64,000 bases of DNA, taken from Thiothrix fructosivorans (lineage in GTDB: Bacteria; Pseudomonadota; Gammaproteobacteria; Thiotrichales; Thiotrichaceae). The DNA lies in assembly GCF_017349355.1 (NCBI RefSeq), contig NZ_JAFMPM010000006.1:1736001-1800000 (forward strand). The letters are read 5' to 3'. Shown piece by piece: positions 1 through 64,000 of the stretch (positions are counted from its first letter, which is position 1; every line of letters begins with the position of its first letter). A model generated the notes under the pieces. The model was not told the origin of the DNA and made no database searches. It was given only the letters and a program-made list of their open reading frames with translations. Made by a program: the position numbers and the translations under genes.

Positions 1-2
1 TG

Positions 3-536
3 GTGACGGTGCGTAACCCCGTGTATGCGGCGTTGTGCTTGATTCTGAGCTTTTTCACCAGTGCCGCATTGTGGTTGCTGTTGGAGGCGGAATTCCTTGG
101 ACTGGTACTGGTGTTAGTGTACGTTGGGGCGGTGATGGTGCTGTTCCTCTTCGTTATTATGATGCTGGATTTGAACACAGACCCGTTGAAAGAAGGTTTT
201 GCGAAGTACGCGCCGGTCGGTTTCGGGGTTGCTGCGGTGATTGCAGTAGAAATGATCATGGTGTTGCAGAGTGCACCCTTCCAGATTGCTGCGCCGACAG
301 TGCCAGCGCCGGAAAACAATACCGAAGCTTTGGGTATGATCTTGTATACCGACTATGTGTACCCGTTTGAAATCGCTGCGGTGATTTTGGTGGTGGCGAT
401 TATGGCGGCGATTGTGCTGACCTTGCGGCGTCGCCCTGATTCGCGCAAACAAGACATTAGCCAACAGGTGCAGGTGAAACGTGCAGACCGGGTACGTCTG
501 GTGAAGATGAAATCTGAAACGAAGGAGCAAGCATGA
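3..536 (+). CDS. nuoJ: NADH-quinone oxidoreductase subunit J (5' partial)
   Basis: Membrane subunit of proton-pumping complex I. The reading frame is open to the window edge, and the first visible residues ([10 protein letters not shown]) normally lie some 20 residues inside NuoJ, so the GTG at position 3 is an internal codon and the true start is outside the window. Hydrophobic helices include the conserved stretch [20 protein letters not shown], known in NuoJ as the helix whose bulge takes part in coupling. A charged tail follows ([10 protein letters not shown] onward). The stop overlaps the nuoK start by 4 nt (ATGA), so the two genes are translationally coupled. Identification is firm; only the N-terminus is missing. 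Confidence 0.95.
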
Positions 537-838
537 TCCCTTTGTCGCATTTCCTGATCGTGGCAGCAGTGCTGTTTGCGATCAGCATCGCTGGCATGAT
601 TATCAACCGTAAGAATGTGCTGATTCTATTGATGTGTGTCGAGATGATGTTGCTGGCGGTGAACCTGAACTTCGTGGCGTTTTCCCATTACTTGGGGGAT
701 ATGGCGGGGCAGGTGTTTGTATTCTTTATCCTGACGGTGGCCGCAGCAGAAGCGGCGATTGGTCTCGCGATTTTGGTGGTTTTGTTCCGTAATCGGCGCA
801 CGATCAATGTCGAACAACTTGATGCAATGAGGGGGTAA
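533..838 (+). CDS. nuoK: NADH-quinone oxidoreductase subunit K
   Basis: Small membrane subunit of complex I, 101 aa, the family's usual length, with three transmembrane helices. The two buried glutamates expected for proton translocation are present at about residues 37 ([11 protein letters not shown]) and 73 (AAEAAIGLA). It begins inside the nuoJ stop codon and is followed 3 bp later by nuoL, so it sits in the middle of the tightly packed nuo operon. NuoK is an MrpC homologue; together with NuoJ it links the quinone-binding arm to the antiporter-like subunits L, M and N. Nothing unusual was seen. Confidence 0.97.
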
Positions 839-841
839 GCG

Positions 842-2869
842 ATGGAAGCGATCTATTTAGCGATTCCGCTTGCGCCGTTGTTCGGGGCGATTGCAGCGGG
901 GCTGTTTGGGAAAAAGATTGGGCGTGCCGGTGCGCATTGGGTCACGATTTTGGGCGTGGCGGTGGCGTTTTTGCTGTCGGTTTATGTTGCTTATGATGTG
1001 ATGGGCAATGGCAATACGTATAACGGCACGGTATATACGTGGGCAATGATTGCGGACATTCGTTTTGAAGTCGGCTTTATGCTCGATAACCTCAGTACTA
1101 TGATGCTGCTGGTGGTGACGTTTGTTTCGTTGATGGTGCATATCTATACCGTTGGCTACATGGCGGAAGATCCTGGTTATCAACGATTCTTCAGCTATAT
1201 TTCCTTGTTTACGTTCTCGATGCTGATGCTGGTTATGAGCAACAACTTTTTGCAGTTGTTCTTTGGCTGGGAAGCGGTGGGTTTGGTCTCGTACTTGTTG
1301 ATTGGTTTCTGGTTTAAAAAGGAAACCGCCATTTTTGCCAATATGAAGGCGTTTTTGGTGAACCGTGTCGGTGACTTTGGATTTTTGCTGGGTATTGCCG
1401 CAATTCTGATGTATTGCGGGACGTTGGATTATGTCCAGACATTTTCTAATATGAATGGCATCTCCGGTGGTGGTATGCCGATTATTTCAGATATTGAGTG
1501 GCATGTTCCCACCGTTATTGCGATTTTATTATTCATTGGGGCAATGGGTAAATCGGCACAAGTACCTTTACATGTTTGGTTGCCAGATTCAATGGAAGGG
1601 CCTACCCCGATTTCAGCACTGATCCATGCTGCGACGATGGTAACAGCAGGCATTTTCATGGTGGCGCGTATGTCACCGATTTTTGAATTGTCTGAAACCG
1701 CCCTGAACTTTATTTTAATCATTGGTGCAACGACCGCGTTCTTTATGGGCTTGATCGGTATTGTGCAGAATGACATTAAGCGTGTCGTGGCGTATTCCAC
1801 GCTGTCGCAGCTCGGCTATATGACGGTGGCATTGGGTGCGTCGGCGTATTCAGCAGGTGTTTTCCATTTGATGACGCACGCATTCTTTAAGGCGTTGCTG
1901 TTCTTGGCGGCGGGTTCAGTCATTATGGCGATGCACCATGAGCAAGACATTCGCAAGATGGGCGGCTTGAAGAAGTACATGCCTATCACGTATTGGACTT
2001 CCTTAATCGGCTCGTTGGCATTGATTGGTTTCCCCGGTTTTTCTGGATTCTTCTCTAAAGATTTAATTATTGAAGCGGTACATGAATCCCATTTGTGGGC
2101 GTCAGGGTATGCGTATACCTTGGTGTTATTGGGTGTGTTTGTGACGGCATTCTACAGTTTCCGCATGTTCTTCTTGGTATTTCACGGGAAGGAACGTTTT
2201 GATTCACACGGTCATGATGATGACGGACACGGTCATGATGCGCATCATGGGCATGGCGGTAAGCCGCACGAGTCGCCGTGGGTGGTGACTGTGCCATTGA
2301 TGATGTTGGCGATTCCATCGGTATTGGCAGGCTACTTGCTTGACCCAATGGTTGTGGGCGATTTCTTCAACAAAGCTATTTTTGTGAACGATGCTGCTCA
2401 CAATGTTGAGCGGAGTTTTGGTACGGTGCTGTTACATACGGGTATTGAGGAAATCAGTGCTGGGTATCATGGCGTAGTGGGCTTCATTTTACACGGTTTG
2501 ATGGCGCCACCGTTTTGGTTGGCGATGTCGGGTTTGGGGCTGGCTTGGTACATTTACCTCAAAGATGATGCGCTGGCGCGTTGGGCGTATGACAAGTTCC
2601 GCTGGTTACATACTTTGTTAGATCAGAAATATTACGTGGATGATTTTAATCAGCGGGTATTTGCCAAAGGTTCTATTGGTATAGGTAACGCGCTGTGGTC
2701 AGTGGGTGAGCGCTTGATGATTGATGGCTTTATTGTGAATGGTACTGCCAAAGCGGTGGGGTGGTTCTCTGGTTTAGCGCGTCAGGTGCAAACCGGATAC
2801 TTATACCATTATGCCTTTTCGATGGTGGCAGGCATCCTGTTGATGCTTACTTGGTTTTTGTTCTTCTAG
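842..2869 (+). CDS. nuoL: NADH-quinone oxidoreductase subunit L
   Basis: Distal antiporter-like proton-pumping subunit of complex I, 675 aa, with many transmembrane helices. Family landmarks include FFGWEAVGLVSYLLIGFW, the conserved helix HVWLPDSMEGPTPISALIHA and GLIGIVQNDIKRVVAYSTLSQ, which carries the central lysine. It is longer than the 613-aa Escherichia coli protein. Part of the extra length is a histidine/aspartate/glycine-rich loop around residues 455-480 (HGHDDDGHGHDAHHGHGG) facing the aqueous phase, which could bind divalent metal but has no known role. The C-terminal part contains the region that forms the long lateral helix in NuoL. It lies between nuoK and nuoM. Confidence 0.97.
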   Translation: MEAIYLAIPLAPLFGAIAAGLFGKKIGRAGAHWVTILGVAVAFLLSVYVAYDVMGNGNTYNGTVYTWAMIADIRFEVGFMLDNLSTMMLLVVTFVSLMVHIYTVGYMAEDPGYQRFFSYISLFTFSMLMLVMSNNFLQLFFGWEAVGLVSYLLIGFWFKKETAIFANMKAFLVNRVGDFGFLLGIAAILMYCGTLDYVQTFSNMNGISGGGMPIISDIEWHVPTVIAILLFIGAMGKSAQVPLHVWLPDSMEGPTPISALIHAATMVTAGIFMVARMSPIFELSETALNFILIIGATTAFFMGLIGIVQNDIKRVVAYSTLSQLGYMTVALGASAYSAGVFHLMTHAFFKALLFLAAGSVIMAMHHEQDIRKMGGLKKYMPITYWTSLIGSLALIGFPGFSGFFSKDLIIEAVHESHLWASGYAYTLVLLGVFVTAFYSFRMFFLVFHGKERFDSHGHDDDGHGHDAHHGHGGKPHESPWVVTVPLMMLAIPSVLAGYLLDPMVVGDFFNKAIFVNDAAHNVERSFGTVLLHTGIEEISAGYHGVVGFILHGLMAPPFWLAMSGLGLAWYIYLKDDALARWAYDKFRWLHTLLDQKYYVDDFNQRVFAKGSIGIGNALWSVGERLMIDGFIVNGTAKAVGWFSGLARQVQTGYLYHYAFSMVAGILLMLTWFLFF

Positions 2870-2890
2870 GCCCGTTGGTTTTAGCTAGGA

Positions 2891-4438
2891 ATGCACATGC
2901 TTGATTTGCCAATACTAAGTTTTTTAATCTGGCTGCCGATTGTCGGTGGGATGGGTGTCCTGATTGTCGGGGATCGTTCGGGCGCGAAGCAATTTGCGTT
3001 AGGGTGTCGCGTTACTGACGTTCTTGATCAGCTTGCCGTTGTATAGCGGCTTTGACTCGACGACGCCTGCCATGCAGTTTGTCGAGTTGATCCCTTGGGT
3101 TGAGGCGTTCAATATCAATTACCATCTGGGGATTGATGGTATTTCGATGCCGTTGATTCTGCTGACACCTTTATTACGGTGATCGTGGTGATTGCGGGGT
3201 GGGAGGTGATTACCTACCGTGTCTCGCAATACATGGCGGCTTTCTTGATCATGGGTGGGATTGTGAATGGCGTGTTTGCAGCATTGGATGCGATGCTGTT
3301 CTACATTTTATTCGAGGCAATGTTGATTCCCTTGTTCTTGATTATCGGTATCTGGGGTGGGGCGCGGCGTGTTTATGCGACCATTAAGTTCTTCCTGTAT
3401 ACCTTCTTCGGCTCAGTCTTCTTGCTGATTAGTTTGATCTACCTGTATCAGCTAGGGGGGAGTTTTGCGGTCGCTGATTTGCACAAATTACCGATTGAGA
3501 AAACTCCACAAATCCTTATTTTCTTATCGTTTTTGCTGGCGTTTGGGGTGAAAGTGCCCATGTGGCCAGTGCATACGTGGTTGCCGGATGCTCACGTGGA
3601 AGCCCCGACAGGCGGTTCGGTGGTGCTGGCGGCGATTACCTTGAAGGTAGGGGGCTATGCTTTCTTGCGGTTTGCCCTACCTATCGTGCCGGATGCTGCT
3701 GCACAATTGGATTGGTTGGTCATTTTGATGTCGCTGACTGCGGTGGTGTATATCGGTTTTGTTGCCTTGGTGCAGCAGGATATGAAAAAGCTGGTGGCTT
3801 ATTCCTCGATTGCGCATATGGGGTTTGTCACCTTGGCATTTTTCATGGTGTACAGTATGGCAACCGCTCTAAAAGACCCAGCGGCAATGGGGAGTGCAGT
3901 ATTAGCACTTCAGGGCGGTATGGTACAGATGGTGTCGCATGGCTTTATTTCTGGTGCGATGTTCTTGTGCATCGGCGTGTTGTATGACCGGATGCACACT
4001 CGCGATATTAATGCTTACGGCGGGGTGGCGAATCGGATGCCAACGTTTGCGGCATTGTATGTCTTGTTTGCAATGGCGAACACGGGTTTGCCGGGGACAT
4101 CAGGATTTGTTGGGGAATTCATGGTTATTTTGGCAAGTTTTAGAGCTAGTCCGTGGATTGCCTTTACGGCAGCAACGACATTGATTGTCGGCGCAGCTTA
4201 TACTCTGTGGTTGGTGAAGCGCGTGCTCTTCGGTGACGTTAAAAATGCGGAAGTGGCGGAGTTGCACGATATTGGGCGGCGTGAGTTTTGGATGCTGTCA
4301 ATCTTGGCAGCGGCAGTGCTCTTGCTCGGCTTATGGCCTCAACCCTTAACGGATGTGATGGAAGTGTCAATTGAAAATCTGTTAGCTCATGCCTTGCAGA
4401 GCAAATTGTGCATCGGCTTTGCGGGAGGGTGCTTGTAA
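2891..4438 (+). CDS. nuoM: NADH-quinone oxidoreductase subunit M, with two compensating frameshifts
   Basis: Antiporter-like proton-pumping subunit of complex I. Translation from ATG 2891 gives MHMLDLPILSFLIWLPIVGG, then leaves the NuoM frame near 3005: one extra base turns ALGVALLTFLISLPLYSG into a run that stops at TAG. In the next frame NuoM sequence continues (VELIPWVEAFNINYHLGIDG), and near 3166 one base is missing; from about 3167 the original frame resumes to the stop at 4438. The rest is intact, including FGVKVPMWPVHTWLPDAHVE and VQQDMKKLVAYSSIAHMGF. Because the two indels cancel and all flanking nuo genes are intact, I favour sequencing or assembly errors over a real pseudogene. Its stop overlaps the nuoN start (TAATG). 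Confidence 0.9.
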
Positions 4439-5874
4439 TGAATATTGCCATTGCGATGCCAGAGATTTTTCTGCTGAGTACCATTTGCTTGATTCTGTTG
4501 ATTGATGTGTTTTTGCGCGAAGACTGTCGGATGGTTTCGTACCTTTTGACTCAAGTAGCGGTGCTGGCAACCGCGTTGCTGGCTTACGGGGCGATGGACG
4601 GTAATAAGACTACAGGTCTGAATGGCATGTATGTCAGTGATGACTTGGCAGGTGTTTTGAAAATCAGCATTTTGCTGCTGACTTTCGGTGTGTTTGTCTA
4701 TGCGCGTAAGTACCTGAAAGATCAAAATATCTGGCAAAGTGAGTTTTTCTTGTTGGCACTGTTTGCTGTATTGGGGATGCTGATCATGGTTTCCGCCAAT
4801 CATTTGCTGGTGGTCTACCTCGGTTTGGAATTGTTGGCATTGTCGATGTATGCCTTGGTGGCGTTTAATCGCGATGATGGACGCTCATCTGAAGCGGCGA
4901 TGAAATATTTTGTGCTCGGCGCGGTGGCCTCAGGCTTATTGCTGTACGGTATTTCTATCCTGTATGGCTTAAGCGGCAAGTTGGAGCTGACCGAAGTATT
5001 GGCTTACGTTAGTGCGCAAAATGTGTTGGAAAATATTCCTTTGTTGTTTGCGCTGGTGTTCATCGTCGCAGGGATCTCCTTCAAATTTGGGGCAGTGCCG
5101 TTTCACATGTGGGTACCGGATGTGTATCAAGGTGCGCCGACTGCCGTGACGATGTTTTTGGGCAGTGTGCCGAAAGTTGCCGCCTTAGCCATGTTGTTGC
5201 GTGTACTCGCAGAATCCATGGGCACAGCACAAGCGGGCTGGGCACAGTTGCTGTTGGTATTCGGGTTATTATCCGTGTTTCTCGGTAATTTTGTGGCGAT
5301 TGCACAACTTAACCTGAAACGCATGTTGGCTTATTCGACGATTGCGCACATGGGGTTTATTTTGTTGGGCGCAATGACTGGTACGACAGACGGGTACAGC
5401 GCAGCACTGTTTTACACCATTACGTATGCGATGATGGCAGCAGGCGGCTTTGCTATCCTGATTTTGTTGGGTAGGGAAGGGTTTGAAGCGGAAACGCTGG
5501 ATGATTTGAAAGGCTTGAATGAGCGTAACCCGTGGTATGCGTTTGTTATGATGGTCTTTTTGTTTTCGATGGCAGGTATTCCACCTACCGTGGGTTTCTA
5601 TGCCAAGTTGTCGATCATTCAAGCGGTCATGCAAGCGGGTTACTTGTGGCCTGCCGTGTTTATGGTGTTGATGTCGGTGATTGGGGCGTATTACTACCTG
5701 CGTGCGATCAAGATGATGTATTTCGATAAACCCGAGCAAGACGCACCCATTAAGGCAGATCTGGATTTTACGGTGTTGATTAGTGTAAATGGCGTGCTCA
5801 TGGTGCTATTGGGATTATTCCCTAGTGCTTTGATGGGTATTTGTTCGGCAGCAATGGTGACTAGTCATTTATGA
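4438..5874 (+). CDS. nuoN: NADH-quinone oxidoreductase subunit N
   Basis: Third antiporter-like subunit of complex I, 478 aa from the ATG at 4438. An upstream in-frame ATG at 4408 would extend the protein into nuoM, and the TAATG overlap supports 4438. Family landmarks: LLVVYLGLELLALSMYALVA, the helix FGAVPFHMWVPDVYQGAPT, and LNLKRMLAYSTIAHMGFILL with the central lysine. It is the last conserved nuo gene here and overlaps the following DUF2818 gene by 4 nt. The sequence is complete, in contrast to nuoM upstream. Confidence 0.97.
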   Translation: MNIAIAMPEIFLLSTICLILLIDVFLREDCRMVSYLLTQVAVLATALLAYGAMDGNKTTGLNGMYVSDDLAGVLKISILLLTFGVFVYARKYLKDQNIWQSEFFLLALFAVLGMLIMVSANHLLVVYLGLELLALSMYALVAFNRDDGRSSEAAMKYFVLGAVASGLLLYGISILYGLSGKLELTEVLAYVSAQNVLENIPLLFALVFIVAGISFKFGAVPFHMWVPDVYQGAPTAVTMFLGSVPKVAALAMLLRVLAESMGTAQAGWAQLLLVFGLLSVFLGNFVAIAQLNLKRMLAYSTIAHMGFILLGAMTGTTDGYSAALFYTITYAMMAAGGFAILILLGREGFEAETLDDLKGLNERNPWYAFVMMVFLFSMAGIPPTVGFYAKLSIIQAVMQAGYLWPAVFMVLMSVIGAYYYLRAIKMMYFDKPEQDAPIKADLDFTVLISVNGVLMVLLGLFPSALMGICSAAMVTSHL

Positions 5875-6161
5875 GTTTATCGGTATTTCAGTGGGGGTTT
5901 ATTGCCCTCGCCCTGCTATTAGCGAACCTGCCATGGTTGAGCCAACGGTGTTTCTTGATCTTGCAATGTGACACGAAGTCGATGTGGTTGCGTTTGCTGG
6001 AATGGTTTGTGTTGTATTTTGTTGTAGGCGGTATCGCGTTGTTATTGGAACAGCGTGCGATGGGATCTATCCATCCACAAGACTGGGAATTCTATGCAGT
6101 GACCTTGGCATTGTTCATGGTATTCGCTTTTCCGGGGTTCATTTACCGTCATGTCCGTTAA
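5871..6161 (+). CDS. DUF2818 family small membrane protein
   Basis: A 96-aa membrane protein with three hydrophobic helices, including WLRLLEWFVLYFVVGGIALL and VTLALFMVFAFPGF. The pattern NLPWLSQR..., LRLLEWFVLYFVVGGIALLLE, WEFYAVTLALFMVFAFPGF matches what I recall of DUF2818 proteins, which are commonly found directly after nuoN in beta- and some gammaproteobacteria. It starts in an ATGA overlap with the nuoN stop, so it is the last gene of the nuo operon. Its function is unknown; location suggests a role in assembly or stability of complex I, but that is inference only. Confidence 0.85.
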   Translation: MSLSVFQWGFIALALLLANLPWLSQRCFLILQCDTKSMWLRLLEWFVLYFVVGGIALLLEQRAMGSIHPQDWEFYAVTLALFMVFAFPGFIYRHVR

Positions 6162-6185
6162 TTTCACGTTTTGTTTCGATAAAGC

Positions 6186-6214
6186 TTGCAAGGCTCAAAC
6201 CTTTGCTTTATAGT
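6186..6214 (+). promoter_or_regulatory. Sigma-70 promoter of the initiator tRNA
   Basis: A -35 box TTGCAA (6186-6191) and a -10 box TATAGT (6209-6214) are separated by exactly 17 bp. The -10 ends 12 nt before the first tRNA base. Match is 4/6 and 5/6 to consensus. Confidence 0.6.
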
Positions 6215-6226
6215 TCGTCCCTCTGA

Positions 6227-6303
6227 TGCGGGGTGGAGCAGTCTGGCAGCTCGTCGGGCTCATAACCCGAAGGTCGCAGGTTCAAATCCTGCCCCCGCTA
6301 CCA
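6227..6303 (+). tRNA. metY: Initiator tRNA-Met (CAT)
   Basis: A 77-nt cloverleaf with the CCA end encoded (6301-6303). The anticodon CAT is at 6261-6263, in the stem-loop TCGGG-CTCATAA-CCCGA. Two initiator hallmarks are visible: three consecutive G:C pairs at the base of the anticodon stem (GGG/CCC), and an unpaired first position. Base 1 is T and base 72 is T, where E. coli has C1-A72, so the mismatch needed for formylation is kept with different bases. The T arm GGTTCAAATCC is canonical. It lies directly upstream of rimP-nusA-infB, as metY does in enteric bacteria. Confidence 0.96.
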
Positions 6304-6311
6304 AATACAAG

Positions 6312-6334
6312 AAGGCCCCTTAAGGGCCTTTTTT
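6312..6334 (+). terminator. Rho-independent terminator after the initiator tRNA
   Basis: Perfect 7-bp stem AAGGCCC (6312-6318) / GGGCCTT (6324-6330), 5-nt loop, followed by a T run. It lies 8 nt after the tRNA CCA end and 35 nt before rimP, so it probably ends or attenuates the tRNA transcript. Confidence 0.8.
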
Positions 6335-6368
6335 ATTATGTGCTACCCAGGAAGGTACTAAAGACGTA

Positions 6369-6845
6369 ATGCAAGAAAGACTTGATACGCTGATCACCAC
6401 CACCGTCACTGGTCTCGGTTATGATTTATGGGGATATGAGTATCGCCCTCAAACAGAAAGCGCGTTACTACGTGTTTTTATCGATTCAGACCAAGGCATT
6501 ACCGTAGACGATTGTGGACGTGTCAGTAATCAGTTGGGTGCATCGCTCGACGTAGACGACCTGATTCCTGTAGCCTATATTCTTGAAGTGTCTTCACCGG
6601 GTATTGACCGGGTATTATTCATTCCTGCGCACTATGCTCTTTATGTGGGCAAACACATTAAAGTGCGCACTCGCCTCCCCGTGGAAAAACGCCGTAACTT
6701 CGTTGGTAAGTTACAAGCGGTTAACGATGCTCACATCGTGATGGAGGTGGAAGGTACTGTATATGAAATTCCCTACGAAATTATTGATCGTGGGCGAGTC
6801 GTTTTGGACATTCGACCTCAGCGCAAGGGCGGTAAACACGCATGA
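6369..6845 (+). CDS. rimP: Ribosome maturation factor RimP
   Basis: 158-aa cytoplasmic protein needed for 30S subunit maturation, of the usual length (about 150 aa). The N-terminal alpha/beta domain contains GYDLWGYEYRP, RVFIDSDQGITVDDC and the signature LEVSSPGIDRVL near residues 77-88; a C-terminal Sm-like barrel follows (GKHIKVRTRLPVEKRRNFVGKL split over two strands). It is the first gene of the rimP-nusA-infB-rbfA-truB operon and overlaps nusA by 4 nt. The ATG at 6369 follows a weak purine-rich stretch (GGAAGG) about 14 nt upstream. Confidence 0.96.
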   Translation: MQERLDTLITTTVTGLGYDLWGYEYRPQTESALLRVFIDSDQGITVDDCGRVSNQLGASLDVDDLIPVAYILEVSSPGIDRVLFIPAHYALYVGKHIKVRTRLPVEKRRNFVGKLQAVNDAHIVMEVEGTVYEIPYEIIDRGRVVLDIRPQRKGGKHA

Positions 6846-8338
6846 ATAAAGAAATTCTCTACGTTGTCGATGCAGTTTCCAATGAAAAAAATGTCAGCAA
6901 GGAATTAATTTTCCAAGCAGTGGAAACCGCATTAGCAATGGCTACCCGTAAGCGTTACGGCATGGGTATGGATGCGCGTGTCTCCGTTAATCGTCAAACC
7001 GGCGATTATGAGACATACCGTCGTTGGAAGGTCGTCGATGATGAAGACCCTGAATTTGAAAGCCCAGAACGTCAAATTCTGGAGAGCTACGCCACTGCGC
7101 GTGGTTTGACTGTGGCGATTGGTGATTACGTCGAGGAGTCCATCCCCTCTGTTGATTTTGGACGGATTGCGGCGCAAACGGCTAAGCAAGTTATCGTTGC
7201 CAAGGTGCGTGAAGCGGAGCGTGAAAAGGTCGTTTCTGCTTACCGCGACCGTGTGGGTCATTTGATCATGGGCGTGGTGAAACGTGCTGACCGCAAAGGT
7301 ATCGTGTTGGATCTCGGTGAAAATGCCGAAGCATTCATCCCCCGTGAAGAAATGGTGCCCGGTGAAATGTTGCACGTCGGTGCACGGGTGCGCGGTTACT
7401 TGAAAGAAATCTATCAAGACATGCGTGGTCCGCAAATCATTGTGAGCCGCTCCGATGTCAACTTCCTCATTGAGTTGATGAAGTTGGAAGTGCCTGAAGT
7501 TAGTCAGGAAATGATTGATATTATGGGTGCTGCCCGTGATGCCGGTTCACGCGCTAAAGTTGCCGTTCGTGCCAACTTGCCTAACATTGATCCGATTGGT
7601 GCTTGCGTGGGGATGCGTGGTTCGCGTATTCAGACCGTAACCAACGAATTGGGCGGCAAAGAGCGTGTTGATATCGTATTATGGAACGAAGACATTGCCA
7701 CTTACGTGATGAACGCGATGGCACCCGCCGAAGTGCTTTCCATCGTTGTTGACGAGGAAAGTAAGAGCATGGACATCGGCGTTGACGGTGAGAAACTCTC
7801 ACAAGCCATCGGTCGTGGCGGTCAGAATGTGCGCCTTGCCAGCGAGTTGACTGGCTGGACACTCAATGTGATGAGCGTTGAAGAAGCTGAAGCTAAAACA
7901 CAGGCAGAACAACAATCCTTAGTCAGTTTGTTCATGGAAAAACTGGATGTGGATGAAGAAGTTGCGGTGATTTTGGTCGAAGAGGGCTTTACCAATTTAG
8001 AAGAAGTCGCTTACGTCCCCATTGAAGAATTCATGGCGATTGAAGGCTTCGACGAAACGATTATTAATGAATTGCGTGACCGCGCCCAAACGGCGTTGCT
8101 GTCTCAAGCGATTTCTCAGGATACCCGCTTGCCAGCGGCAGATCTCCTGCATATGGAGGGCATGGATGATACCTTGGCCTTCAAGTTGGCAACACAAGGC
8201 ATTTGCACGATGGAAGATTTAGCCGAGCAATCTGTGGACGAACTCATGGAATTGGCTGGTATTGATGAGGCTCGTGCAGCCAGTTTGATCATGAAAGCTC
8301 GTGAACCGTGGTTCGCGGACGATAAAGCAGAAGCGTAA
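6842..8338 (+). CDS. nusA: Transcription termination/antitermination protein NusA
   Basis: 498-aa RNA polymerase elongation factor. Domains in order: N-terminal RNAP-binding domain (residues 1-130), S1 domain (about 135-200, LIMGVVKRADRKGIVLDLG), two KH domains (GACVGMRGSRIQTVTNELGG, and AIGRGGQNVRLASELTGW), and two C-terminal acidic repeats (EEVAVILVEEGFTNLEEVAY and DTLAFKLATQGICTMEDLAE) of the kind that bind alpha-CTD and lambda N in E. coli. It starts in an ATGA overlap with rimP, and infB follows 21 bp downstream with the ribosome-binding site GGGAGTAAGG. Length matches gammaproteobacterial NusA (495 aa). Confidence 0.98.
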   Translation: MNKEILYVVDAVSNEKNVSKELIFQAVETALAMATRKRYGMGMDARVSVNRQTGDYETYRRWKVVDDEDPEFESPERQILESYATARGLTVAIGDYVEESIPSVDFGRIAAQTAKQVIVAKVREAEREKVVSAYRDRVGHLIMGVVKRADRKGIVLDLGENAEAFIPREEMVPGEMLHVGARVRGYLKEIYQDMRGPQIIVSRSDVNFLIELMKLEVPEVSQEMIDIMGAARDAGSRAKVAVRANLPNIDPIGACVGMRGSRIQTVTNELGGKERVDIVLWNEDIATYVMNAMAPAEVLSIVVDEESKSMDIGVDGEKLSQAIGRGGQNVRLASELTGWTLNVMSVEEAEAKTQAEQQSLVSLFMEKLDVDEEVAVILVEEGFTNLEEVAYVPIEEFMAIEGFDETIINELRDRAQTALLSQAISQDTRLPAADLLHMEGMDDTLAFKLATQGICTMEDLAEQSVDELMELAGIDEARAASLIMKAREPWFADDKAEA

Positions 8339-8359
8339 TTCTGCGGGAGTAAGGAATAA

Positions 8360-11293
8360 ATGTCGGACATAGCAGTCAAAAAACTTGCCGAGATGATCAA
8401 TGCCCCCGTTGAAGTTCTGCTCAAGCAGTTACAGGATGCAGGTATTCAGGTTAGCGGCCCCGATGCGTGGATTACGGATGCACAAAAGTTCACGTTGTTA
8501 GCACATATTCGCCAAGGCACAACCACGACGACGAATAGCGGAAATAAAATTACGTTGAAACGTCGTTCTACCAGTGAAATGACCGTCGGTGCAGGTGGGC
8601 CACGCGGTAAAACGGTGAGTGTCGAAGTCAGACACAAAAAAACGTTTGCAACGGGTGGGCAATCCCATGAACCGAGTCATGACGCTGCGCCTGCATCCCC
8701 AGTGGCGGCGGCTGGTGCGCGTGTTAGTCGTACCGAGGAATTAGCGCGTCAGTTATCGGCTGAGCGTCAAGCGCGTGAAGCAGCTATCCATAAAACGGAA
8801 CAGGATCGTCGTCAGCTTGAAGCTAAGCGTATGGAGCAGCGTCAGCCTGCTGAAATCGTTAAAGAAGTGGTTGCCGAACCACCGCAGCAACCTGCCCCTA
8901 TCGCCCAACCCGTAGTTGAGCCTATTGTCGTTCCCGTTGCCGAAAAAGTTGTGGTAAAAGAGCCTATGGTTGCGCCGCCGCCTGCGCTAGTCAAACCCGT
9001 TGCTGCCGTTGTTGCAGCGTCCGTTGTTACGGTTGCACCCGTTGCACCTGTAGTAGCTACCCCAGCAGTTGCCAGCAATGCGATTACGCCCAACGACAAT
9101 CTCAGTGCTAGAGAGCAGCGCGATGTAGTGGTAGCCGCTGCGCGTGAAGAAGCGGCTTCTGCTTTAAAACGTCGACCGTCTAAATTAAAGCCTAAGCCAT
9201 CACTTGCACCACGCGAAGTCGTTGATACGCGTGAAGTCGTTGAAACCGTTGAGCCAGAAGTTGAAAAAGTTGTTGTCGTCGCCAGCACTGTAGTGGAAAA
9301 ATATAGCGAAGCTACACCGTCAGATGACAAGAAAAGCGACAAAAAACCTGCCAAGAGCAAAGTCACCGGGCGTGGTGGTCGTGAAGAATTGCATGTTCCG
9401 AGCAGCGGTGGTAATCGTTCTGGTAAAGGTAAAGGCAAAAGCGGTGGTCGCCGTGATGCGTTCAAGCCCGATTCGCGCCAGCAAAACAACAATAACGCTA
9501 AGCATGGTTTTGAGAAACCGACAGCACCCGTGGTCAAGGAAATCGAAATTCCCACTACCATCGTCGTTTCCGACTTAGCGCAAAAGTTGGCGATTCGTGC
9601 CACTGACATTATCAAAGCGATGATGAAAATGGGCATGATGATGACCATTAACCAAGCCATCGACCAAGATACCGCGATTCTGGTGACAGAAGAGCTGGGT
9701 CACAAAGCTAAGCCGATGCAGGAAATGGATGATGCTGCTTTGCTGGCAGTGATGATGGGACAGGATGTGACCGAGTATGCTGTCAAGCCCCGTCCACCCG
9801 TTGTGACGATCATGGGTCACGTTGACCACGGTAAAACCTCCTTGCTCGACTATATTCGCAAAACCCGTGTGGCAGCAGGGGAAGCGGGCGGGATTACTCA
9901 GCATATCGGTGCTTATCACGTTGATACGGATCACGGCACGGTCACGTTCCTCGATACACCGGGACACGCTGCGTTTACCCAGATGCGCCAACGTGGTGCA
10001 CGTGTTACCGACATTATTATCTTGATCGTCGCGGCTGACGATGGCGTGATGCCGCAAACCAAAGAAGCCATCAAGCACGCGAAAGCGGCGGGTGTGCCGA
10101 TGGTGGTTGCCATCAACAAGATCGACAAGCAAGGCGCTGACCCTGATAAAGTATTGAGCGAACTTTCTCAGTATGAAGTCAATACCGAAGCGTGGGGCGG
10201 TGATGTTCCGGTCGTACAAATTTCTGCGAAAACCGGTCAGGGTATTGATGCTTTGCTGGAAACCTTATTATTAGTCGCAGAAGTACAAGAACTGACCGCC
10301 GCCGTGGATTCGCCAGCGACGGGTCATGTGATCGAAGCCAGTATTGAAAAAGGGCGTGGTGCAGTCGCCACTGTTTTGGTACGTTCTGGTACATTGCGGC
10401 GCGGCGACTTGCTGTTATGTGGTGCAGAATATGGTCGTGTGCGTGCCATGTTTGACGAAAACGGTCGCCCCGTGAAAGAAGCTGGGCCGTCGATTCCAGT
10501 TGCCGTGCTCGGTTTGTCCGCCGCCCCAGAAGCTGGTGATGAAGTGGTCGTGTTGAACGATGAACGTAAAGCGCGTGAAATTGCGGAATTACGCCGTGAA
10601 AAGCAGCGTGATACCCGTTTTGCGGCGCAGCATGTCAGCAAGTCCGAAGATTTCTTCACCCAAGTGAAGGCAAGCGAACGTGCGCAAGTGAATGTACTGA
10701 TCAAAGCCGATGTACAAGGTAGTGTGGAAGCCTTGCGTAGCGAATTGCTCAGTTTGTCTACGGATGAAGTGGAAGTTCGCATTGTCGCTGCGGGTGTCGG
10801 CGGTATTAGTGCCAGTGACGTTGACCATGCCTCGGCTTCAAAAGCCACCATGATTGCATTCAATGTGCGTACCGATGCGACCGCCCGTAAAACGGCAGCC
10901 GATAATGGCGTTACCATTCGTTACTACAGCATTATTTACGAAGTTATTGATGATATTAAGTCCGTCATGAGTGGCTTGTTGTCGCCGGAAGTGCGCGAAG
11001 TCTTCGTTGGTTTGGCAGAAGTACGCGAAGTCTTCCGTTCCTCCGAACTGGGTCAAGTGGCGGGTTGCTTGGTGGTCGATGGTGCAATGCGCCGTAGCCT
11101 GCCGATTCGCGTCTTGCGTGACAATGTGGTGATTTTCAACGGTGAGTTGGAATCCTTACGTCGTCACCGTGATGACGTGAAAGAAGTTCACATGGGGACA
11201 GAGTGCGGTATTGCGGTCAAAGACTACAATGACGTGCGCAAGGGCGATAGCATCGAATGTTATGAAAAGATTGAAGTGGCAAGGAAGATCTAA
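8360..11293 (+). CDS. infB: Translation initiation factor IF-2
   Basis: 977-aa GTPase that delivers initiator tRNA to the 30S subunit. It begins with an IF2_N domain ([20 protein letters not shown]). Then comes a long low-complexity linker of about 330 residues rich in Val, Pro, Ala and Lys, which makes the protein longer than the 890-aa E. coli factor. A second IF2_N domain follows ([20 protein letters not shown]). The GTPase motifs are G1 GHVDHGKTS near residue 485, G3 DTPGH, G4 NKID and G5 SAKTG. Domains II, III and the fMet-tRNA-binding IV end in [20 protein letters not shown]. The gene sits between nusA and rbfA (3 bp). Confidence 0.98.
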
Positions 11294-11296
11294 GCG

Positions 11297-11743
11297 ATGC
11301 CCCAACATTCACGCCCTCAAGGCTTCGCCCGTGCCGATCGGGTTGGCGAGCAAATCCGCCGTGATGTAGCCATGCTGATTCGCGATCGGGTGAAGGATCC
11401 GCGCGTTGGTATGATTACGGTGCTGGATGTAGAAGTCTCCAAAGACTTCGCCCATGCCAAGATTTGGTTCGATGCGCTGCAAGCCGATCAAGGTCTGGAA
11501 GCGCAAGAAGCCCTGAATCACGCTGCCGGTTTCCTGCGCCGTGAACTGGGGCATTTGCTGAAATTGCGCATGACTCCGGCATTGCACTTCTTCTACGACG
11601 ATACCCAATCACGCGGTAATGCGCTGTCGGCGCTGATTAGCAAAGCGATTGCATCTGACCGTCACGCCGATGAAGAAGAAGCTGAAGAAGTCGATAATGT
11701 TGATGAGGGTGCTGCTAGCCCTAAAGGCGCGGCTGAATCTTGA
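11297..11743 (+). CDS. rbfA: 30S ribosome-binding factor RbfA
   Basis: 148-aa cold-shock-associated factor that helps mature the 5' end of 16S rRNA. The KH-like domain covers residues 12-110, with RVGEQIRRDVAMLIRDRVKD, the conserved VSKDFAHAKIWF, and the C-terminal signature LRMTPALHFFYDD. A 35-residue acidic tail (EEEAEEVDNVDEG) follows, longer than in E. coli and probably disordered. It starts 4 nt after infB and its stop TGA overlaps the TTG start of truB. Confidence 0.96.
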   Translation: MPQHSRPQGFARADRVGEQIRRDVAMLIRDRVKDPRVGMITVLDVEVSKDFAHAKIWFDALQADQGLEAQEALNHAAGFLRRELGHLLKLRMTPALHFFYDDTQSRGNALSALISKAIASDRHADEEEAEEVDNVDEGAASPKGAAES

Positions 11744-12657
11744 GCCGTCGCCGCTTTCGTAAACTCGACGGTATTTTGTTGCTGGATAAAGGTTTAGGCG
11801 CATCCAGCAATAAAGTGTTGCAAGATGCACGTTTCCTATTCCTCGCCGAAAAAGCGGGGCATACGGGCAGTCTTGATCCGCTTGCGTCGGGCATGTTACC
11901 CGTTTGTTTTGGCGAAGCCACCAAGGTTTCTGCCTTCCTGCTCGATTCCGATAAGCGTTATATCACCACTGCAACACTGGGGTATGTGAGCACCACTGGC
12001 GATGCTGAAGGTGAAAAGTTCAATCCGCGCCCGATTCCAGCGTTTAGCGATGCTGATTTGGAAGCGGTATTAACGCAATTTCGCGGCAATATCAGTCAAA
12101 TTCCACCGATGTATTCCGCGTTGAAAAAAGATGGGCAACCGCTCTATAAACTGGCGCGTCAAGGTATCGAAGTGGAACGCGCTGCCCGTGACCTCACCAT
12201 CCATTCCCTGACCGTTTTAGCACGTACCAACAATACGCTCACGCTGGACGTGGTGTGTAGCAAAGGCACGTATATCCGCACATTAGTTGAAGACATTGGC
12301 GAACAGCTCGGCTGTGGCGCGTATGTTTCCATGCTGCGGCGCGAATCGGTCGAGCCATTTGGCGCATTCCGCATGTACACGCTGGATGAGTTACGCGCTT
12401 TGGCGGAACAAGGTCTGGAAGCGCTGGATGCGGTGTTATTGCCTTTGGATAGCGCGTTGCCGCATTTGCCCTCTATTACTGTCGAAGAAGCGATCATTAT
12501 CCGCTTGCGCCAAGGGCAAAAGGTACGCACTGACCACGACGATGCTGAATTGCTGCGTATTTACAGCGAATTTGGCGAATTCATTGGCTTGTGTGAGTCG
12601 CTGCGCGGGGTACTGATTCCTCGGCGGCTGCTGGCATATACCAGCACCCACTTGTAA
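11740..12657 (+). CDS. truB: tRNA pseudouridine(55) synthase TruB
   Basis: 305-aa enzyme that makes pseudouridine 55 in the T loop of tRNAs. The catalytic aspartate is D46 in HTGSLDPLASGMLP; the conserved FRGNISQIPPMYSALKKDG and GTYIRTLVEDIG motifs follow, and a C-terminal PUA-like region closes the protein. The start is a TTG in a TTGA overlap with the rbfA stop; no in-frame ATG lies near, and the sequence SRRRFRKLDGILLLDKG aligns with the normal N-terminus, so I accept TTG. It is the last gene of the operon here; rpsO, which often follows, is not present, and a convergent gabD comes next. Confidence 0.96.
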   Translation: MSRRRFRKLDGILLLDKGLGASSNKVLQDARFLFLAEKAGHTGSLDPLASGMLPVCFGEATKVSAFLLDSDKRYITTATLGYVSTTGDAEGEKFNPRPIPAFSDADLEAVLTQFRGNISQIPPMYSALKKDGQPLYKLARQGIEVERAARDLTIHSLTVLARTNNTLTLDVVCSKGTYIRTLVEDIGEQLGCGAYVSMLRRESVEPFGAFRMYTLDELRALAEQGLEALDAVLLPLDSALPHLPSITVEEAIIIRLRQGQKVRTDHDDAELLRIYSEFGEFIGLCESLRGVLIPRRLLAYTSTHL

Positions 12658-12671
12658 GGTTATTGCAGACC

Positions 12672-14123
12672 TCAAAGCCCCATGTGCAGGTATTTCACTT
12701 CCAGATATTCCTCAATGCCGTATTTCGAGCCTTCCCGCCCTAAGCCTGAGCTTTTCTGACCGCCAAATGGCGCGACTTCGGTAGAAATTGCCCCGCTATT
12801 AATGCCTACCATGCCATATTCTAAGGCTTCAGAAACGCGCCAAACGCGCCCAATATCACGCGAATACAGGTAAGCTGCAAGGCCATATTCGGTGTCATTC
12901 GCCATCTGAATTGCTTCCTCTTCCGTTTCAAACTTGAATAACGGCGCAACAGGGCCGAAGATTTCCTCTTTTGCCACACGCATACTCGGCAATACATTGG
13001 TTAATACGGTTGGCGTGTAGAACGTGCCGCCTAATTCATGTCGCCGTCCGCCACCTACAATTTTTGCACCACATTGCACCGCATCTGCTACCAATGCTTC
13101 GACTTTGCAGAGAGCTGCTTCATCAATTAAAGGGCCTTGCGTTACGTCGGTTTCTGTTCCGTGTCCAACCTTGAGCTTGGCAACAGCCTGCGCGAGCTTT
13201 TCGGCAAATGCGTCGTAGACACTGGCTTGTACTAAAAAGCGATTGGTACAGACGCAAGTTTGCCCGGCATTCCGGTATTTAGAGGCGACTGCACCGGCTA
13301 CCGCTGCATCGAGATCGGCATCGTCAAACACGATAAACGGCGCATTGCCACCCAGTTCCAACGAGAGTTTTTTCAGGGTTGGGGCGCATTGCTGCATCAA
13401 TAAGCGACCCACAGCGGTCGAGCCAGTGAAACTGAGTTTGCGCACTTTATCACTGGCGGTTAACTCGCCACCAATCACTTGCGGCTCACCCGTGATCACG
13501 CTGAAAATACCCGCTGGAATGCCCGCTTGTTCCGCCAGCACTGCCAAAGCAAGCGCTGACAATGGCGTTTGTTCCGCCGGTTTGACGACCATTGCACAAC
13601 CTGCCGCTAATGCTGGAGCGGCTTTTCGGGTAATCATGGCGGCAGGAAAATTCCACGGTGTAATCGCCGCGCATACCCCAACGGGTTCTTTGATGACCAC
13701 AATCCGGCTATTGGGAAAAGGTGAGGGAATGACATCGCCGTAAGTGCGCTTACCTTCTTCCGCAAACCATTGGATGAAGGCGGCGGCATACGCAATTTCA
13801 CCGCGTGCTTCTGCCAGCGGTTTGCCTTGTTCAGCGGTCATGAGTTGCGCCAAATCTTCCTGATTGTCCAGCATGAGCTGATACCAAACCTGTAAGATTT
13901 TAGAGCGTTCGGCAGCAGTTCGTTTGCGCCATGCACGTTGCGCCAGCACAGCGCCGTCAATCGCAGCGCGGGTTTGCACGGCACTGCAACGTGGAACGGT
14001 GGCAATAATTGCGCCCGTTGCAGGGTTGGTGACGGTTAGGGTGCTGCCATCTTCCGCCGCGACCCATGCACCGTTTAGGTAAGCGTGTGAGCGGAGTAGG
14101 GCAGGATTCTTTAAAAGCATCAT
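12672..14123 (-). CDS. gabD: Succinate-semialdehyde dehydrogenase (NADP+)
   Basis: 483-aa aldehyde dehydrogenase that oxidises succinate semialdehyde to succinate, usually the last step of GABA breakdown. The active-site glutamate is E256 (LSLELGGNAPFIVFDDAD) and the nucleophile is C290 (NAGQTCVCTN); TPWNFPAAMITRKAAPALAAG and FTGSTAVG mark the cofactor-binding site. The second Cys two residues after the nucleophile (CVC) is typical of SSADH and can form a redox switch. No gabT or gabP lies nearby. It is translationally coupled to topB by a 4-nt overlap, an unusual pairing. Substrate assignment rests on strong overall similarity to GabD; a related succinate/glutarate semialdehyde role is possible. 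Confidence 0.9.
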   Translation of the reverse strand: MMLLKNPALLRSHAYLNGAWVAAEDGSTLTVTNPATGAIIATVPRCSAVQTRAAIDGAVLAQRAWRKRTAAERSKILQVWYQLMLDNQEDLAQLMTAEQGKPLAEARGEIAYAAAFIQWFAEEGKRTYGDVIPSPFPNSRIVVIKEPVGVCAAITPWNFPAAMITRKAAPALAAGCAMVVKPAEQTPLSALALAVLAEQAGIPAGIFSVITGEPQVIGGELTASDKVRKLSFTGSTAVGRLLMQQCAPTLKKLSLELGGNAPFIVFDDADLDAAVAGAVASKYRNAGQTCVCTNRFLVQASVYDAFAEKLAQAVAKLKVGHGTETDVTQGPLIDEAALCKVEALVADAVQCGAKIVGGGRRHELGGTFYTPTVLTNVLPSMRVAKEEIFGPVAPLFKFETEEEAIQMANDTEYGLAAYLYSRDIGRVWRVSEALEYGMVGINSGAISTEVAPFGGQKSSGLGREGSKYGIEEYLEVKYLHMGL

Positions 14124-16231
14124 GTTGCATTACCTCGGCGAATATTCACAATGGTTGTACAGGTGGGATAGCCGCTGCATCCCCAAAAAACGCCGTATTT
14201 TCCGGCGCGTTTCACCATCGCTTTGCCGCAAGCGGGGCAGGTTTTACGCTCTGGTGGCGCGTCATCAACAGCAATGGGTACGGCAGCAGGAACAGTAGCC
14301 ATTTTTTTCGGTTGAAAGTCAGCTAAAGCGGCGGGGTTAATACCCGTGCCCGCTTTGGCGCGTTCTAGCACTTTGAGCAGCCAAGTTTGCTGTTTTTCCA
14401 TGAACTGTTCCAGCGACATTTCACCATTGGCAACGGCTTCGAGGGCTTGTTCCCACGCGGCGGTGAGGGCTGGGTCTTTGACAGCATTCGGTAACATGCT
14501 AATCAGTGCCATGCCTTTGGGCGTTGCCCGCAGTTGTTTCTTTTTGCCTTCGCGTTCGAGCAGTTTGCGGGTTAGCAGCGTTTCGATGATCGCGGCACGG
14601 GTGGCTTCCGTACCAATGCCAGCATTTTCTTTGAGGATGGCTTTGAGTTTGGGATTTTCGACCGCTTTGGCAACGCTTTTCATGGCTTGAATCAACGTGC
14701 CTTCGGTGTAAGGCGCGGGCGGTTTGGTCTGGCGTTGCACGAGTTCGGTCGTGTCGATAAGTACGCTATCGCCCACGGTGAGTTTGGGTAATGCTTGCGT
14801 TTCTTCAGGCGTTTTGGCGTTTTTTTCTGGCGTGTCAGCCGTTGGAATCGGGGTATTATCGCCCGGTTCTTGGTAAGCCACTTTCCAGCCCATGACCCGA
14901 TCGACGCGCCCTGAGGTACGAAAGATATACCCTTGGCAATCGAGTTCGATCACGCTTTGGTCGTATTCGTAGGCAGGGAAAAATTGTGCCAGATAGCGTT
15001 TACGAATTAGGTCGTAGATGTAAAATTCAGCCTCCGACAAGCGTTCAATGCTGCCTTGTGCGGCAGTGGGAATAATGCCGTGATGAGCCGTGATTTTTTT
15101 ATCATCCCACGCTTTGCTTTTGCGCTTGGGGTCAGCTTGTGCCACTAAGGGCGCTAAGTTGCGGTCGATGTGCGTTAGTGCACTGAATACGTTGGCAGCA
15201 TCGGCATGTTGTGAAACGGGTAAGTAGCCGCAATCGGTACGTGGGTAGGTGGTCAGTTTGTGGGTTTCGTATAAGGCTTGTGCCACGTCCAGCACTTGCT
15301 TGGCACTCATTCCCCAGCGGCGTGAGGCTTCGACTTGCAAGCCGGAAAGTTCGTAGGGCAATGGTGCATTCTGGCGTTTGCGTTCGGTATCGCAGCGTAG
15401 CACCGTCGCGTTTTGTCCTTGGCAAGTGCTGGCAACGTGTTGCGCTAGCGCGTTGTCGATGCACCGCCCTTCGCTGTCCACACCCTCTTTGCCTTTGGGG
15501 GCAACCCAGTTGGCTTTGAACGATTGCGGTGTTTCGGGAGGTAAACATGCTGCGATGACATCCCAGTAATCCACTGGCACAAAGTGTTTAATCTGTTCAT
15601 CGCGGTCAGCCACCAAGCGTAAAGTAGGGGTTTGCACGCGCCCCACGCTCAATGCGCCACCGTTTGCACCGAGTTTCCCACTGTATTGCGCTGCCAAAGT
15701 GTAAGCACGGCTCAAGTTCATGCCGACTAGCCAGTCAGCGCGGCTACGGGCGATACCTGCTTGATACAGTTTTTCGGTGGCAGTACCCGGTTTGAGTTGC
15801 CCTAAGGCTTTGCGGATGCTGGCATCATCGAGTGCGGACAGCCATAAGCGTGAAATTTGCCCGTGGTAACGGCACAGTTCCATCACTTCGCGGGCAATCA
15901 TTTCGCCTTCGCGATCCGCATCGGTAGCAATCACCACGTGTTGTGCTTTTGCCAGCAGGGCTTTGATTACTTTGAATTGTTTTGCGCCGGATTTTTTCAC
16001 ATCCAGTTGCCACTCTTGAGGCAGGATGGGCAGGGAAGCAAAATTCCAGCGTTTATATTGTTCACCATAGGCTTCGGGTTCGGCTTGTTCGAGCAAATGC
16101 CCAAAGCACCAAGTGACGGTGATGCCCTGACCTTGCAGGTAGCCGTCGCCGCGCCCATTCGCCCCTAACACGCGGGCAATATCGCGTGCTTGGCTGGGTT
16201 TTTCACATAAATAAAGCATGATGCTCGTCAT
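14120..16231 (-). CDS. topB: DNA topoisomerase III
   Basis: 703-aa type IA topoisomerase that decatenates DNA by single-strand passage. The N-terminal TOPRIM domain holds LYLCEKPSQARDIARVLGA and the metal-binding ATDADREGE motif. The catalytic tyrosine lies in LTTYPRTDCGYLP near residue 335. A C-terminal zinc ribbon (CPACGKAMVKRAGKYGVFWG, then CSGYPTC) has the 4-Cys topo_C_ZnRpt pattern, which E. coli TopB lacks in this form. Two starts are possible, M1 (16231) and M5 (16219); alignment with other TopB proteins slightly favours the second. The gene precedes gabD and overlaps it by 4 nt. Confidence 0.93.
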   Translation of the reverse strand: MTSIMLYLCEKPSQARDIARVLGANGRGDGYLQGQGITVTWCFGHLLEQAEPEAYGEQYKRWNFASLPILPQEWQLDVKKSGAKQFKVIKALLAKAQHVVIATDADREGEMIAREVMELCRYHGQISRLWLSALDDASIRKALGQLKPGTATEKLYQAGIARSRADWLVGMNLSRAYTLAAQYSGKLGANGGALSVGRVQTPTLRLVADRDEQIKHFVPVDYWDVIAACLPPETPQSFKANWVAPKGKEGVDSEGRCIDNALAQHVASTCQGQNATVLRCDTERKRQNAPLPYELSGLQVEASRRWGMSAKQVLDVAQALYETHKLTTYPRTDCGYLPVSQHADAANVFSALTHIDRNLAPLVAQADPKRKSKAWDDKKITAHHGIIPTAAQGSIERLSEAEFYIYDLIRKRYLAQFFPAYEYDQSVIELDCQGYIFRTSGRVDRVMGWKVAYQEPGDNTPIPTADTPEKNAKTPEETQALPKLTVGDSVLIDTTELVQRQTKPPAPYTEGTLIQAMKSVAKAVENPKLKAILKENAGIGTEATRAAIIETLLTRKLLEREGKKKQLRATPKGMALISMLPNAVKDPALTAAWEQALEAVANGEMSLEQFMEKQQTWLLKVLERAKAGTGINPAALADFQPKKMATVPAAVPIAVDDAPPERKTCPACGKAMVKRAGKYGVFWGCSGYPTCTTIVNIRRGNAT

Positions 16232-16333
16232 TCTGATCTGTCATCGCCAGCATCATAGGCATTTCTACGCCAAGCGGCAAATCTTATGATTAAACAGGTC
16301 TTTTATTTTGCGGGTGTGCCTGTTATTCTTCGA

Positions 16334-16371
16334 GTTAATCTGCTCTACGCCTGTAGGATTAGCAGATTAAC
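16334..16371. repeat. Perfect 11-bp inverted repeat in a divergent promoter region
   Basis: GTTAATCTGCT (16334-16344) and AGCAGATTAAC (16361-16371) are exact reverse complements around 16 nt; inside, CTAC and GTAG pair as well. It lies between topB (minus) and the unknown gene at 16464 (plus). It lacks a T run, so it is not a typical terminator. It could be an operator or a short palindromic repeat. Confidence 0.6.
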
Positions 16372-16463
16372 CACGTCTAATAATAGTAAAAGCTGTATGC
16401 AGCTAGTATCTTTGTTCAATAAGATTTCGTGATTTTGGTTGAACGTGTCAGTTGAGGATATAA

Positions 16464-16904
16464 ATGAGTAAAAAACCTTCCACCGGAAGTTTCGATATTA
16501 TTCTGGATATGGAACATATCGGCAGTCGGGATAATCTGTGTCTGTCGTTTGGCGCAGGTTTGTTTAGAAAGCTAGGCTGGGGTTCGGGCGATTGGCTATC
16601 CTTCGACACCAGTGAAACGGGAAAAATTGCGTTTAAGCAAGTAGACGAGCCATCTGAAACCACGTTTAATATCAGAAAACTTAAATTGCAGTCGGGTTTT
16701 TATAAAGTCTGCTTTTATTCACCGTTATATGTTTTTCCCAAAGCGGTGGAGTTATCCAAGGAAAAAGCCTTATTTAATGCAACGACTTGGACATTGACCT
16801 TATTGATTCCTGATGAATATCGGTTTGTTGAGCCAGTTATCATCGAACCGATCAAACGTTGCTTAACCATTGATGATATTGCTGCCGCCTTTAGTAAATT
16901 ATAA
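16464..16904 (+). CDS. Hypothetical protein, 146 aa
   Basis: I do not recognise this gene. It encodes a soluble 146-aa protein without signal peptide or membrane helix, with alternating beta-like stretches (CLSFGAGLFRKLGWGSGDWL, FYKVCFYSPLYVFPKA) and the C-terminal helix CLTIDDIAAAFSKL. The start ATG has a good ribosome-binding site (GAGGA, 7 nt upstream). It is alone on the plus strand between the topB promoter region and the OmpA-like operon, with 159 bp before the next gene. Base composition is more AT-rich than its neighbours, which could mean recent acquisition. No function is proposed. Confidence 0.7.
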   Translation: MSKKPSTGSFDIILDMEHIGSRDNLCLSFGAGLFRKLGWGSGDWLSFDTSETGKIAFKQVDEPSETTFNIRKLKLQSGFYKVCFYSPLYVFPKAVELSKEKALFNATTWTLTLLIPDEYRFVEPVIIEPIKRCLTIDDIAAAFSKL

Positions 16905-17063
16905 GAGTCAATGTGGATCAACACTGAGCCTTCGCAAAACCCTAAACCGACCGATCAGCGGGAAAAATTATCCGTCTAATAAGCATTTTTAAAACTTAAT
17001 TGGTAATTAATGCTACTACACTAGATGTTGGATATTTTACAACGATAACCAAAGGATCGTGTT

Positions 17064-18299
17064 ATGGATAAAAAACGCTCGTGCTGTTGCGGTGAATTGC
17101 CTGCCATGTGGTGGTGGTTGCTGACATTTCTGGGGTTGCCCCTGCTATTTTTCCTGATGACGGCTGCGCGTCAGGGTGTGGTTGAAAAAGATTTAACGAC
17201 TCGTAGTTCAGCGGCATTAAAAGCAGCGGGCCTGGATTGGGCAACGGTGAACCTTGAGCAGCGTGGGCGTGATGTGCAGCTTCAAGGCATGGCAGCTTCC
17301 GCTCCAGCGCGTGATGCTGCGCTCAAAACCGTACAAAATGTTTATGGTGTGCGCGAGGTGCAAAACCTCATCGAAGTTGCTGCCGCTCCTGCGCAAGAAG
17401 AACCTATTCAAGTCGCTGCGCCTGTCGCCAGCACTGAGCCTGTACAAGCATCCGCACCTACTCCGTTGAAAGCGCCCGACTTTTCACTGCAAATGGTGGA
17501 AGGCAAGATTGTGCTGCAAGGTGTGATGGGTTCTCAGCAAGAAATTGCTGCTGCCGTAAAAGCCGTGCAGGGCGCTTATGGCACAATGCAAATCGACAAT
17601 CAAATGCAACTGGCTGATGGTGTTGCGCCCGCTGATTGGTTGAACAGTGTGGCGGGTTTGCTGCCTGCGTTGCAGGGTTTGGAAAATGCTAGCCTGAAAG
17701 TTTCCGCCGCCGGTAATAGCATCGGTGGGGATTTGCCATCCGACGCGGACAAAGCCGGATTGTTGGCAAAAGCCCAACAAGTTTTGGGTGCAGGTATTGC
17801 GGATCAATTAGCGGTCAAAGCGCCTGTTGCGCCCGAACCAACGCCTATGCCTACACCCGTAGCAGCCGCGCCTACCAAAGTAGAACCAGCCGTCGCCTCT
17901 ACACCGGAACAGCAAGCGGTAACGAATTGCCAGCAGCAATTGAACGATGCCATGACCGGCAAAACGGTTCTGTTTGAAACCAATCGGTCTGTTATCAAGA
18001 AAGATAGCCTTGCGTTGTTGGATTCGCTCGCCAGTATTATTTCCAGTTGTCAGTCAAGCATTGCAGGACGCGGCATTCAAGTAAGTGGACATACCGATAA
18101 TGTGGGTAACGATACTTACAACCAGAAATTGAGTCAGCAACGTGCTGGTGTGGTGAAAGATTACCTCGTCAAAAAGGGCATTGAGGGTGGTTTGATTACG
18201 AGTGTTGGTTTGGGTGAAAGCAAACCGATTGCCTCGAACGATGATGAGGCAGGTCGTTCGCAGAACCGCAGAATTACCTTTGACATCAACCCTCAGTAA
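17064..18299 (+). CDS. TM-BON-OmpA envelope protein (ArfA/OmpATb-like architecture)
   Basis: 411-aa envelope protein. After a Cys-rich N-terminus (KKRSCCCGELP), a single transmembrane helix (WWWLLTFLGLPLLFFLMTA, residues 16-34) anchors it in the inner membrane. Two BON-like modules follow (about 45-110, with VNLEQRGRDVQLQGMA, and about 135-250), joined by Ala/Pro-rich linkers. The C-terminal OmpA peptidoglycan-binding domain (about 295-411) has VLFETNRSVIKKDSLALLD, VSGHTDNVGNDTYNQKLSQQ and SQNRRITFDI. This order matches mycobacterial OmpATb/ArfA. The 32-aa membrane peptide 11 bp downstream and the repeat protein after it complete an operon. The ribosome-binding site AAGGA precedes ATG 17064. 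Function is inferred from architecture only. Confidence 0.82.
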   Translation: MDKKRSCCCGELPAMWWWLLTFLGLPLLFFLMTAARQGVVEKDLTTRSSAALKAAGLDWATVNLEQRGRDVQLQGMAASAPARDAALKTVQNVYGVREVQNLIEVAAAPAQEEPIQVAAPVASTEPVQASAPTPLKAPDFSLQMVEGKIVLQGVMGSQQEIAAAVKAVQGAYGTMQIDNQMQLADGVAPADWLNSVAGLLPALQGLENASLKVSAAGNSIGGDLPSDADKAGLLAKAQQVLGAGIADQLAVKAPVAPEPTPMPTPVAAAPTKVEPAVASTPEQQAVTNCQQQLNDAMTGKTVLFETNRSVIKKDSLALLDSLASIISSCQSSIAGRGIQVSGHTDNVGNDTYNQKLSQQRAGVVKDYLVKKGIEGGLITSVGLGESKPIASNDDEAGRSQNRRITFDINPQ

Positions 18300-18310
18300 A
18301 GGAGAACGTT

Positions 18311-18409
18311 ATGATGTATTTATTTTCAGAATTGTTCATGTGGCTCTTGCTGACGTTTATCTTCGGCTTGTTGATGGGTTGGTTTTCACGTTCCGGTAAA
18401 GAGGATTAA
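18311..18409 (+). CDS. 32-aa single-pass membrane peptide
   Basis: A short gene too small for routine ORF calling: starts MMYLFSELFMWLLLTFIF, then a glycine-containing helix end (GLLMGW), and ends FSRSGKED. Supporting evidence is the AGGAG ribosome-binding site 6 nt before ATG 18311, the tight spacing (11 bp after the OmpA-like gene, 3 bp before the next gene) and one clean transmembrane helix with a positively charged C-terminal end. It may help assemble the neighbouring envelope proteins, in the position that ArfB holds in mycobacteria. No homologue is recognised with certainty. Confidence 0.7.
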   Translation: MMYLFSELFMWLLLTFIFGLLMGWFSRSGKED

Positions 18410-18412
18410 ATC

Positions 18413-20035
18413 ATGACGATGTTTCTGTTACAGGCATTGCTGTGGCTGTTAGTGGCCTTTTTGCTGGGATACGGTATTGGTCGTTTCCTGAAATCACTGT
18501 TCTGCCGTCCTACGGTGGTGGATGAGCCAGTGGTGTTGCATCGGCACCGTCCGCTGGATGTGCCTAGACCTAATGCGGATCTGCCTAAGGTGAATATACC
18601 AGCGTCAGCGACCGTATTAGGTGGTGTTGCCGCTGCGGCGGGCGCGGTTGCTGTTGCGCGTGATGTGTTCACGGCTAAAGTCGATGCGCCGGATGTTTCG
18701 TTGAAGCTGCCGGAAGTTGATGTTCCAGATGTTACGCTGAAAGTGCCAGAGGTCGACTTGCCGGATGTTTCCTTGAAACTGCCAGCAGTTGATGTGCCAG
18801 ATATAGCGATTGATCTTCCAAAGGTCAACGTTGATGTGCCGTCGTTCGAGCTGAAAGCACCGACACTGGATTTCAGCGGCATTGACCCGCACAAGCCAAT
18901 CCTCAATCCGCCGGATATGGACATTGATCTCCCTGAGTTCGACGTCGATGTGCCGGATGTTGCGTTGAAATTGCCAGAAGTTTCCTTGAAACTACCCGCA
19001 GTTGATTTGCCAGATATGGCGATGGATCTTCCAAAGGTCAACGTTGATGTGCCGTCGTTCGAGCTGAAAGCACCGACACTGGATTTCAGCGGCATTGACC
19101 CGCACAAGCCAATCCTCAATCCGCCGGATATGGACATTGATCTCCCTGAGTTCGACGTTGATGTGCCGGATGTTGCGTTGAAATTGCCAGAAGTTTCCTT
19201 GAAACTACCCGCAGTCGATTTGCCAGATATGGCGATGGATCTTCCAAAGGTTAACGTTGATGCGCCGTCGTTCGAGCTGAAAGCGCCGACACTGGATTTC
19301 AGCGGCATTGACCCGCACAAGCCAATCCTCAATCCGCCGGATATGGACATTGATCTCCCTGAGTTCGACGTCGATGTGCCGGATGTGTCTGTGCAAGCGC
19401 CGCCAGTTGATATTGAGGATGGGATCAGTTTTCTGGATATGGCGAAAGCGGTAGTCGTTACGGCTGGTGTAGGTTTGAGTGCCAAAGTTGCATCGGCGAT
19501 GTCATTTGATGACAAGGCTTTACCTGAGGTTGAAGCCAATTTGCCTGATATTGATGCACCGTCGTTCGAGCTGAAAGCACCAACAATTGACTTTAGTGGC
19601 ATTGACCCGCACAAGCCGATCCTCAATCCGCCGGATATGGACATTGACCTACCCGATGTGTCGCCAGATACGCACTCACTGACGCTTGATTTGCCGGACA
19701 TCGACGGTGGTGCTGATTGGTTGCTGCTACTCGTGCGGAATGCAAAAGACGCGTTCCGTGGGCACAACCCGCGTGCGGTGACGCGTTTGTGGAGTCATTC
19801 CAGCCAGCATGACTGTTCGGTATTGGATGCCTACGATTCACTCACCTTGCAACCCGCCACCTACGACAAACTCGGCTCTAGCCATTGCGGTGCGCCGCGA
19901 GCAGGCTTTGTTGCTGTTGGTGGGGATGTGAGCAATATTGAGGTTGGCTCAGGTGTTCTATTCCACTACTGCAATATCGTGGTGTGCCGTGACGCTGACG
20001 ATAATCACTACTTTATCCGTGTAGTGGTTGCTTAA
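18413..20035 (+). CDS. Membrane-anchored repeat protein with AHNAK-like DVPDV repeats
   Basis: 540-aa protein with an N-terminal membrane helix (LLQALLWLLVAFLLGYGIG, residues 5-23). Most of the rest (80-430) is beta-like repeats built on a seven- to eight-residue rhythm of the form DVPDVxLKLPEV. A 71-residue higher-order unit (SFELKAPTLDFSGIDPHKPI then LNPPDMDIDLP) occurs three times in tandem and a fourth time in diverged form. A non-repetitive C-terminal domain of about 105 residues follows (LLLLVRNAKDAFRGHNP ... HYCNIVVCRDADDNHYFIRV). The rhythm resembles the acidic/hydrophobic repeats of animal AHNAK proteins, probably by convergence. Possibly a stiff periplasmic rod that works with the OmpA-like protein upstream. 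Third gene of the operon. Confidence 0.78.
   Translation: MTMFLLQALLWLLVAFLLGYGIGRFLKSLFCRPTVVDEPVVLHRHRPLDVPRPNADLPKVNIPASATVLGGVAAAAGAVAVARDVFTAKVDAPDVSLKLPEVDVPDVTLKVPEVDLPDVSLKLPAVDVPDIAIDLPKVNVDVPSFELKAPTLDFSGIDPHKPILNPPDMDIDLPEFDVDVPDVALKLPEVSLKLPAVDLPDMAMDLPKVNVDVPSFELKAPTLDFSGIDPHKPILNPPDMDIDLPEFDVDVPDVALKLPEVSLKLPAVDLPDMAMDLPKVNVDAPSFELKAPTLDFSGIDPHKPILNPPDMDIDLPEFDVDVPDVSVQAPPVDIEDGISFLDMAKAVVVTAGVGLSAKVASAMSFDDKALPEVEANLPDIDAPSFELKAPTIDFSGIDPHKPILNPPDMDIDLPDVSPDTHSLTLDLPDIDGGADWLLLLVRNAKDAFRGHNPRAVTRLWSHSSQHDCSVLDAYDSLTLQPATYDKLGSSHCGAPRAGFVAVGGDVSNIEVGSGVLFHYCNIVVCRDADDNHYFIRVVVA
18789..19386 (+). repeat. Tandem 213-bp direct repeats inside the repeat-protein gene
   Basis: The string GTCGTTCGAGCTGAAAGC starts at 18841, 19054 and 19267, an exact 213-bp (71-codon) period; a fourth copy at 19561 is 294 bp further and diverged. 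DNA identity between the first three units is very high, including silent positions, which points to recent amplification or gene conversion. Confidence 0.9.
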
Positions 20036-20055
20036 ATCTCATTTCTCCAAACCTG

Positions 20056-20080
20056 CCCGGTGCTGTTATGCAGTGCCGGG
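20056..20080 (+). terminator. Possible terminator hairpin after the envelope operon
   Basis: CCCGGTGCTG (20056-20065) pairs with CAGTGCCGGG (20071-20080) over 10 bp including two G-U pairs, with a 5-nt loop. Only a weak T-rich stretch follows, so termination is uncertain. Confidence 0.35.
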
Positions 20081-20225
20081 TACGGCTTCTTAACGTTACG
20101 CTGAACCCATCACTACCTTTTATCAGTTGGGGATTGTATTTCATCGGTTATCTGTCAATATTGCCTTTATATAAAAAATAATAATTAGCGAACAGGGCAT
20201 TACAATAAAATTGAGATAAAAACCG

Positions 20226-22052
20226 ATGTTAACCCCTAAACGTCTTCATCTATGTGCATTAGTGTTGGCTATTTCTGCTGCTGTGTCTGCTCAAACCGTA
20301 GCGGCGAACGTGCCCGATGCGCCACCCTCTACTAAAAATCCGGTTGCGTTGCCCCCACAAACACAGCCCGATACCGATCAGTTGATTATTCGTTTCCGTG
20401 ATAATGCAAGCCCTGTCGTTGTCGATAAAGCGTTGTCTCGTCTGCGTACTGAGAAAAGTGAAAAATTTGCTTACGCCAAAACCACGCCTGATAAAGCGGA
20501 TGTTTTTCGTTTCGAGAAGCGTAAAAAGAAAGCCGATTGGGACAAGTTATCCACTTGGCTGAAGCAGTTACCGGAAGTCGAATACGTCGAGCCGGACTAT
20601 ATTCTGAACCGTATGGCTGTGCCTGCGCCAGTCGTACCGAATGATCCTTATCTGAATTATCAATGGTCATTGTTGGATGCCATCAGTGGTATTCACGCTG
20701 ATCAAGCATGGGGTTACACCGCTGGTCGGGGTAGCGTCGTGGCTATCGTCGATACCGGTGTCTTGCCGCATGTGGATTTATTGCCGAATCTGTTAGCAGG
20801 TTACGACATGATTGCGGATACGGTGACAGGAAATGATGGCAACGGGCGCGACAGTGATGCGACGGATGCAGGTGATTACGTGCTGGCAGGCGAATGTGGC
20901 AGCACGACGACCATCAATAGCAGTTGGCATGGTACACACGTAGCAGGCACGATTGCGGCTGCTGGTAACAATGCCGAAGGTGTTGCAGGTGTCGCTTATG
21001 CCGCTAAGGCATTGCCGGTACGAGTGTTGGGCAAGTGCGGTGGCTATACCTCTGACATTGCTGCGGGTGTTATTTGGGCGGCAGGCGGCACGGTATCCGG
21101 TGCACCTGTGAACCCGAATCCGGCGCGGGTTATTAACCTGAGTTTGGGTGGCGCATCCGCCTGCGGTTCAACCATGCAGAATGCCATCAATACAGCGCGT
21201 GGCAAAAATGCCGTGGTCGTGGTGGCGGCAGGCAATAGCAATACCGATGCCAGCCAATTTTCACCCGCCAACTGTGCCGGTGTTGTGACGGTAGCTGCGA
21301 CCGGCAAAAATGGCGGACGGGCTTACTATTCCAACTACGGCAATGTCGTCGATTTAGCCGCGCCGGGTGGTTCGATGAATACCGGCGCAACAGACGGTAT
21401 CGTTTCCACCCTAAATACGGGTACGCAAACGGCGCTTGCCGACACTTACAAGTATTATCAAGGCACGAGCATGGCAACGCCCCACGTATCAGGTGTGGTG
21501 GCACTCATGCTATCAGCCAATCCCGCCCTGACACCGGATCAGGTGGAAAGTCTGCTGAAGTCGAGTGTGCGAACCTTCCCGCAACCTTGTGCCAGTTGTG
21601 GCACGGGTTTGTTGGATGCCGCTGCCGCCGTGCAAGCAGCCGTTAATTTTACCGCGCCCGTTGACCCTTACGCGGTGTTGCTGAGTGATTTGAAGAAAAA
21701 CCGCGATCTGTGGCGTGCACAAAACCTCTTGAATTACACCTATGTGTTGGAACAGAAAACCGGCACGAGTGCGGCATTGCGTTTAAAGCTGACCGTTAAA
21801 GCCGGTGTATTGACGGCAGGCATGAATCTGGCAACCAATAAAGCCTTGTCTTCCAGAGACTTGAAAGCCAAAGGTAAAACGGTTGAGCAGTTGTTTACTC
21901 AAGTCGAAACCGCGATTAGTAGCAGGTACACCACGGTCAAAACGACGTATGACACTGCATTCGGCTACCCACTGGATAGTTTCTTGGATAAAAGCACCAG
22001 CGTGACTGGTGATGATGTGAGCTTGAAAGCCTCCAGTCTCACCAAGCTATAA
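20226..22052 (+). CDS. Secreted S8 family serine protease (subtilisin-like)
   Basis: 608-aa exported protease. A signal peptide (residues 1-27) is followed by an I9-type propeptide (about 50-130, DQLIIRFRDN ... VEYVEPDYI), which usually acts as folding chaperone and inhibitor. The catalytic triad is complete: D176 (VAIVDTGV), H235 (SSWHGTHVAGTIAA) and S415 (YQGTSMATPHVSG), with the oxyanion asparagine N337 (AAGNSN). Disulfide-capable cysteines are scattered through the catalytic domain. The C-terminal 130 residues are not a family domain I recognise (a possible pre-peptidase or secretion tail). The next gene, 32 bp downstream, encodes a secreted glycosidase, so the two may be co-transcribed exoenzymes. 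Confidence 0.93.
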   Translation: MLTPKRLHLCALVLAISAAVSAQTVAANVPDAPPSTKNPVALPPQTQPDTDQLIIRFRDNASPVVVDKALSRLRTEKSEKFAYAKTTPDKADVFRFEKRKKKADWDKLSTWLKQLPEVEYVEPDYILNRMAVPAPVVPNDPYLNYQWSLLDAISGIHADQAWGYTAGRGSVVAIVDTGVLPHVDLLPNLLAGYDMIADTVTGNDGNGRDSDATDAGDYVLAGECGSTTTINSSWHGTHVAGTIAAAGNNAEGVAGVAYAAKALPVRVLGKCGGYTSDIAAGVIWAAGGTVSGAPVNPNPARVINLSLGGASACGSTMQNAINTARGKNAVVVVAAGNSNTDASQFSPANCAGVVTVAATGKNGGRAYYSNYGNVVDLAAPGGSMNTGATDGIVSTLNTGTQTALADTYKYYQGTSMATPHVSGVVALMLSANPALTPDQVESLLKSSVRTFPQPCASCGTGLLDAAAAVQAAVNFTAPVDPYAVLLSDLKKNRDLWRAQNLLNYTYVLEQKTGTSAALRLKLTVKAGVLTAGMNLATNKALSSRDLKAKGKTVEQLFTQVETAISSRYTTVKTTYDTAFGYPLDSFLDKSTSVTGDDVSLKASSLTKL

Positions 22053-22084
22053 GCCACTACTAAACCGTAAGAGAGGGATTTCTC

Positions 22085-23374
22085 ATGAAAAATACTAGGC
22101 AGTGGACGCTACTCGGCGTAGCTATCGCTGGGTTTCTCTCAGCGGGTGCGGCACAGTCCGCCACGATGCTGGGGGCGTATATTGACAATGATGGTTGGAA
22201 TACTGCGCCAATTGATCAATTCAATACCGATGCTGCCAAGTCATTGGCGGTGGTCAATTTGTTTTCCAGCTTTGGGCAAGATTGGGGGAGCTTGAATGTA
22301 CAGGTATCCAATATTGTGTCACGCAAAGCCACGCCGCTGATTACGTGGATGCCAAGCATATCCAGCCGACCTGATGCTAATTTGCTGGGTGAAATCAGTA
22401 GCGGGCAATGGGATGGCTACATCGACGGTTGGATCAATAGCCTGAAACTGTGGCAAGCCTCGTACCCCACTGATCAAAAACCCACGGTGTTATTACGTTT
22501 TGCGCACGAATTCAACGGCAACTGGTATCCGTGGAGCAATGACCCCGATGGTTTGAAAACGGCGTGGCGTTACCTACACAACCGTTTTGCGCAAGCCGGT
22601 GTGACTGGGGTGGAATGGGTGTGGTGTGCGAATAATGTCAGCGTTGATAATTACAACGACATTACCCGCTATTACCCCGGCAATGATGTAGTGAACTGGA
22701 CGGCCTTGGATGGCTACAATTGGGGCAGCAATTACAGCTTTACGCAGTGGAAAGGCTTCGCGGAAGTGTTTAGTGCGCCTTACACAACGCTCGTGACGAA
22801 TTACCCCGATAAGCCCGTATTGCTGGCAGAAGTCGCCTCCGCCGAACCACAGGATCTGCCGAATGCCGACTATGGCATGAGCGGCGATGACAGCGATGCA
22901 GGGCAAAGCAAAGCGGTGTGGGTGCAGGATATGTATACCCGCATGTTGGCAGAATACCCCGCGATTCGCGCGGTGACATGGTTTAACACCAATAAGGAAT
23001 TGAGCTGGGCATTGAATGGCGTGGGCAATACGGGCTTGGCAGCGTACAACACCGCTATCGCTGACAGTCGTTACACGGGAACATTTACCGCGTGGGTTGC
23101 CCCGACGACGGTGACTGAACCCACCAAGACCAGAGCGGCTAAAGGTGGCGGCGGCGGTAAACGTTCCACCACCACAACCAGTACCACTTTAATGGCCGCA
23201 GAAAGTACTACGTTGGAAGGCATTCAACAGGAGCGTGATTCAGGGCTACAACGTGCTTTAGCGGTGAGTAAAATGCCAGCGGTAGTCGGCACAGCGTTGT
23301 TAGCGCGTGAAGCACAAGGTTTCCGCCGTTTGCCACCAGCAGCACGGGCGGTATTACGTGAGGATGTGCGGTAG
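22085..23374 (+). CDS. Secreted GH26-like glycoside hydrolase (beta-mannanase type)
   Basis: 429-aa exported protein with a signal peptide (cleavage near AQSA, residue 26). The core matches the GH26 fold: the acid/base glutamate is probably E142 in RFAHEFNGNWYPWS, and the nucleophile E249 in KPVLLAEVAS; WVWCANN and ALDGYNWG are typical substrate-site stretches. GH26 enzymes cut beta-mannans or mixed-linkage glucans/xylans; the exact substrate cannot be read here. After residue 340 comes a Gly/Thr-rich linker (GGGGGKRSTTTTSTT) and a 60-residue alpha-helical tail of unknown role. It follows the S8 protease by 32 bp. Its 3' end overlaps the convergent sensor kinase gene by 21 bp. Confidence 0.85.
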   Translation: MKNTRQWTLLGVAIAGFLSAGAAQSATMLGAYIDNDGWNTAPIDQFNTDAAKSLAVVNLFSSFGQDWGSLNVQVSNIVSRKATPLITWMPSISSRPDANLLGEISSGQWDGYIDGWINSLKLWQASYPTDQKPTVLLRFAHEFNGNWYPWSNDPDGLKTAWRYLHNRFAQAGVTGVEWVWCANNVSVDNYNDITRYYPGNDVVNWTALDGYNWGSNYSFTQWKGFAEVFSAPYTTLVTNYPDKPVLLAEVASAEPQDLPNADYGMSGDDSDAGQSKAVWVQDMYTRMLAEYPAIRAVTWFNTNKELSWALNGVGNTGLAAYNTAIADSRYTGTFTAWVAPTTVTEPTKTRAAKGGGGGKRSTTTTSTTLMAAESTTLEGIQQERDSGLQRALAVSKMPAVVGTALLAREAQGFRRLPPAARAVLREDVR

Positions 23375-24724
23375 ATGAATTTCCACCCGTAAGCCACCGC
23401 TGTTGAGGTTTTTGGCTCGGATCGTCCCGCCGTGACTTTCAATCGCTCGCCGCGCAATCGCCAAGCCCAGCCCGTAACCGTTACGGCTGGCACTGGCGTT
23501 ACTGCTGCGCTGGAACGGCTCGAAAATACTCCTCAATTCCGCTTCGGGCACGCCCGATCCTTGATCATCCACCGTCAGATGCAGACTAGACGCGGCAGCA
23601 TCTTGGTGAATAGCCAACGTGACCGCCGTGTTTTCGGGCGTGTGGTGAATGGCGTTGCGCACCACGTTTTCCAAGGCGCGATACAGCAATTCACCATGCC
23701 CCTGAATGATCGGATTACCCTCAACATCGCACTGGAACACCACTTGGCGGGACAGCGCATTCGCTTCAAACCGCGCATCATCAATCACGGCATCGGCAAG
23801 TTCCAGAATGTCGATGTATTCATCCAACGGTTGCGGCACGCCGGATTCGAGGCGCGAAAGCGTTAGCACTTCACCCACCAGCGTATCCAGACGTCCGGCT
23901 TCGTGTTCGATACGGGCAAGGCTGCTGGCAACTTTTTCTGGCTGTTGATGCGCCAGACCGATGCTGGCTTGCAAGCGTGCTAGTGGGGAGCGCAATTCAT
24001 GCGAAACGTCGTGCAGCAAACGGCGTTGCGATGCCATCAGGATTTGCAGTTTGGTAGCCATATCGTCGAAATCGCGTCCTAAATCAGCAATTTCATCACG
24101 CCGCGAACCCATCGTTGAGGTGACGCGCTGGCTCAAATCGCCTTTGGCTGCGGCACGGAAGGCTTTGCGCAAAATGCCAATGGGTTGCGAGAAATACCAC
24201 GCCAGCAAGAAGCTGGATAAAAAGCTGGCAACAATGCCGGAGACAATCAGGGTTGGGGTAGAAATCCGGTGCGGTGGTGGCAGACGTCGTTCTTGCTGGA
24301 ATTGCGGGTATTGCCCCGCCAGTGGCGCGAACAACAGGTAACTTTCTGCGCCGGTTTCGACTTGGCGGACGATAGGCAGTTTGAGATCTTTCCCAAGGCT
24401 GGCGCGAACCCGTTGGAGGGTATCATCCGACACGGTGCGCTCTAGCAGCTCTTTGCCGTTAGCATCCACGGCGTAAATTTGCAGGTCTTGGGGGGCTTCA
24501 TCGCGTTGTTCCAGCAACATATTGCGCATCGCCGCTGTGCCGCCATAGAGGAAGGTGTTGGCAGCCGCTTTGACCGCGAGGACGGAACTGGGGCGAATCA
24601 CCACATCTTTTTCCATGTCCTGCAAATCGCTGTGGTGCAACCAGACCGCAATGCCGGTGACTCCGCCCGCAACCAGCAGGGTGAGCCAAAACGTGAGGAG
24701 GATTTTCCAGAACAGTCTGCCCAT
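23354..24724 (-). CDS. Sensor histidine kinase (CpxA-like)
   Basis: 456-aa inner-membrane sensor. Two transmembrane helices (about 8-29 and 158-178) flank a periplasmic sensor region of about 125 residues. A HAMP domain (about 178-232), a HisKA domain with phospho-acceptor H242 (LLHDVSHELRSPLARLQ) and an ATP-binding domain follow, with N-box ENVVRNAIHHTPE, G1 DDQGSGVPE and G2 GYGLGLAIARRAIE. Overall layout and the H-box region resemble CpxA. The stimulus is unknown; the neighbouring secreted protease and efflux genes suggest envelope stress, which is inference. It lies 2 bp downstream of its response regulator gene. Confidence 0.92.
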   Translation of the reverse strand: MGRLFWKILLTFWLTLLVAGGVTGIAVWLHHSDLQDMEKDVVIRPSSVLAVKAAANTFLYGGTAAMRNMLLEQRDEAPQDLQIYAVDANGKELLERTVSDDTLQRVRASLGKDLKLPIVRQVETGAESYLLFAPLAGQYPQFQQERRLPPPHRISTPTLIVSGIVASFLSSFLLAWYFSQPIGILRKAFRAAAKGDLSQRVTSTMGSRRDEIADLGRDFDDMATKLQILMASQRRLLHDVSHELRSPLARLQASIGLAHQQPEKVASSLARIEHEAGRLDTLVGEVLTLSRLESGVPQPLDEYIDILELADAVIDDARFEANALSRQVVFQCDVEGNPIIQGHGELLYRALENVVRNAIHHTPENTAVTLAIHQDAAASSLHLTVDDQGSGVPEAELRSIFEPFQRSSNASASRNGYGLGLAIARRAIESHGGTIRAKNLNSGGLRVEIHLPHILT

Positions 24725-24726
24725 GT

Positions 24727-25410
24727 TTATTCCCCGATCAATTGGTAGCCGATGCCGCGCACGGTTTGGATACAGGAACGCCCATCCGGTAAGTTGCCGA
24801 GTTTATGGCGGATGCTGCTCATGTGTACGTCGATGCTGCGGTCGTAACGAGTCAATGGTCGCCCTAAACCGTGGCTGGAAAGGTCGGCTTTGCTGACGGG
24901 TTGACCGGCTTGGCGAGCGAGAACTTCCAGTAGGTTGAATTCGGTGCTGGTGAGTTCCAAGGCTTGCCCGTGCCATAGGGTTTGGCGTTTTTCGGGGTAA
25001 AGGGTGAGTGCGCCGATTTGTAGCGGTTCGTGATCGGTGGTGGTGTCGTTGCTGGTGCGGCGTAGGATGGCGCGGATGCGGGCAACCAATTCACGCGGCA
25101 TACACGGTTTGGGGACGTAATCGTCCGCGCCGAGTTCCAAACCGATAATGCGGTCGATGTCGTCGCCACGGGCGGTGAGCATGAGTACCGGCATTTTGCT
25201 ATGGGTACGGATGCGGCTGAGGGCTTCGATGCCGCTCATGCCGGGCATCATCACATCCAATACCACCAGCGCGTAATCGCCGTTGAGGGCTTCGCGCACG
25301 GCTGCGTCACCGTTATGCACAGCGGTGATGTCGAAACCTTCGCGTTCCAAATATTCGGTCAGCATGGTGGTGAGTTCGATGTCGTCGTCGACCAGTAATA
25401 GCTTGCTCAT
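24727..25410 (-). CDS. OmpR-family response regulator (CpxR-like)
   Basis: 227-aa transcription factor. The receiver domain (1-115) has the acidic pocket DDD (residues 8-10), the phospho-acceptor D52 (LVVLDVMMPGMSG), T/S switch (MLTARGD) and K in VPKPCMPRELV. A winged-helix DNA-binding domain follows (about 130-227), with LELTSTEFNLLEVLARQAGQ, RYDRSIDVHMSSIRHKLG and CIQTVRGIGYQLIG. It pairs with the kinase encoded 2 bp downstream. Start ATG at 25410. Its regulon is not evident from the sequence. Confidence 0.94.
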   Translation of the reverse strand: MSKLLLVDDDIELTTMLTEYLEREGFDITAVHNGDAAVREALNGDYALVVLDVMMPGMSGIEALSRIRTHSKMPVLMLTARGDDIDRIIGLELGADDYVPKPCMPRELVARIRAILRRTSNDTTTDHEPLQIGALTLYPEKRQTLWHGQALELTSTEFNLLEVLARQAGQPVSKADLSSHGLGRPLTRYDRSIDVHMSSIRHKLGNLPDGRSCIQTVRGIGYQLIGE

Positions 25411-25475
25411 GATTGTCTTCTGAGTGGTGTAATACCTTGAATCATACGGTGATTGAAATGCAAGGGCAGGGGGTT

Positions 25476-25763
25476 TTACATTTCTTTACACGGCTTTACA
25501 CGCCCAGTGCTTAGGCATAAGTTCCGGTATGCTTGCGCCCAATGTTCGTCGGCGCAATTGTCGGGGCAACCTTCGTGCCGCCACAAGTAATACGCGGTTT
25601 CGCGGATCAGGGCTTCGATCGGTTCATTGCTGTGGAAATAGTCGCACGTTCCGCTGATAGCATCGTAGGGCAGGGCGGCGAATCTGTCCCGCCCCGGTGT
25701 CGGTTGGGTATGCCGATAGCAGTCGGCGCGTAGCGGGCATAAGTCGCCGTAGCAATACAGCAT
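25476..25763 (-). CDS. DUF2934-like small protein
   Basis: 95-aa soluble protein. The segment IRETAYYLWRHEGCPDNCAD then EHWAQAYRNL has the pattern of DUF2934, a short helical domain of unknown function (IRxxAYxxWxxxGxP...HWxxA). It also has six cysteines in its first and last thirds (LYCYGDLCPLRADCYRH, CPDNC), which could bind a metal. It lies upstream of the two-component genes on the same strand, 66 bp before the regulator start, and divergent from the unknown gene at 25838. No specific function proposed. Confidence 0.65.
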   Translation of the reverse strand: MLYCYGDLCPLRADCYRHTQPTPGRDRFAALPYDAISGTCDYFHSNEPIEALIRETAYYLWRHEGCPDNCADEHWAQAYRNLCLSTGRVKPCKEM

Positions 25764-25837
25764 GATTCAATTCCTGATGGGTCAATAGTGCGCAGAGTGT
25801 ATACTGACGGCGCGATGAGCGTACATGGAGAACAAGA

Positions 25838-26305
25838 ATGACAAAGGTAAAACCGTGGTGCTGGCAAGTTGCCGCGAATGGCAATGGACCTGATTGGTTG
25901 CTGCTGGCGCACGTTACCCCCGATAGTGTTGCGGCATTGAAGCAGGAGCTCGTAAACACTAGCCTCGACGGCTACAGCCAGTGTGCCGATACCCCCTATA
26001 CCTTGATGGATAGCACGAATGCAGATGCTTATCTGGGTAATTTGACGGGCAAAGATCCGCGCAATATTTGGGTATACAACCTTGTCGAAATCCAAGGTGA
26101 TTTGATCAAAATTGAGAGCGGTTACGGGGGGCGTGGCGATGTTAATAATCAGGTGGAAACCGACTTTTTGCTGCATTTGTTCGCCCTGCCAAACATCACC
26201 TTACAATCTTGGCAAGTGTTGGCAGGGGGCGAGGGCTACGATTACGTGGTCAGTGCGGCGGGTACGGATACGGGGAGTTTTAGGGCGTATCTCTCCCCGG
26301 ATTAA
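25838..26305 (+). CDS. Hypothetical protein, 155 aa
   Basis: Not recognised. A soluble 155-aa protein without signal peptide, beginning MTKVKPWCWQVAANGNGPDW and continuing with mixed alpha/beta segments (NIWVYNLVEIQGDLIKIESG, LQSWQVLAGGEGYDYVVSA). The start has the ribosome-binding site GGAG 11 nt upstream (TGGAGAACAAGAATG). It is a single plus-strand gene between minus-strand genes; the next gene, convergent, ends 1 bp after it. No function proposed. Confidence 0.65.
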   Translation: MTKVKPWCWQVAANGNGPDWLLLAHVTPDSVAALKQELVNTSLDGYSQCADTPYTLMDSTNADAYLGNLTGKDPRNIWVYNLVEIQGDLIKIESGYGGRGDVNNQVETDFLLHLFALPNITLQSWQVLAGGEGYDYVVSAAGTDTGSFRAYLSPD

Positions 26306-26306
26306 G

Positions 26307-26807
26307 TTATTTCGCGGCAATCACGCCATTCAACACTTCCACCGGATTGCGCTGATTTTGCTTAGCCACTGCATCCAACGACACCATCGTCGCATCCAGT
26401 TTCAAGCCTTGCGCCTGCAATTTCGCCTGCAAATCTTCCAAGGTATTGCCCGTGATACCCGCAAGTTTATCCAGCGGTGCATTCATCAGCACGTTGCTGG
26501 CTTGCGCACCCGGTGGCCCCCGACGTTCTTCCTCACCCGGAATCAGCATGGAGGCAACCGTCAATATCGCAAAGAAGCCGATCACCCCAAGCGCTGCTTT
26601 TTGCGAAAAATAACGTGCAAACATCTTCCAATTCGTTACCAAGTGCAAGCCTACGCCAATGACCATCGCCCAACTCAGCCATTCGTGAGCCACTTTGCTA
26701 ATGCCTACATTGATATGGAAAAACATTAAAATGCCGGTAATCGACATCAGCATAAACGCGCCAATCGTCAACGGTGTCGCCCAGCGGCGCAGGGTAGCGG
26801 TATCCAT
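26307..26807 (-). CDS. DUF4405 domain membrane protein
   Basis: 166-aa inner-membrane protein with three predicted helices (PLTIGAFMLMSITGILMFFH; EWLSWAMVIGVGLHLVTNW; ALGVIGFFAILTVASML). The pattern with conserved histidines in helices 1 and 2 (HEWLSW...GLHLVTNWKMF) fits DUF4405, a family related to b-type cytochrome membrane domains. A periplasmic tail (residues 100-166) ends the protein. I chose ATG 26807, which has the ribosome-binding site AGGAG 8 nt upstream, over the earlier in-frame ATG at 26849, whose extension is not conserved-looking. It is divergent from the efflux operon that starts at 26972. Confidence 0.75.
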   Translation of the reverse strand: MDTATLRRWATPLTIGAFMLMSITGILMFFHINVGISKVAHEWLSWAMVIGVGLHLVTNWKMFARYFSQKAALGVIGFFAILTVASMLIPGEEERRGPPGAQASNVLMNAPLDKLAGITGNTLEDLQAKLQAQGLKLDATMVSLDAVAKQNQRNPVEVLNGVIAAK

Positions 26808-26971
26808 GTTTACATCTCCTGTAGTCGTAAAAAACGCTCGATGACGCAATGATCACGGACATTGCCACACGGAAACAGCGGTTTTACATATCTTTACATG
26901 GCGTTTACCCACCTTTACCCGCCGCTAGGCCACACTTGTACTATGCAAAAACGCTAAGGATAAAATTCGGC

Positions 26972-28333
26972 ATGATTGTTTATAAACCATTTACCGTGTT
27001 CGCCAGTGTGGCAGTCAGCCTGTCGCTGTTCGCCTGCACACCCGCCAGCAATGTGCGCGATGTTGCCGCCAGTACCAGCGCGGCGCACCAATCAGCAGCC
27101 AGTAACTTACGCCAACCCGTGCAAGCCGCATGGTGGCAAACCTTCAACGACCCGCTCATGACTGCGCTGATCCAAGAAGCCCTGCAAGCCAGCCCCGACA
27201 TCAAAACCGCGCAAGCCAGCCTGCGATCAGCCCGCGCCCAACGCGCGATTGCCGGAGCAAGTTTGCTCCCCAGCCTCTCCAGCGGCGCATCCGCCCGCCG
27301 CAGCGGTGGCAATGACAGCTACGGCGCAAACCTCGATGCCAGTTGGGAAGCCGACATTTTCGGCGGCAACCGTTTAGCCGATAAAGCCGCCGCCGCCGAC
27401 TTGCAGGCCACCCAAGCCAGTCTGGAAGATGTCAAAGCCTCACTCGCCGCCGAAGTTGCCAGCAGCTACGTCAACCTGCGGCTGGCACAAGCCCGCCTCG
27501 CGGTGTCGCGCCAAAGCCTCGCTTCGCGTGGCGAAACCGTGCGCCTGATCGGTCTGAAACAACAAGCAGGGCTTGCCAGTGACTTAGAAGCCGATCAAGC
27601 CAAGCTGAGTTTGGGGCAAACCCAAGCACAAATCCCCGCGTTGGCAAACAGTGTGACCCAATCACAACACGCCCTCGCCATCCTCACTGGCAAAGCACCG
27701 GGCGCACTCAACACCCGACTCGCCGCTACCAAACCCATTCCCGCCGCTGGCGGACAACTGCTGAATAACATTCCGGCGAATGCTATCCGTCAACGTCCCG
27801 ACATTCGAGCCGCCGAATACAAAGTGACCGCTGCCGGATTGCGGGTCGGCGAAGCCAAAGCTAACCGATACCCCAGTTTCAATCTCGGCGGTTCACTCAG
27901 CCTTAGCAGCCTAAGTCTGGCGGATTTGCTGGATACTGGCAGCATCGCCCGTTCCCTCGCTGCTTCCATCAGCGCACCTTTATTTGACGGTGGCAGGCTC
28001 AAACAGCAAGTCGAAGCCAAAGATGCCGCCCGCGAACAAGCCGTTGCCAGCTACCAAAAAGCAGTGTTAGGGGCGTTACAGGACGTAGCAAACAGCTTTT
28101 CCACCCTGCAATCGCTACGTGAACGCCAACCGTTATTGGCGCAAAACGTGGCACTGGCACGCAGCGCCGAACATCTGGCGCAACTCAGCTATGACGCAGG
28201 CACTGCTGATTTCCAAAATGTGCTGGACGCGCAACGCAGCGTCTTGAGCGCACAAGAAAGCCAGTTGTCCGCACAAGCAGAACACACTCAGGCAATGATT
28301 AGCCTTTACAAAGCCATCGGCGGAGCGTGGTAG
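26972..28333 (+). CDS. Outer-membrane efflux lipoprotein, NodT/TolC family
   Basis: 453-aa outer-membrane channel of a tripartite efflux system. The lipobox SLFAC places the acylated cysteine at C22. Two OEP repeats follow (about 70-240 and 260-450), with WWQTFNDPLMTALIQEALQA, YGANLDASWEADIFGGNR and the typical RQRPDIRAAEYKVTAAGLRVG. I chose ATG 26972 because it gives a clean lipoprotein signal and has AAGGA upstream; an in-frame ATG at 26849 would add a non-signal extension. It is followed 9 bp later by the MacA-like adaptor, so the whole pump is encoded in one operon. Confidence 0.93.
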   Translation: MIVYKPFTVFASVAVSLSLFACTPASNVRDVAASTSAAHQSAASNLRQPVQAAWWQTFNDPLMTALIQEALQASPDIKTAQASLRSARAQRAIAGASLLPSLSSGASARRSGGNDSYGANLDASWEADIFGGNRLADKAAAADLQATQASLEDVKASLAAEVASSYVNLRLAQARLAVSRQSLASRGETVRLIGLKQQAGLASDLEADQAKLSLGQTQAQIPALANSVTQSQHALAILTGKAPGALNTRLAATKPIPAAGGQLLNNIPANAIRQRPDIRAAEYKVTAAGLRVGEAKANRYPSFNLGGSLSLSSLSLADLLDTGSIARSLAASISAPLFDGGRLKQQVEAKDAAREQAVASYQKAVLGALQDVANSFSTLQSLRERQPLLAQNVALARSAEHLAQLSYDAGTADFQNVLDAQRSVLSAQESQLSAQAEHTQAMISLYKAIGGAW

Positions 28334-28342
28334 GAGAACCTT

Positions 28343-29680
28343 ATGAGCAATCCAATCAATTCAACCAGCAACGATTCCGTCAAAGCGGTATTGGCAGCAG
28401 GCGGCAAAAAGCAATCCCAAGGCAGTAAGAGCAAGTGGCTATTAGCATTACTGGTCGCGGGGCTAGTGTCAGGCGGCGCAGGCTATTACTTCATGGGGCA
28501 ATCGCAAACCAAAAGTCAAGCTAGCTACAAAACCACCCCCGCCAAACTCGGCAACCTCAGCGTCACAGTGACGGCAACGGGCAACTTAAAACCCAAGAAT
28601 CAAGTCGATATTGGTACGGAACTGTCGGGTACGGTCGATGATGTTTTGGTTGATGCGAACGCCGTGGTGACAAAAGGACAGAAGCTGGCAAGCCTCAACA
28701 CCACCCAGTTGCAAGATACCATTACCAAAGGCAAAGCCTCGCTGGCATCCGCCCAAGCCAAAGTCAAACAAGCCGCCGCCAGCGTCAAAGAGGCACGGAC
28801 TAAACTCAACCGTTTGCGCGAATTGTACAACGCATCCGGCGGTAAATTGCCCGCCCAATCCGAGCTGGATACCGCCGAAGCGACGCTGGAACGTTCCCAA
28901 GCCGATGCCGAAGTCGCCAAAACCACCGTGACCTCTGCCACTGCCGAATTACGTTCTTCCGAAACCAATCTCGGCAAAGCGACGATCACCTCACCGATTA
29001 ACGGCGTCGTGCTGACCCGCACCGTCGAACCGGGGCAAACCGTCGCCTCGTCTTTGTCCGCGCCAACTTTGTTCACACTGGCAGAAGATTTGGCACAAAT
29101 GGAAGTCGAAGTCGGCGTGGATGAAGCCGATGTCGGGCAAGTCAAAGCCGGGCAAAAAGCCGAATTCAGCGTGGACGCATGGCCGGGGCGTAAATACCCC
29201 GCTGAAATTACCCGCGTCAGTTTGGGGGCAGATACTTCTGAAAACGTGGTGTCCTACCTCACCGTGCTGGCGGTGCAAAATACCGACCTGACCTTGCGTC
29301 CCGGTATGACCGCAACCGCTACCATCAAGACCGAAGCACGGGAAAATGTGTTGTTAGTGCCGAATACTGCTCTGCGCTTTACCCCCGTGGTGGCTGCTAC
29401 ACCTGCTGCGGCTAGTGCCAACAGTAGCTTCATTTCACAATTGATGCCACGTCCGCCGGGTATGGGGACAGCCAAAAAACGCACCAACGGTACGCCACCC
29501 GTCGCCAACCTCGATGGAATGCAAAAAATCTGGGTACTGGACAATAACGCGCCCGTAGCAGTCGAAGTCAAAATCGGCATTAGCGATGGCAAGCAAACCG
29601 AAATCGTTAGCGGCGACTTGAAAGCGGGAATGGCTGTGATTACCGAAAGCACAGGCGGCACAACAGGTGGCAAGCCATGA
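28343..29680 (+). CDS. macA: MacA-like periplasmic adaptor protein
   Basis: 445-aa membrane-fusion protein linking an inner-membrane ABC pump to the outer-membrane channel. One N-terminal transmembrane helix (WLLALLVAGLVSGGAGYYFM, about 32-51) is followed by split lipoyl domains (VDIGTELSGTVDDVLVDANA; SPINGVVLTRTVEPGQTV), a long coiled-coil hairpin (about 120-200) and a beta-barrel domain. A 45-residue insertion rich in Ala, Pro and Ser (about 355-390) separates the last strands (NTALRFTP ... MQKIWVLDNN). Its stop overlaps the start of the ATPase gene by 4 nt. MacA is the closest characterised relative; the cargo is unknown. Confidence 0.92.
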   Translation: MSNPINSTSNDSVKAVLAAGGKKQSQGSKSKWLLALLVAGLVSGGAGYYFMGQSQTKSQASYKTTPAKLGNLSVTVTATGNLKPKNQVDIGTELSGTVDDVLVDANAVVTKGQKLASLNTTQLQDTITKGKASLASAQAKVKQAAASVKEARTKLNRLRELYNASGGKLPAQSELDTAEATLERSQADAEVAKTTVTSATAELRSSETNLGKATITSPINGVVLTRTVEPGQTVASSLSAPTLFTLAEDLAQMEVEVGVDEADVGQVKAGQKAEFSVDAWPGRKYPAEITRVSLGADTSENVVSYLTVLAVQNTDLTLRPGMTATATIKTEARENVLLVPNTALRFTPVVAATPAAASANSSFISQLMPRPPGMGTAKKRTNGTPPVANLDGMQKIWVLDNNAPVAVEVKIGISDGKQTEIVSGDLKAGMAVITESTGGTTGGKP

Positions 29681-30375
29681 GTGCGTTAATCGAATTACGC
29701 GGCATCACCAAAATCTACGGGCAAGGGCAGGCGAGTTTCAAGGCGCTTGATGGGGTCGACATGACCATTGAGCAAGGCGATTTTGTCGCCATCATGGGGC
29801 CGAGTGGTTCAGGCAAATCCACCGCGATGAATATTCTGGGCTGTTTGGATGTTCCCAGCGGCGGCGAATACTTGTTCCGTGATGTGCATGTGGAACAGTT
29901 GTCGCGCAATGAACGCGCCCTGTTACGGCGGCATTATCTGGGCTTCGTGTTCCAAGGTTTCAACCTGTTGGCGCGGACTTCCGCACAGGAAAATGTGGAA
30001 TTACCGCTGCTGTATCGGGGCGAATCCACCGAAGCGCGGCATACCGCTGCCCAAGCGGCTTTGAAACAGGTGGGGTTGGAAGGTTGGGGGCATCATACTC
30101 CGGCGGAACTTTCTGGCGGGCAGCAGCAACGGGTAGCGATTGCACGGGCGCTGGTCACTAACCCGACTATTTTGCTGGCGGATGAGCCGACCGGCAACCT
30201 CGACACCAAAACCAGTAATGAAATCATGGCATTGCTCACTGATCTGAACGAAAACAAGGGCATTACCGTGCTAATGGTGACGCACGAACCGGATATGGCG
30301 GAATACGCCAAACGCATCATTCACTTCGTTGACGGCAATATCGACAGCGACGTGCGCAAACGGGAGATCACCTAA
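29677..30375 (+). CDS. MacB-type ABC transporter ATP-binding protein
   Basis: 232-aa ATPase of the MacB/LolD class. Walker A GPSGSGKST, Q-loop FVFQGFNLLARTSAQENVE, signature LSGGQQQRVAIARAL, Walker B ILLADEPTGNLDTKTS and H-loop MVTHEP are all intact. In E. coli MacB this domain is fused to the permease; here it is a separate gene whose stop overlaps the permease start by 1 nt. It powers the tripartite pump with the adaptor upstream. Confidence 0.94.
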   Translation: MSALIELRGITKIYGQGQASFKALDGVDMTIEQGDFVAIMGPSGSGKSTAMNILGCLDVPSGGEYLFRDVHVEQLSRNERALLRRHYLGFVFQGFNLLARTSAQENVELPLLYRGESTEARHTAAQAALKQVGLEGWGHHTPAELSGGQQQRVAIARALVTNPTILLADEPTGNLDTKTSNEIMALLTDLNENKGITVLMVTHEPDMAEYAKRIIHFVDGNIDSDVRKREIT

Positions 30376-31592
30376 TGTTATGGAGCAGCTTTTTACTCGC
30401 CCTGCGCGAAATCCGCCGCAATTTATTGCGCTCCTTCCTGACTATTTTGGGGATTGTGATTGGTGTATCCGCCGTCATCACAATGGTGACGCTGGGCAAT
30501 GGCGCAACCCAAGCGGTGAAAAATCAGGTTTCCAGCCTTGGTAGCAACTTGCTGCAAATCCGTAACGGGCAACGCATGATGGGGCCACCGGGTGGCGGCG
30601 GGGGCGGCGGTTCGCCACCGTTTTCATTGGAAGATGTCGCCGCTATCCGTAACCAAATCACCGGGCTGGCAGCCGTTGCGCCGGAGGTGAGCAAGAGCGC
30701 GACGGTCGTTTCTATGTCAAACAACTGGTCAACCAGCGTCACAGGTTCGAGCAACGATTTCTTCATTGCCGGAAGCTGGAAACTAGCGGCAGGGCGCACC
30801 TTTAGCGAGGCAGAAGAAAAGGCGGGGCAAACCGTGTGTTTGATCGGCGAAACTATTCGCCGTGAATTGTTCGGCACGCAACAACCCGTGGGCGAGAGCT
30901 TGCGGGTGAATAACTTTTCCTGCGAAATCATCGGCATTTTGGTATCCAAGGGGCAAGCGTCGATGGGGCGTGATCAGGATGATACCGTCATTATGCCGAT
31001 CAAAGCGGTGCAACGGCGTTTGACGGGTAATCAGAACGTGTCCAGCATCCAAGTGTCGGTTGCGGATGAAAACGATATTACCAGCGTCAAAGAGCAATTG
31101 ACCAACCTGATGCGCGAACGCCGCAGGTTGGGGGATGACAAGGACGACAATTTTAACGTGCAGGATACCCGCCAGATTGCTGAAGCCTTGTCCGGCACGA
31201 CGCAAGTGATGACTACTTTGCTGGCAGCGGTGGCTTCGGTCAGTTTGCTGGTCGGCGGGATCGGCATTATGAATATTATGCTGGTGTCCGTGACCGAACG
31301 TACCCGCGAGATCGGCATCCGGCTGGCGATTGGGGCATTGGAGCGCGAAGTGTTACTGCAATTTTTGATCGAAGCGGTGGTACTGGCGTCCCTTGGCGGC
31401 TTGGTTGGGATTGGGTTGGCAACGCTGGCATCCATCGGTTTGTCGCAGGTGATGAATGTGCCGTATACCTTCAACGTGGGCATTAATTTGCTGTCGTTTG
31501 TATTTTCGGCAGGGATTGGCGTGTTGTTTGGGTACATGCCTGCGAAACGGGCGGCACGGCTAGACCCGATTGATGCGTTACGGCACGAGTGA
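30375..31592 (+). CDS. MacB-type ABC transporter permease
   Basis: 405-aa inner-membrane permease of the FtsX/MacB superfamily: first helix after LREIRRNLLRSFLTILGIVIG (split by the membrane start), a large periplasmic MacB_PCD domain (about 50-270), then three helices (VASVSLLVGGIGIMNIMLVS, FLIEAVVLASLGGLVGIGLA, LLSFVFSAGIGVLFGYMPA) and the FtsX signature ERTREIGIRLAIGA. A Gly/Pro-rich stretch (MGPPGGGGGGGSPP, about 72-85) interrupts the periplasmic domain early. MacB-type mechanotransmission pumps export peptides, macrolides or lipoprotein-like cargo. It ends the efflux operon and overlaps the convergent fbpC by 15 bp. Confidence 0.93.
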   Translation: MLWSSFLLALREIRRNLLRSFLTILGIVIGVSAVITMVTLGNGATQAVKNQVSSLGSNLLQIRNGQRMMGPPGGGGGGGSPPFSLEDVAAIRNQITGLAAVAPEVSKSATVVSMSNNWSTSVTGSSNDFFIAGSWKLAAGRTFSEAEEKAGQTVCLIGETIRRELFGTQQPVGESLRVNNFSCEIIGILVSKGQASMGRDQDDTVIMPIKAVQRRLTGNQNVSSIQVSVADENDITSVKEQLTNLMRERRRLGDDKDDNFNVQDTRQIAEALSGTTQVMTTLLAAVASVSLLVGGIGIMNIMLVSVTERTREIGIRLAIGALEREVLLQFLIEAVVLASLGGLVGIGLATLASIGLSQVMNVPYTFNVGINLLSFVFSAGIGVLFGYMPAKRAARLDPIDALRHE

Positions 31593-32627
31593 AGCGAAGA
31601 CCACCAAGTGCTGCATATCCAACGTGAAACCCACGGTATCCCCCGCCTCATACGCTTGATGGCTGGGGGCAAGTGCCAGCAATTGGCTACCATCTTCCAG
31701 CCCCAGCACATACAAATATTCCGCGCCACGGAATACCCGCGACACCACTTTGGCTTTGCGCGGTGCATCAGCAACCAGTTTCAGGTCATCCGGGCGAATC
31801 AGCACATCCACGGCAGCATCCGGCTGGCATTCCGCCGGTATCACGCCTTTGACCGCGCCCAATAAAGTCGAAACAGTGTCGTGATTCAATACTGTCCCCG
31901 CAATCAGCGCACCTTGCCCAATAAACCCTGCCACAAACTGATTCACCGGCTTGTGATACAAGTTGTAACCCGTGTCCCATTGCTGCAAACGCCCGCTTTG
32001 TAACACACCGATTTCATCTGCCATCGCAAATGCTTCGTGCTGGTCGTGCGTGACTAGAATGGCGGTCATGCCTTCGCGCTTGAGAATATCGCGCACTTCC
32101 CGCGCCAGCATTTCGCGCAATTCCACGTCTTGGCTACCGAATGGCTCATCCAGCAACAGCAAACGCGGTTGCGGCGCAAGGGCGCGTGCCAACGCAATCC
32201 GCTGTTGCTGACCGCCTGACAATTCGTGCGGGTAACGCTTTTCGTAACCGGGCAAATTCACCAGTTCCAGCAATTCCGCCACGCGCCGCGCCTTGTCCTT
32301 GCCCGACTGCTTGCGAATCCCGAAGGTAATATTGTCAGCAATGCTCAGGTGCGGAAACAGCGCGTAATCCTGAAACACCATGCCGATATTGCGTTTTTCC
32401 GGCGGCAACTGCACATCGGGTGCACTGATCACCTGATCTTTGAGCGTAATCCTGCCACGGGTGACAGGCTCGAAACCAGCAATAGCCCGCAGCAAGGTCG
32501 TCTTGCCGCAGCCACTTGGCCCTAGCAAACAACCGATTTGCCCGTCTTCCACCGTCAGATTGACATCATGTACCACTGCATTACTGCCGTATTCGATGTG
32601 AATGTTTTGCAGGACTAACTTGCTCAT
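31578..32627 (-). CDS. fbpC: Ferric iron ABC transporter ATP-binding protein
   Basis: 349-aa ATPase of the FbpABC/AfuABC class. Walker A GPSGCGKTT, signature LSGGQQQRIALARAL, Walker B LLLDEPFGSQD and H-loop VTHDQHEA are intact; a C-terminal TOBE-like domain (about 240-345) follows, with VLIRPDDLKLV. The start is ATG 32627, which overlaps the permease stop by one base (TGATG); a TTG one codon earlier is also in frame. It is the last gene of the minus-strand iron island and couples ATP hydrolysis to Fe(III) import by FbpB. Confidence 0.92.
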   Translation of the reverse strand: MSKLVLQNIHIEYGSNAVVHDVNLTVEDGQIGCLLGPSGCGKTTLLRAIAGFEPVTRGRITLKDQVISAPDVQLPPEKRNIGMVFQDYALFPHLSIADNITFGIRKQSGKDKARRVAELLELVNLPGYEKRYPHELSGGQQQRIALARALAPQPRLLLLDEPFGSQDVELREMLAREVRDILKREGMTAILVTHDQHEAFAMADEIGVLQSGRLQQWDTGYNLYHKPVNQFVAGFIGQGALIAGTVLNHDTVSTLLGAVKGVIPAECQPDAAVDVLIRPDDLKLVADAPRKAKVVSRVFRGAEYLYVLGLEDGSQLLALAPSHQAYEAGDTVGFTLDMQHLVVFASLVP

Positions 32628-34264
32628 CAATGTTCCCCAGCCCGCGATTTGCTAATCGAACGGCTCAATAAAATCACCGGAATAATCCCCGCTGCCACAA
32701 TCATCAGCGACGGCAAACCCGCATCCGCCAGCCGTTCATCCGAAGCCAATTCATACGCCCGCACTGCCAGCGTATTGAAATTGAACGGGCGCAAAATCAG
32801 CGTGGCAGGCAATTCTTTCAGCACATCCACAAACACCAGCAAAATCGCGGTGAGTAACGAGCCTTTCATCAAGGGCAAATGCAGCCGCTGCAACACGCCC
32901 AACGGACTCAAGCCCAGCGAACGCCCCGCATTATCCAGCGTCGGTTTGATCTTACCCAAACCCGCTTCCACCGTTTGCAGCGACACCGCCAAAAAGCGCA
33001 CATTGTAGGCAAACAACAGCGTAAACAGCGTGCCACTCAGCAATAAGCCCACATTGCTGTCGAAAAACTGCTTGCTCAGGTGGTTGAGTTGCGTATCCGC
33101 CCACGCAAACGGAATCAGCACCCCAATCGCAATCACCGTCCCCGGAATCGCATATCCCATTGCCGCAATCCGCGAAGCAATATTCACCAGCGGATCATTA
33201 TTCAGCCGTTTGCCATAACCCAAAATCAACGCCAGCAACAGCGCAAACACCGCAGCCAAACTTGCCAGCATCAAGCTGTGCCACACCAGATTAATGAAAT
33301 CACTATCCAGCCCCTTGCTGGCAACCTTAATGCTCCAATGCAGCAATTGTCCTACCGGAATCACAAACCCCAGCAACAAGGGCAGGGCACACACCAACAC
33401 CGCAGCCACTGCTGTCCAGCCACGCAAACGGAATTTCGGAATGCGCGAATACTTGCTGGAGGTATGGTGATACCGCGCTCGACTGCGCGACCAACGTTCC
33501 AACAGGATCAGCATGAACACAAAGCCCATCAGCAACGCCGCTAATTGCGAAGCTGCCGCGTGATCGCCCAGCCCAAACCAAGTACGGAAAATACCCGTGG
33601 TAAAGGTCGAAACGCCGAAATATTGCACCGTGCCAAAATCCGCCAGCGTTTCCATCAAGGCCAGCGACAAACCGGTAATAATGGCAGGCCGTGCCAACGG
33701 CAACGCCACCCGAAAGAAACTTTGCCACTGGTTTGACCCCAATGTACGGCTCACTTCCAGCACGCAAATTGACTGTTCCAGAAACGCCGCACGCGCCAAC
33801 AAATACACATACGGGAACAGCACCAGCGACAACATGGTGATTGCGCCACCAAGGGAGCGCACATTCGGGAAGTAATAATCGCCATACCCCCAGCCCGTCA
33901 GCTCGCGCAACAAGGTTTGCACCGGCCCCGAAAAATCCAGCATCCCGGTGTAGGTGTAGGCAATAATGTAGGCAGGCATCGCCATCGGCAATAGCAATGC
34001 CCATTCAAACAGCCGTCGCCCCGGAAACTCGCACATGCTGTTCAACCATGCCGCCGGAAGCCCCAGCAGCAATACGCCAAACCCCACACCCAACACTAGC
34101 CACAGCGTATTCAGCAAATAATCGGTGAGGACTGTTTCACGCAAATGCTGCCAAACTTCAGGCGCAGGCACGAACACGTAGCCGAACACCGCGAGGATCG
34201 GCAAAGCAGTAAGCAATGCCATGCCCAACAGCACAGCACGCCAGAGCAGGGGTTTTATTTCCAC
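32627..34264 (-). CDS. fbpB: Ferric iron ABC transporter permease
   Basis: 545-aa inner-membrane permease with about 12 transmembrane helices in two homologous halves, as in FbpB/SfuB/AfuB. EAA-type loops that contact the ATPase occur in both halves (LEVSRTLGSNQWQSFFRVAL near 170-190 and LDNAGRSLGLSPLGVLQRLH near 440-460). It starts 10 nt inside the fbpA 3' end and abuts fbpC, so all three subunits are translated from one message. Substrate is inferred from the FutA/FbpA-like binding protein upstream. Confidence 0.93.
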   Translation of the reverse strand: MEIKPLLWRAVLLGMALLTALPILAVFGYVFVPAPEVWQHLRETVLTDYLLNTLWLVLGVGFGVLLLGLPAAWLNSMCEFPGRRLFEWALLLPMAMPAYIIAYTYTGMLDFSGPVQTLLRELTGWGYGDYYFPNVRSLGGAITMLSLVLFPYVYLLARAAFLEQSICVLEVSRTLGSNQWQSFFRVALPLARPAIITGLSLALMETLADFGTVQYFGVSTFTTGIFRTWFGLGDHAAASQLAALLMGFVFMLILLERWSRSRARYHHTSSKYSRIPKFRLRGWTAVAAVLVCALPLLLGFVIPVGQLLHWSIKVASKGLDSDFINLVWHSLMLASLAAVFALLLALILGYGKRLNNDPLVNIASRIAAMGYAIPGTVIAIGVLIPFAWADTQLNHLSKQFFDSNVGLLLSGTLFTLLFAYNVRFLAVSLQTVEAGLGKIKPTLDNAGRSLGLSPLGVLQRLHLPLMKGSLLTAILLVFVDVLKELPATLILRPFNFNTLAVRAYELASDERLADAGLPSLMIVAAGIIPVILLSRSISKSRAGEH

Positions 34265-35265
34265 CCAGCTTTATCCATGATTTTGACTGCTTCGGCATTG
34301 TGTTTGCCGAGTTCGGACAAGTTCAGGCTATCGGCTTTGAATTCGCCCCAACCTTTGAGCATTGCACTGGGCGCAATACCGGCTTTCACGGGGTATTCCT
34401 GATTGGCTTCGGCGTACCATTTTTGTGATTCATCGTTGACCAAGAATTCCATCAGTTTGACGGCGTTATCCTTGTTTTTGGCGGTTTTGGTGACAGCCGC
34501 CCCGCTGATATTAATGTGTGTGCCACGGTCGGATTGGTTAGGCCAGAAGATTGCCATTTTTTCCGCTGCGGCTTTGTCTTCCGCCTCTTCACTCGTCAGC
34601 ATTTGCCCGTAGTAGTAGGTGTTGGCAAGCGCAATGTCGCACTGTCCAGCCGCTGCCGCCTTGATTTGGTCACGGTCGCCGCCTTCGGGTGGACGCGCAA
34701 AGTTTTTCACTAAACCTTCCGCCCACTCCTGCGCTTTTTCCGCGCCGTTCACCGCGATCATCGAACCAAGCATCGACTGGTTGTAGATATTGTCGGAAGA
34801 ACGCACGCAGATACGCCCTTTCCATTTCGGATCAGCCAAATCTTCGTAGGTGGACAGTTCTTCCGGCTTCACTTTGTCTTTCACGTAAAAGATTGGGCGA
34901 GCGCGGGAGGTCAACCCAAACCATTGATTGGCGGGGTCACGCAGGTTTTCAGGGATGTCTTTTTTTAGTGTTTCGGATTCGACGGGTTGGGTCAGTTGCA
35001 TCTCGACCGCACGGTAGAGACGACCAGCATCCGCAGTCATGAGCAAATCAGCAGGTGTGTTTTCACCTTCGAGCTTGAGGCGTTCCAATAGCGCGTCGTC
35101 TTTGCCTGTCACGAGGTTGACTTTAACGCCGGTTTGTTCGGTGAATTTGTCGAACAGCGGCTTGATCAGTTGTTCCTTGCGAGCGGAATAGACGTTGACT
35201 TCGCCATCTGCCAGCACGGGGGCGGCAATGCTGGTGATGACCAGCGCGAGTAATAGTTTGTTCAT
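34255..35265 (-). CDS. fbpA: Ferric iron-binding periplasmic protein
   Basis: 336-aa periplasmic Fe(III)-binding protein. Signal peptide MNKLLLALVITSIAAPVLA; mature protein begins with DGEVNVYSARKEQLIKPLFD, the typical class III ferric-binding start. The tyrosine cluster IALANTYYYGQM supplies iron ligands, as in FutA/FbpA; VRSSDNIYNQSMLGSMI and SDRGTHINISGAAV are conserved. I chose ATG 35265, which has GAGGA 7 nt upstream, over in-frame ATGs at 35271 and 35286. It is followed by fbpB (overlap 10 nt) and preceded by the siderophore porin gene. Confidence 0.93.
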   Translation of the reverse strand: MNKLLLALVITSIAAPVLADGEVNVYSARKEQLIKPLFDKFTEQTGVKVNLVTGKDDALLERLKLEGENTPADLLMTADAGRLYRAVEMQLTQPVESETLKKDIPENLRDPANQWFGLTSRARPIFYVKDKVKPEELSTYEDLADPKWKGRICVRSSDNIYNQSMLGSMIAVNGAEKAQEWAEGLVKNFARPPEGGDRDQIKAAAAGQCDIALANTYYYGQMLTSEEAEDKAAAEKMAIFWPNQSDRGTHINISGAAVTKTAKNKDNAVKLMEFLVNDESQKWYAEANQEYPVKAGIAPSAMLKGWGEFKADSLNLSELGKHNAEAVKIMDKAGWK

Positions 35266-35288
35266 GCTCATATCCTCAGCAGTCAAGA

Positions 35289-36317
35289 TTAAAATTCGTA
35301 AGCGATTTGTGCGGTGACGCTTTTACTCTTCAGGTCGTCGTAATCTGTTGCCTGCATCAGTTCCACCGCGCCTTCGATGCCTTTCATGATGGGTTGGCGG
35401 TAGGTGATGCCGTAAGATTTTTCAGCTAAATCCAGTTGGGTATCGGCATCCTTGGTTTTATTCCATGACATCGCTAGCGTGCGGTCATTATTCAGATCAA
35501 TATCCGCTTCGATATGGGTGGCAGAGGGTTTCGCCGCAGCGGTCAGGCTACCGCCGTCCGCATCCGCCAAATCGCCTGTTTGGAAGGATTTGGTTGCCAT
35601 GATGTGTTCACCCAATACCGTTACGCGCCCCAGTTTGGCACTGCCATGCACGGCTACACCGGGTACTACGTCGGTGGAATTATTTACATCAGCAAAGCCA
35701 CCTGATTCCCCTAAGTTATTGATGTAATCAACGCCAGCGTGAGCCGTTTCGGTGTCGTAGCTGATGCCTATGCCGTAGCCTTGATCGTGTTTGCTGCCAT
35801 CAGCCGTTTGGGTGGCTTCGGCGGCAAATGCAAAACCTGTGGCGGTGAGATTGCTTTGTTTGCTGGTCGCGGTGAGGGTTTTGTCGCGCCAGCCTTCGCC
35901 TAAATCCAACGTGAGCGGGTCGTGTACCATTGCTGTTTCGTATTTGCCGAAGGGTAAGTATTGATTACCCGCAGAAATATCGAGCTTGTCATCGGGTCGG
36001 GCGTGCCATGTGACGAAGGCTTGGTCGATTTCGGGATCGGTGACGACGCCATCAATCTCTTCTTCGTAGAGCGCGGAAATAGTGGCATCGACGTGTTCAT
36101 TGGGCTTGTAAACTGCGCCCAAGGTGACGGCTTGGGCAGCGAAACCATCGACTTTTTCATTGCTGATATTGCCAGCGCCATCCTCTACTTCGCTATCGCG
36201 TGTGCCGTAGATGAGCTGAACGCCACCCGTGATTTCCATTTGCTCGTTGATATTGACTGCCCACGCGGGGTTGGTGAGGGCGGTTGTGATCAATAGTGCT
36301 AATACGGTTTTTTTCAT
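35289..36317 (-). CDS. LbtU-like siderophore porin
   Basis: 342-aa outer-membrane beta-barrel protein: signal peptide MKKTVLALLITTALTNPAWA, alternating amphipathic strands and a C-terminal aromatic strand (KSKSVTAQIAYEF) that serves as the BAM signal. Features such as DKLDISAGNQYLPFGKYETA, GYGIGISYDTETAHAGVDY and FNR-like loops recall LbtU, the TonB-independent legiobactin receptor of Legionella. Placement between the imelysin genes and fbpABC supports an iron role. A general porin is the alternative. Reasonably sure of the fold, less of the substrate. Confidence 0.75.
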   Translation of the reverse strand: MKKTVLALLITTALTNPAWAVNINEQMEITGGVQLIYGTRDSEVEDGAGNISNEKVDGFAAQAVTLGAVYKPNEHVDATISALYEEEIDGVVTDPEIDQAFVTWHARPDDKLDISAGNQYLPFGKYETAMVHDPLTLDLGEGWRDKTLTATSKQSNLTATGFAFAAEATQTADGSKHDQGYGIGISYDTETAHAGVDYINNLGESGGFADVNNSTDVVPGVAVHGSAKLGRVTVLGEHIMATKSFQTGDLADADGGSLTAAAKPSATHIEADIDLNNDRTLAMSWNKTKDADTQLDLAEKSYGITYRQPIMKGIEGAVELMQATDYDDLKSKSVTAQIAYEF

Positions 36318-36342
36318 GAGGTAAACTCCGATGTAGTAAAAA

Positions 36343-37071
36343 TTAAGCTAAAACCAAGTGATTATCCCATAATGTCGCGGACATGTATTGCAACTTGGTT
36401 GCGCTAATTTCCGTCGGGCTTGCTGTAACCGTATGCAGTTCCCCTGTTGCACCGGAGACTAGGAATGTCTCAGTATTCGGCATGAACTGGATGCCGCTAG
36501 GTTCAGTCAGGCTGCTGGCAGACAAAAAGGTTTGTGTTTCAATGTTCCAGAAGGTGATGTGATTGCCGCGTGGTGAGGTGACGGCGAGAATTTTCTGGTG
36601 TGGATCATACGCAAGATCTGCCATATAACCGTTGAAGAGCTGAATGGCAGTTGGCTTAATGCCAAGTAGTTGCAAATCTTTACCGTGGGTTTGCCAGGCT
36701 ACTAACGATTGCGGTTGACGTTGATACAGATCACCTTCGTATTGCAATGCCACCCCGACATCGCCCGTGGCGGTGACAAGTAAGTGGCGGATGCTCAAAT
36801 GATGGTCGGGCAAACGGTATTCGTCGATTTTCTTGCCGCTGGCTGCGTCGACATACACCAAAGACGGCTGCATGGTGTCGAGGTTGAGCTTGCGCCGCCC
36901 GAAATCGGGGTGTTGTTCGGGTACGGCGCAAGATTGGACTTGCCCGCTTGCCATATCTAAGCGGGTTAGGAAGTGTCCGCCAGTGGGGTTGGCGCTGGCG
37001 GAGTAGAGGGTGGTGGAAGAGGGCGTATGCAATACGCCCCTACGGGATTCGGATTCGGTGGCGAGTTTCAT
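36343..37071 (-). CDS. DUF1513-like beta-propeller protein, apparently shortened
   Basis: 242-aa protein. The part from DFGRRKLNLDTMQPSLVYVD to the end (LAVTSPRGNHITFWNIETQ) matches the second half of DUF1513 proteins, beta-propeller-like periplasmic proteins normally about 350 aa and encoded with imelysins and DUF1111 di-heme proteins. Here there is no signal or Tat peptide; the N-terminus MKLATESESRRGVLHTPSS contains a translated palindromic repeat (37021-37039), and the piece GGHFLTRLDMASGQVQSCAV, which looks like an early propeller blade, runs almost directly into the HPDFGRRKLNL block. About 100 central residues therefore seem missing. It may be non-functional. Confidence 0.65.
   Translation of the reverse strand: MKLATESESRRGVLHTPSSTTLYSASANPTGGHFLTRLDMASGQVQSCAVPEQHPDFGRRKLNLDTMQPSLVYVDAASGKKIDEYRLPDHHLSIRHLLVTATGDVGVALQYEGDLYQRQPQSLVAWQTHGKDLQLLGIKPTAIQLFNGYMADLAYDPHQKILAVTSPRGNHITFWNIETQTFLSASSLTEPSGIQFMPNTETFLVSGATGELHTVTASPTEISATKLQYMSATLWDNHLVLA
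37021..37039. repeat. Short palindromic repeat within the DUF1513 gene
   Basis: GGGCGTAT (37021-37028) and ATACGCCC (37032-37039) form an 8-bp perfect inverted repeat with a 3-nt loop, flanked by CCTACGGG. Elements of this GTAGGGGCGTAT type are common dispersed repeats in some bacteria. It lies in frame within the first 20 codons of the gene. Confidence 0.6.
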
Positions 37072-37087
37072 GGCTTAATCCCCATCA

Positions 37088-37666
37088 TTATCGTTGAAAC
37101 CAAGTTGCACGCCGAGTGCTTTGATTGGCGCGGATGACTTGGATGGCATAGCCACTACGCCATGCTTCCAACTGATAGGCATTGGAGGTGTTCAGCACCT
37201 CTTGCTTGCCTTCTGTATTGAGGTCAATACCTTTGCCGAGCGCATTGCCGATGCGGTTTTTACTGAGTTTTTCGGCGGATTGGAATAACTTGCCGACCAG
37301 CAAATCCACCGCTTGGCGTGAGCTGGCGAAGGTGGTATTGCCTTTGTCAGCCGTGCGGAACGCGGTGGCGTAGCCGTTTTTGTCGTTGACCCAAGCTTCG
37401 GCAATGCTGTGCAGCGTGGTTTGCAATAGCTCGCTGGCGGCTTGCACGTAAGCACAGCGGCGTTTGCCGGTGTCACCCTGAAAGGCGGCAAGCTGGTCAG
37501 CATCGCTGTTATCGCGGTAGAGCGGGATGATTGCGCCATCGACGACTTGCACCAGCAATTTGTCAGCATCCGGCAGCGGGCTAGCAGGCGCAACAGTGGT
37601 TGTTTCTGCGCACAGCGTTATGGGGAACAGCAGCAGGCAGCATAAAATCTGTTTAAACATCATCAT
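37088..37666 (-). CDS. Second imelysin-family protein, shortened and frameshifted at the 3' end
   Basis: 192-aa exported protein starting at MMMFKQILCCLLLFPITLCA, a signal peptide. The mature part (ADKLLVQVVDGAIIPLYRDN ... EAWRSG) fits the N-terminal half of the imelysin-like domain that is co-encoded with DUF1111 proteins. Family members are usually about 330-360 aa; here sequence jumps from EAWRSG to a C-terminal end. The frame also slips near 37122: the annotated frame ends ANQSTRRATWFQR, but the next frame reads IKALGVQLGFNDNDGD and stops at 37075, just before the DUF1513 start, and that is the end I expect for the family. So one base and about 120 central codons appear lost. Confidence 0.65.
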   Translation of the reverse strand: MMMFKQILCCLLLFPITLCAETTTVAPASPLPDADKLLVQVVDGAIIPLYRDNSDADQLAAFQGDTGKRRCAYVQAASELLQTTLHSIAEAWVNDKNGYATAFRTADKGNTTFASSRQAVDLLVGKLFQSAEKLSKNRIGNALGKGIDLNTEGKQEVLNTSNAYQLEAWRSGYAIQVIRANQSTRRATWFQR

Positions 37667-37671
37667 TCTCG

Positions 37672-38961
37672 TTACAGCGAGTTGAGGAAGCGTAGCAAGG
37701 CTTCCCGCTCTGGTTGGTGCAAGGCAAGCACGTGTTGCTTGGCGGGTTCGGCTTCGCCGCCGTGCCAGAGAATGGCTTCGAGCAAGTTGCGGGCGCGTCC
37801 GTCGTGCAAAAAGCGGGTATGTCCGCTGAGTGTTGCGGTGATACCGATGCCCCATAGCGGGGGCGTGCGCCATTCTTGTCCGCTGGCAGCAAATTCGGGG
37901 CGGTTGTCCGCCAAGCCTGCACCCATGTCATGCAGTAATAAGTCGCTGTACGGCTGGTGTGCTTGCGTGGCTAAGGCGGGGAAAGTGGGGACGTGGCAGC
38001 TCGCGCACCCGCTTTGCTTGAATAAACGTTCGCCTTGCAATACTTGCGGGTCGGTTACATCACGGCGTGGCGGTACGCTTTGCGCGTTAACGTGGAACAC
38101 GACTTTATCCAGCAGGTCATCGGGGATTTCAGGTTTGCCGCCGTCGGGTAGGTGGTGGCAATCGGTTTGTGCTGCCGTGCAGGGCTGTTCGGGAAAACGG
38201 GTATTGGTAATGCCAATATCGTTACGGAAGGCATCCGCACTTTGCTGGGCAATATTGGGTTGGTTGGCTTTCCAGCTAAACCGCCCTAGCACGGTTTGCT
38301 GTTGCTCGATGTCCCACACCTGATTGGCTTTGCCAGAAATACCATCGCCGTTTTTATCGTCGGGGTCGGCATTGGCAAGGATCTCGGCAGCAGGGATGCT
38401 TGCTAGCAAGCCCATGCCAAATAAGGGCGGGGCAACGCGCACCGAATGCTGTACGTCGGGGTGGGTTGTGCCGTAATTCAACGCATCAAGGTGCAGCGTG
38501 GGTTGTTGCAGGGTGTAGGTTTCGCCATCGGCAAATTGCCCGTGGATGTCGGTGTAGCTAAAGCGCGGGGTGGCTTCGCCCTGCAAGCCTTTGTTGCCGA
38601 GCGGTTGCAGGTGGTCGCCGTAAGTGGGTTCGGGGGCAACGCCTAAGGTTTTGGCGACGGTCAATTGTTCGGCGGTGGTGGCGGGGATGCTGAGTTTCAC
38701 CAGTGTGGACATGAACGGTTCGGTGGCGGTCAGCGGCGGATGCCCGCGCCCGTGTTGTACATGGCAGGCAATGCAGCTATTCGCTTTGAACAACGGACCC
38801 AGCCCATCGCGTGCGGTGGTGGACGTGGGCGCACTCACCCACGGTTGCTGGAAGAATGCGCCACCGATGGCGAAGTCTTCGTGCTGTTGTAAATTGTCAT
38901 CGCTGTTGGCTAGTCCTGAGGTGAGTAATACACCAAGGGCAATGGCTAGGGTCGATTGCAT
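37672..38961 (-). CDS. DUF1111 di-heme c-type oxidoreductase
   Basis: 429-aa periplasmic cytochrome-like protein with signal peptide (residues 1-20). Two CxxCH heme sites: C63-H67 (ANSCIACHVQHGRG) and a second near residue 325 (SGCASCHVPTFP). Conserved DUF1111 features include FSWKANQPNIAQQSADAFRN and the ending with KQHVLALHQPEREALLRFLNSL. The family is related to MauG/cytochrome c peroxidases and is typically found between two imelysin genes, as here. It may handle redox steps in iron uptake, but no reaction is proven. It starts directly at the end of the upstream imelysin gene and ends 6 bp before the shortened one. Confidence 0.88.
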   Translation of the reverse strand: MQSTLAIALGVLLTSGLANSDDNLQQHEDFAIGGAFFQQPWVSAPTSTTARDGLGPLFKANSCIACHVQHGRGHPPLTATEPFMSTLVKLSIPATTAEQLTVAKTLGVAPEPTYGDHLQPLGNKGLQGEATPRFSYTDIHGQFADGETYTLQQPTLHLDALNYGTTHPDVQHSVRVAPPLFGMGLLASIPAAEILANADPDDKNGDGISGKANQVWDIEQQQTVLGRFSWKANQPNIAQQSADAFRNDIGITNTRFPEQPCTAAQTDCHHLPDGGKPEIPDDLLDKVVFHVNAQSVPPRRDVTDPQVLQGERLFKQSGCASCHVPTFPALATQAHQPYSDLLLHDMGAGLADNRPEFAASGQEWRTPPLWGIGITATLSGHTRFLHDGRARNLLEAILWHGGEAEPAKQHVLALHQPEREALLRFLNSL

Positions 38962-40203
38962 TTATCCACCAAAGGAGTCGCTGCTCTCTGGGTTGAGGCT
39001 GTCCACACCGACGGCTTTGGCAGCCGCTTCGATGTCACCCGTTTGGCTACGCAATGCCGCAATCGTGGCTTTGATGCGTTTGTTACCGTCCTTGTTGTCG
39101 GGGGTAATTTGCTGGTCGAAATTTTCACCGTTTTTCGCCGCTTCTACAATGGCTTCGGCTTTTTGTTGGGTATCCGCGAGTTTGCTGACCAAGGTTTCGC
39201 TGGCTTTGGCATCTTTGGCGGCAACCAGTTGTGCGAGGCTTGCGCCTGCTACTTTTGTGCCATCGGTGCGGGTGTAGATGCCGTTGAAAATGTTTTGGAT
39301 GCTGCGGGCATTTTCGGCAATGTCGTTGTGGGTGTTGTCGCTGAAGCAGGAATGTTTGTCTTCCTGTGAATGCGCCAGCAGTGCCACGTTCATGCGTTCG
39401 CCTGCGAGTTCGCCAAGGCTTAAGCTGCCCATGCCGAATAACATACGGCGTAAGGCTTCTTTTTTATCGAGTGCGAGGAAGGCACGGCGGTAGTTACCGG
39501 CTTTGCCATCCGCCCAGTCATCTGCCATTTTCTGCATGTCGGCAACCAGTAAATCGGTGGCGGCTTTCAGGTATTCAGCGCGGCGTTCGCAGTTGCCGTT
39601 GGTGCAAGCGTCACCTTTGGCGTAATCGGTGGGGGCGCGTGTGCCAGAATCTTTCGGGGTGGCATTGAAGTCTTGCCCCCATAACAGGAATTCGATGGCG
39701 TGGTAGCCGGTGGCAACGTTGGCTTCCGAACCGCCTTTTTCTTGCGAGGCTTTCAGCAGTTCTGCGTCGATTTTATCCTTGCCTGCAATGATATTGGCGG
39801 TGGCGAATTTATTGCCTTCTTCGCCTTCGTACACGTCGGTTTTGACGTAATCAATCAAGCCTTCGTCGAGCGGCCAGGCGTTAACTTGACCTTCCCACTC
39901 GTCTACATTGGGATTGCCGAAACGGAAGGCTTCGGTTTGGCTGTAAGGTTTGCGGGCGGCAAGCCATGCGTCTTTGGCAGCTTGTTGGGTGTCAGCCGTG
40001 GGGTTGGCAATGAAGTCATCGACTTTTTCCTGCAATACTTTGGCAGCGGCGAAGGTGTCGCTGAAATTGGCACTGGCAAGATTGACGTACTGTTCCATGA
40101 CGGCTTTGGCTGTTACCGTGTCGGCGCTGGCAATCGTCGGTGTGGTGCAAAGTACCCCGCCCAGCAATAGGCTGCTGACAACTTGGCTGATGCGTTGTTT
40201 CAT
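38962..40203 (-). CDS. Imelysin-family iron-regulated protein (IrpA type)
   Basis: 413-aa periplasmic or surface protein. Signal peptide (cleavage near TIASA, residue 27) and the hallmark GxHxxE motif in VATGYHAIEFLLWGQDFNAT. The two-helical-bundle imelysin repeats include AVMEQYVNLASANFSDTFAA and AGERMNVALLAHSQEDKHSC. A near-duplicate Ala/Lys-rich helical C-terminus ends NPESSDSFGG. IrpA-type imelysins are iron-regulated in cyanobacteria and Pseudomonas and are thought to bind iron or heme. It overlaps hemP by 4 nt upstream and abuts the DUF1111 gene downstream. Confidence 0.92.
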   Translation of the reverse strand: MKQRISQVVSSLLLGGVLCTTPTIASADTVTAKAVMEQYVNLASANFSDTFAAAKVLQEKVDDFIANPTADTQQAAKDAWLAARKPYSQTEAFRFGNPNVDEWEGQVNAWPLDEGLIDYVKTDVYEGEEGNKFATANIIAGKDKIDAELLKASQEKGGSEANVATGYHAIEFLLWGQDFNATPKDSGTRAPTDYAKGDACTNGNCERRAEYLKAATDLLVADMQKMADDWADGKAGNYRRAFLALDKKEALRRMLFGMGSLSLGELAGERMNVALLAHSQEDKHSCFSDNTHNDIAENARSIQNIFNGIYTRTDGTKVAGASLAQLVAAKDAKASETLVSKLADTQQKAEAIVEAAKNGENFDQQITPDNKDGNKRIKATIAALRSQTGDIEAAAKAVGVDSLNPESSDSFGG

Positions 40204-40385
40204 GGTTGTTTCCTTGGAGTAGTGGAGGTTGCGACGGGCTGTTTGTCTGCGTCATCATCTGCCGAGGTGAGGATCAAGTTGCCCCGGCGGGTAATGGTCA
40301 GGCAGTAGGGACGCTTGCCGTGCTGAAGGATGATTTTTTTGCAACCACGCATCAATTCTTCCAGATTGATAGCTCCAGTCATCAT
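40200..40385 (-). CDS. hemP: Hemin uptake protein HemP
   Basis: 61-aa small basic protein. The pattern EELMRGCKKIILQHGKRPYC then LTITRRGNLILTS is that of HemP (…H.G..Y.L..TR.GKLILTK), known as a Fur-regulated small regulator or accessory of heme uptake. The start is the first of two tandem ATGs overlapping the bfd stop (ATGATGA arrangement); the second ATG (40382) is an equally good choice. Located between bfd and the imelysin gene in the same operon. The polar C-terminal tail is not conserved in the family. Confidence 0.82.
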   Translation of the reverse strand: MMTGAINLEELMRGCKKIILQHGKRPYCLTITRRGNLILTSADDDADKQPVATSTTPRKQP

Positions 40386-40594
40386 GCGAATGCACCTTGC
40401 ATCAGGTTGAGGTTAAACAGGGAAGTTTCGGGGTTTAGTGTTTCTTCGATGACTTCGCAGGCATGACCTCGGCAGCGCCCACAGCATGTACCGACTTTCA
40501 ACTCTTGCTGAATCGCTTCTAAGTTATCGTGACCTTGTTTCACGGCTTTCTTGATCGCTTTGTCGGTTACAGAGTGGCAAATACACACGTACAT
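40382..40594 (-). CDS. bfd: Bacterioferritin-associated ferredoxin (Bfd)
   Basis: 70-aa [2Fe-2S] protein. The four cluster ligands have the Bfd spacing: C4 and C6 in MYVCICHSV, then the pair in KVGTCCGRCRGHA. In Pseudomonas, Bfd reduces bacterioferritin iron to release it under iron starvation. It is the first gene of the minus-strand iron operon and lies directly below the putative Fur-controlled promoter. No bacterioferritin gene is in the window. Length (about 64-73 aa) is normal. Confidence 0.92.
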   Translation of the reverse strand: MYVCICHSVTDKAIKKAVKQGHDNLEAIQQELKVGTCCGRCRGHACEVIEETLNPETSLFNLNLMQGAFA

Positions 40595-40632
40595 ACGTCA
40601 TCCCCTAAACAGTAATCATTCTTGATGTCAGG

Positions 40633-40703
40633 AGAATGATAACGATACGCATCTGTAAATACAAGTGGTTCTCAGTTATTTTTTGAAATGAGAAAAATTC
40701 TCA
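40633..40703. promoter_or_regulatory. Fur-like boxes between divergent iron genes
   Basis: Two candidate operators: AGAATGATAACGATACGCAT (40633-40652), made of GATAAC/GATACG hexamers, and TGAGAAAAATTCTCA (40689-40703), which matches the 7-1-7 Fur pattern TGATAATnATTATCA at 11 of 14 positions. A third AT-rich stretch, AGAATCATTAAC, lies near 40727. Gene content on both sides fits Fur control. Confidence 0.5.
40636..40664 (-). promoter_or_regulatory. Putative promoter of bfd-hemP iron operon
   Basis: Reading the minus strand, -35 TTGTAT (40664-40659) and -10 TATCAT (40641-40636, 5/6 to consensus) are 17 bp apart and lie about 40 nt upstream of the bfd ATG. The -10 lies inside the first Fur-like box. 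Confidence 0.45.
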
Positions 40704-40866
40704 GAAAGTGCTTGACGATAAAAACAAGAATCATTAACATTTGTTGCATCTAACAGGTTCTTGCCCTCTCCTCAAAACGGCAACAAAGTAATCAAGCCAG
40801 TGTATGACTTTGTAACTCCGCACCAGCCAGATTATTTCTTATTTTCAAGGAATAATGAGGTGTGTT

Positions 40867-41199
40867 ATGACGTTTTATGTAAACGCATGGCTGGATCGGG
40901 TTGACCCGTTTATCAGCTTGCACAATCGCCAGACGGGTGAACAAGTCGTCAGATTTGACAAGCAGGAGTTGCAGCAATGCCTTGAACAAGGCGATTTCTG
41001 TCTGAATGAGCTGTGTAACCCCTGTCAGCAAGTGCAGCACGAATTGGTAAAATGTTTGTTATTGGTTCGCTGTTCGCATGAGGTCAGCCAGCAATTGGAA
41101 AGCATTTACCACAGCTTTTTTCCGCGTCCACAGAGCGCCGACATTATTCCTTTCAGGTCAAAACTAACGGCTGTGCCAACACAGCGTGATTGTGCCTGA
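40867..41199 (+). CDS. Small Cys-rich hypothetical protein in the iron island
   Basis: 110-aa soluble protein beginning MTFYVNAWLDRVDPFISLHN. It has seven cysteines, several in close pairs (DFCLNELCNPCQQ; CLLLVRCSHE), which may hold a metal or Fe-S cluster, but I recognise no family. I chose ATG 40867, preceded by GAGG 6 nt upstream, over ATG 40855, which is only 3 nt from its ribosome-binding site. It is divergent from bfd across the Fur-like boxes and 203 bp upstream of the MauG-like peroxidase gene, so it is probably iron-regulated. Confidence 0.6.
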   Translation: MTFYVNAWLDRVDPFISLHNRQTGEQVVRFDKQELQQCLEQGDFCLNELCNPCQQVQHELVKCLLLVRCSHEVSQQLESIYHSFFPRPQSADIIPFRSKLTAVPTQRDCA

Positions 41200-41402
41200 G
41201 TTAACGTGTGTACAACTTGTCGGGTTAGCCTTCATAAAAATAACTCTGGCCTGACAAGAATCCTGGTTCTTCTCTTGGAATTTTGAACCTTGCTAGGGGC
41301 GTAAGCCCCTTTATTTTTGCCTGTCTGTTGATCTATCTCAATTGTAATAGTAACTGTTCTCATTTATTCTTGGCAGCTTATTACTGGTTCAGAGAATTTG
41401 GC

Positions 41403-42548
41403 ATGATTAAGGTTATCCTCCCACTTACGCTGTTGCTGTCAGGCATTGCACTTGCTGCTACGCCTGCGCCAACGCCGCTTTCCAGCAAGGAAATCTTGGG
41501 TGAAAAGCTATTTTCTGATGTTAATCTGTCGAAAAACCGCACTCAATTCTGTGCTACCTGCCACAATCCCGAACACGGCTTCGTGGATAATCGTGCAACC
41601 GTTGTGGGCAAGGCGGTATCGCTGGGGGACGATGGCAAATCGCTGGGGGACAGGAATGCGCCGACGGCGGCTTACGCCCAATTCAGCCCCGATTTTCACC
41701 AAAACAAGAAAACCCAGCGTTACGTCGGCGGGCAATTTTTCGATGGGCGCGAAAAGGATTTGCAAGGGCAAGCAGGCGGCCCACCCACCAATCCGGTCGA
41801 AATGGGAATGCCCGATAAAGCAACAGTCGTAGCGCGTTTGCAGGAAAATGCCGATTACGTGACCGGCTTCAAACAGCTTTTCGGGGAAAAGGTTTTCGAG
41901 ACACCTGACAGCGCGTATGCCGCCATGACTGCCAGCCTTGGCGCGTTTGAAAAAACCGCACCATTTGCCCCGTTCGATTCCAAATACGACCGTTACCTCA
42001 AAGGCGAAGTCGAGCTGACCGATCAGGAATCACTGGGCGAATCGCTGTTTTTTTCCAATCAATTCACCAATTGTAACTGCTGCCACCAGTTGAAAACCTT
42101 TCCGGGCAGTGAGGGTGAAACGTTTTCCAATTACGAATACCACAACCTCGGCGTGCCACCCCATGAAGCGGTGCGGGCAGCCAATGGCAAGGGCAAAGCG
42201 TTTATCGACCACGGTTTGCTGGAACACCCTGACATCAGCGATGCCAAGGAAGATGGCAAGTTCAAAGTGCCCACCTTGCGCAATGTGGCGGTGACAGCAC
42301 CGTACATGCACAACGGGGTGTTTGCTGATTTACGTACCGTTGTGTTGTTTTACGACAAATTTAATAATGCGCAACGCACGTTCAACCCGGAAACCGCTAA
42401 ACTGTGGGCTGCGCCAGAGGTTGATAACAATCTGGCTTTGGAAACCGAGGAGTTTCAAGCATCTGCCTTGAAAGATTCAGAAGTGGATGCGTTAGTCGCC
42501 TTTATGAAAACGCTGACTGATCAGCGTTATGAGCATTTACTCAATTGA
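41403..42548 (+). CDS. MauG-like di-heme cytochrome c peroxidase family protein
   Basis: 381-aa periplasmic protein with signal peptide MIKVILPLTLLLSGIALA. Two c-type heme sites: C50-H54 (FCATCHNPEHGF) and C224-H228 (NCNCCHQL). Conserved blocks QFFDGREKDLQGQAGGPPTN, KVPTLRNVAVTAPYMHNGVF and the C-terminal FMKTLTDQRYEHLL are typical of bacterial CCP/MauG. ATG 41403 gives a clean signal peptide; an earlier in-frame start at 41283 does not. Upstream AT-rich sequence (AACTGTTCTCATTTATTC) could be another Fur site. The stop codon lies directly next to the right end of the IS605-type element. Confidence 0.9.
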   Translation: MIKVILPLTLLLSGIALAATPAPTPLSSKEILGEKLFSDVNLSKNRTQFCATCHNPEHGFVDNRATVVGKAVSLGDDGKSLGDRNAPTAAYAQFSPDFHQNKKTQRYVGGQFFDGREKDLQGQAGGPPTNPVEMGMPDKATVVARLQENADYVTGFKQLFGEKVFETPDSAYAAMTASLGAFEKTAPFAPFDSKYDRYLKGEVELTDQESLGESLFFSNQFTNCNCCHQLKTFPGSEGETFSNYEYHNLGVPPHEAVRAANGKGKAFIDHGLLEHPDISDAKEDGKFKVPTLRNVAVTAPYMHNGVFADLRTVVLFYDKFNNAQRTFNPETAKLWAAPEVDNNLALETEEFQASALKDSEVDALVAFMKTLTDQRYEHLLN

Positions 42549-42640
42549 CATCCTCCCCTCCCTGAAGGAAGGGGATTCCTACTGCCTTCAGCTAGATAGC
42601 TGATTTACTTCGGCGAGTTCCTGCTTCATCGAGGGGTGTA
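42549..42640 (-). ncRNA. Putative omegaRNA (reRNA) scaffold of the TnpB element
   Basis: By analogy with ISDra2 and other TnpB elements, the right end and the 3' part of tnpB should be transcribed as the guide scaffold; here it would end in the hairpin AGGAATCCCCTTCC.../GGGGAGGATGTCAA, and the guide would be copied from the flank below 42549 (last codons of the peroxidase gene). The 5' limit is a guess. Confidence 0.35.
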
Positions 42641-43799
42641 ATACCCCATCTCCACAGGCTAATAAGCGGTGTCCCCGCTCTTTAACATTGATCGCGCCGA
42701 CATGATCGGCGTGATTTTCGTAGCGACATTTCACACACACAAACCGCGCTTGCGTTTGGCGATTATCCGCTGAAACGTGATGGCATTCGGGGCATTCTTG
42801 ACTGGTGTAATGCGGGGGAACGGCAAACAACATACCGCCATTCCATGCCAGTTTATAGTCGAGTTGCCGCCGGAACTCACCCCAGCCTTGGTCGATAATC
42901 GCTTTGTTTAAGCCGGATTTGGCTGCAACGTTCGTGCCGGGGTTTTCTGCCGTACCTGCCGCTGATTGGGACATATTCCGTACCTGCAAATCTTCGATGA
43001 ACACGAGCGCGTGGTTTTGGCTGATCGTGGTCGTTGCTTTGTGCAGGAAATCGCGGCGAGCGTTGGCAATGGTGGTGTGGATTTTTTGAACTTTGGCTTT
43101 GGCTTTTTTCCAGTTATTGCTGAACTTCTGTTTGTGCGCCATACGCCGTTGATACATGGCGAGTTTCGCTTGTTGGGTTTTGAAGCTGTTGAGTGGGGCG
43201 ATGTGGCTGCCGTCTGAGAACGTGGCAAAGCGGGCTATGCCTAAGTCGATACCGATGGCTGTCGTAACGGTGGATACGGGATGCTCTACTTCCCGTTGGG
43301 TTTGGATGCTGATGTACCACTTGCTGTTTTTGCCGGAGACGGTGACATTGCGCAATTCCCTCAACACCTCGCGGCTGTTGCGGTAGCGTATCCAACCCAG
43401 TTTTGGCAGGAAAATACGATTGTTACGTTGATCGAGTTTGATTTGCTTGGGATCAGGGTAACGAAAGCTGTCACCACTACCTTTGCGCTTAAAGCGTGGA
43501 AAATCGGTACGCTTGGCAAAGAAGTTTTTGTACGCTTTTTCCAAATCCTTCAGGGCATGTTGCAAGGCTTGTGAGGGCGTATCTTTTAACCATGCCAAAC
43601 CTTGTTCCCGTTTCCAAACGGGAAGCCATGCCGCCATTGCCACATAGTTGATGAACTTTCCGTTGGCTGCATGATTGGCTTGTTGTAATGCGAGCGCCTT
43701 GTTGTAAACAAACCGACACGAACCCGCGTAACGGCGCAGGTTGCGCTGTTGTTCGCCGTTGGGCTTCAGTTCGTATTTATAGGCTTGAAATCGTTGCAT
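42588..43799 (-). CDS. tnpB: RNA-guided endonuclease TnpB
   Basis: 403-aa IS605-family nuclease, ancestor-type of Cas12. N-terminal wedge domain (QAYKYELKPNGEQQRNLRRY) and helical region are followed by a split RuvC domain with all three acidic residues: Asp in AIGIDLGIARF, Glu in LVFIEDLQVRN and Asp in NHADHVGAINVK. The zinc ribbon CPECHHVSADNRQTQARFVC then VKC lies between RuvC II and III. The protein appears full-length and catalytically intact. With no tnpA nearby it cannot transpose alone and depends on a related transposase elsewhere. Confidence 0.95.
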   Translation of the reverse strand: MQRFQAYKYELKPNGEQQRNLRRYAGSCRFVYNKALALQQANHAANGKFINYVAMAAWLPVWKREQGLAWLKDTPSQALQHALKDLEKAYKNFFAKRTDFPRFKRKGSGDSFRYPDPKQIKLDQRNNRIFLPKLGWIRYRNSREVLRELRNVTVSGKNSKWYISIQTQREVEHPVSTVTTAIGIDLGIARFATFSDGSHIAPLNSFKTQQAKLAMYQRRMAHKQKFSNNWKKAKAKVQKIHTTIANARRDFLHKATTTISQNHALVFIEDLQVRNMSQSAAGTAENPGTNVAAKSGLNKAIIDQGWGEFRRQLDYKLAWNGGMLFAVPPHYTSQECPECHHVSADNRQTQARFVCVKCRYENHADHVGAINVKERGHRLLACGDGVLHPSMKQELAEVNQLSS

Positions 43800-43979
43800 G
43801 GTGCTAAGAATAGGCTAAAATCCCTGCTTTGTGTGCCTGAATCCACCGTAAATGTGGGTTTTAGCCGACAAATGGAAGAGAGGGGCGGCGATGCCACCCT
43901 CGCTCTGCATCCTCGCCCTGAAGGACGAGGTTTTACGCGAAAGAAGGATAAAACACGTTTACTTTGGAGCTTAGTAAGA

Positions 43980-44441
43980 ATGTACGCAGTTAAATTTTTG
44001 GCATTGGCTATTGCCATTAGTACCGCAGCCAGTTTGGGGGCTTGCTCGAAGGCGGAGAGTCTTGGGACAAACAGTACGGTTGCGGCTGCCCAGCAGGGTG
44101 CGGTGAGTAATGTGTCGAATGCTGAATTGCAAACCTTGCTGGATCAAAAAGTCACGCTGGTGGATATTCGTTTACCGGAAGAATGGCAGGAAACCGGTAT
44201 TGTGGCAGGTAGTCATCCGATTACGCTGTTTCAGAAAGATGGCTCGGTGGCAGCGGATTTTCTCGCAAAAATCCAGAAAGTTGCCCCGACTGACAAGCCA
44301 GTTGCGCTGATTTGCCGGACGGGCAACCGTACCCGTGCGGGGTCGGAAATGTTGGCGCAGGTGGGTTACAAGCAGGTGTATAACGTGACCCACGGGATTA
44401 CTGGCTGGATCAAGGAAGGCAAGGCGGTTGTGAGCCAGTAA
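43980..44441 (+). CDS. Rhodanese-like lipoprotein
   Basis: 153-aa exported protein. Lipobox SLGAC puts the acylated cysteine at C22. A single rhodanese domain (about 45-150) has the active-site loop ICRTGNRTRAG with C112, VTLVDIRLPEEW near the start and YNVTHGITGWIKEG near the end. Such proteins transfer sulfane sulfur or act as thiol redox proteins in the periplasm; in a sulfur oxidiser this could be relevant. The long frame extends upstream into the IS element, but ATG 43980, outside the element, with GGAG upstream, gives the proper signal peptide. Stands alone. Confidence 0.88.
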   Translation: MYAVKFLALAIAISTAASLGACSKAESLGTNSTVAAAQQGAVSNVSNAELQTLLDQKVTLVDIRLPEEWQETGIVAGSHPITLFQKDGSVAADFLAKIQKVAPTDKPVALICRTGNRTRAGSEMLAQVGYKQVYNVTHGITGWIKEGKAVVSQ

Positions 44442-44702
44442 AGGGCAGACATCGGTGCGGGTGAGGGACAATCAAGCATAGGGAGTTATGCTAGACTGAC
44501 CCCACCAGCACCATCATTAGCCTAATTTTTTATAAGATTGGCTTGCAAAACTATTTGCAGTCACAGATGTAACCATTTCCCTCAATCCTCTGTTCAGGCA
44601 CACGCGGTCATTACGATGCAGCGCATTACCCAGGCAGGGATTTTTCACTAGACATCGCTTCTCGTCTTTGTTTGAATCAGCCGCTTTTACGGGATATTCG
44701 CT

Positions 44703-45266
44703 GTGGAAGCTTTTCTTGTCTCAACGGGCATTGTTGCCCTCGCTGAAATCGGCGATAAAACCCAACTGCTCTCGCTCGTTCTCGCGGCAAAATTTCGCCG
44801 CCCGATTCCCATTATCCTCGGTATTTTGGTTGCTACCTTGCTGAATCATGCAGGTGCGGGTGCAATTGGTGCATGGGTCATAACCTTGCTGGGTGAAAAT
44901 GCCTTGCGCTGGATTCTGGGTTTGTCCTTTCTGGCAATGGCAGTGTGGATCATGATCCCCGACAAGCTGGATGACGACGATGTGAAGGTGGATGCTACGC
45001 ACTACGGGATTTTCGGCGCAACGTTAGTGGCGTTTTTCCTCGCGGAAATGGGGGATAAAACCCAGATTGCGACGGTGGCATTGGCGGCGCAATACGCTTC
45101 TTTGTTTTGGGTCGTGGCTGGTACAACCTTGGGAATGATGATTGCTAACGTTCCGGCAGTATTGCTGGGGGATAAGATGGCAGGCAATTTGCCGCTGAAA
45201 TTGGTGCATGGTATTGCCGCTGCGATTTTTGCCACGTTAGGTGTGGCGACGTTGTTGGCACTATAG
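44703..45266 (+). CDS. GDT1/TMEM165-family cation exporter (MneA/MntX-like)
   Basis: 187-aa inner-membrane protein with six helices in two inverted halves, each with the family signature: ALAEIGDKTQLLSLVLAAKF (about 12-31) and FLAEMGDKTQIATVALAAQY (about 112-131). Bacterial members export manganese (Mnx/MneA), eukaryotic ones transport Mn or Ca. Here the start is GTG 44703. I looked upstream for the manganese yybP-ykoY riboswitch, which often controls these genes, and did not find a convincing one in the 261-bp gap. Confidence 0.9.
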   Translation: MEAFLVSTGIVALAEIGDKTQLLSLVLAAKFRRPIPIILGILVATLLNHAGAGAIGAWVITLLGENALRWILGLSFLAMAVWIMIPDKLDDDDVKVDATHYGIFGATLVAFFLAEMGDKTQIATVALAAQYASLFWVVAGTTLGMMIANVPAVLLGDKMAGNLPLKLVHGIAAAIFATLGVATLLAL

Positions 45267-47780
<2,514 letters not shown>

Positions 47781-47786
47781 TATTGC

Positions 47787-48635
47787 GTGAAAGCGGGGCG
47801 GTGTTACCTAGCAATTAACTTACAAACCTCCATCGGTGATCATTGGCAGCAAGGGCCGATCAATGCCCCAACTGTCCTCAATTCCAGTATGAACGTGGCT
47901 CAATTCTGGGATGGTCGCGCCAAAGACCTCAAAGCTCAAGCGGGTGGCCCGATTGCCAATCCCGGCGAAATGGCATTTACGCACGAACTGGCTATTCAGG
48001 TGCTGGATTCTATTCCGCAGTACAAAGAAGAGTTCAAAACCGTTTTCAGCAAAGATGCCATCGACATTGATATGGTGACGAATGCGATAGCTGCATTTGA
48101 AGAAACTTTGGTGACACCTGGTTCCAAATTTGACCAATGGCTGAAAGGGGACGACAAAGCCCTGAGCGAAAAAGAACTGACGGGTTACAAACTGTTTAAG
48201 GACAGTGGCTGCGTGGCTTGCCATAACGGTGCAGCGGTAGGCGGGGCAAGTTTCCAAAAAATGGGTGTGGTTGAACCTTACAAAACTGACAGCAAAGCAG
48301 AAGGTTTAGTTGCGGTGAGCAAACAGGATACTGATCGTTTCAAGTTCAAAGTGCCTACGTTGCGCAACGTAGAAATGACCTATCCTTACTTCCACGATGG
48401 TGCGGCGAAGACCCTAGAAGATGCGGTGCATACGATGGGGCAGATTCAGTTGGGCAAGAAGTTCAGCGATGATGAAACAGCCAATATCGTTGCCTTCCTG
48501 AAAACCTTGACTGGTAAGCAACCCGACATCAAGTTGCCAGTCATGGCACCATCCACTAACGATACCCCGCGCCCTGATCCGTTTGGCAAAGGTGATGCGC
48601 CTAAAACAGACGACGCTGCGAAAAAATCGTCATGA
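47787..48635 (+). pseudogene. 5'-truncated di-heme cytochrome c peroxidase
   Basis: The frame reads, from about codon 12, LQTSIGDHWQQGPINAPTVL and then NVAQFWDGRAKDLKAQAGGP, which is internal CcpA sequence. The usual first 80-90 residues, with the signal peptide and the first CxxCH heme site, are missing; only the second heme site remains (SGCVACHNGAAVGG). KVPTLRNVEMTYPYFHDGAA and AFLKTLTGKQPDI are conserved. Without export signal and high- or low-potential heme it is very likely non-functional. The breakpoint lies at about 47815, 35 bp after the katG stop, so katG insertion or a deletion probably removed the 5' part. Pro/Asp-rich tail at the end. Confidence 0.85.
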
Positions 48636-48656
48636 GTTGGTAAACCCATAAAAAAG

Positions 48657-48702
48657 CCCCTCTACCCTTGCGGGAGAGGGGTTGGGGTGAGGGGAATTCC
48701 CC
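48657..48702. repeat. Palindromic repeat element (copy A)
   Basis: CCCCTCT-ACCC (48657-48667) pairs with GGG-AGAGGGG (48672-48681 region) around TTGC; it is followed by TTGGGGTGAGGGG and a small palindrome GGGGAATTCCCC (48691-48702). Its reverse complement closely resembles the sequence inserted in gcvP at 60172-60216. It fills the space between two convergent genes and may also stop transcription. Confidence 0.65.
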
Positions 48703-50880
48703 TTACCAGTAAGTACCCTTACCACCCTGCTTCTGCGTTACCACTTGCGCCAGCGTGCTAACCACACCCGCTTTACGCATCAAATCCGCCAATTCGCGTT
48801 GCTGACTGGCATCCTGACACGCTGCGGTGGCTTTGGCATACAGACTTTCGGCTTTGCTGCCGTTGCCCCATTTTTGCGCCAGTTCTGCCATATACGCAAA
48901 GTGGAAATGATTTTGTGCTTTGGCTTCGCCTTTGTCCAAAATCATTTGGGCCTGAGCATCGTCATCCAAATGCTCTTTGACGGCTTTGGCGAGTTTGTTG
49001 TACTCGAAAGTGCTGGCGTTGCCGGAATCCAGCTTTGCCAGTTGCGCGGCATAGAATTGCTGCGTCCACGCTTTGCCAAACTCGGTGTCGCTGAGTTGCT
49101 TGCTGACGGTTTCGCCGAGGTTGCGCACTTGGGCAAAGGTATTGCTGTTGTTCGCGGCTAAGTCGAGCAAACGCGCTAACCAAGCCTTGTCTTTCACTAG
49201 ATTGCCGACAGAGACGATCAACGGTTGGTAAGCGGCGAAGCTGAATGTACCTGCTGCCTGCATCTTTTCTTCTGCTGTCGTCAGCAATTGGCTGGCATAA
49301 GAGGTATCTTCCAATTCTTCCACTACCGCACCTGCCAGTGCAATGAACTGGTTGGGGCGTGTCAACGTTTTTTCCTGATTTTGGAATTCGGTGTAACGCG
49401 CTTGGCTGGCTTCGCGTTTGGTAAGTTTCGCACCGATACGCTCGTTGCGCTCGGCATCACCTGCCAGCAATTGCTTGGAAGCGTTCGCCAGTTTGCGCAT
49501 TTCATCGAGTGAGCTAACGTTGGCTTCAGCTTTGTCGAGCGCTTGCACGACTACGGTGGTGTCGCCCGGTGTCAATTTTTGGGCGCGTTGTGCCACGTCC
49601 AATACTTGCGCGTTGGTATCGGTCAGCTCCAGTGCTTTTTGCAGGGCAGTGCCAGCCAATGCTGCATCGGTTGGGTTTTTCGCCAGTGCTTCGAGGATGC
49701 TGGTCGCGTCGGTGTAAACTTTGCAAGCATCAACCGCTTTGGTGTAGAGCGCATTGGTTTTGGCAGGGTCTTGCAACGCAGTATTCACTTCACCTGCGAG
49801 TGATACCAATGCCGCTGCCGTGGTCGCTTTGGCTTCGGCAGCTGCGTAAATGCTGGCAACGCGGTCTTTATCGCCGAGGTTGTCGTTGACGGCTTTTGCC
49901 AACATGGCCAAATCTGTGGGCGTATTGAGTTTGCTGGCGAGTTTGTCGTAAGCCTTGCCTGCAATGGTTTTGTCATCCATGTTGGCAGCAACCGCGCTAG
50001 CCAGTTTTAGCAAGTCTTCCTTGCCGCTGAATTCGTTCAGGGCAACGCCGTACATATCTTTGGCAGTAGCTTGGTCGTTCAGCAAGCTGGCATAACCCGT
50101 TGCCAAATCAAGGTTTTCTTCGCCACTCATCGCGAAGTTTTTGCCTTGTTCCAGCAAGTCTTCGGCTTTGTCTTTGTCGCCGAGCAGGTTCATGAAACCA
50201 CCCGCGAGTACCACGAATTGCGCAGGGAACATGCAGTTACTTTCAGCGTCGGCAAGCGTTGCTGCGACTTCTTTATCATCGCCGAACAGGTCTTTCAAAC
50301 CTTTAGCAAAGGTGACGACATCGGCCGTTTCGCTGCTGGATGGTGCAGCTTTTTTAAAGACCATCAGCGCGGTAGTGGGGTTACCGCTGTTTTTAATGTC
50401 GGTGGCAAGTTTTTGGTAATCGGCAATACTTTTACAGTTTGCAGTGACTTTGCTGAACAGTTTGTTGGCGAGCGCGTTATCTTGCAGCGCGTCTTGTACG
50501 TAGCCTGCGTAAGACAGCAATTCGGTGGTATTGGTGGTTTCGCTGATGGCTTCTTCCAATAACGCACGACCTTTGTCGCGGTCGCCGAGGAATTTGGCAA
50601 TGCTGTAGCCGGTTTCAGCTTTTTCTTTGGCATCAAAGCACGCATTGGCAGCTTCGTCGTACAGGGCAGCGGCTTTGTCGTTATCACCTGCGGCAACATA
50701 GCCTTCCGCTACGCTGACGTAATGGGCAGGGAAAGAACAGTTGGATTCGCCTTTGGCTAGCAGCTCTTTGGCGTAATCCAGATCGGCTGGTTCGGCGGCT
50801 GCTTGTTTGGCAAGGGCTGCGTAAGAGGCTGCGTCGTTGCAGGCGGATGCTTGTGCGCTGAGTTCTTCCCGAGTGGCCAT
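48703..50880 (-). CDS. Large helical-repeat (TPR-like) protein, unknown function
   Basis: 725-aa soluble protein without signal peptide, almost entirely alpha-helical. It consists of roughly 18-20 degenerate repeats of about 35 residues with the shape ...LAxxxxxxLGDKDKAxxLYxxAxxxAxT..., for example LAMLAKAVNDNLGDKDRVAS then IYAAAEAKATT, and NLDLATGYASLLNDQATAKD. This fits a TPR/SEL1-like solenoid used for protein binding. ATG 50880 has a strong ribosome-binding site (GGAGG, 5 nt). It is divergent from the graspetide precursor gene with 209 bp between them, so the two may share regulation. Acidic composition; ends GGKGTYW. I do not recognise a named family. Confidence 0.75.
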   Translation of the reverse strand: MATREELSAQASACNDAASYAALAKQAAAEPADLDYAKELLAKGESNCSFPAHYVSVAEGYVAAGDNDKAAALYDEAANACFDAKEKAETGYSIAKFLGDRDKGRALLEEAISETTNTTELLSYAGYVQDALQDNALANKLFSKVTANCKSIADYQKLATDIKNSGNPTTALMVFKKAAPSSSETADVVTFAKGLKDLFGDDKEVAATLADAESNCMFPAQFVVLAGGFMNLLGDKDKAEDLLEQGKNFAMSGEENLDLATGYASLLNDQATAKDMYGVALNEFSGKEDLLKLASAVAANMDDKTIAGKAYDKLASKLNTPTDLAMLAKAVNDNLGDKDRVASIYAAAEAKATTAAALVSLAGEVNTALQDPAKTNALYTKAVDACKVYTDATSILEALAKNPTDAALAGTALQKALELTDTNAQVLDVAQRAQKLTPGDTTVVVQALDKAEANVSSLDEMRKLANASKQLLAGDAERNERIGAKLTKREASQARYTEFQNQEKTLTRPNQFIALAGAVVEELEDTSYASQLLTTAEEKMQAAGTFSFAAYQPLIVSVGNLVKDKAWLARLLDLAANNSNTFAQVRNLGETVSKQLSDTEFGKAWTQQFYAAQLAKLDSGNASTFEYNKLAKAVKEHLDDDAQAQMILDKGEAKAQNHFHFAYMAELAQKWGNGSKAESLYAKATAACQDASQQRELADLMRKAGVVSTLAQVVTQKQGGKGTYW

Positions 50881-51089
50881 AGTTCCTCCAAAGGCGATTA
50901 ATACAAAGTCATTAGGTAAGTGGTGTTGTAAAGCAAATCGGTGCTAGGTTCAAGTGTGCGGCTTGTCCTTTCCACTGATAAGGGAATATTGCCGTCTCGT
51001 CTGATGAATATCCATGTGTCTTGGAGACTTAGGGTAAAAATGCTTCGTGTCAAACTAGGTATAAACCCTATCAACAAGAGGATCTCAAC

Positions 51090-52145
51090 ATGACAGGCAT
51101 AACACAAGGAAGTGGGTTTCGCGAAACCCAGACAAGTAGCCAGACAACATCTAGCAGTACAGCGTCGTCTGCGAGTACGGCTAGTACGACATTGCTCAAA
51201 AATGCCGTGGGCGGTATCCAAAATCAGTCTGGTCAATCATCGCTGGGTGGCAACAACACCGCATTGATTAATCTCATTCAACAATTAGTTGATCAAATCG
51301 GCAAGAATAAAGGCGGTTGTCAGCCACAACCGCAGCCGCTGACATTGAGCGCACAGCAGGATAAGGCGATTCGTGAGCGCTTCAATATTGGTGGTGCAAT
51401 GAGCTATCAAGTCTTGGACAGCAAAAAGGATGGCAAGCTCAGCGCAGGTGATACGCTAGTGATGTCCGGTGGCATTACGGGCGGCGAAATTTCGCGCCAA
51501 AAACTGACTGCCAAAGACGTGAAAGCGATTAACAGCGGCAGTACTTCCACCCCGCAACAGCAATTGGATGCTAATCGCCAGAAATGGGATTCACTGGGGA
51601 TCAGTGATTATTCATTTACTTTGCAGCGCAGTTGCTTCTGTACGCCAGATTCAACGCGTCCGATTACTATTCAAGTGCGTGGTGATAGCGTTACGTCGGC
51701 ACGTTATGCCGATACTGGCGAGCTGATTCCTGATGATCGCCAAACCAATAAACAGTCCATTTATAATATGAATGCTGATGGCGTGTTCAATTTGATTGAG
51801 CAGGGTATCAAAAGTGGTGCGGCGCAAGTCGATGCGAAATATGACGCGCAATACGGTTTGCCCACGTCTATTTACATTGACCAGAATCAGCAGATGGCGG
51901 ATGAGGAAATGGGTTACACGATCTCCAATTTCCAGCCTGAGCCGATGTTCACTACGATGATGATGGGTGAGGAAGATGGCGGTGGCCCGATTATTCAACC
52001 GCCGATTAAACCGCCCATTATGACTACGATGATGGTGGGTGAGGAAGACGGTGGGGTGCAACCATGCCCTGTTAAGCCGCCGATTGAGCCACCCATGATG
52101 ACCACGATGGCATTGGGTGAAGAAGACGGTTGTGCCGCGATATGA
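51090..52145 (+). CDS. Putative graspetide precursor with large leader and three TTxxxxEE cores
   Basis: 351-aa protein. Residues 1-50 are Ser/Thr-rich. An EF-hand-like loop DSKKDGKLSAGD occupies 110-121. Residues about 158-282 look like a DUF6174 domain (KWDSLGISDYSFTLQRSCFC). The C-terminus carries three spaced copies of TTxxxxEE: TTMMMGEE at 288-295, TTMMVGEE at 312-319 and TTMALGEE at 338-345, each followed by DG and joined by proline-rich linkers (QPPIKPPI, CPVKPPIEPP). This motif defines plesiocin-type (group 2) graspetides, in which an ATP-grasp enzyme links Thr hydroxyls to Glu carboxyls. The next gene, overlapping by 4 nt, is such an enzyme. Known precursors are usually far shorter. 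No signal peptide. Ribosome-binding site AGAGG. Confidence 0.8.
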   Translation: MTGITQGSGFRETQTSSQTTSSSTASSASTASTTLLKNAVGGIQNQSGQSSLGGNNTALINLIQQLVDQIGKNKGGCQPQPQPLTLSAQQDKAIRERFNIGGAMSYQVLDSKKDGKLSAGDTLVMSGGITGGEISRQKLTAKDVKAINSGSTSTPQQQLDANRQKWDSLGISDYSFTLQRSCFCTPDSTRPITIQVRGDSVTSARYADTGELIPDDRQTNKQSIYNMNADGVFNLIEQGIKSGAAQVDAKYDAQYGLPTSIYIDQNQQMADEEMGYTISNFQPEPMFTTMMMGEEDGGGPIIQPPIKPPIMTTMMVGEEDGGVQPCPVKPPIEPPMMTTMALGEEDGCAAI

Positions 52146-53035
52146 GTCAACTTCCCCGCTTGTTATTAGCTGGTGGCGATACTGACCCACAGTTAGTACG
52201 CCTCTTGAAACGAGCCGCATTACACGGTATTCCGGTGCATTGCTTGCTCACGGGGCAAGCGGGGTCGCCGCGTTTGCATTGGGACATCCGCCAGCATCGT
52301 TTGTTGGATGATGCGGAAGAAGTCGCCGTTTCTGCCGCTTTCATCCGCCAAGACGTGTTTGCTTACCTCAAAAGCAATAACGCTCAGGACAATGCGAGTG
52401 CGCGTGAATGGTTCGTTAGCGTATCCGGCTGGCTACTAAGCTCGCCGGATATTCATGTCTGCAATCGCCCGTTTCTGGCGTGCGGTGGTGTCAACAAGCC
52501 GTATGTATTACGCTTGGCGCTGGAGCTGGGCTTTAACGTTGTCGATACCTATATCAGCAACGACATTCCCGCGATGGATGCGTTGGCGCAGACCGGAGAG
52601 TGGATTGTGAAACCCGTGACTGGGGGGGCGTATTGCACGCCGTTAACACCGCATGAAGGGCGTGGCAATAACATTCTGGCTTTCCCACAAACGGTGCAAC
52701 AACGCTTGGAGCAACCGGAATTGCGTGTGTTCCGTGTCGGCGCGGCATGGTTTGGGTTTCAAGTGTTGTCTGATGTGTTGGATTATCGCACGTCATCAGC
52801 GACGCGTATGAAAGTGGTCGATGTACCGTCTGATTTGGTGGAAAAGCTCACGCTATTGTCGGATCGCCTTGGGCTGGATTTTGCGGCGGCTGATTTCAAG
52901 ACCGATGTACACAGCGGTGAATTACAATTTCTAGAAATCAATACAAATCCGATGTTTGCAGGATTTGATCAAATGGCGGCTGGCGCATTAAGTGATGCAA
53001 TATTGCGCCATTTAGGTGTATTAACTGCCGTGTGA
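52142..53035 (+). CDS. RimK/MvdC-like ATP-grasp ligase (putative graspetide synthetase)
   Basis: 297-aa cytoplasmic enzyme. The N-terminal third (RLLLAGGDTDPQLVRLLKRA) is a pre-ATP-grasp fold. The ATP-grasp core has the ATP-binding lysine in GEWIVKPVTGGAY (about 150), the strand RVFRVGAAWFGFQVLSD, and the metal-binding end ADFKTDVHSGELQFLEINTN then PMF, with the Asp...Glu-x-Asn triad typical of RimK and microviridin ligases. Such enzymes activate carboxylates as acyl-phosphates. Start ATG 52142 overlaps the precursor stop (ATGA), which indicates coupled translation; an in-frame start at 52130 would lie inside the precursor. Predicted substrate: the three TTxxxxEE cores encoded just upstream. 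Confidence 0.85.
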   Translation: MSQLPRLLLAGGDTDPQLVRLLKRAALHGIPVHCLLTGQAGSPRLHWDIRQHRLLDDAEEVAVSAAFIRQDVFAYLKSNNAQDNASAREWFVSVSGWLLSSPDIHVCNRPFLACGGVNKPYVLRLALELGFNVVDTYISNDIPAMDALAQTGEWIVKPVTGGAYCTPLTPHEGRGNNILAFPQTVQQRLEQPELRVFRVGAAWFGFQVLSDVLDYRTSSATRMKVVDVPSDLVEKLTLLSDRLGLDFAAADFKTDVHSGELQFLEINTNPMFAGFDQMAAGALSDAILRHLGVLTAV

Positions 53036-53075
53036 AAACATACCGATGCGTGGGTGTGAGTGATACAATCACGTA

Positions 53076-53696
53076 ATGTCTAACAGCGATTTTGAACCAA
53101 TTGCTTGCCAAGAATGCGGTCAGTTGCACCGCTATCGTCCGGTTGCGTCCGGTAAAACCGCGTTGTGTAGCCGTTGTGGGGGCGTATTATACCGCAACCG
53201 TCCACAGATGTTGAATGAAGTGCTAGCACTCACGCTGGCGGGGCTGATGCTGTTCGTTTTAACCAATTTATTTCCACTATTAGGGCTGCGGGCGCAGGGA
53301 GCAGAGCAGGAGTTGCATTTATTCGGCGCAAGCGTGGCGTTTTGGGAGCAAGGTTATCATTTGGTGGCGGGGCTGGTGATCTTCACGATTGTGTTTTTCC
53401 CCTTGTTTGAATTACTGGCGGTGTTGACAGTGCTGTTGACGATTCGCTTTGGTTGGCAACCGCAACCAGCGATTTTTTTGTTTCGGTGGATGCGTGAATT
53501 CAAACCGTGGGGCATGTTGGAAGTCTTCATGCTCGGCGTATTGGTGGCGGTGGTGAAATTGGGCGATTTGGCAACCTTGATTGTGGGGACAGCGTTTTGG
53601 TCGTTTGCGGGCGTGGTAATTACGATGGCAGCGAGTACCGTGTTACTTGATCCGTTTGTGGTGTGGCGTGAATTGGGCAAGGGGTGTCTGCGGTGA
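53076..53696 (+). CDS. pqiA: PqiA domain membrane protein (first copy)
   Basis: 206-aa inner-membrane protein, one half of a PqiA. An N-terminal zinc-ribbon-like motif (IACQECGQLHRYRPVASGKT, then CSRCGG) is followed by four transmembrane helices (ALTLAGLMLFVLTNLFPLLG; LVAGLVIFTIVFFPLFELLA; FMLGVLVAVVKLGDLATLIV; VVITMAASTVLLDPFVVWRE). E. coli PqiA carries two such units in one chain; here they are two genes overlapping by 4 nt. PqiA works with PqiB/C in lipid movement between membranes. It starts 40 bp after the ATP-grasp gene on the same strand. Confidence 0.9.
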   Translation: MSNSDFEPIACQECGQLHRYRPVASGKTALCSRCGGVLYRNRPQMLNEVLALTLAGLMLFVLTNLFPLLGLRAQGAEQELHLFGASVAFWEQGYHLVAGLVIFTIVFFPLFELLAVLTVLLTIRFGWQPQPAIFLFRWMREFKPWGMLEVFMLGVLVAVVKLGDLATLIVGTAFWSFAGVVITMAASTVLLDPFVVWRELGKGCLR

Positions 53697-54319
53697 GTGC
53701 GCGGCTGTTGCAATGCCGTACTTGTGGGTGTTTGAGCCATGCGCCGCCCACGTTAGCCCCTAGCGCGGCGCTGTTTTGCCCGCGTTGTGGGGGGCGGATA
53801 CGCTTGCGGGAGCATTCTAATAGCATTGAGGTGACATGGGCATTGTTGATTGCGGCGATGATTTTGTATATCCCTGCGAATCTGATGCCCGTGATGAGCG
53901 TGTATATGTTGGGGGCGGGGCAGCCGGATACGATTCTCAGCGGGGTGTACCATTTGTTGGAAGCAGGGCAATGGCCGCTGGCGTTGATTGTGTTTGTGGC
54001 GAGTATTGTCGTGCCGTTGTTGAAGCTGTGTACCTTGAGTTTTTTACTGATCAGTATTCAGTGGCGCTCAACTTGGCGGCAAGCGGATCGGATGCGGCTG
54101 TATCGCATCACCGAATATGTGGGGCGTTGGTCAATGGTGGATGTGTTTGTGATTGCGATTCTGACGGGCTTGGTGCAGTTTGGTAATTTGGCGAGAGTGG
54201 ATGCGAATGCGGGCAGCTTTTCGTTTGCGGCAGTGGTGGTATTGACTATGTTTGCAGCACGTACGTTGGATGAACACTTGATCTGGGATGTTTACCGCCA
54301 AGAGGAACATGGTGGATGA
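53693..54319 (+). CDS. pqiA: PqiA domain membrane protein (second copy)
   Basis: 208-aa inner-membrane protein, second half-PqiA. Zinc-ribbon-like motif LLQCRTCGCLSHAPPTLAPS, then CPRCGG, followed by four helices (ALLIAAMILYIPANLMPVMS; LALIVFVASIVVPLLKLCTL; MVDVFVIAILTGLVQFGNLA; FAAVVVLTMFAARTLDEHLI). I chose GTG 53693, which forms a GTGA overlap with the preceding stop and has AAGGGG 8 nt upstream, over GTG 53684. Ends in an ATGA overlap with pqiB. Confidence 0.9.
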   Translation: MSARLLQCRTCGCLSHAPPTLAPSAALFCPRCGGRIRLREHSNSIEVTWALLIAAMILYIPANLMPVMSVYMLGAGQPDTILSGVYHLLEAGQWPLALIVFVASIVVPLLKLCTLSFLLISIQWRSTWRQADRMRLYRITEYVGRWSMVDVFVIAILTGLVQFGNLARVDANAGSFSFAAVVVLTMFAARTLDEHLIWDVYRQEEHGG

Positions 54320-55983
54320 ATAATAATACAGGGCTGGATGGCGATAGTTTGCCAGAGGTGACGGTGCGCGAACAACGCGGCCCGTCGGTGGTGTGGTTAA
54401 TTCCTTTAGCCGCTTTACTGATTGGTATATGGTTATTGTTTCAAAACTGGTATCAGCAAGGTCCCACCATTACGGTACAATTTTCCAGCGCGGAAGGTAT
54501 TGAGGCGGGCAAAACCGAAGTGCGTTACAAAGCCGTGACGGTTGGTAAAGTCAAAAAACTCAAACTTGATGATGAGCTGAAATACATTGAAGCGGTCATT
54601 GAGTTGAATAAAGAAATTGGGCGGCATTTGGGGAATGATGCGAGTTTTTGGGTGGTTCGTCCGCGTGTGAATCGTTCGGGCGTGTCAGGGTTAAGCACTT
54701 TATTTTCGGGGTCGTATATTGGCATGGATCCCGGTACGAATACGGATGATCAAAGTTTTTATGCGGGGGTCGAGCGTCCGCCTGTGCTTGCGCCTGCCGA
54801 AGATGGTAAACGCTTTTTCCTCGTGTCGGATTCGTTGGGGTCGGTGGATATGGGAGCACCGGTTTTTTACAAGCAATTGCAAGTAGGTGAGGTGATCAAC
54901 TACGAATTGCTGCAAGATAAAGATCAGGTGCGTTTGGAAGTGTTTGTGCGTGCGCCGTATTTTCAGTATGTGCGTACCAATACCCGTTTTTGGAATGCCA
55001 GTGGGGTGGAACTCAATATGAATTCGGCGGGGGCGGAATTCCGCATGGAATCCTTGGTATCGGTATTAATCGGCGGGATTGCGTTTGAAACACCCAAAAC
55101 GCTGGCGGCGGGGGATGTGAGCAAGGAAGGTGATGTCTTTACCTTGCACCGTAATTTTGCGGGGGCACAGGAAAAGCCTTACAAGGAAAAACTGTATTAC
55201 GTGATGTATTTTGGTGGCTCAGTGCGCGGTATGGAAGTGGGGTCAGCCGTTGAGTTTAAAGGCATTCCGATTGGCAAGGTCGAAAAGATTGATATTACGT
55301 TGGATAAAGCCACTTTAGGCGTGCGCGTTCCAGTGCTGGTGTCGATTCAGCCGCAATATTTTAATGAAACGCTCACGGCTGCCGAAGGTGAGGTGGTGTT
55401 AAATAAACTGGTGGCAAAAGGAATGCGTGCCAAATTAGAAACCGTGAGTTTTTTGACGGGGCAAAAAGTGATTACCTTGAGCATGGAAAAAGACCCACCG
55501 CCTGCCACGATTAAAGTCACGCAGTTTTACAGTGAATTTCCGACCACGGGTTCAGCGTTTGAAGATTTGCCGTTAATGGCAACGGAAGTGATGGCGAGCT
55601 TGGATGAGGCGTTGGCAGGCATTAATAAGTTGGTGAATAGCGGCAAGCTGGATAAAACCGTGGATAATCTTAATGGCGTATTAGCGGAAGCCGAACAAGC
55701 CGTTAAAGCTGCGAAGGAAATGCTGAAAACGGTGGATGGCAAGACTTTACCCAGCGTGACGCAGGATGTGAATAAGATTACGGTGGAGTTGAGCCAAACC
55801 TTGCAGAAATTGCAAAGCTCGATGGGCAATGTTGACCGTCTGACTGCGCCGCATTCGCCGACGCAATTCCAATTGCAAGAAATGTTGGAAGAAGTGACCG
55901 CTGCCTCGCGGGCGGTGCGCAGTTTAACCGAAACCCTGCAACGTCAGCCTGCATCGTTGTTGCGTGGCAAACAAGGAGACTAA
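54316..55983 (+). CDS. pqiB: MCE-family intermembrane transport protein PqiB
   Basis: 555-aa protein with one N-terminal transmembrane helix (VVWLIPLAALLIGIWLLFQ) and three MCE domains (about 45-140, 160-265 and 285-395: GPTITVQFSSAEGIEAGKTE; FFLVSDSLGSVDMGAPVFYK; KLYYVMYFGGSVRGMEVGSA). A long helical C-terminus (about 420-555) would form the needle-like coiled coil seen in E. coli PqiB, a periplasm-spanning lipid tunnel. Length matches E. coli PqiB (546 aa). Overlaps the upstream pqiA copy by 4 nt; pqiC follows after 2 bp. Confidence 0.94.
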   Translation: MNNNTGLDGDSLPEVTVREQRGPSVVWLIPLAALLIGIWLLFQNWYQQGPTITVQFSSAEGIEAGKTEVRYKAVTVGKVKKLKLDDELKYIEAVIELNKEIGRHLGNDASFWVVRPRVNRSGVSGLSTLFSGSYIGMDPGTNTDDQSFYAGVERPPVLAPAEDGKRFFLVSDSLGSVDMGAPVFYKQLQVGEVINYELLQDKDQVRLEVFVRAPYFQYVRTNTRFWNASGVELNMNSAGAEFRMESLVSVLIGGIAFETPKTLAAGDVSKEGDVFTLHRNFAGAQEKPYKEKLYYVMYFGGSVRGMEVGSAVEFKGIPIGKVEKIDITLDKATLGVRVPVLVSIQPQYFNETLTAAEGEVVLNKLVAKGMRAKLETVSFLTGQKVITLSMEKDPPPATIKVTQFYSEFPTTGSAFEDLPLMATEVMASLDEALAGINKLVNSGKLDKTVDNLNGVLAEAEQAVKAAKEMLKTVDGKTLPSVTQDVNKITVELSQTLQKLQSSMGNVDRLTAPHSPTQFQLQEMLEEVTAASRAVRSLTETLQRQPASLLRGKQGD

Positions 55984-55985
55984 CC

Positions 55986-56567
55986 ATGCGTAAGGTGATG
56001 TTGTTGGGGGCGGTGGTGTTGGCGCTGTTGGGCTGTTCGAGCACGCCCACGGCGTATCATACGCTGGCGATGGATATGGGCAATCCGGCGGTCGCACCAG
56101 CGGTTTCGCAGCGTATTCGCAGCCTTGGGGTGGGGCCGATTACCTTGCCGACGCTGTTGGATCGCGAAGGGTTAGTAATTCGCCAAAATGCTACGACGTT
56201 AGCAGTGTCGGATACGCATTTGTGGGGTGGGCAGTTGGAAGATGAATTCCTCCATGCCCTCGCACAACACCTACAAACCCGCTTGCCGGTGACACGGGTG
56301 CAAACCATTCCGTGGGAACTGAGCCAAACGCCCCAGTATCAAGTGGTGGTGAAATTGGATCAGTTTGATGGCACGCCCCACGGCAAGGCGCAGTTACGCG
56401 GTTTGTGGCAGCTTCAAGCAGGGCAGGATGACAAAATTCTGAGCACTGAAGCCATCACGCTAACCCAGCAAACGACCACGCCGGACGTGGTAGGGCTGGT
56501 CACGGCGCAAAGTGTGTTGGTGGCGCAATTGGCGGATCACATCGTGCGTGGTCTGGCTACCCGTTAA
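55986..56567 (+). CDS. pqiC: PqiC-like outer-membrane lipoprotein (ABC-type transport auxiliary)
   Basis: 193-aa lipoprotein: signal MRKVMLLGAVVLALLGC with lipobox LLGC, acylated C17. The domain IRSLGVGPITLPTLLDREGL ... HLWGGQLEDEFLHALAQHLQ then VVVKLDQFDG belongs to the ABC-type transport auxiliary family (PqiC/MlaC-type partner lipoproteins). In E. coli PqiC docks the PqiB needle to the outer membrane. Ribosome-binding site AAGGAG. Convergent overlap of 4 bp with the YceI-family gene. Completes a pqiA-pqiA-pqiB-pqiC operon. Confidence 0.9.
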   Translation: MRKVMLLGAVVLALLGCSSTPTAYHTLAMDMGNPAVAPAVSQRIRSLGVGPITLPTLLDREGLVIRQNATTLAVSDTHLWGGQLEDEFLHALAQHLQTRLPVTRVQTIPWELSQTPQYQVVVKLDQFDGTPHGKAQLRGLWQLQAGQDDKILSTEAITLTQQTTTPDVVGLVTAQSVLVAQLADHIVRGLATR

Positions 56568-57139
56568 GCTTTAGCCTTGGTAAACGTTAAGAAAAACGTG
56601 ACGGGGACGGCATTGCTGATGCTGCTGAGCGAAGCAATTTCGCGTAGTGTCGTTAAACCGGCTGCCAGATTGAAGTCTTCCGCATTCAGCATGATGGGCG
56701 CAACGGTGGCGACGTGTACGCTATCGCCGACTTCAGTGACGGCCACGGTTGCCGCCAGTTCTTTTTTCATGCCGTGTAACCCGACGGCAACGTTGATGGT
56801 TTGAATGCCGGGTTTGATGCCTGTTTGCCCTAAATCCACGCTGACGTAGGCATTGGTAAAGGTTTGGGTTTCAAACAAATGATCACGAATACGTTGGTCA
56901 CGAATATCAATATGGGTATCGACACTGGTGAGGTCAATGTTCAGTGAGCCTTGTCCTGCTGTGGTGATTAGCCCAGAAAGCGCTTTAAATGTGTGGGTTT
57001 CTGCGACGTGATCTTTCTTGATCGACACAAAATACAGGGCAGATTGACTGTTATCCAGCGTCCAATCCGCCCGTGCTATACCGGAGAGTAGCGCCAGTGC
57101 TAGCGCAGTTTTGCTGATAAACGTTAAGGTACGTTGCAT
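56564..57139 (-). CDS. YceI-family periplasmic protein
   Basis: 191-aa exported lipocalin-like protein that binds isoprenoid-type lipids. Signal peptide MQRTLTFISKTALALALLSG then IARA; the mature start DWTLDNSQSALYFVSIKKDH is the family hallmark, with LNIDLTSVDTHIDIRDQRIR and HLFETQTFTNA following. ATG 57139 has GAGGAG 8 nt upstream; a GTG three codons earlier is in frame but too close to that site. Ends convergent to pqiC. Physiological ligand unknown. Confidence 0.92.
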   Translation of the reverse strand: MQRTLTFISKTALALALLSGIARADWTLDNSQSALYFVSIKKDHVAETHTFKALSGLITTAGQGSLNIDLTSVDTHIDIRDQRIRDHLFETQTFTNAYVSVDLGQTGIKPGIQTINVAVGLHGMKKELAATVAVTEVGDSVHVATVAPIMLNAEDFNLAAGLTTLREIASLSSISNAVPVTFFLTFTKAKA

Positions 57140-57253
57140 GTTAGTCACTCCTCTTCATTGTGTGTTTATGGGGGCATTGTACCGCAACTCTGTGGGATTG
57201 GTGCTTTAGTTGTTGCACTGCATCGGCTACAATCGCCCGCATTCAGTAAACAC

Positions 57254-57430
57254 TGGCAGGAGAGTGTTGCACACCGCAAGGTTGCTGCAACCGCCGAAGG
57301 CGCAATTCCGCCCGGAAACGCTCAGGCAAAAGGACTGGCAGTACTAGATCTGGCTCTGGAGAGTAGCGCGGCTGCGCTCACCGAAGGGTAGTAACCGGCA
57401 ACGGGAATCTCTCAGGTAAACGGACAGAGG
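57254..57430 (+). promoter_or_regulatory. Tandem glycine riboswitch (gcvT RNA)
   Basis: Two aptamers in series. The first (about 57254-57337) has GGAGAGTG ... GCCGAAGGCGCAA ... AACGCTCAGGCAAAAGGAC; the second (about 57350-57430) has GGAGAGTAGCGC ... CACCGAAGGG ... AATCTCTCAGGTAAACGGAC. These are the conserved glycine-aptamer cores, joined by the usual short linker. It precedes a strong terminator and gcvT, so it should turn on glycine cleavage when glycine is abundant. Confidence 0.95.
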
Positions 57431-57464
57431 GGCGGCAAGCTTAGCGGCTTGCCGCCCTTTTTTT
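57430..57464 (+). terminator. Riboswitch-controlled terminator before gcvT
   Basis: Perfect 11-bp stem GGGCGGCAAGC (57430-57440) / GCTTGCCGCCC (57447-57457), 6-nt loop, and a run of seven T. It starts at the end of aptamer 2, as expected for an expression platform. Confidence 0.92.
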
Positions 57465-57490
57465 GTGCCTGTTAAACTGGAAGAACCCTA

Positions 57491-58573
57491 ATGCAACGTA
57501 CTGCACTCTACGCCAAGCACCTTGAATCCGGTGCGAAAATGGTTGACTTCGCGGGTTGGGAAATGCCCATTCACTACGGCTCACAACTGCAAGAACACCA
57601 CCAAGTCCGCAACGACGCGGGCATGTTCGACGTATCGCACATGGTCATTCTCGACCTCGTGGGGGCGCAATCCAAAGCTTTCCTGCAATACCTGCTCGCC
57701 AATAACGTCGACAAGCTGAAAGATTCCGGCAAGGCGCTGTATAGCTGCATGTTGACCCCAGAAGGTACGGTGATTGACGATTTGATCGTGTATTTCATCA
57801 CCGCCACCCAATGGCGCATCGTCGTCAATGCGGGCACACGCGACAAAGACATTGCGTGGATGCAAAAACAAATCGCCAACTTTGATGCCACTCTGACTGA
57901 ACGGGACGACCTTTCCATGATCGCAGCACAAGGCCCGAATGCACGCGCCAAAGTGCTGGGCATTATGCCAGTGGATGAAGTGGCTATCGTCGAACCGCTG
58001 AAAACCTTTTACGGCGCATTCGTCAACGACTGGTTCATTGCCCGCACCGGTTACACTGGCGAAGACGGTTTTGAAATGATGTTCCCTAACGAGCAAGCAC
58101 ATAAAGTGTGGGATGCACTGTTGGAGGCGGGTATCAAGCCCATCGGCTTAGGTGCACGCGATACCCTGCGTTTGGAAGCAGGCATGAGCTTGTATGGCAC
58201 GGATATGGATGAAACCATTTCCCCCCTCGTGGCTGGTTTGGGTTGGACAATTGGTTGGCAGCCGGAAGACCGCAACTTTATCGGGCGCAGCGCGTTAGAA
58301 GCACAGAAAGCCGCTGGTGTGCCGCAAAAATTTGTCGGGCTAGTGCTGGAAGGCAAAGGCGTATTGCGCAGTCACATGAAGGTGGTGTGTGCGGACGGTG
58401 ACGGCGAAACCACCAGCGGTACTTTTTCGCCTACACTCGGCGTAGCGATTGCGCTGGCGCGAGTGCCTGCAAGCTGTGGTGAGACTTGCGAGGTCGATAT
58501 TCGTGGCAAATTGCACCCCGCCAAAGTGGTGAAGCCTGTGTTCGCCCGCAATGGCAAATCTGTTTTGAATTAA
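57491..58573 (+). CDS. gcvT: Glycine cleavage system T protein (aminomethyltransferase)
   Basis: 360-aa tetrahydrofolate-dependent enzyme that releases ammonia and methylene-THF from the aminomethyl group on lipoylated H protein. Conserved stretches: [61 protein letters not shown] and [19 protein letters not shown], which includes residues of the folate site. First gene of gcvT-gcvH-gcvP, 26 bp after the riboswitch terminator. Length is normal (about 364 aa in E. coli). Confidence 0.97.
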
Positions 58574-58590
58574 GTTTTTAGGAGTTATTT

Positions 58591-58977
58591 ATGAGCAATG
58601 TTCCATCCGATTTGAAATATACCAAATCCCACGAGTGGGTACGTGACAATGGTGACGGCACTGTCACCGTTGGGATTACTGACCACGCGCAAGAGTTGCT
58701 GGGTGATTTGGTACACATCGAATTGCCAGAAGTGGGTACTGAGTTTGGCGCGGAAGACGGTTGTGCAGTCGCAGAATCCGTGAAAGCAGCGTCGGATATT
58801 TACGCGCCCGTCCCCGGTGTGATTGTTGAAGCGAATGAAGCGGTGCAAGATTCGCCGGAACTGATCAATTCTGACCCTTACGGCGACGGCTGGATGTTCG
58901 TGATGCGCGTGGATGACGAAGACGCAATGGACGAACTGCTGGATGCAGACGCATACAAAGCGGAATGTGACGAGTAA
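58591..58977 (+). CDS. gcvH: Glycine cleavage system H protein
   Basis: 128-aa shuttle protein. Lipoylation site K65 in [17 protein letters not shown]; conserved start [20 protein letters not shown] and ending with [12 protein letters not shown]. It carries the aminomethyl and reduced lipoyl groups between the P, T and L proteins. It lies 17 bp after gcvT and 17 bp before gcvP, with ribosome-binding site TAGGAG. Confidence 0.97.
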
Positions 58978-58994
58978 TTAAAGGCAGATACCGA

Positions 58995-61943
<2,949 letters not shown>

Positions 61944-62076
61944 ATTCTTGTTCAATAGGCCGTTGATCCTGTTGGGTTAGCGGCCTTGCTCTTAAATTCT
62001 TGTTGTGACCACTTGAAGCAAAGATGGTAAAAAATGATTATAATTAAACACATTCATCCATGTGGCGGGGACGCAG

Positions 62077-62421
62077 ATGATGACTGAAACAGCTATGAAA
62101 CACCTGTTCTTTGGGCGTATTCGTAACAAGGGTTTGTTCTGGAGCTACGCGCCGGACATCACCTATGATGAAGGCAAAGACAATCTGCTGTGTGAAACTG
62201 TGTTGAAATACGGCGATATTGACGATATTCGTTACCTGTTGGTGCTGTACGGCGAAAGCAAAGTGCGTGAAGTGTGGGAACGCGATGTGAAGTCAGATGC
62301 CCGTTTCAAGCGCCTGAACTACTTCCTTGCCCGCGTATTTTTCCATCTGGATGTTGAAGCCAGCGACTTTGAGAATCTGCAACATGAACGACTCACCAAA
62401 TTTAGACTACTTGCTGGTTAA
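62077..62421 (+). CDS. Putative antitoxin partner of the AbiEii-type toxin
   Basis: 114-aa soluble protein starting MMTETAMKHLFFGRIRNKGL. It resembles the DUF6922-type small proteins encoded just before AbiEii-like nucleotidyltransferases: FWSYAPDITYDEGKDNLLCE, then VLKYGDIDDIRYLLVLYGES and LNYFLARVFFHL. I chose ATG 62077, preceded by GGGGA, over the GTG at 62062. A TATAAT at 62039-62044 may be its -10 box. It overlaps the toxin gene by 38 bp. Antitoxin role is inferred from order and overlap, as in AbiEi/AbiEii systems, not from sequence. Confidence 0.7.
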   Translation: MMTETAMKHLFFGRIRNKGLFWSYAPDITYDEGKDNLLCETVLKYGDIDDIRYLLVLYGESKVREVWERDVKSDARFKRLNYFLARVFFHLDVEASDFENLQHERLTKFRLLAG

Positions 62422-63004
62422 GACCAAAGCCGTCTTGCTGGAGCTGATCAAGACCGCGCCATTCCTACAGGATTACGTACTGGTGGGTGGTTCTGCATTG
62501 GCTTTGCACCTGTGCCATCGGCAAAGCGAAGACCTTGATTTCTTCACTTATGCTGACAACTTCCAGAAACAAGACATCCTGCGTTGCCTCAAACATTTCA
62601 AGCAAGCCGAAGTGCTGAACGACAATGTTGACCAACTGGATTTGCTGGTTGAGGGTGTCAAGGTCACATTTTTCAATGCCAAGTGGGAATTCTTACGCCC
62701 TACCAACATCGGTGAGTTCAATGTAGCATCATTGCAAGCCATTGCCGCGATGAAGGCCAATACCTTATTCCTGCGTGCCAAATACCGCGATTACTATGAC
62801 CTTTACTGTTTGGTCAAACATGGCATGAGTATCAAGGATATTTTTGCCGCAGCGCAAGGCGTGGTGGATGGGATTAGTTACAAGCTGCTGTGTATTGCGC
62901 TGCTCTATATTGACGATATTGAAGATGACAATATCGCCTATCTTCACCCCAAAGAGATGGTGAGCAAGCAGCAAATCAGGGCTTTTTTTGAGCAAAACCT
63001 ATAA
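62384..63004 (+). CDS. AbiEii/AbiGii-type nucleotidyltransferase toxin
   Basis: 206-aa protein with the minimal nucleotidyltransferase motif: [20 protein letters not shown] then DFFTY, i.e. GG-S followed by S-x-D-x-D (SEDLDF), plus the third acidic strand near [12 protein letters not shown]. Later blocks [20 protein letters not shown] then YYDLYCLVK are typical for DUF1814/AbiEii proteins, which transfer nucleotides to tRNAs in characterised members. ATG 62384 fits the domain start; an in-frame ATG at 62327 lies deep in the antitoxin gene. Lower GC content than gcvP suggests transfer. It ends 17 bp before the right copy of the 362-bp repeat. Confidence 0.85.
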
Positions 63005-63321
63005 TGCGGGCAGTGAATGTCGAATCCGAGCCGAAAGAGGAACTTGACCGTTTTTGCGATGCGATGATTGCGATTCGGGAAGAGATTCGCAAGGTGCAGG
63101 AGGGCGTGTGGCCTCTCGACAATAACCCGCTGGTGAATGCGCCGCATACGCTGGATGATTTGGTGAATGCTTGGGAACGCCCTTACAGCCAGACCGAGGC
63201 GGTGTTCCCGCAGGGTGTTAGCCCGACGGCGAAGTATTGGCCTACCGTGAACCGGATTGATAATGTGTATGGGGATCGGAATTTAGTGTGTTCTTGTCCG
63301 AGTGTGGATAGTTATCGGTAG
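63004..63321 (+). pseudogene. Duplicated C-terminal fragment of gcvP
   Basis: Reads [20 protein letters not shown] through to [13 protein letters not shown], the last 99 residues of GcvP, after a short unrelated start (MRAVNV). It lacks the PLP site and cannot be a working P protein. Only three protein-level differences from the gcvP end are visible (VSPTAK for VHPTAK among them). Produced by the 362-bp direct repeat. Confidence 0.9.
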
Positions 63322-63382
63322 ATTCTTGTTCAATAGGCCGTTGATCCTGTTGGGTTTGCGGCCTTGCTCTTAAATTCTTGTT
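63021..63382 (+). repeat. 362-bp direct repeat, right copy
   Basis: Right copy of the gcvP 3'-end duplication (left copy 61643-62004). Differences cluster at GTTAGCCCGACGGCG versus GTACACCCTACGGCA; the rest is almost identical, including non-coding sequence after the stop. Confidence 0.95.
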
Positions 63383-63895
63383 TCTTGATTTTCAAAGGGT
63401 TGCATACTTTTGAAAGTGTCCTGTGCCGCAAAAGTGCTAACTTGATGCAGTGTCGTTTTTTACAATAGAGGGTGGCGGATTTTTCTTTTCTGCTATGTTT
63501 CTGGTGAAGATATACACAACTTCTCTAAGTTTTTATATCACGCTTCGCGTAAGAAGAAATTATAACTCATTGATAATGAATAAAATAACCGGATGATGAT
63601 GTTTCCTCTCTGGTGATGTTGTCGCTTGCCTGTAAGTTGACCTGAAAAGGAATGAATGGGGGAGGGATAGGAACGCACAGTGTTTTTTAAGTGATTGATA
63701 ACGCTAAGGTAATTGTGGGACTACCTTACGCTTGGGTGTTGCTGATAGATAGAGAACGTATGCTGTTAAATTTCTTCTATGATTGTATGGTAATCCATCG
63801 GATGTTGGGTTAGGATTACTCTTGTTTGCATTGTCAAGAGATTAACGATGAATGGTTTAATCCCCAATTGCCTCATAGAGTCCAAGCTATCCTGT
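63383..63895. other. 513-bp AT-rich stretch without recognisable gene
   Basis: No open frame of useful length on either strand, no tRNA or clear terminator seen. The stretch is clearly more AT-rich than the gcv region, so it may be part of a transferred segment. Confidence 0.6.
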
Positions 63896-64000
63896 ATGTC
63901 CAGACAGGAAGTTATCAGTAATTATATTAAATTTCTATCGGCAATTGTTATTCTTTTAAGTTTTACTTCTGGTTGTAAAGAAAGCATAGATTCTAATCAG
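63896..64000 (+). CDS. Lipoprotein (3' partial)
   Basis: The frame is open to the window edge. From ATG 63896 it reads MSRQEVISNYIKFLSAIVIL then LSFTSGCKES, a typical lipoprotein signal with lipobox TSGC (acylated Cys at residue 29). An in-frame ATG at 63848, with AAGAG upstream, would add 16 residues and give an overly long n-region, so I prefer 63896. Only about 35 residues are visible; the function cannot be told. Confidence 0.5.
   Translation, partial: MSRQEVISNYIKFLSAIVILLSFTSGCKESIDSNQ

Follow-up and report, generated by a model that had tools for sequence, protein, structure and literature searches.

We found that two overlapping genes of Thiothrix fructosivorans encode a protein of 351 residues that ends in three TTxxxxEE cores and an ATP-grasp ligase that resembles PsnB. 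We propose that the pair is a minimal graspetide system of the plesiocin type, in which ester hairpins stay on a folded carrier and would act as a multi-headed inhibitor of serine proteases. Judging from the sequences, we give this reading a probability of about 0.65. The pair lies in a stretch of 64,000 nucleotides that was analysed as a whole (the window), in a genome of 4.36 Mb and 8 contigs. Its parts, in window positions, are as follows.

51090..52145, + strand: precursor or carrier protein, 351 aa, with three C-terminal cores (open reading frame and homologues)
51090..51110, + strand: N-terminal segment MTGITQG with the I-x-Q motif, a candidate ligase-recognition element (motif common to type A precursors with differing domain sets)
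51255..51305, + strand: predicted helix, residues 56-72, including NLIQQLVDQI (model of low confidence, pLDDT block means 46-58)
51417..51452, + strand: EF-hand-like loop DSKKDGKLSAGD, residues 110-121 (read from the sequence; without a Pfam EF-hand match)
51561..51938, + strand: DUF6174 domain (PF19671), residues 158-283 (Pfam, E 7e-42)
51951..51974, + strand: core 1, TTMMMGEE, then DGG; begins 5 residues past the closing NFQ of DUF6174 (motif scan)
52023..52046, + strand: core 2, TTMMVGEE, then DGG (motif scan)
52101..52124, + strand: core 3, TTMALGEE, then DGC (motif scan)
52142..53035, + strand: ATP-grasp ligase, 297 aa, PsnB-like (open reading frame, profile and fold)

The first-pass annotation had described three Thr/Glu motifs, each with Asp-Gly behind it, and an ATGA overlap of the two genes. 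Both descriptions were accurate, as all three motifs are at the codons listed above with D-G after each, and the ligase ATG at 52142 overlaps the TGA stop of the precursor. Scans for promoters (2 found, shuffle mean 3.0) and terminators (4 found versus 2.3 in shuffles, sd 1.5) gave no clear excess.

TTxxxxEE is the core motif that defines the plesiocin group (group 2) of graspetides. All three window cores have this pattern, which would place them in that group. We rejected a chance origin of the motifs because the triple motif was absent from 100,000 shuffles of the window precursor; one or more motifs appeared in 50 of them. Counting homologues, there are 53 cores in 19 precursors (15 of type A, the ligase type of the window, and 4 of the distant type B), with one to six cores each and 36 in type A. 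Thr2, Glu7 and Glu8 are present in 53/53 cores, position 1 holds Thr in 51 cores and Ser in the other 2, Gly6 is found in 52/53 and Asp9 in 48/53, a constancy that is partly built in because the regular expression for the cores demanded most of the conserved letters. A relaxed scan yielded one clear extra near-core, LTKALGEEG in G077, which is without the first Thr; the remaining rows were frame-shifted readings of known cores, apart from TLV(I/M)SGGITGG, which lies outside the tail. Position 3 is the most variable (L, M, Q, K, Y, H, F or R), most cores are followed by GG, and the linkers between cores vary in length and sequence. The position 1 Thr is encoded by ACC (22), ACG (17), ACT (7) and ACA (5), and the constant Thr and Glu codons show synonymous changes. 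Thus, selection seems to maintain these residues, and recent copying alone does not seem to explain them.

The first-pass annotation had suggested that homologues of a graspetide precursor should keep Thr and Glu while their linkers vary, and that precursors with the N-terminal domain and an adjacent ligase, but no Thr/Glu pairs, would speak against this reading. The former pattern holds across the 53 cores of the 19 precursors. We looked for the latter case and saw none; the Thr/Ser-Thr and Glu-Glu pairs are kept in 14/14 DUF6174 precursors that adjoin a type A ligase. The Cys residues noticed earlier near cores 2 and 3 are present but not conserved, as Cys occupies position 11 in 3/53 cores. 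Three precursors (G003, G006 and G010; L034, L030 and L032) carry a single altered core with GEEG in place of GEED, and this may be decay in those genomes. In G006 and G010 the altered core has one Cys in its loop and another just after it, which suggests either a disulfide variant or decay.

The second gene had been described as an ATP-grasp enzyme, and we found that PsnB is the nearest relative of this 297-aa ligase by profile and by predicted fold. A profile built from 17 relatives matched PsnB (7drm) best among PDB entries, at 6.2e-44, followed by 9bou, AMdnB, 5ig8, CdnC, 5ig9 and then RimK at 7.5e-5. When the predicted structure (pLDDT 86, pTM 0.86) was compared with known folds, ranks 1-11 were PsnB chains and the first RimK-type enzyme came at rank 40. 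The best fold alignment shows 21% identity to PsnB, which is the nearest solved relative. The KPxxGG, D-x-R and D...E-x-N stretches, which we take to be the nucleotide, catalytic and metal residues of ATP-grasp ligases, align with and match those of PsnB. A Pfam search at E 1 or better gave nothing for the ligase. The NCBIfam graspetide ligase models TIGR04187, MvdC and MvdD match it under their cut-offs, TIGR04187 being the best (2.8e-20, 72.8 bits versus a cut-off of 350). Its relatives in Thiothrix lacustris DSM 21227 and T. caldifontis DSM 21228 are 82% and 80% identical. These profile and model comparisons indicate an enzyme of the graspetide synthetase type, nearest to PsnB, with other graspetide ligases next and well above RimK. 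Together, the PsnB-like ligase, the cores in 19 precursors and the synonymous changes at their Thr and Glu codons strongly support the graspetide reading that was first put forward from the window.

Related ligases occur in 20/63 genomes of an order-level set. They fall into two types split by a fully supported branch of the ligase tree, for which the tree program warned of long branches. Type A was found in 15 genomes (13/16 in the genus, plus G034 and G066 in another genus) and type B in five (G008, G019, G030 with two loci, G077 and G079). A precursor with cores adjoins the type A ligase in 15/15 genomes. Taking both types together, TTxxxGEE-type cores are present in a neighbour at 19/21 ligase loci. 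The exceptions are both of type B: the neighbour at G030:C3 has a different repeat, TLATFE..., and no such core was seen in the neighbours of the G079 ligase. One 110-aa precursor of G030, by a type B ligase (L038 10665-10997, - strand), has two repeats around TLATFE(S/A)P. In these counts, L021 and L022, which match the contigs of G011 and G012 in length, were not entered a second time. G005 was kept outside all counts: its carrier (L087) gives way, just before the cores, to unrelated sequence dotted with N, through either true loss or an assembly fault, and the genome yielded no ligase. More widely, a class sample of 369 genomes gave 5 ligase matches at E 1e-25 or better, two of them already known. 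The three new genomes were scanned for cores only, and one (G197) has a 122-aa frame with one TTMALGEE. A core profile run against 398 phylum genomes matched our own genome and, weakly, one 889-aa frame (E 0.004). A search of 72,556 plasmid records with the precursor came back empty at E 1e-3 and lends no support to spread by plasmids.

The first-pass annotation considered the first 285 or so residues of the precursor to be a giant leader that contains an EF-hand-like loop and a DUF6174-like domain. The domain is a firm Pfam match (residues 158-283, 143 bits versus a cut-off of 23.8, E 7e-42). The loop is recognisable in the sequence at residues 110-121, although Pfam gave no EF-hand match at E 1 or better. 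The idea of one dedicated giant leader was rejected, because the domains are dispensable and the same carrier exists without cores. Beside type A ligases, nine precursors combine the EF-hand-like part with DUF6174 (window, G011, G015, G012, G009, G004, G001, G013 and G006), two have RTX repeats as well (G034 and G066), two have RTX and DUF6174 (G003 and G010), G014 has DUF6174 alone, and the 151-aa precursor of G002 has no such domain. DUF6174 is therefore present in 14/15 type A precursors, by Pfam in all 14. Pfam identifies the RTX repeats firmly in G034, G010 and G003. In G066 they were seen by eye, ahead of the listed start, in a frame that continues past the contig end. As the ligase tree groups G002 with G003 and G010 (96/92), domains appear to have been lost or exchanged within type A.

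Carriers without cores were found in four genomes: G008 (L085), G017 (L108), G019 (L115) and G224 (L106). Their best local identity to precursors with cores is 37-43% over 199-435 residues. The G224 protein (L106 598-2178), from another family of the class, has 526 aa in the order helix, RTX (by eye), EF-hand-like part and DUF6174, and an unrelated C-terminal extension stands where the cores would be. A type A ligase was found in none of these four genomes. G008 and G019 have type B only, the order-level search found no ligase in G017, and G224 was not among the five ligase matches of a class sample of the same size. The folded part is thus better read as a modular carrier made of a short N-terminal motif, a helix, optional RTX repeats, an EF-hand-like loop and DUF6174.

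The DUF6174 domain also occurs in two other kinds of protein in the genus. Lipoproteins share the domain and have a signal peptide and no cores (the one in L039 has an EF-hand-like part), and subtilases combine it with a protease domain and likewise lack cores. Within DUF6174, a C-F-C motif (window 51633-51641) is kept in the lipoproteins and most carriers, and is replaced in G003, G010, L085, L108 and the subtilases that were read. The model of the window precursor has a pLDDT of 65.5 and a pTM of 0.41, with most of the tail below 50 and block means of 66-91 in DUF6174. The top 30 rows of a second look with the DUF6174 model were mostly LolA/LolB, LprF/LprG/LppX and RseB/MucB, with 2yzy and 4z48 among the others. 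These matches are weak (Z of 7.2 or less, best Foldseek E 0.004), and the resemblance of the predicted fold to LolA/LolB/LprG/RseB is a hint only. Neither the whole precursor nor a type B precursor had a meaningful match in the PDB.

Which part of the carrier might recruit the ligase? M-x-x-I-x-Q opens 11/15 type A precursors and appears one residue later in G003 and G010. The start of G034 differs (MTQIQ), and that of G066 lies beyond the contig end and was left outside this judgement. In G012, G009, G004, G001, G006 and G003 longer frames are open and the inner ATG that aligns with MTGITQ was chosen as the start, as was an inner ATG for the type B protein of G008; these choices affect how often the N-terminal motif is counted. 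None of the four carriers without cores has I-x-Q. A leucine-rich helix was seen by eye in long, short and core-less proteins, and was not evident in G003 and G010. A helix of this kind in core-less proteins need not be a leader. Because I-x-Q goes with cores and the helix is also present where there are none, we infer that the extreme N-terminus is the better candidate for the recognition element, with the helix second. The four type B precursors with cores (138-208 aa) all open with GIF-x-Y-x-(V/I)-P, and Pfam gave no match in any of them.

Based on these findings, we propose the following model. The precursor and the ligase, encoded by overlapping genes, are probably translated together. 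The ligase would be recruited by the N-terminal end of the precursor, through the I-x-Q motif or the helix that follows, and would work on cores that begin 287 residues further down the chain. There it would use ATP to activate Glu side chains in each TTxxxGEE unit and join them to the two Thr hydroxyls, making two side-chain esters per core. The window protein would thus carry six esters, a change of about -108 Da. The DUF6174 carrier would keep the ester hairpins, which would form a multi-headed tail that inhibits serine proteases. In its fullest form, this model describes a RiPP enzyme turned into a modifier of protein tails, with ester hairpins permanent on a modular carrier and a ligase that acts about 290 residues off; we hold the chances of this fullest form to be evenly balanced.

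The alternative that survives best is an ordinary graspetide with an overgrown leader. After esterification, a protease and a transporter encoded elsewhere would release and export the tail, and the folded domains would be baggage. We think this unlikely but worth serious attention. The domain-free G002 precursor beside a type A ligase and the short type B precursors agree with it, but 14/15 type A precursors have DUF6174. The GG that follows most cores also agrees with it. However, the first core begins 5 residues past the closing NF(Q/R) of DUF6174 in 10/14 precursors, 7 past it in three and 19 in one, and so short a spacer leaves little room for a processing site. A C39 peptidase was not found in our own genome; it is present in 5/16 genus genomes and was not found in 11/16. 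A PrtD-type type I exporter, which could serve such a pathway, is above cut-off in our own genome, away from the pair, but this is true of only 9/16 genus genomes, and the exporter is not above cut-off in six genomes that have a type A pair.

The gene neighbourhood bears on the same question. The first-pass annotation had remarked that no dedicated protease or exporter lies next to the pair. We agree that the loci have no exporter or protease in common (mostly judged by eye), but in the window PqiA, PqiA, MlaD and an ABC auxiliary lipoprotein follow directly downstream. The same transport genes follow the pair in G009, G001 and G006, which would suit an exported product, but reading the other loci turned up no Pqi genes. 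Other transporter genes include an ABC transporter near the pair in G066 and FtsX or ABC genes some kb away in G002 and G014. Beyond the pair, no gene is common to all the neighbourhoods examined. The divergent neighbour in the window (48703-50880, - strand) encodes a protein of 725 aa that is TPR-like by eye and has no Pfam match; its homologues adjoin the pair in the other eight loci with EF-hand-like and DUF6174 parts (nine of nine with the window). On a crude measure, the strongest hydropathy over 12 residues within the first 45, the window protein scores 0.64 and the 19 precursors range from -0.22 to 1.68, and two DUF6174 lipoproteins of our own genome score 2.21 and 1.99. Weighing these sequence data, we estimate that a product that stays attached, which the first-pass annotation had raised as a possibility, fits better than a released one by about two to one.

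In a second alternative, the TTxxxGEEDGG units escape modification and serve as structural repeats or bind calcium, and the ligase is a bystander. The cores are acidic, and the carriers bear EF-hand-like loops and in some cases RTX calcium-binding repeats. Yet metal binding leaves the Thr pair unexplained, the pair of genes stays together across different gene neighbourhoods, and each of the four core-less carriers belongs to a genome where the searches detected no type A ligase. We consider this reading very improbable. Least probable of all is a RimK-like activity, in which the enzyme would append amino acids to the acidic tail or to the C-terminus and make no esters: RimK-type enzymes share the fold and the tail is Glu-rich, but the profile match to PsnB is far above that to RimK, and it is the paired Thr that are conserved and not the C-termini.

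What might an attached hairpin tail do? According to PMC8939145, all graspetides characterised by 2022 were protease inhibitors. PMC13097080 states that the potency of plesiocin grows with the number of units; it also states that rosaritide and corallotide had no activity in growth assays, which speaks against inhibition as a rule for all graspetides. By analogy, a multi-headed inhibitor tail would be the simplest reading for a plesiocin-like core. One lead to a target is the subtilase encoded at window 20226-22052 (+ strand; Peptidase_S8, 1.3e-57), which has a C-terminal DUF6174 and lies 29 kb from the graspetide carrier. In 12/16 genus genomes DUF6174 matches an open frame of about 600-670 residues; the frame was identified as a subtilase by reading in three (window, G008 and G002) and by BLAST in two (G012 and G004), and the other seven were assigned on length alone. 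In G012 and G004 the subtilase-DUF6174 gene is within about 5 kb of the precursor, with a homologue of the 725-aa protein between them. The co-occurrence with type A is not strict, as three type A genomes (G013, G014 and G015) are without the long frame, and we treat this target as a lead.

Compared with known systems, the ligase and the cores are of a known kind. Plesiocin (PsnA2/PsnB, PDB 7drm-7drp) likewise has tandem TTxxxxEE cores and a single PsnB-like ATP-grasp ligase. The plesiocin precursor is short; the Thiothrix cores sit on a carrier of about 285 residues with no linked peptidase-exporter. Plesiocin forms multivalent hairpins with two esters per unit, a feature that the Thiothrix product would share. 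Group 2 graspetides are reported, in the available portions of PMC13097080, to show high co-occurrence with an NHLM-type transporter. The same portions describe corallotide (CorA/CorB, group 15), whose precursor is also large (about 22 kDa with its tag); a helical domain is predicted for its N-terminal part (residues 1-86), and five repeated units that become modified follow. It differs in its Lys-Asp lactams and hydroxylation and in its oxygenase and beta-lactamase-like partner genes, and those portions do not mention DUF6174, RTX or EF-hand-like parts. In work on ThfB (PMC12291112), a graspetide synthetase likewise modifies constructs with an entire folded protein in them. That protein, a fluorescent one, had been engineered into a loop, whereas in Thiothrix a natural folded domain stands between the N-terminus and the cores. 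Long or large precursors are given for groups 34, 35 and 41 in the portions of the 2026 survey at hand (PMC13097080), and the Thiothrix proteins may already be in the tables behind it. We found no paper on DUF6174, or on Thiothrix with graspetide, among open-licence papers. Within the portions of these sources that were available, we did not find a description of a folded, interchangeable carrier between the N-terminus and the cores.

These results bear on how such systems are found. The initial candidate set of the 2022 survey comprised proteins of 150 residues or less, according to the available part of PMC8939145, and precursor-length caps in surveys can miss systems of this kind. The natural set of precursors with and without domains, with one to six cores and with core-less relatives makes the leader question directly testable. 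Ester-locked hairpin chemistry is known mainly from short protease-blocking peptides. Should the esters form and persist, graspetide chemistry would serve to decorate proteins as well as to make peptides, and Thiothrix would have a genetically encoded multi-headed inhibitor protein and not a released peptide. It would also have a natural ligase that acts on a far-off tail, which would be useful for equipping proteins with hairpin inhibitors.
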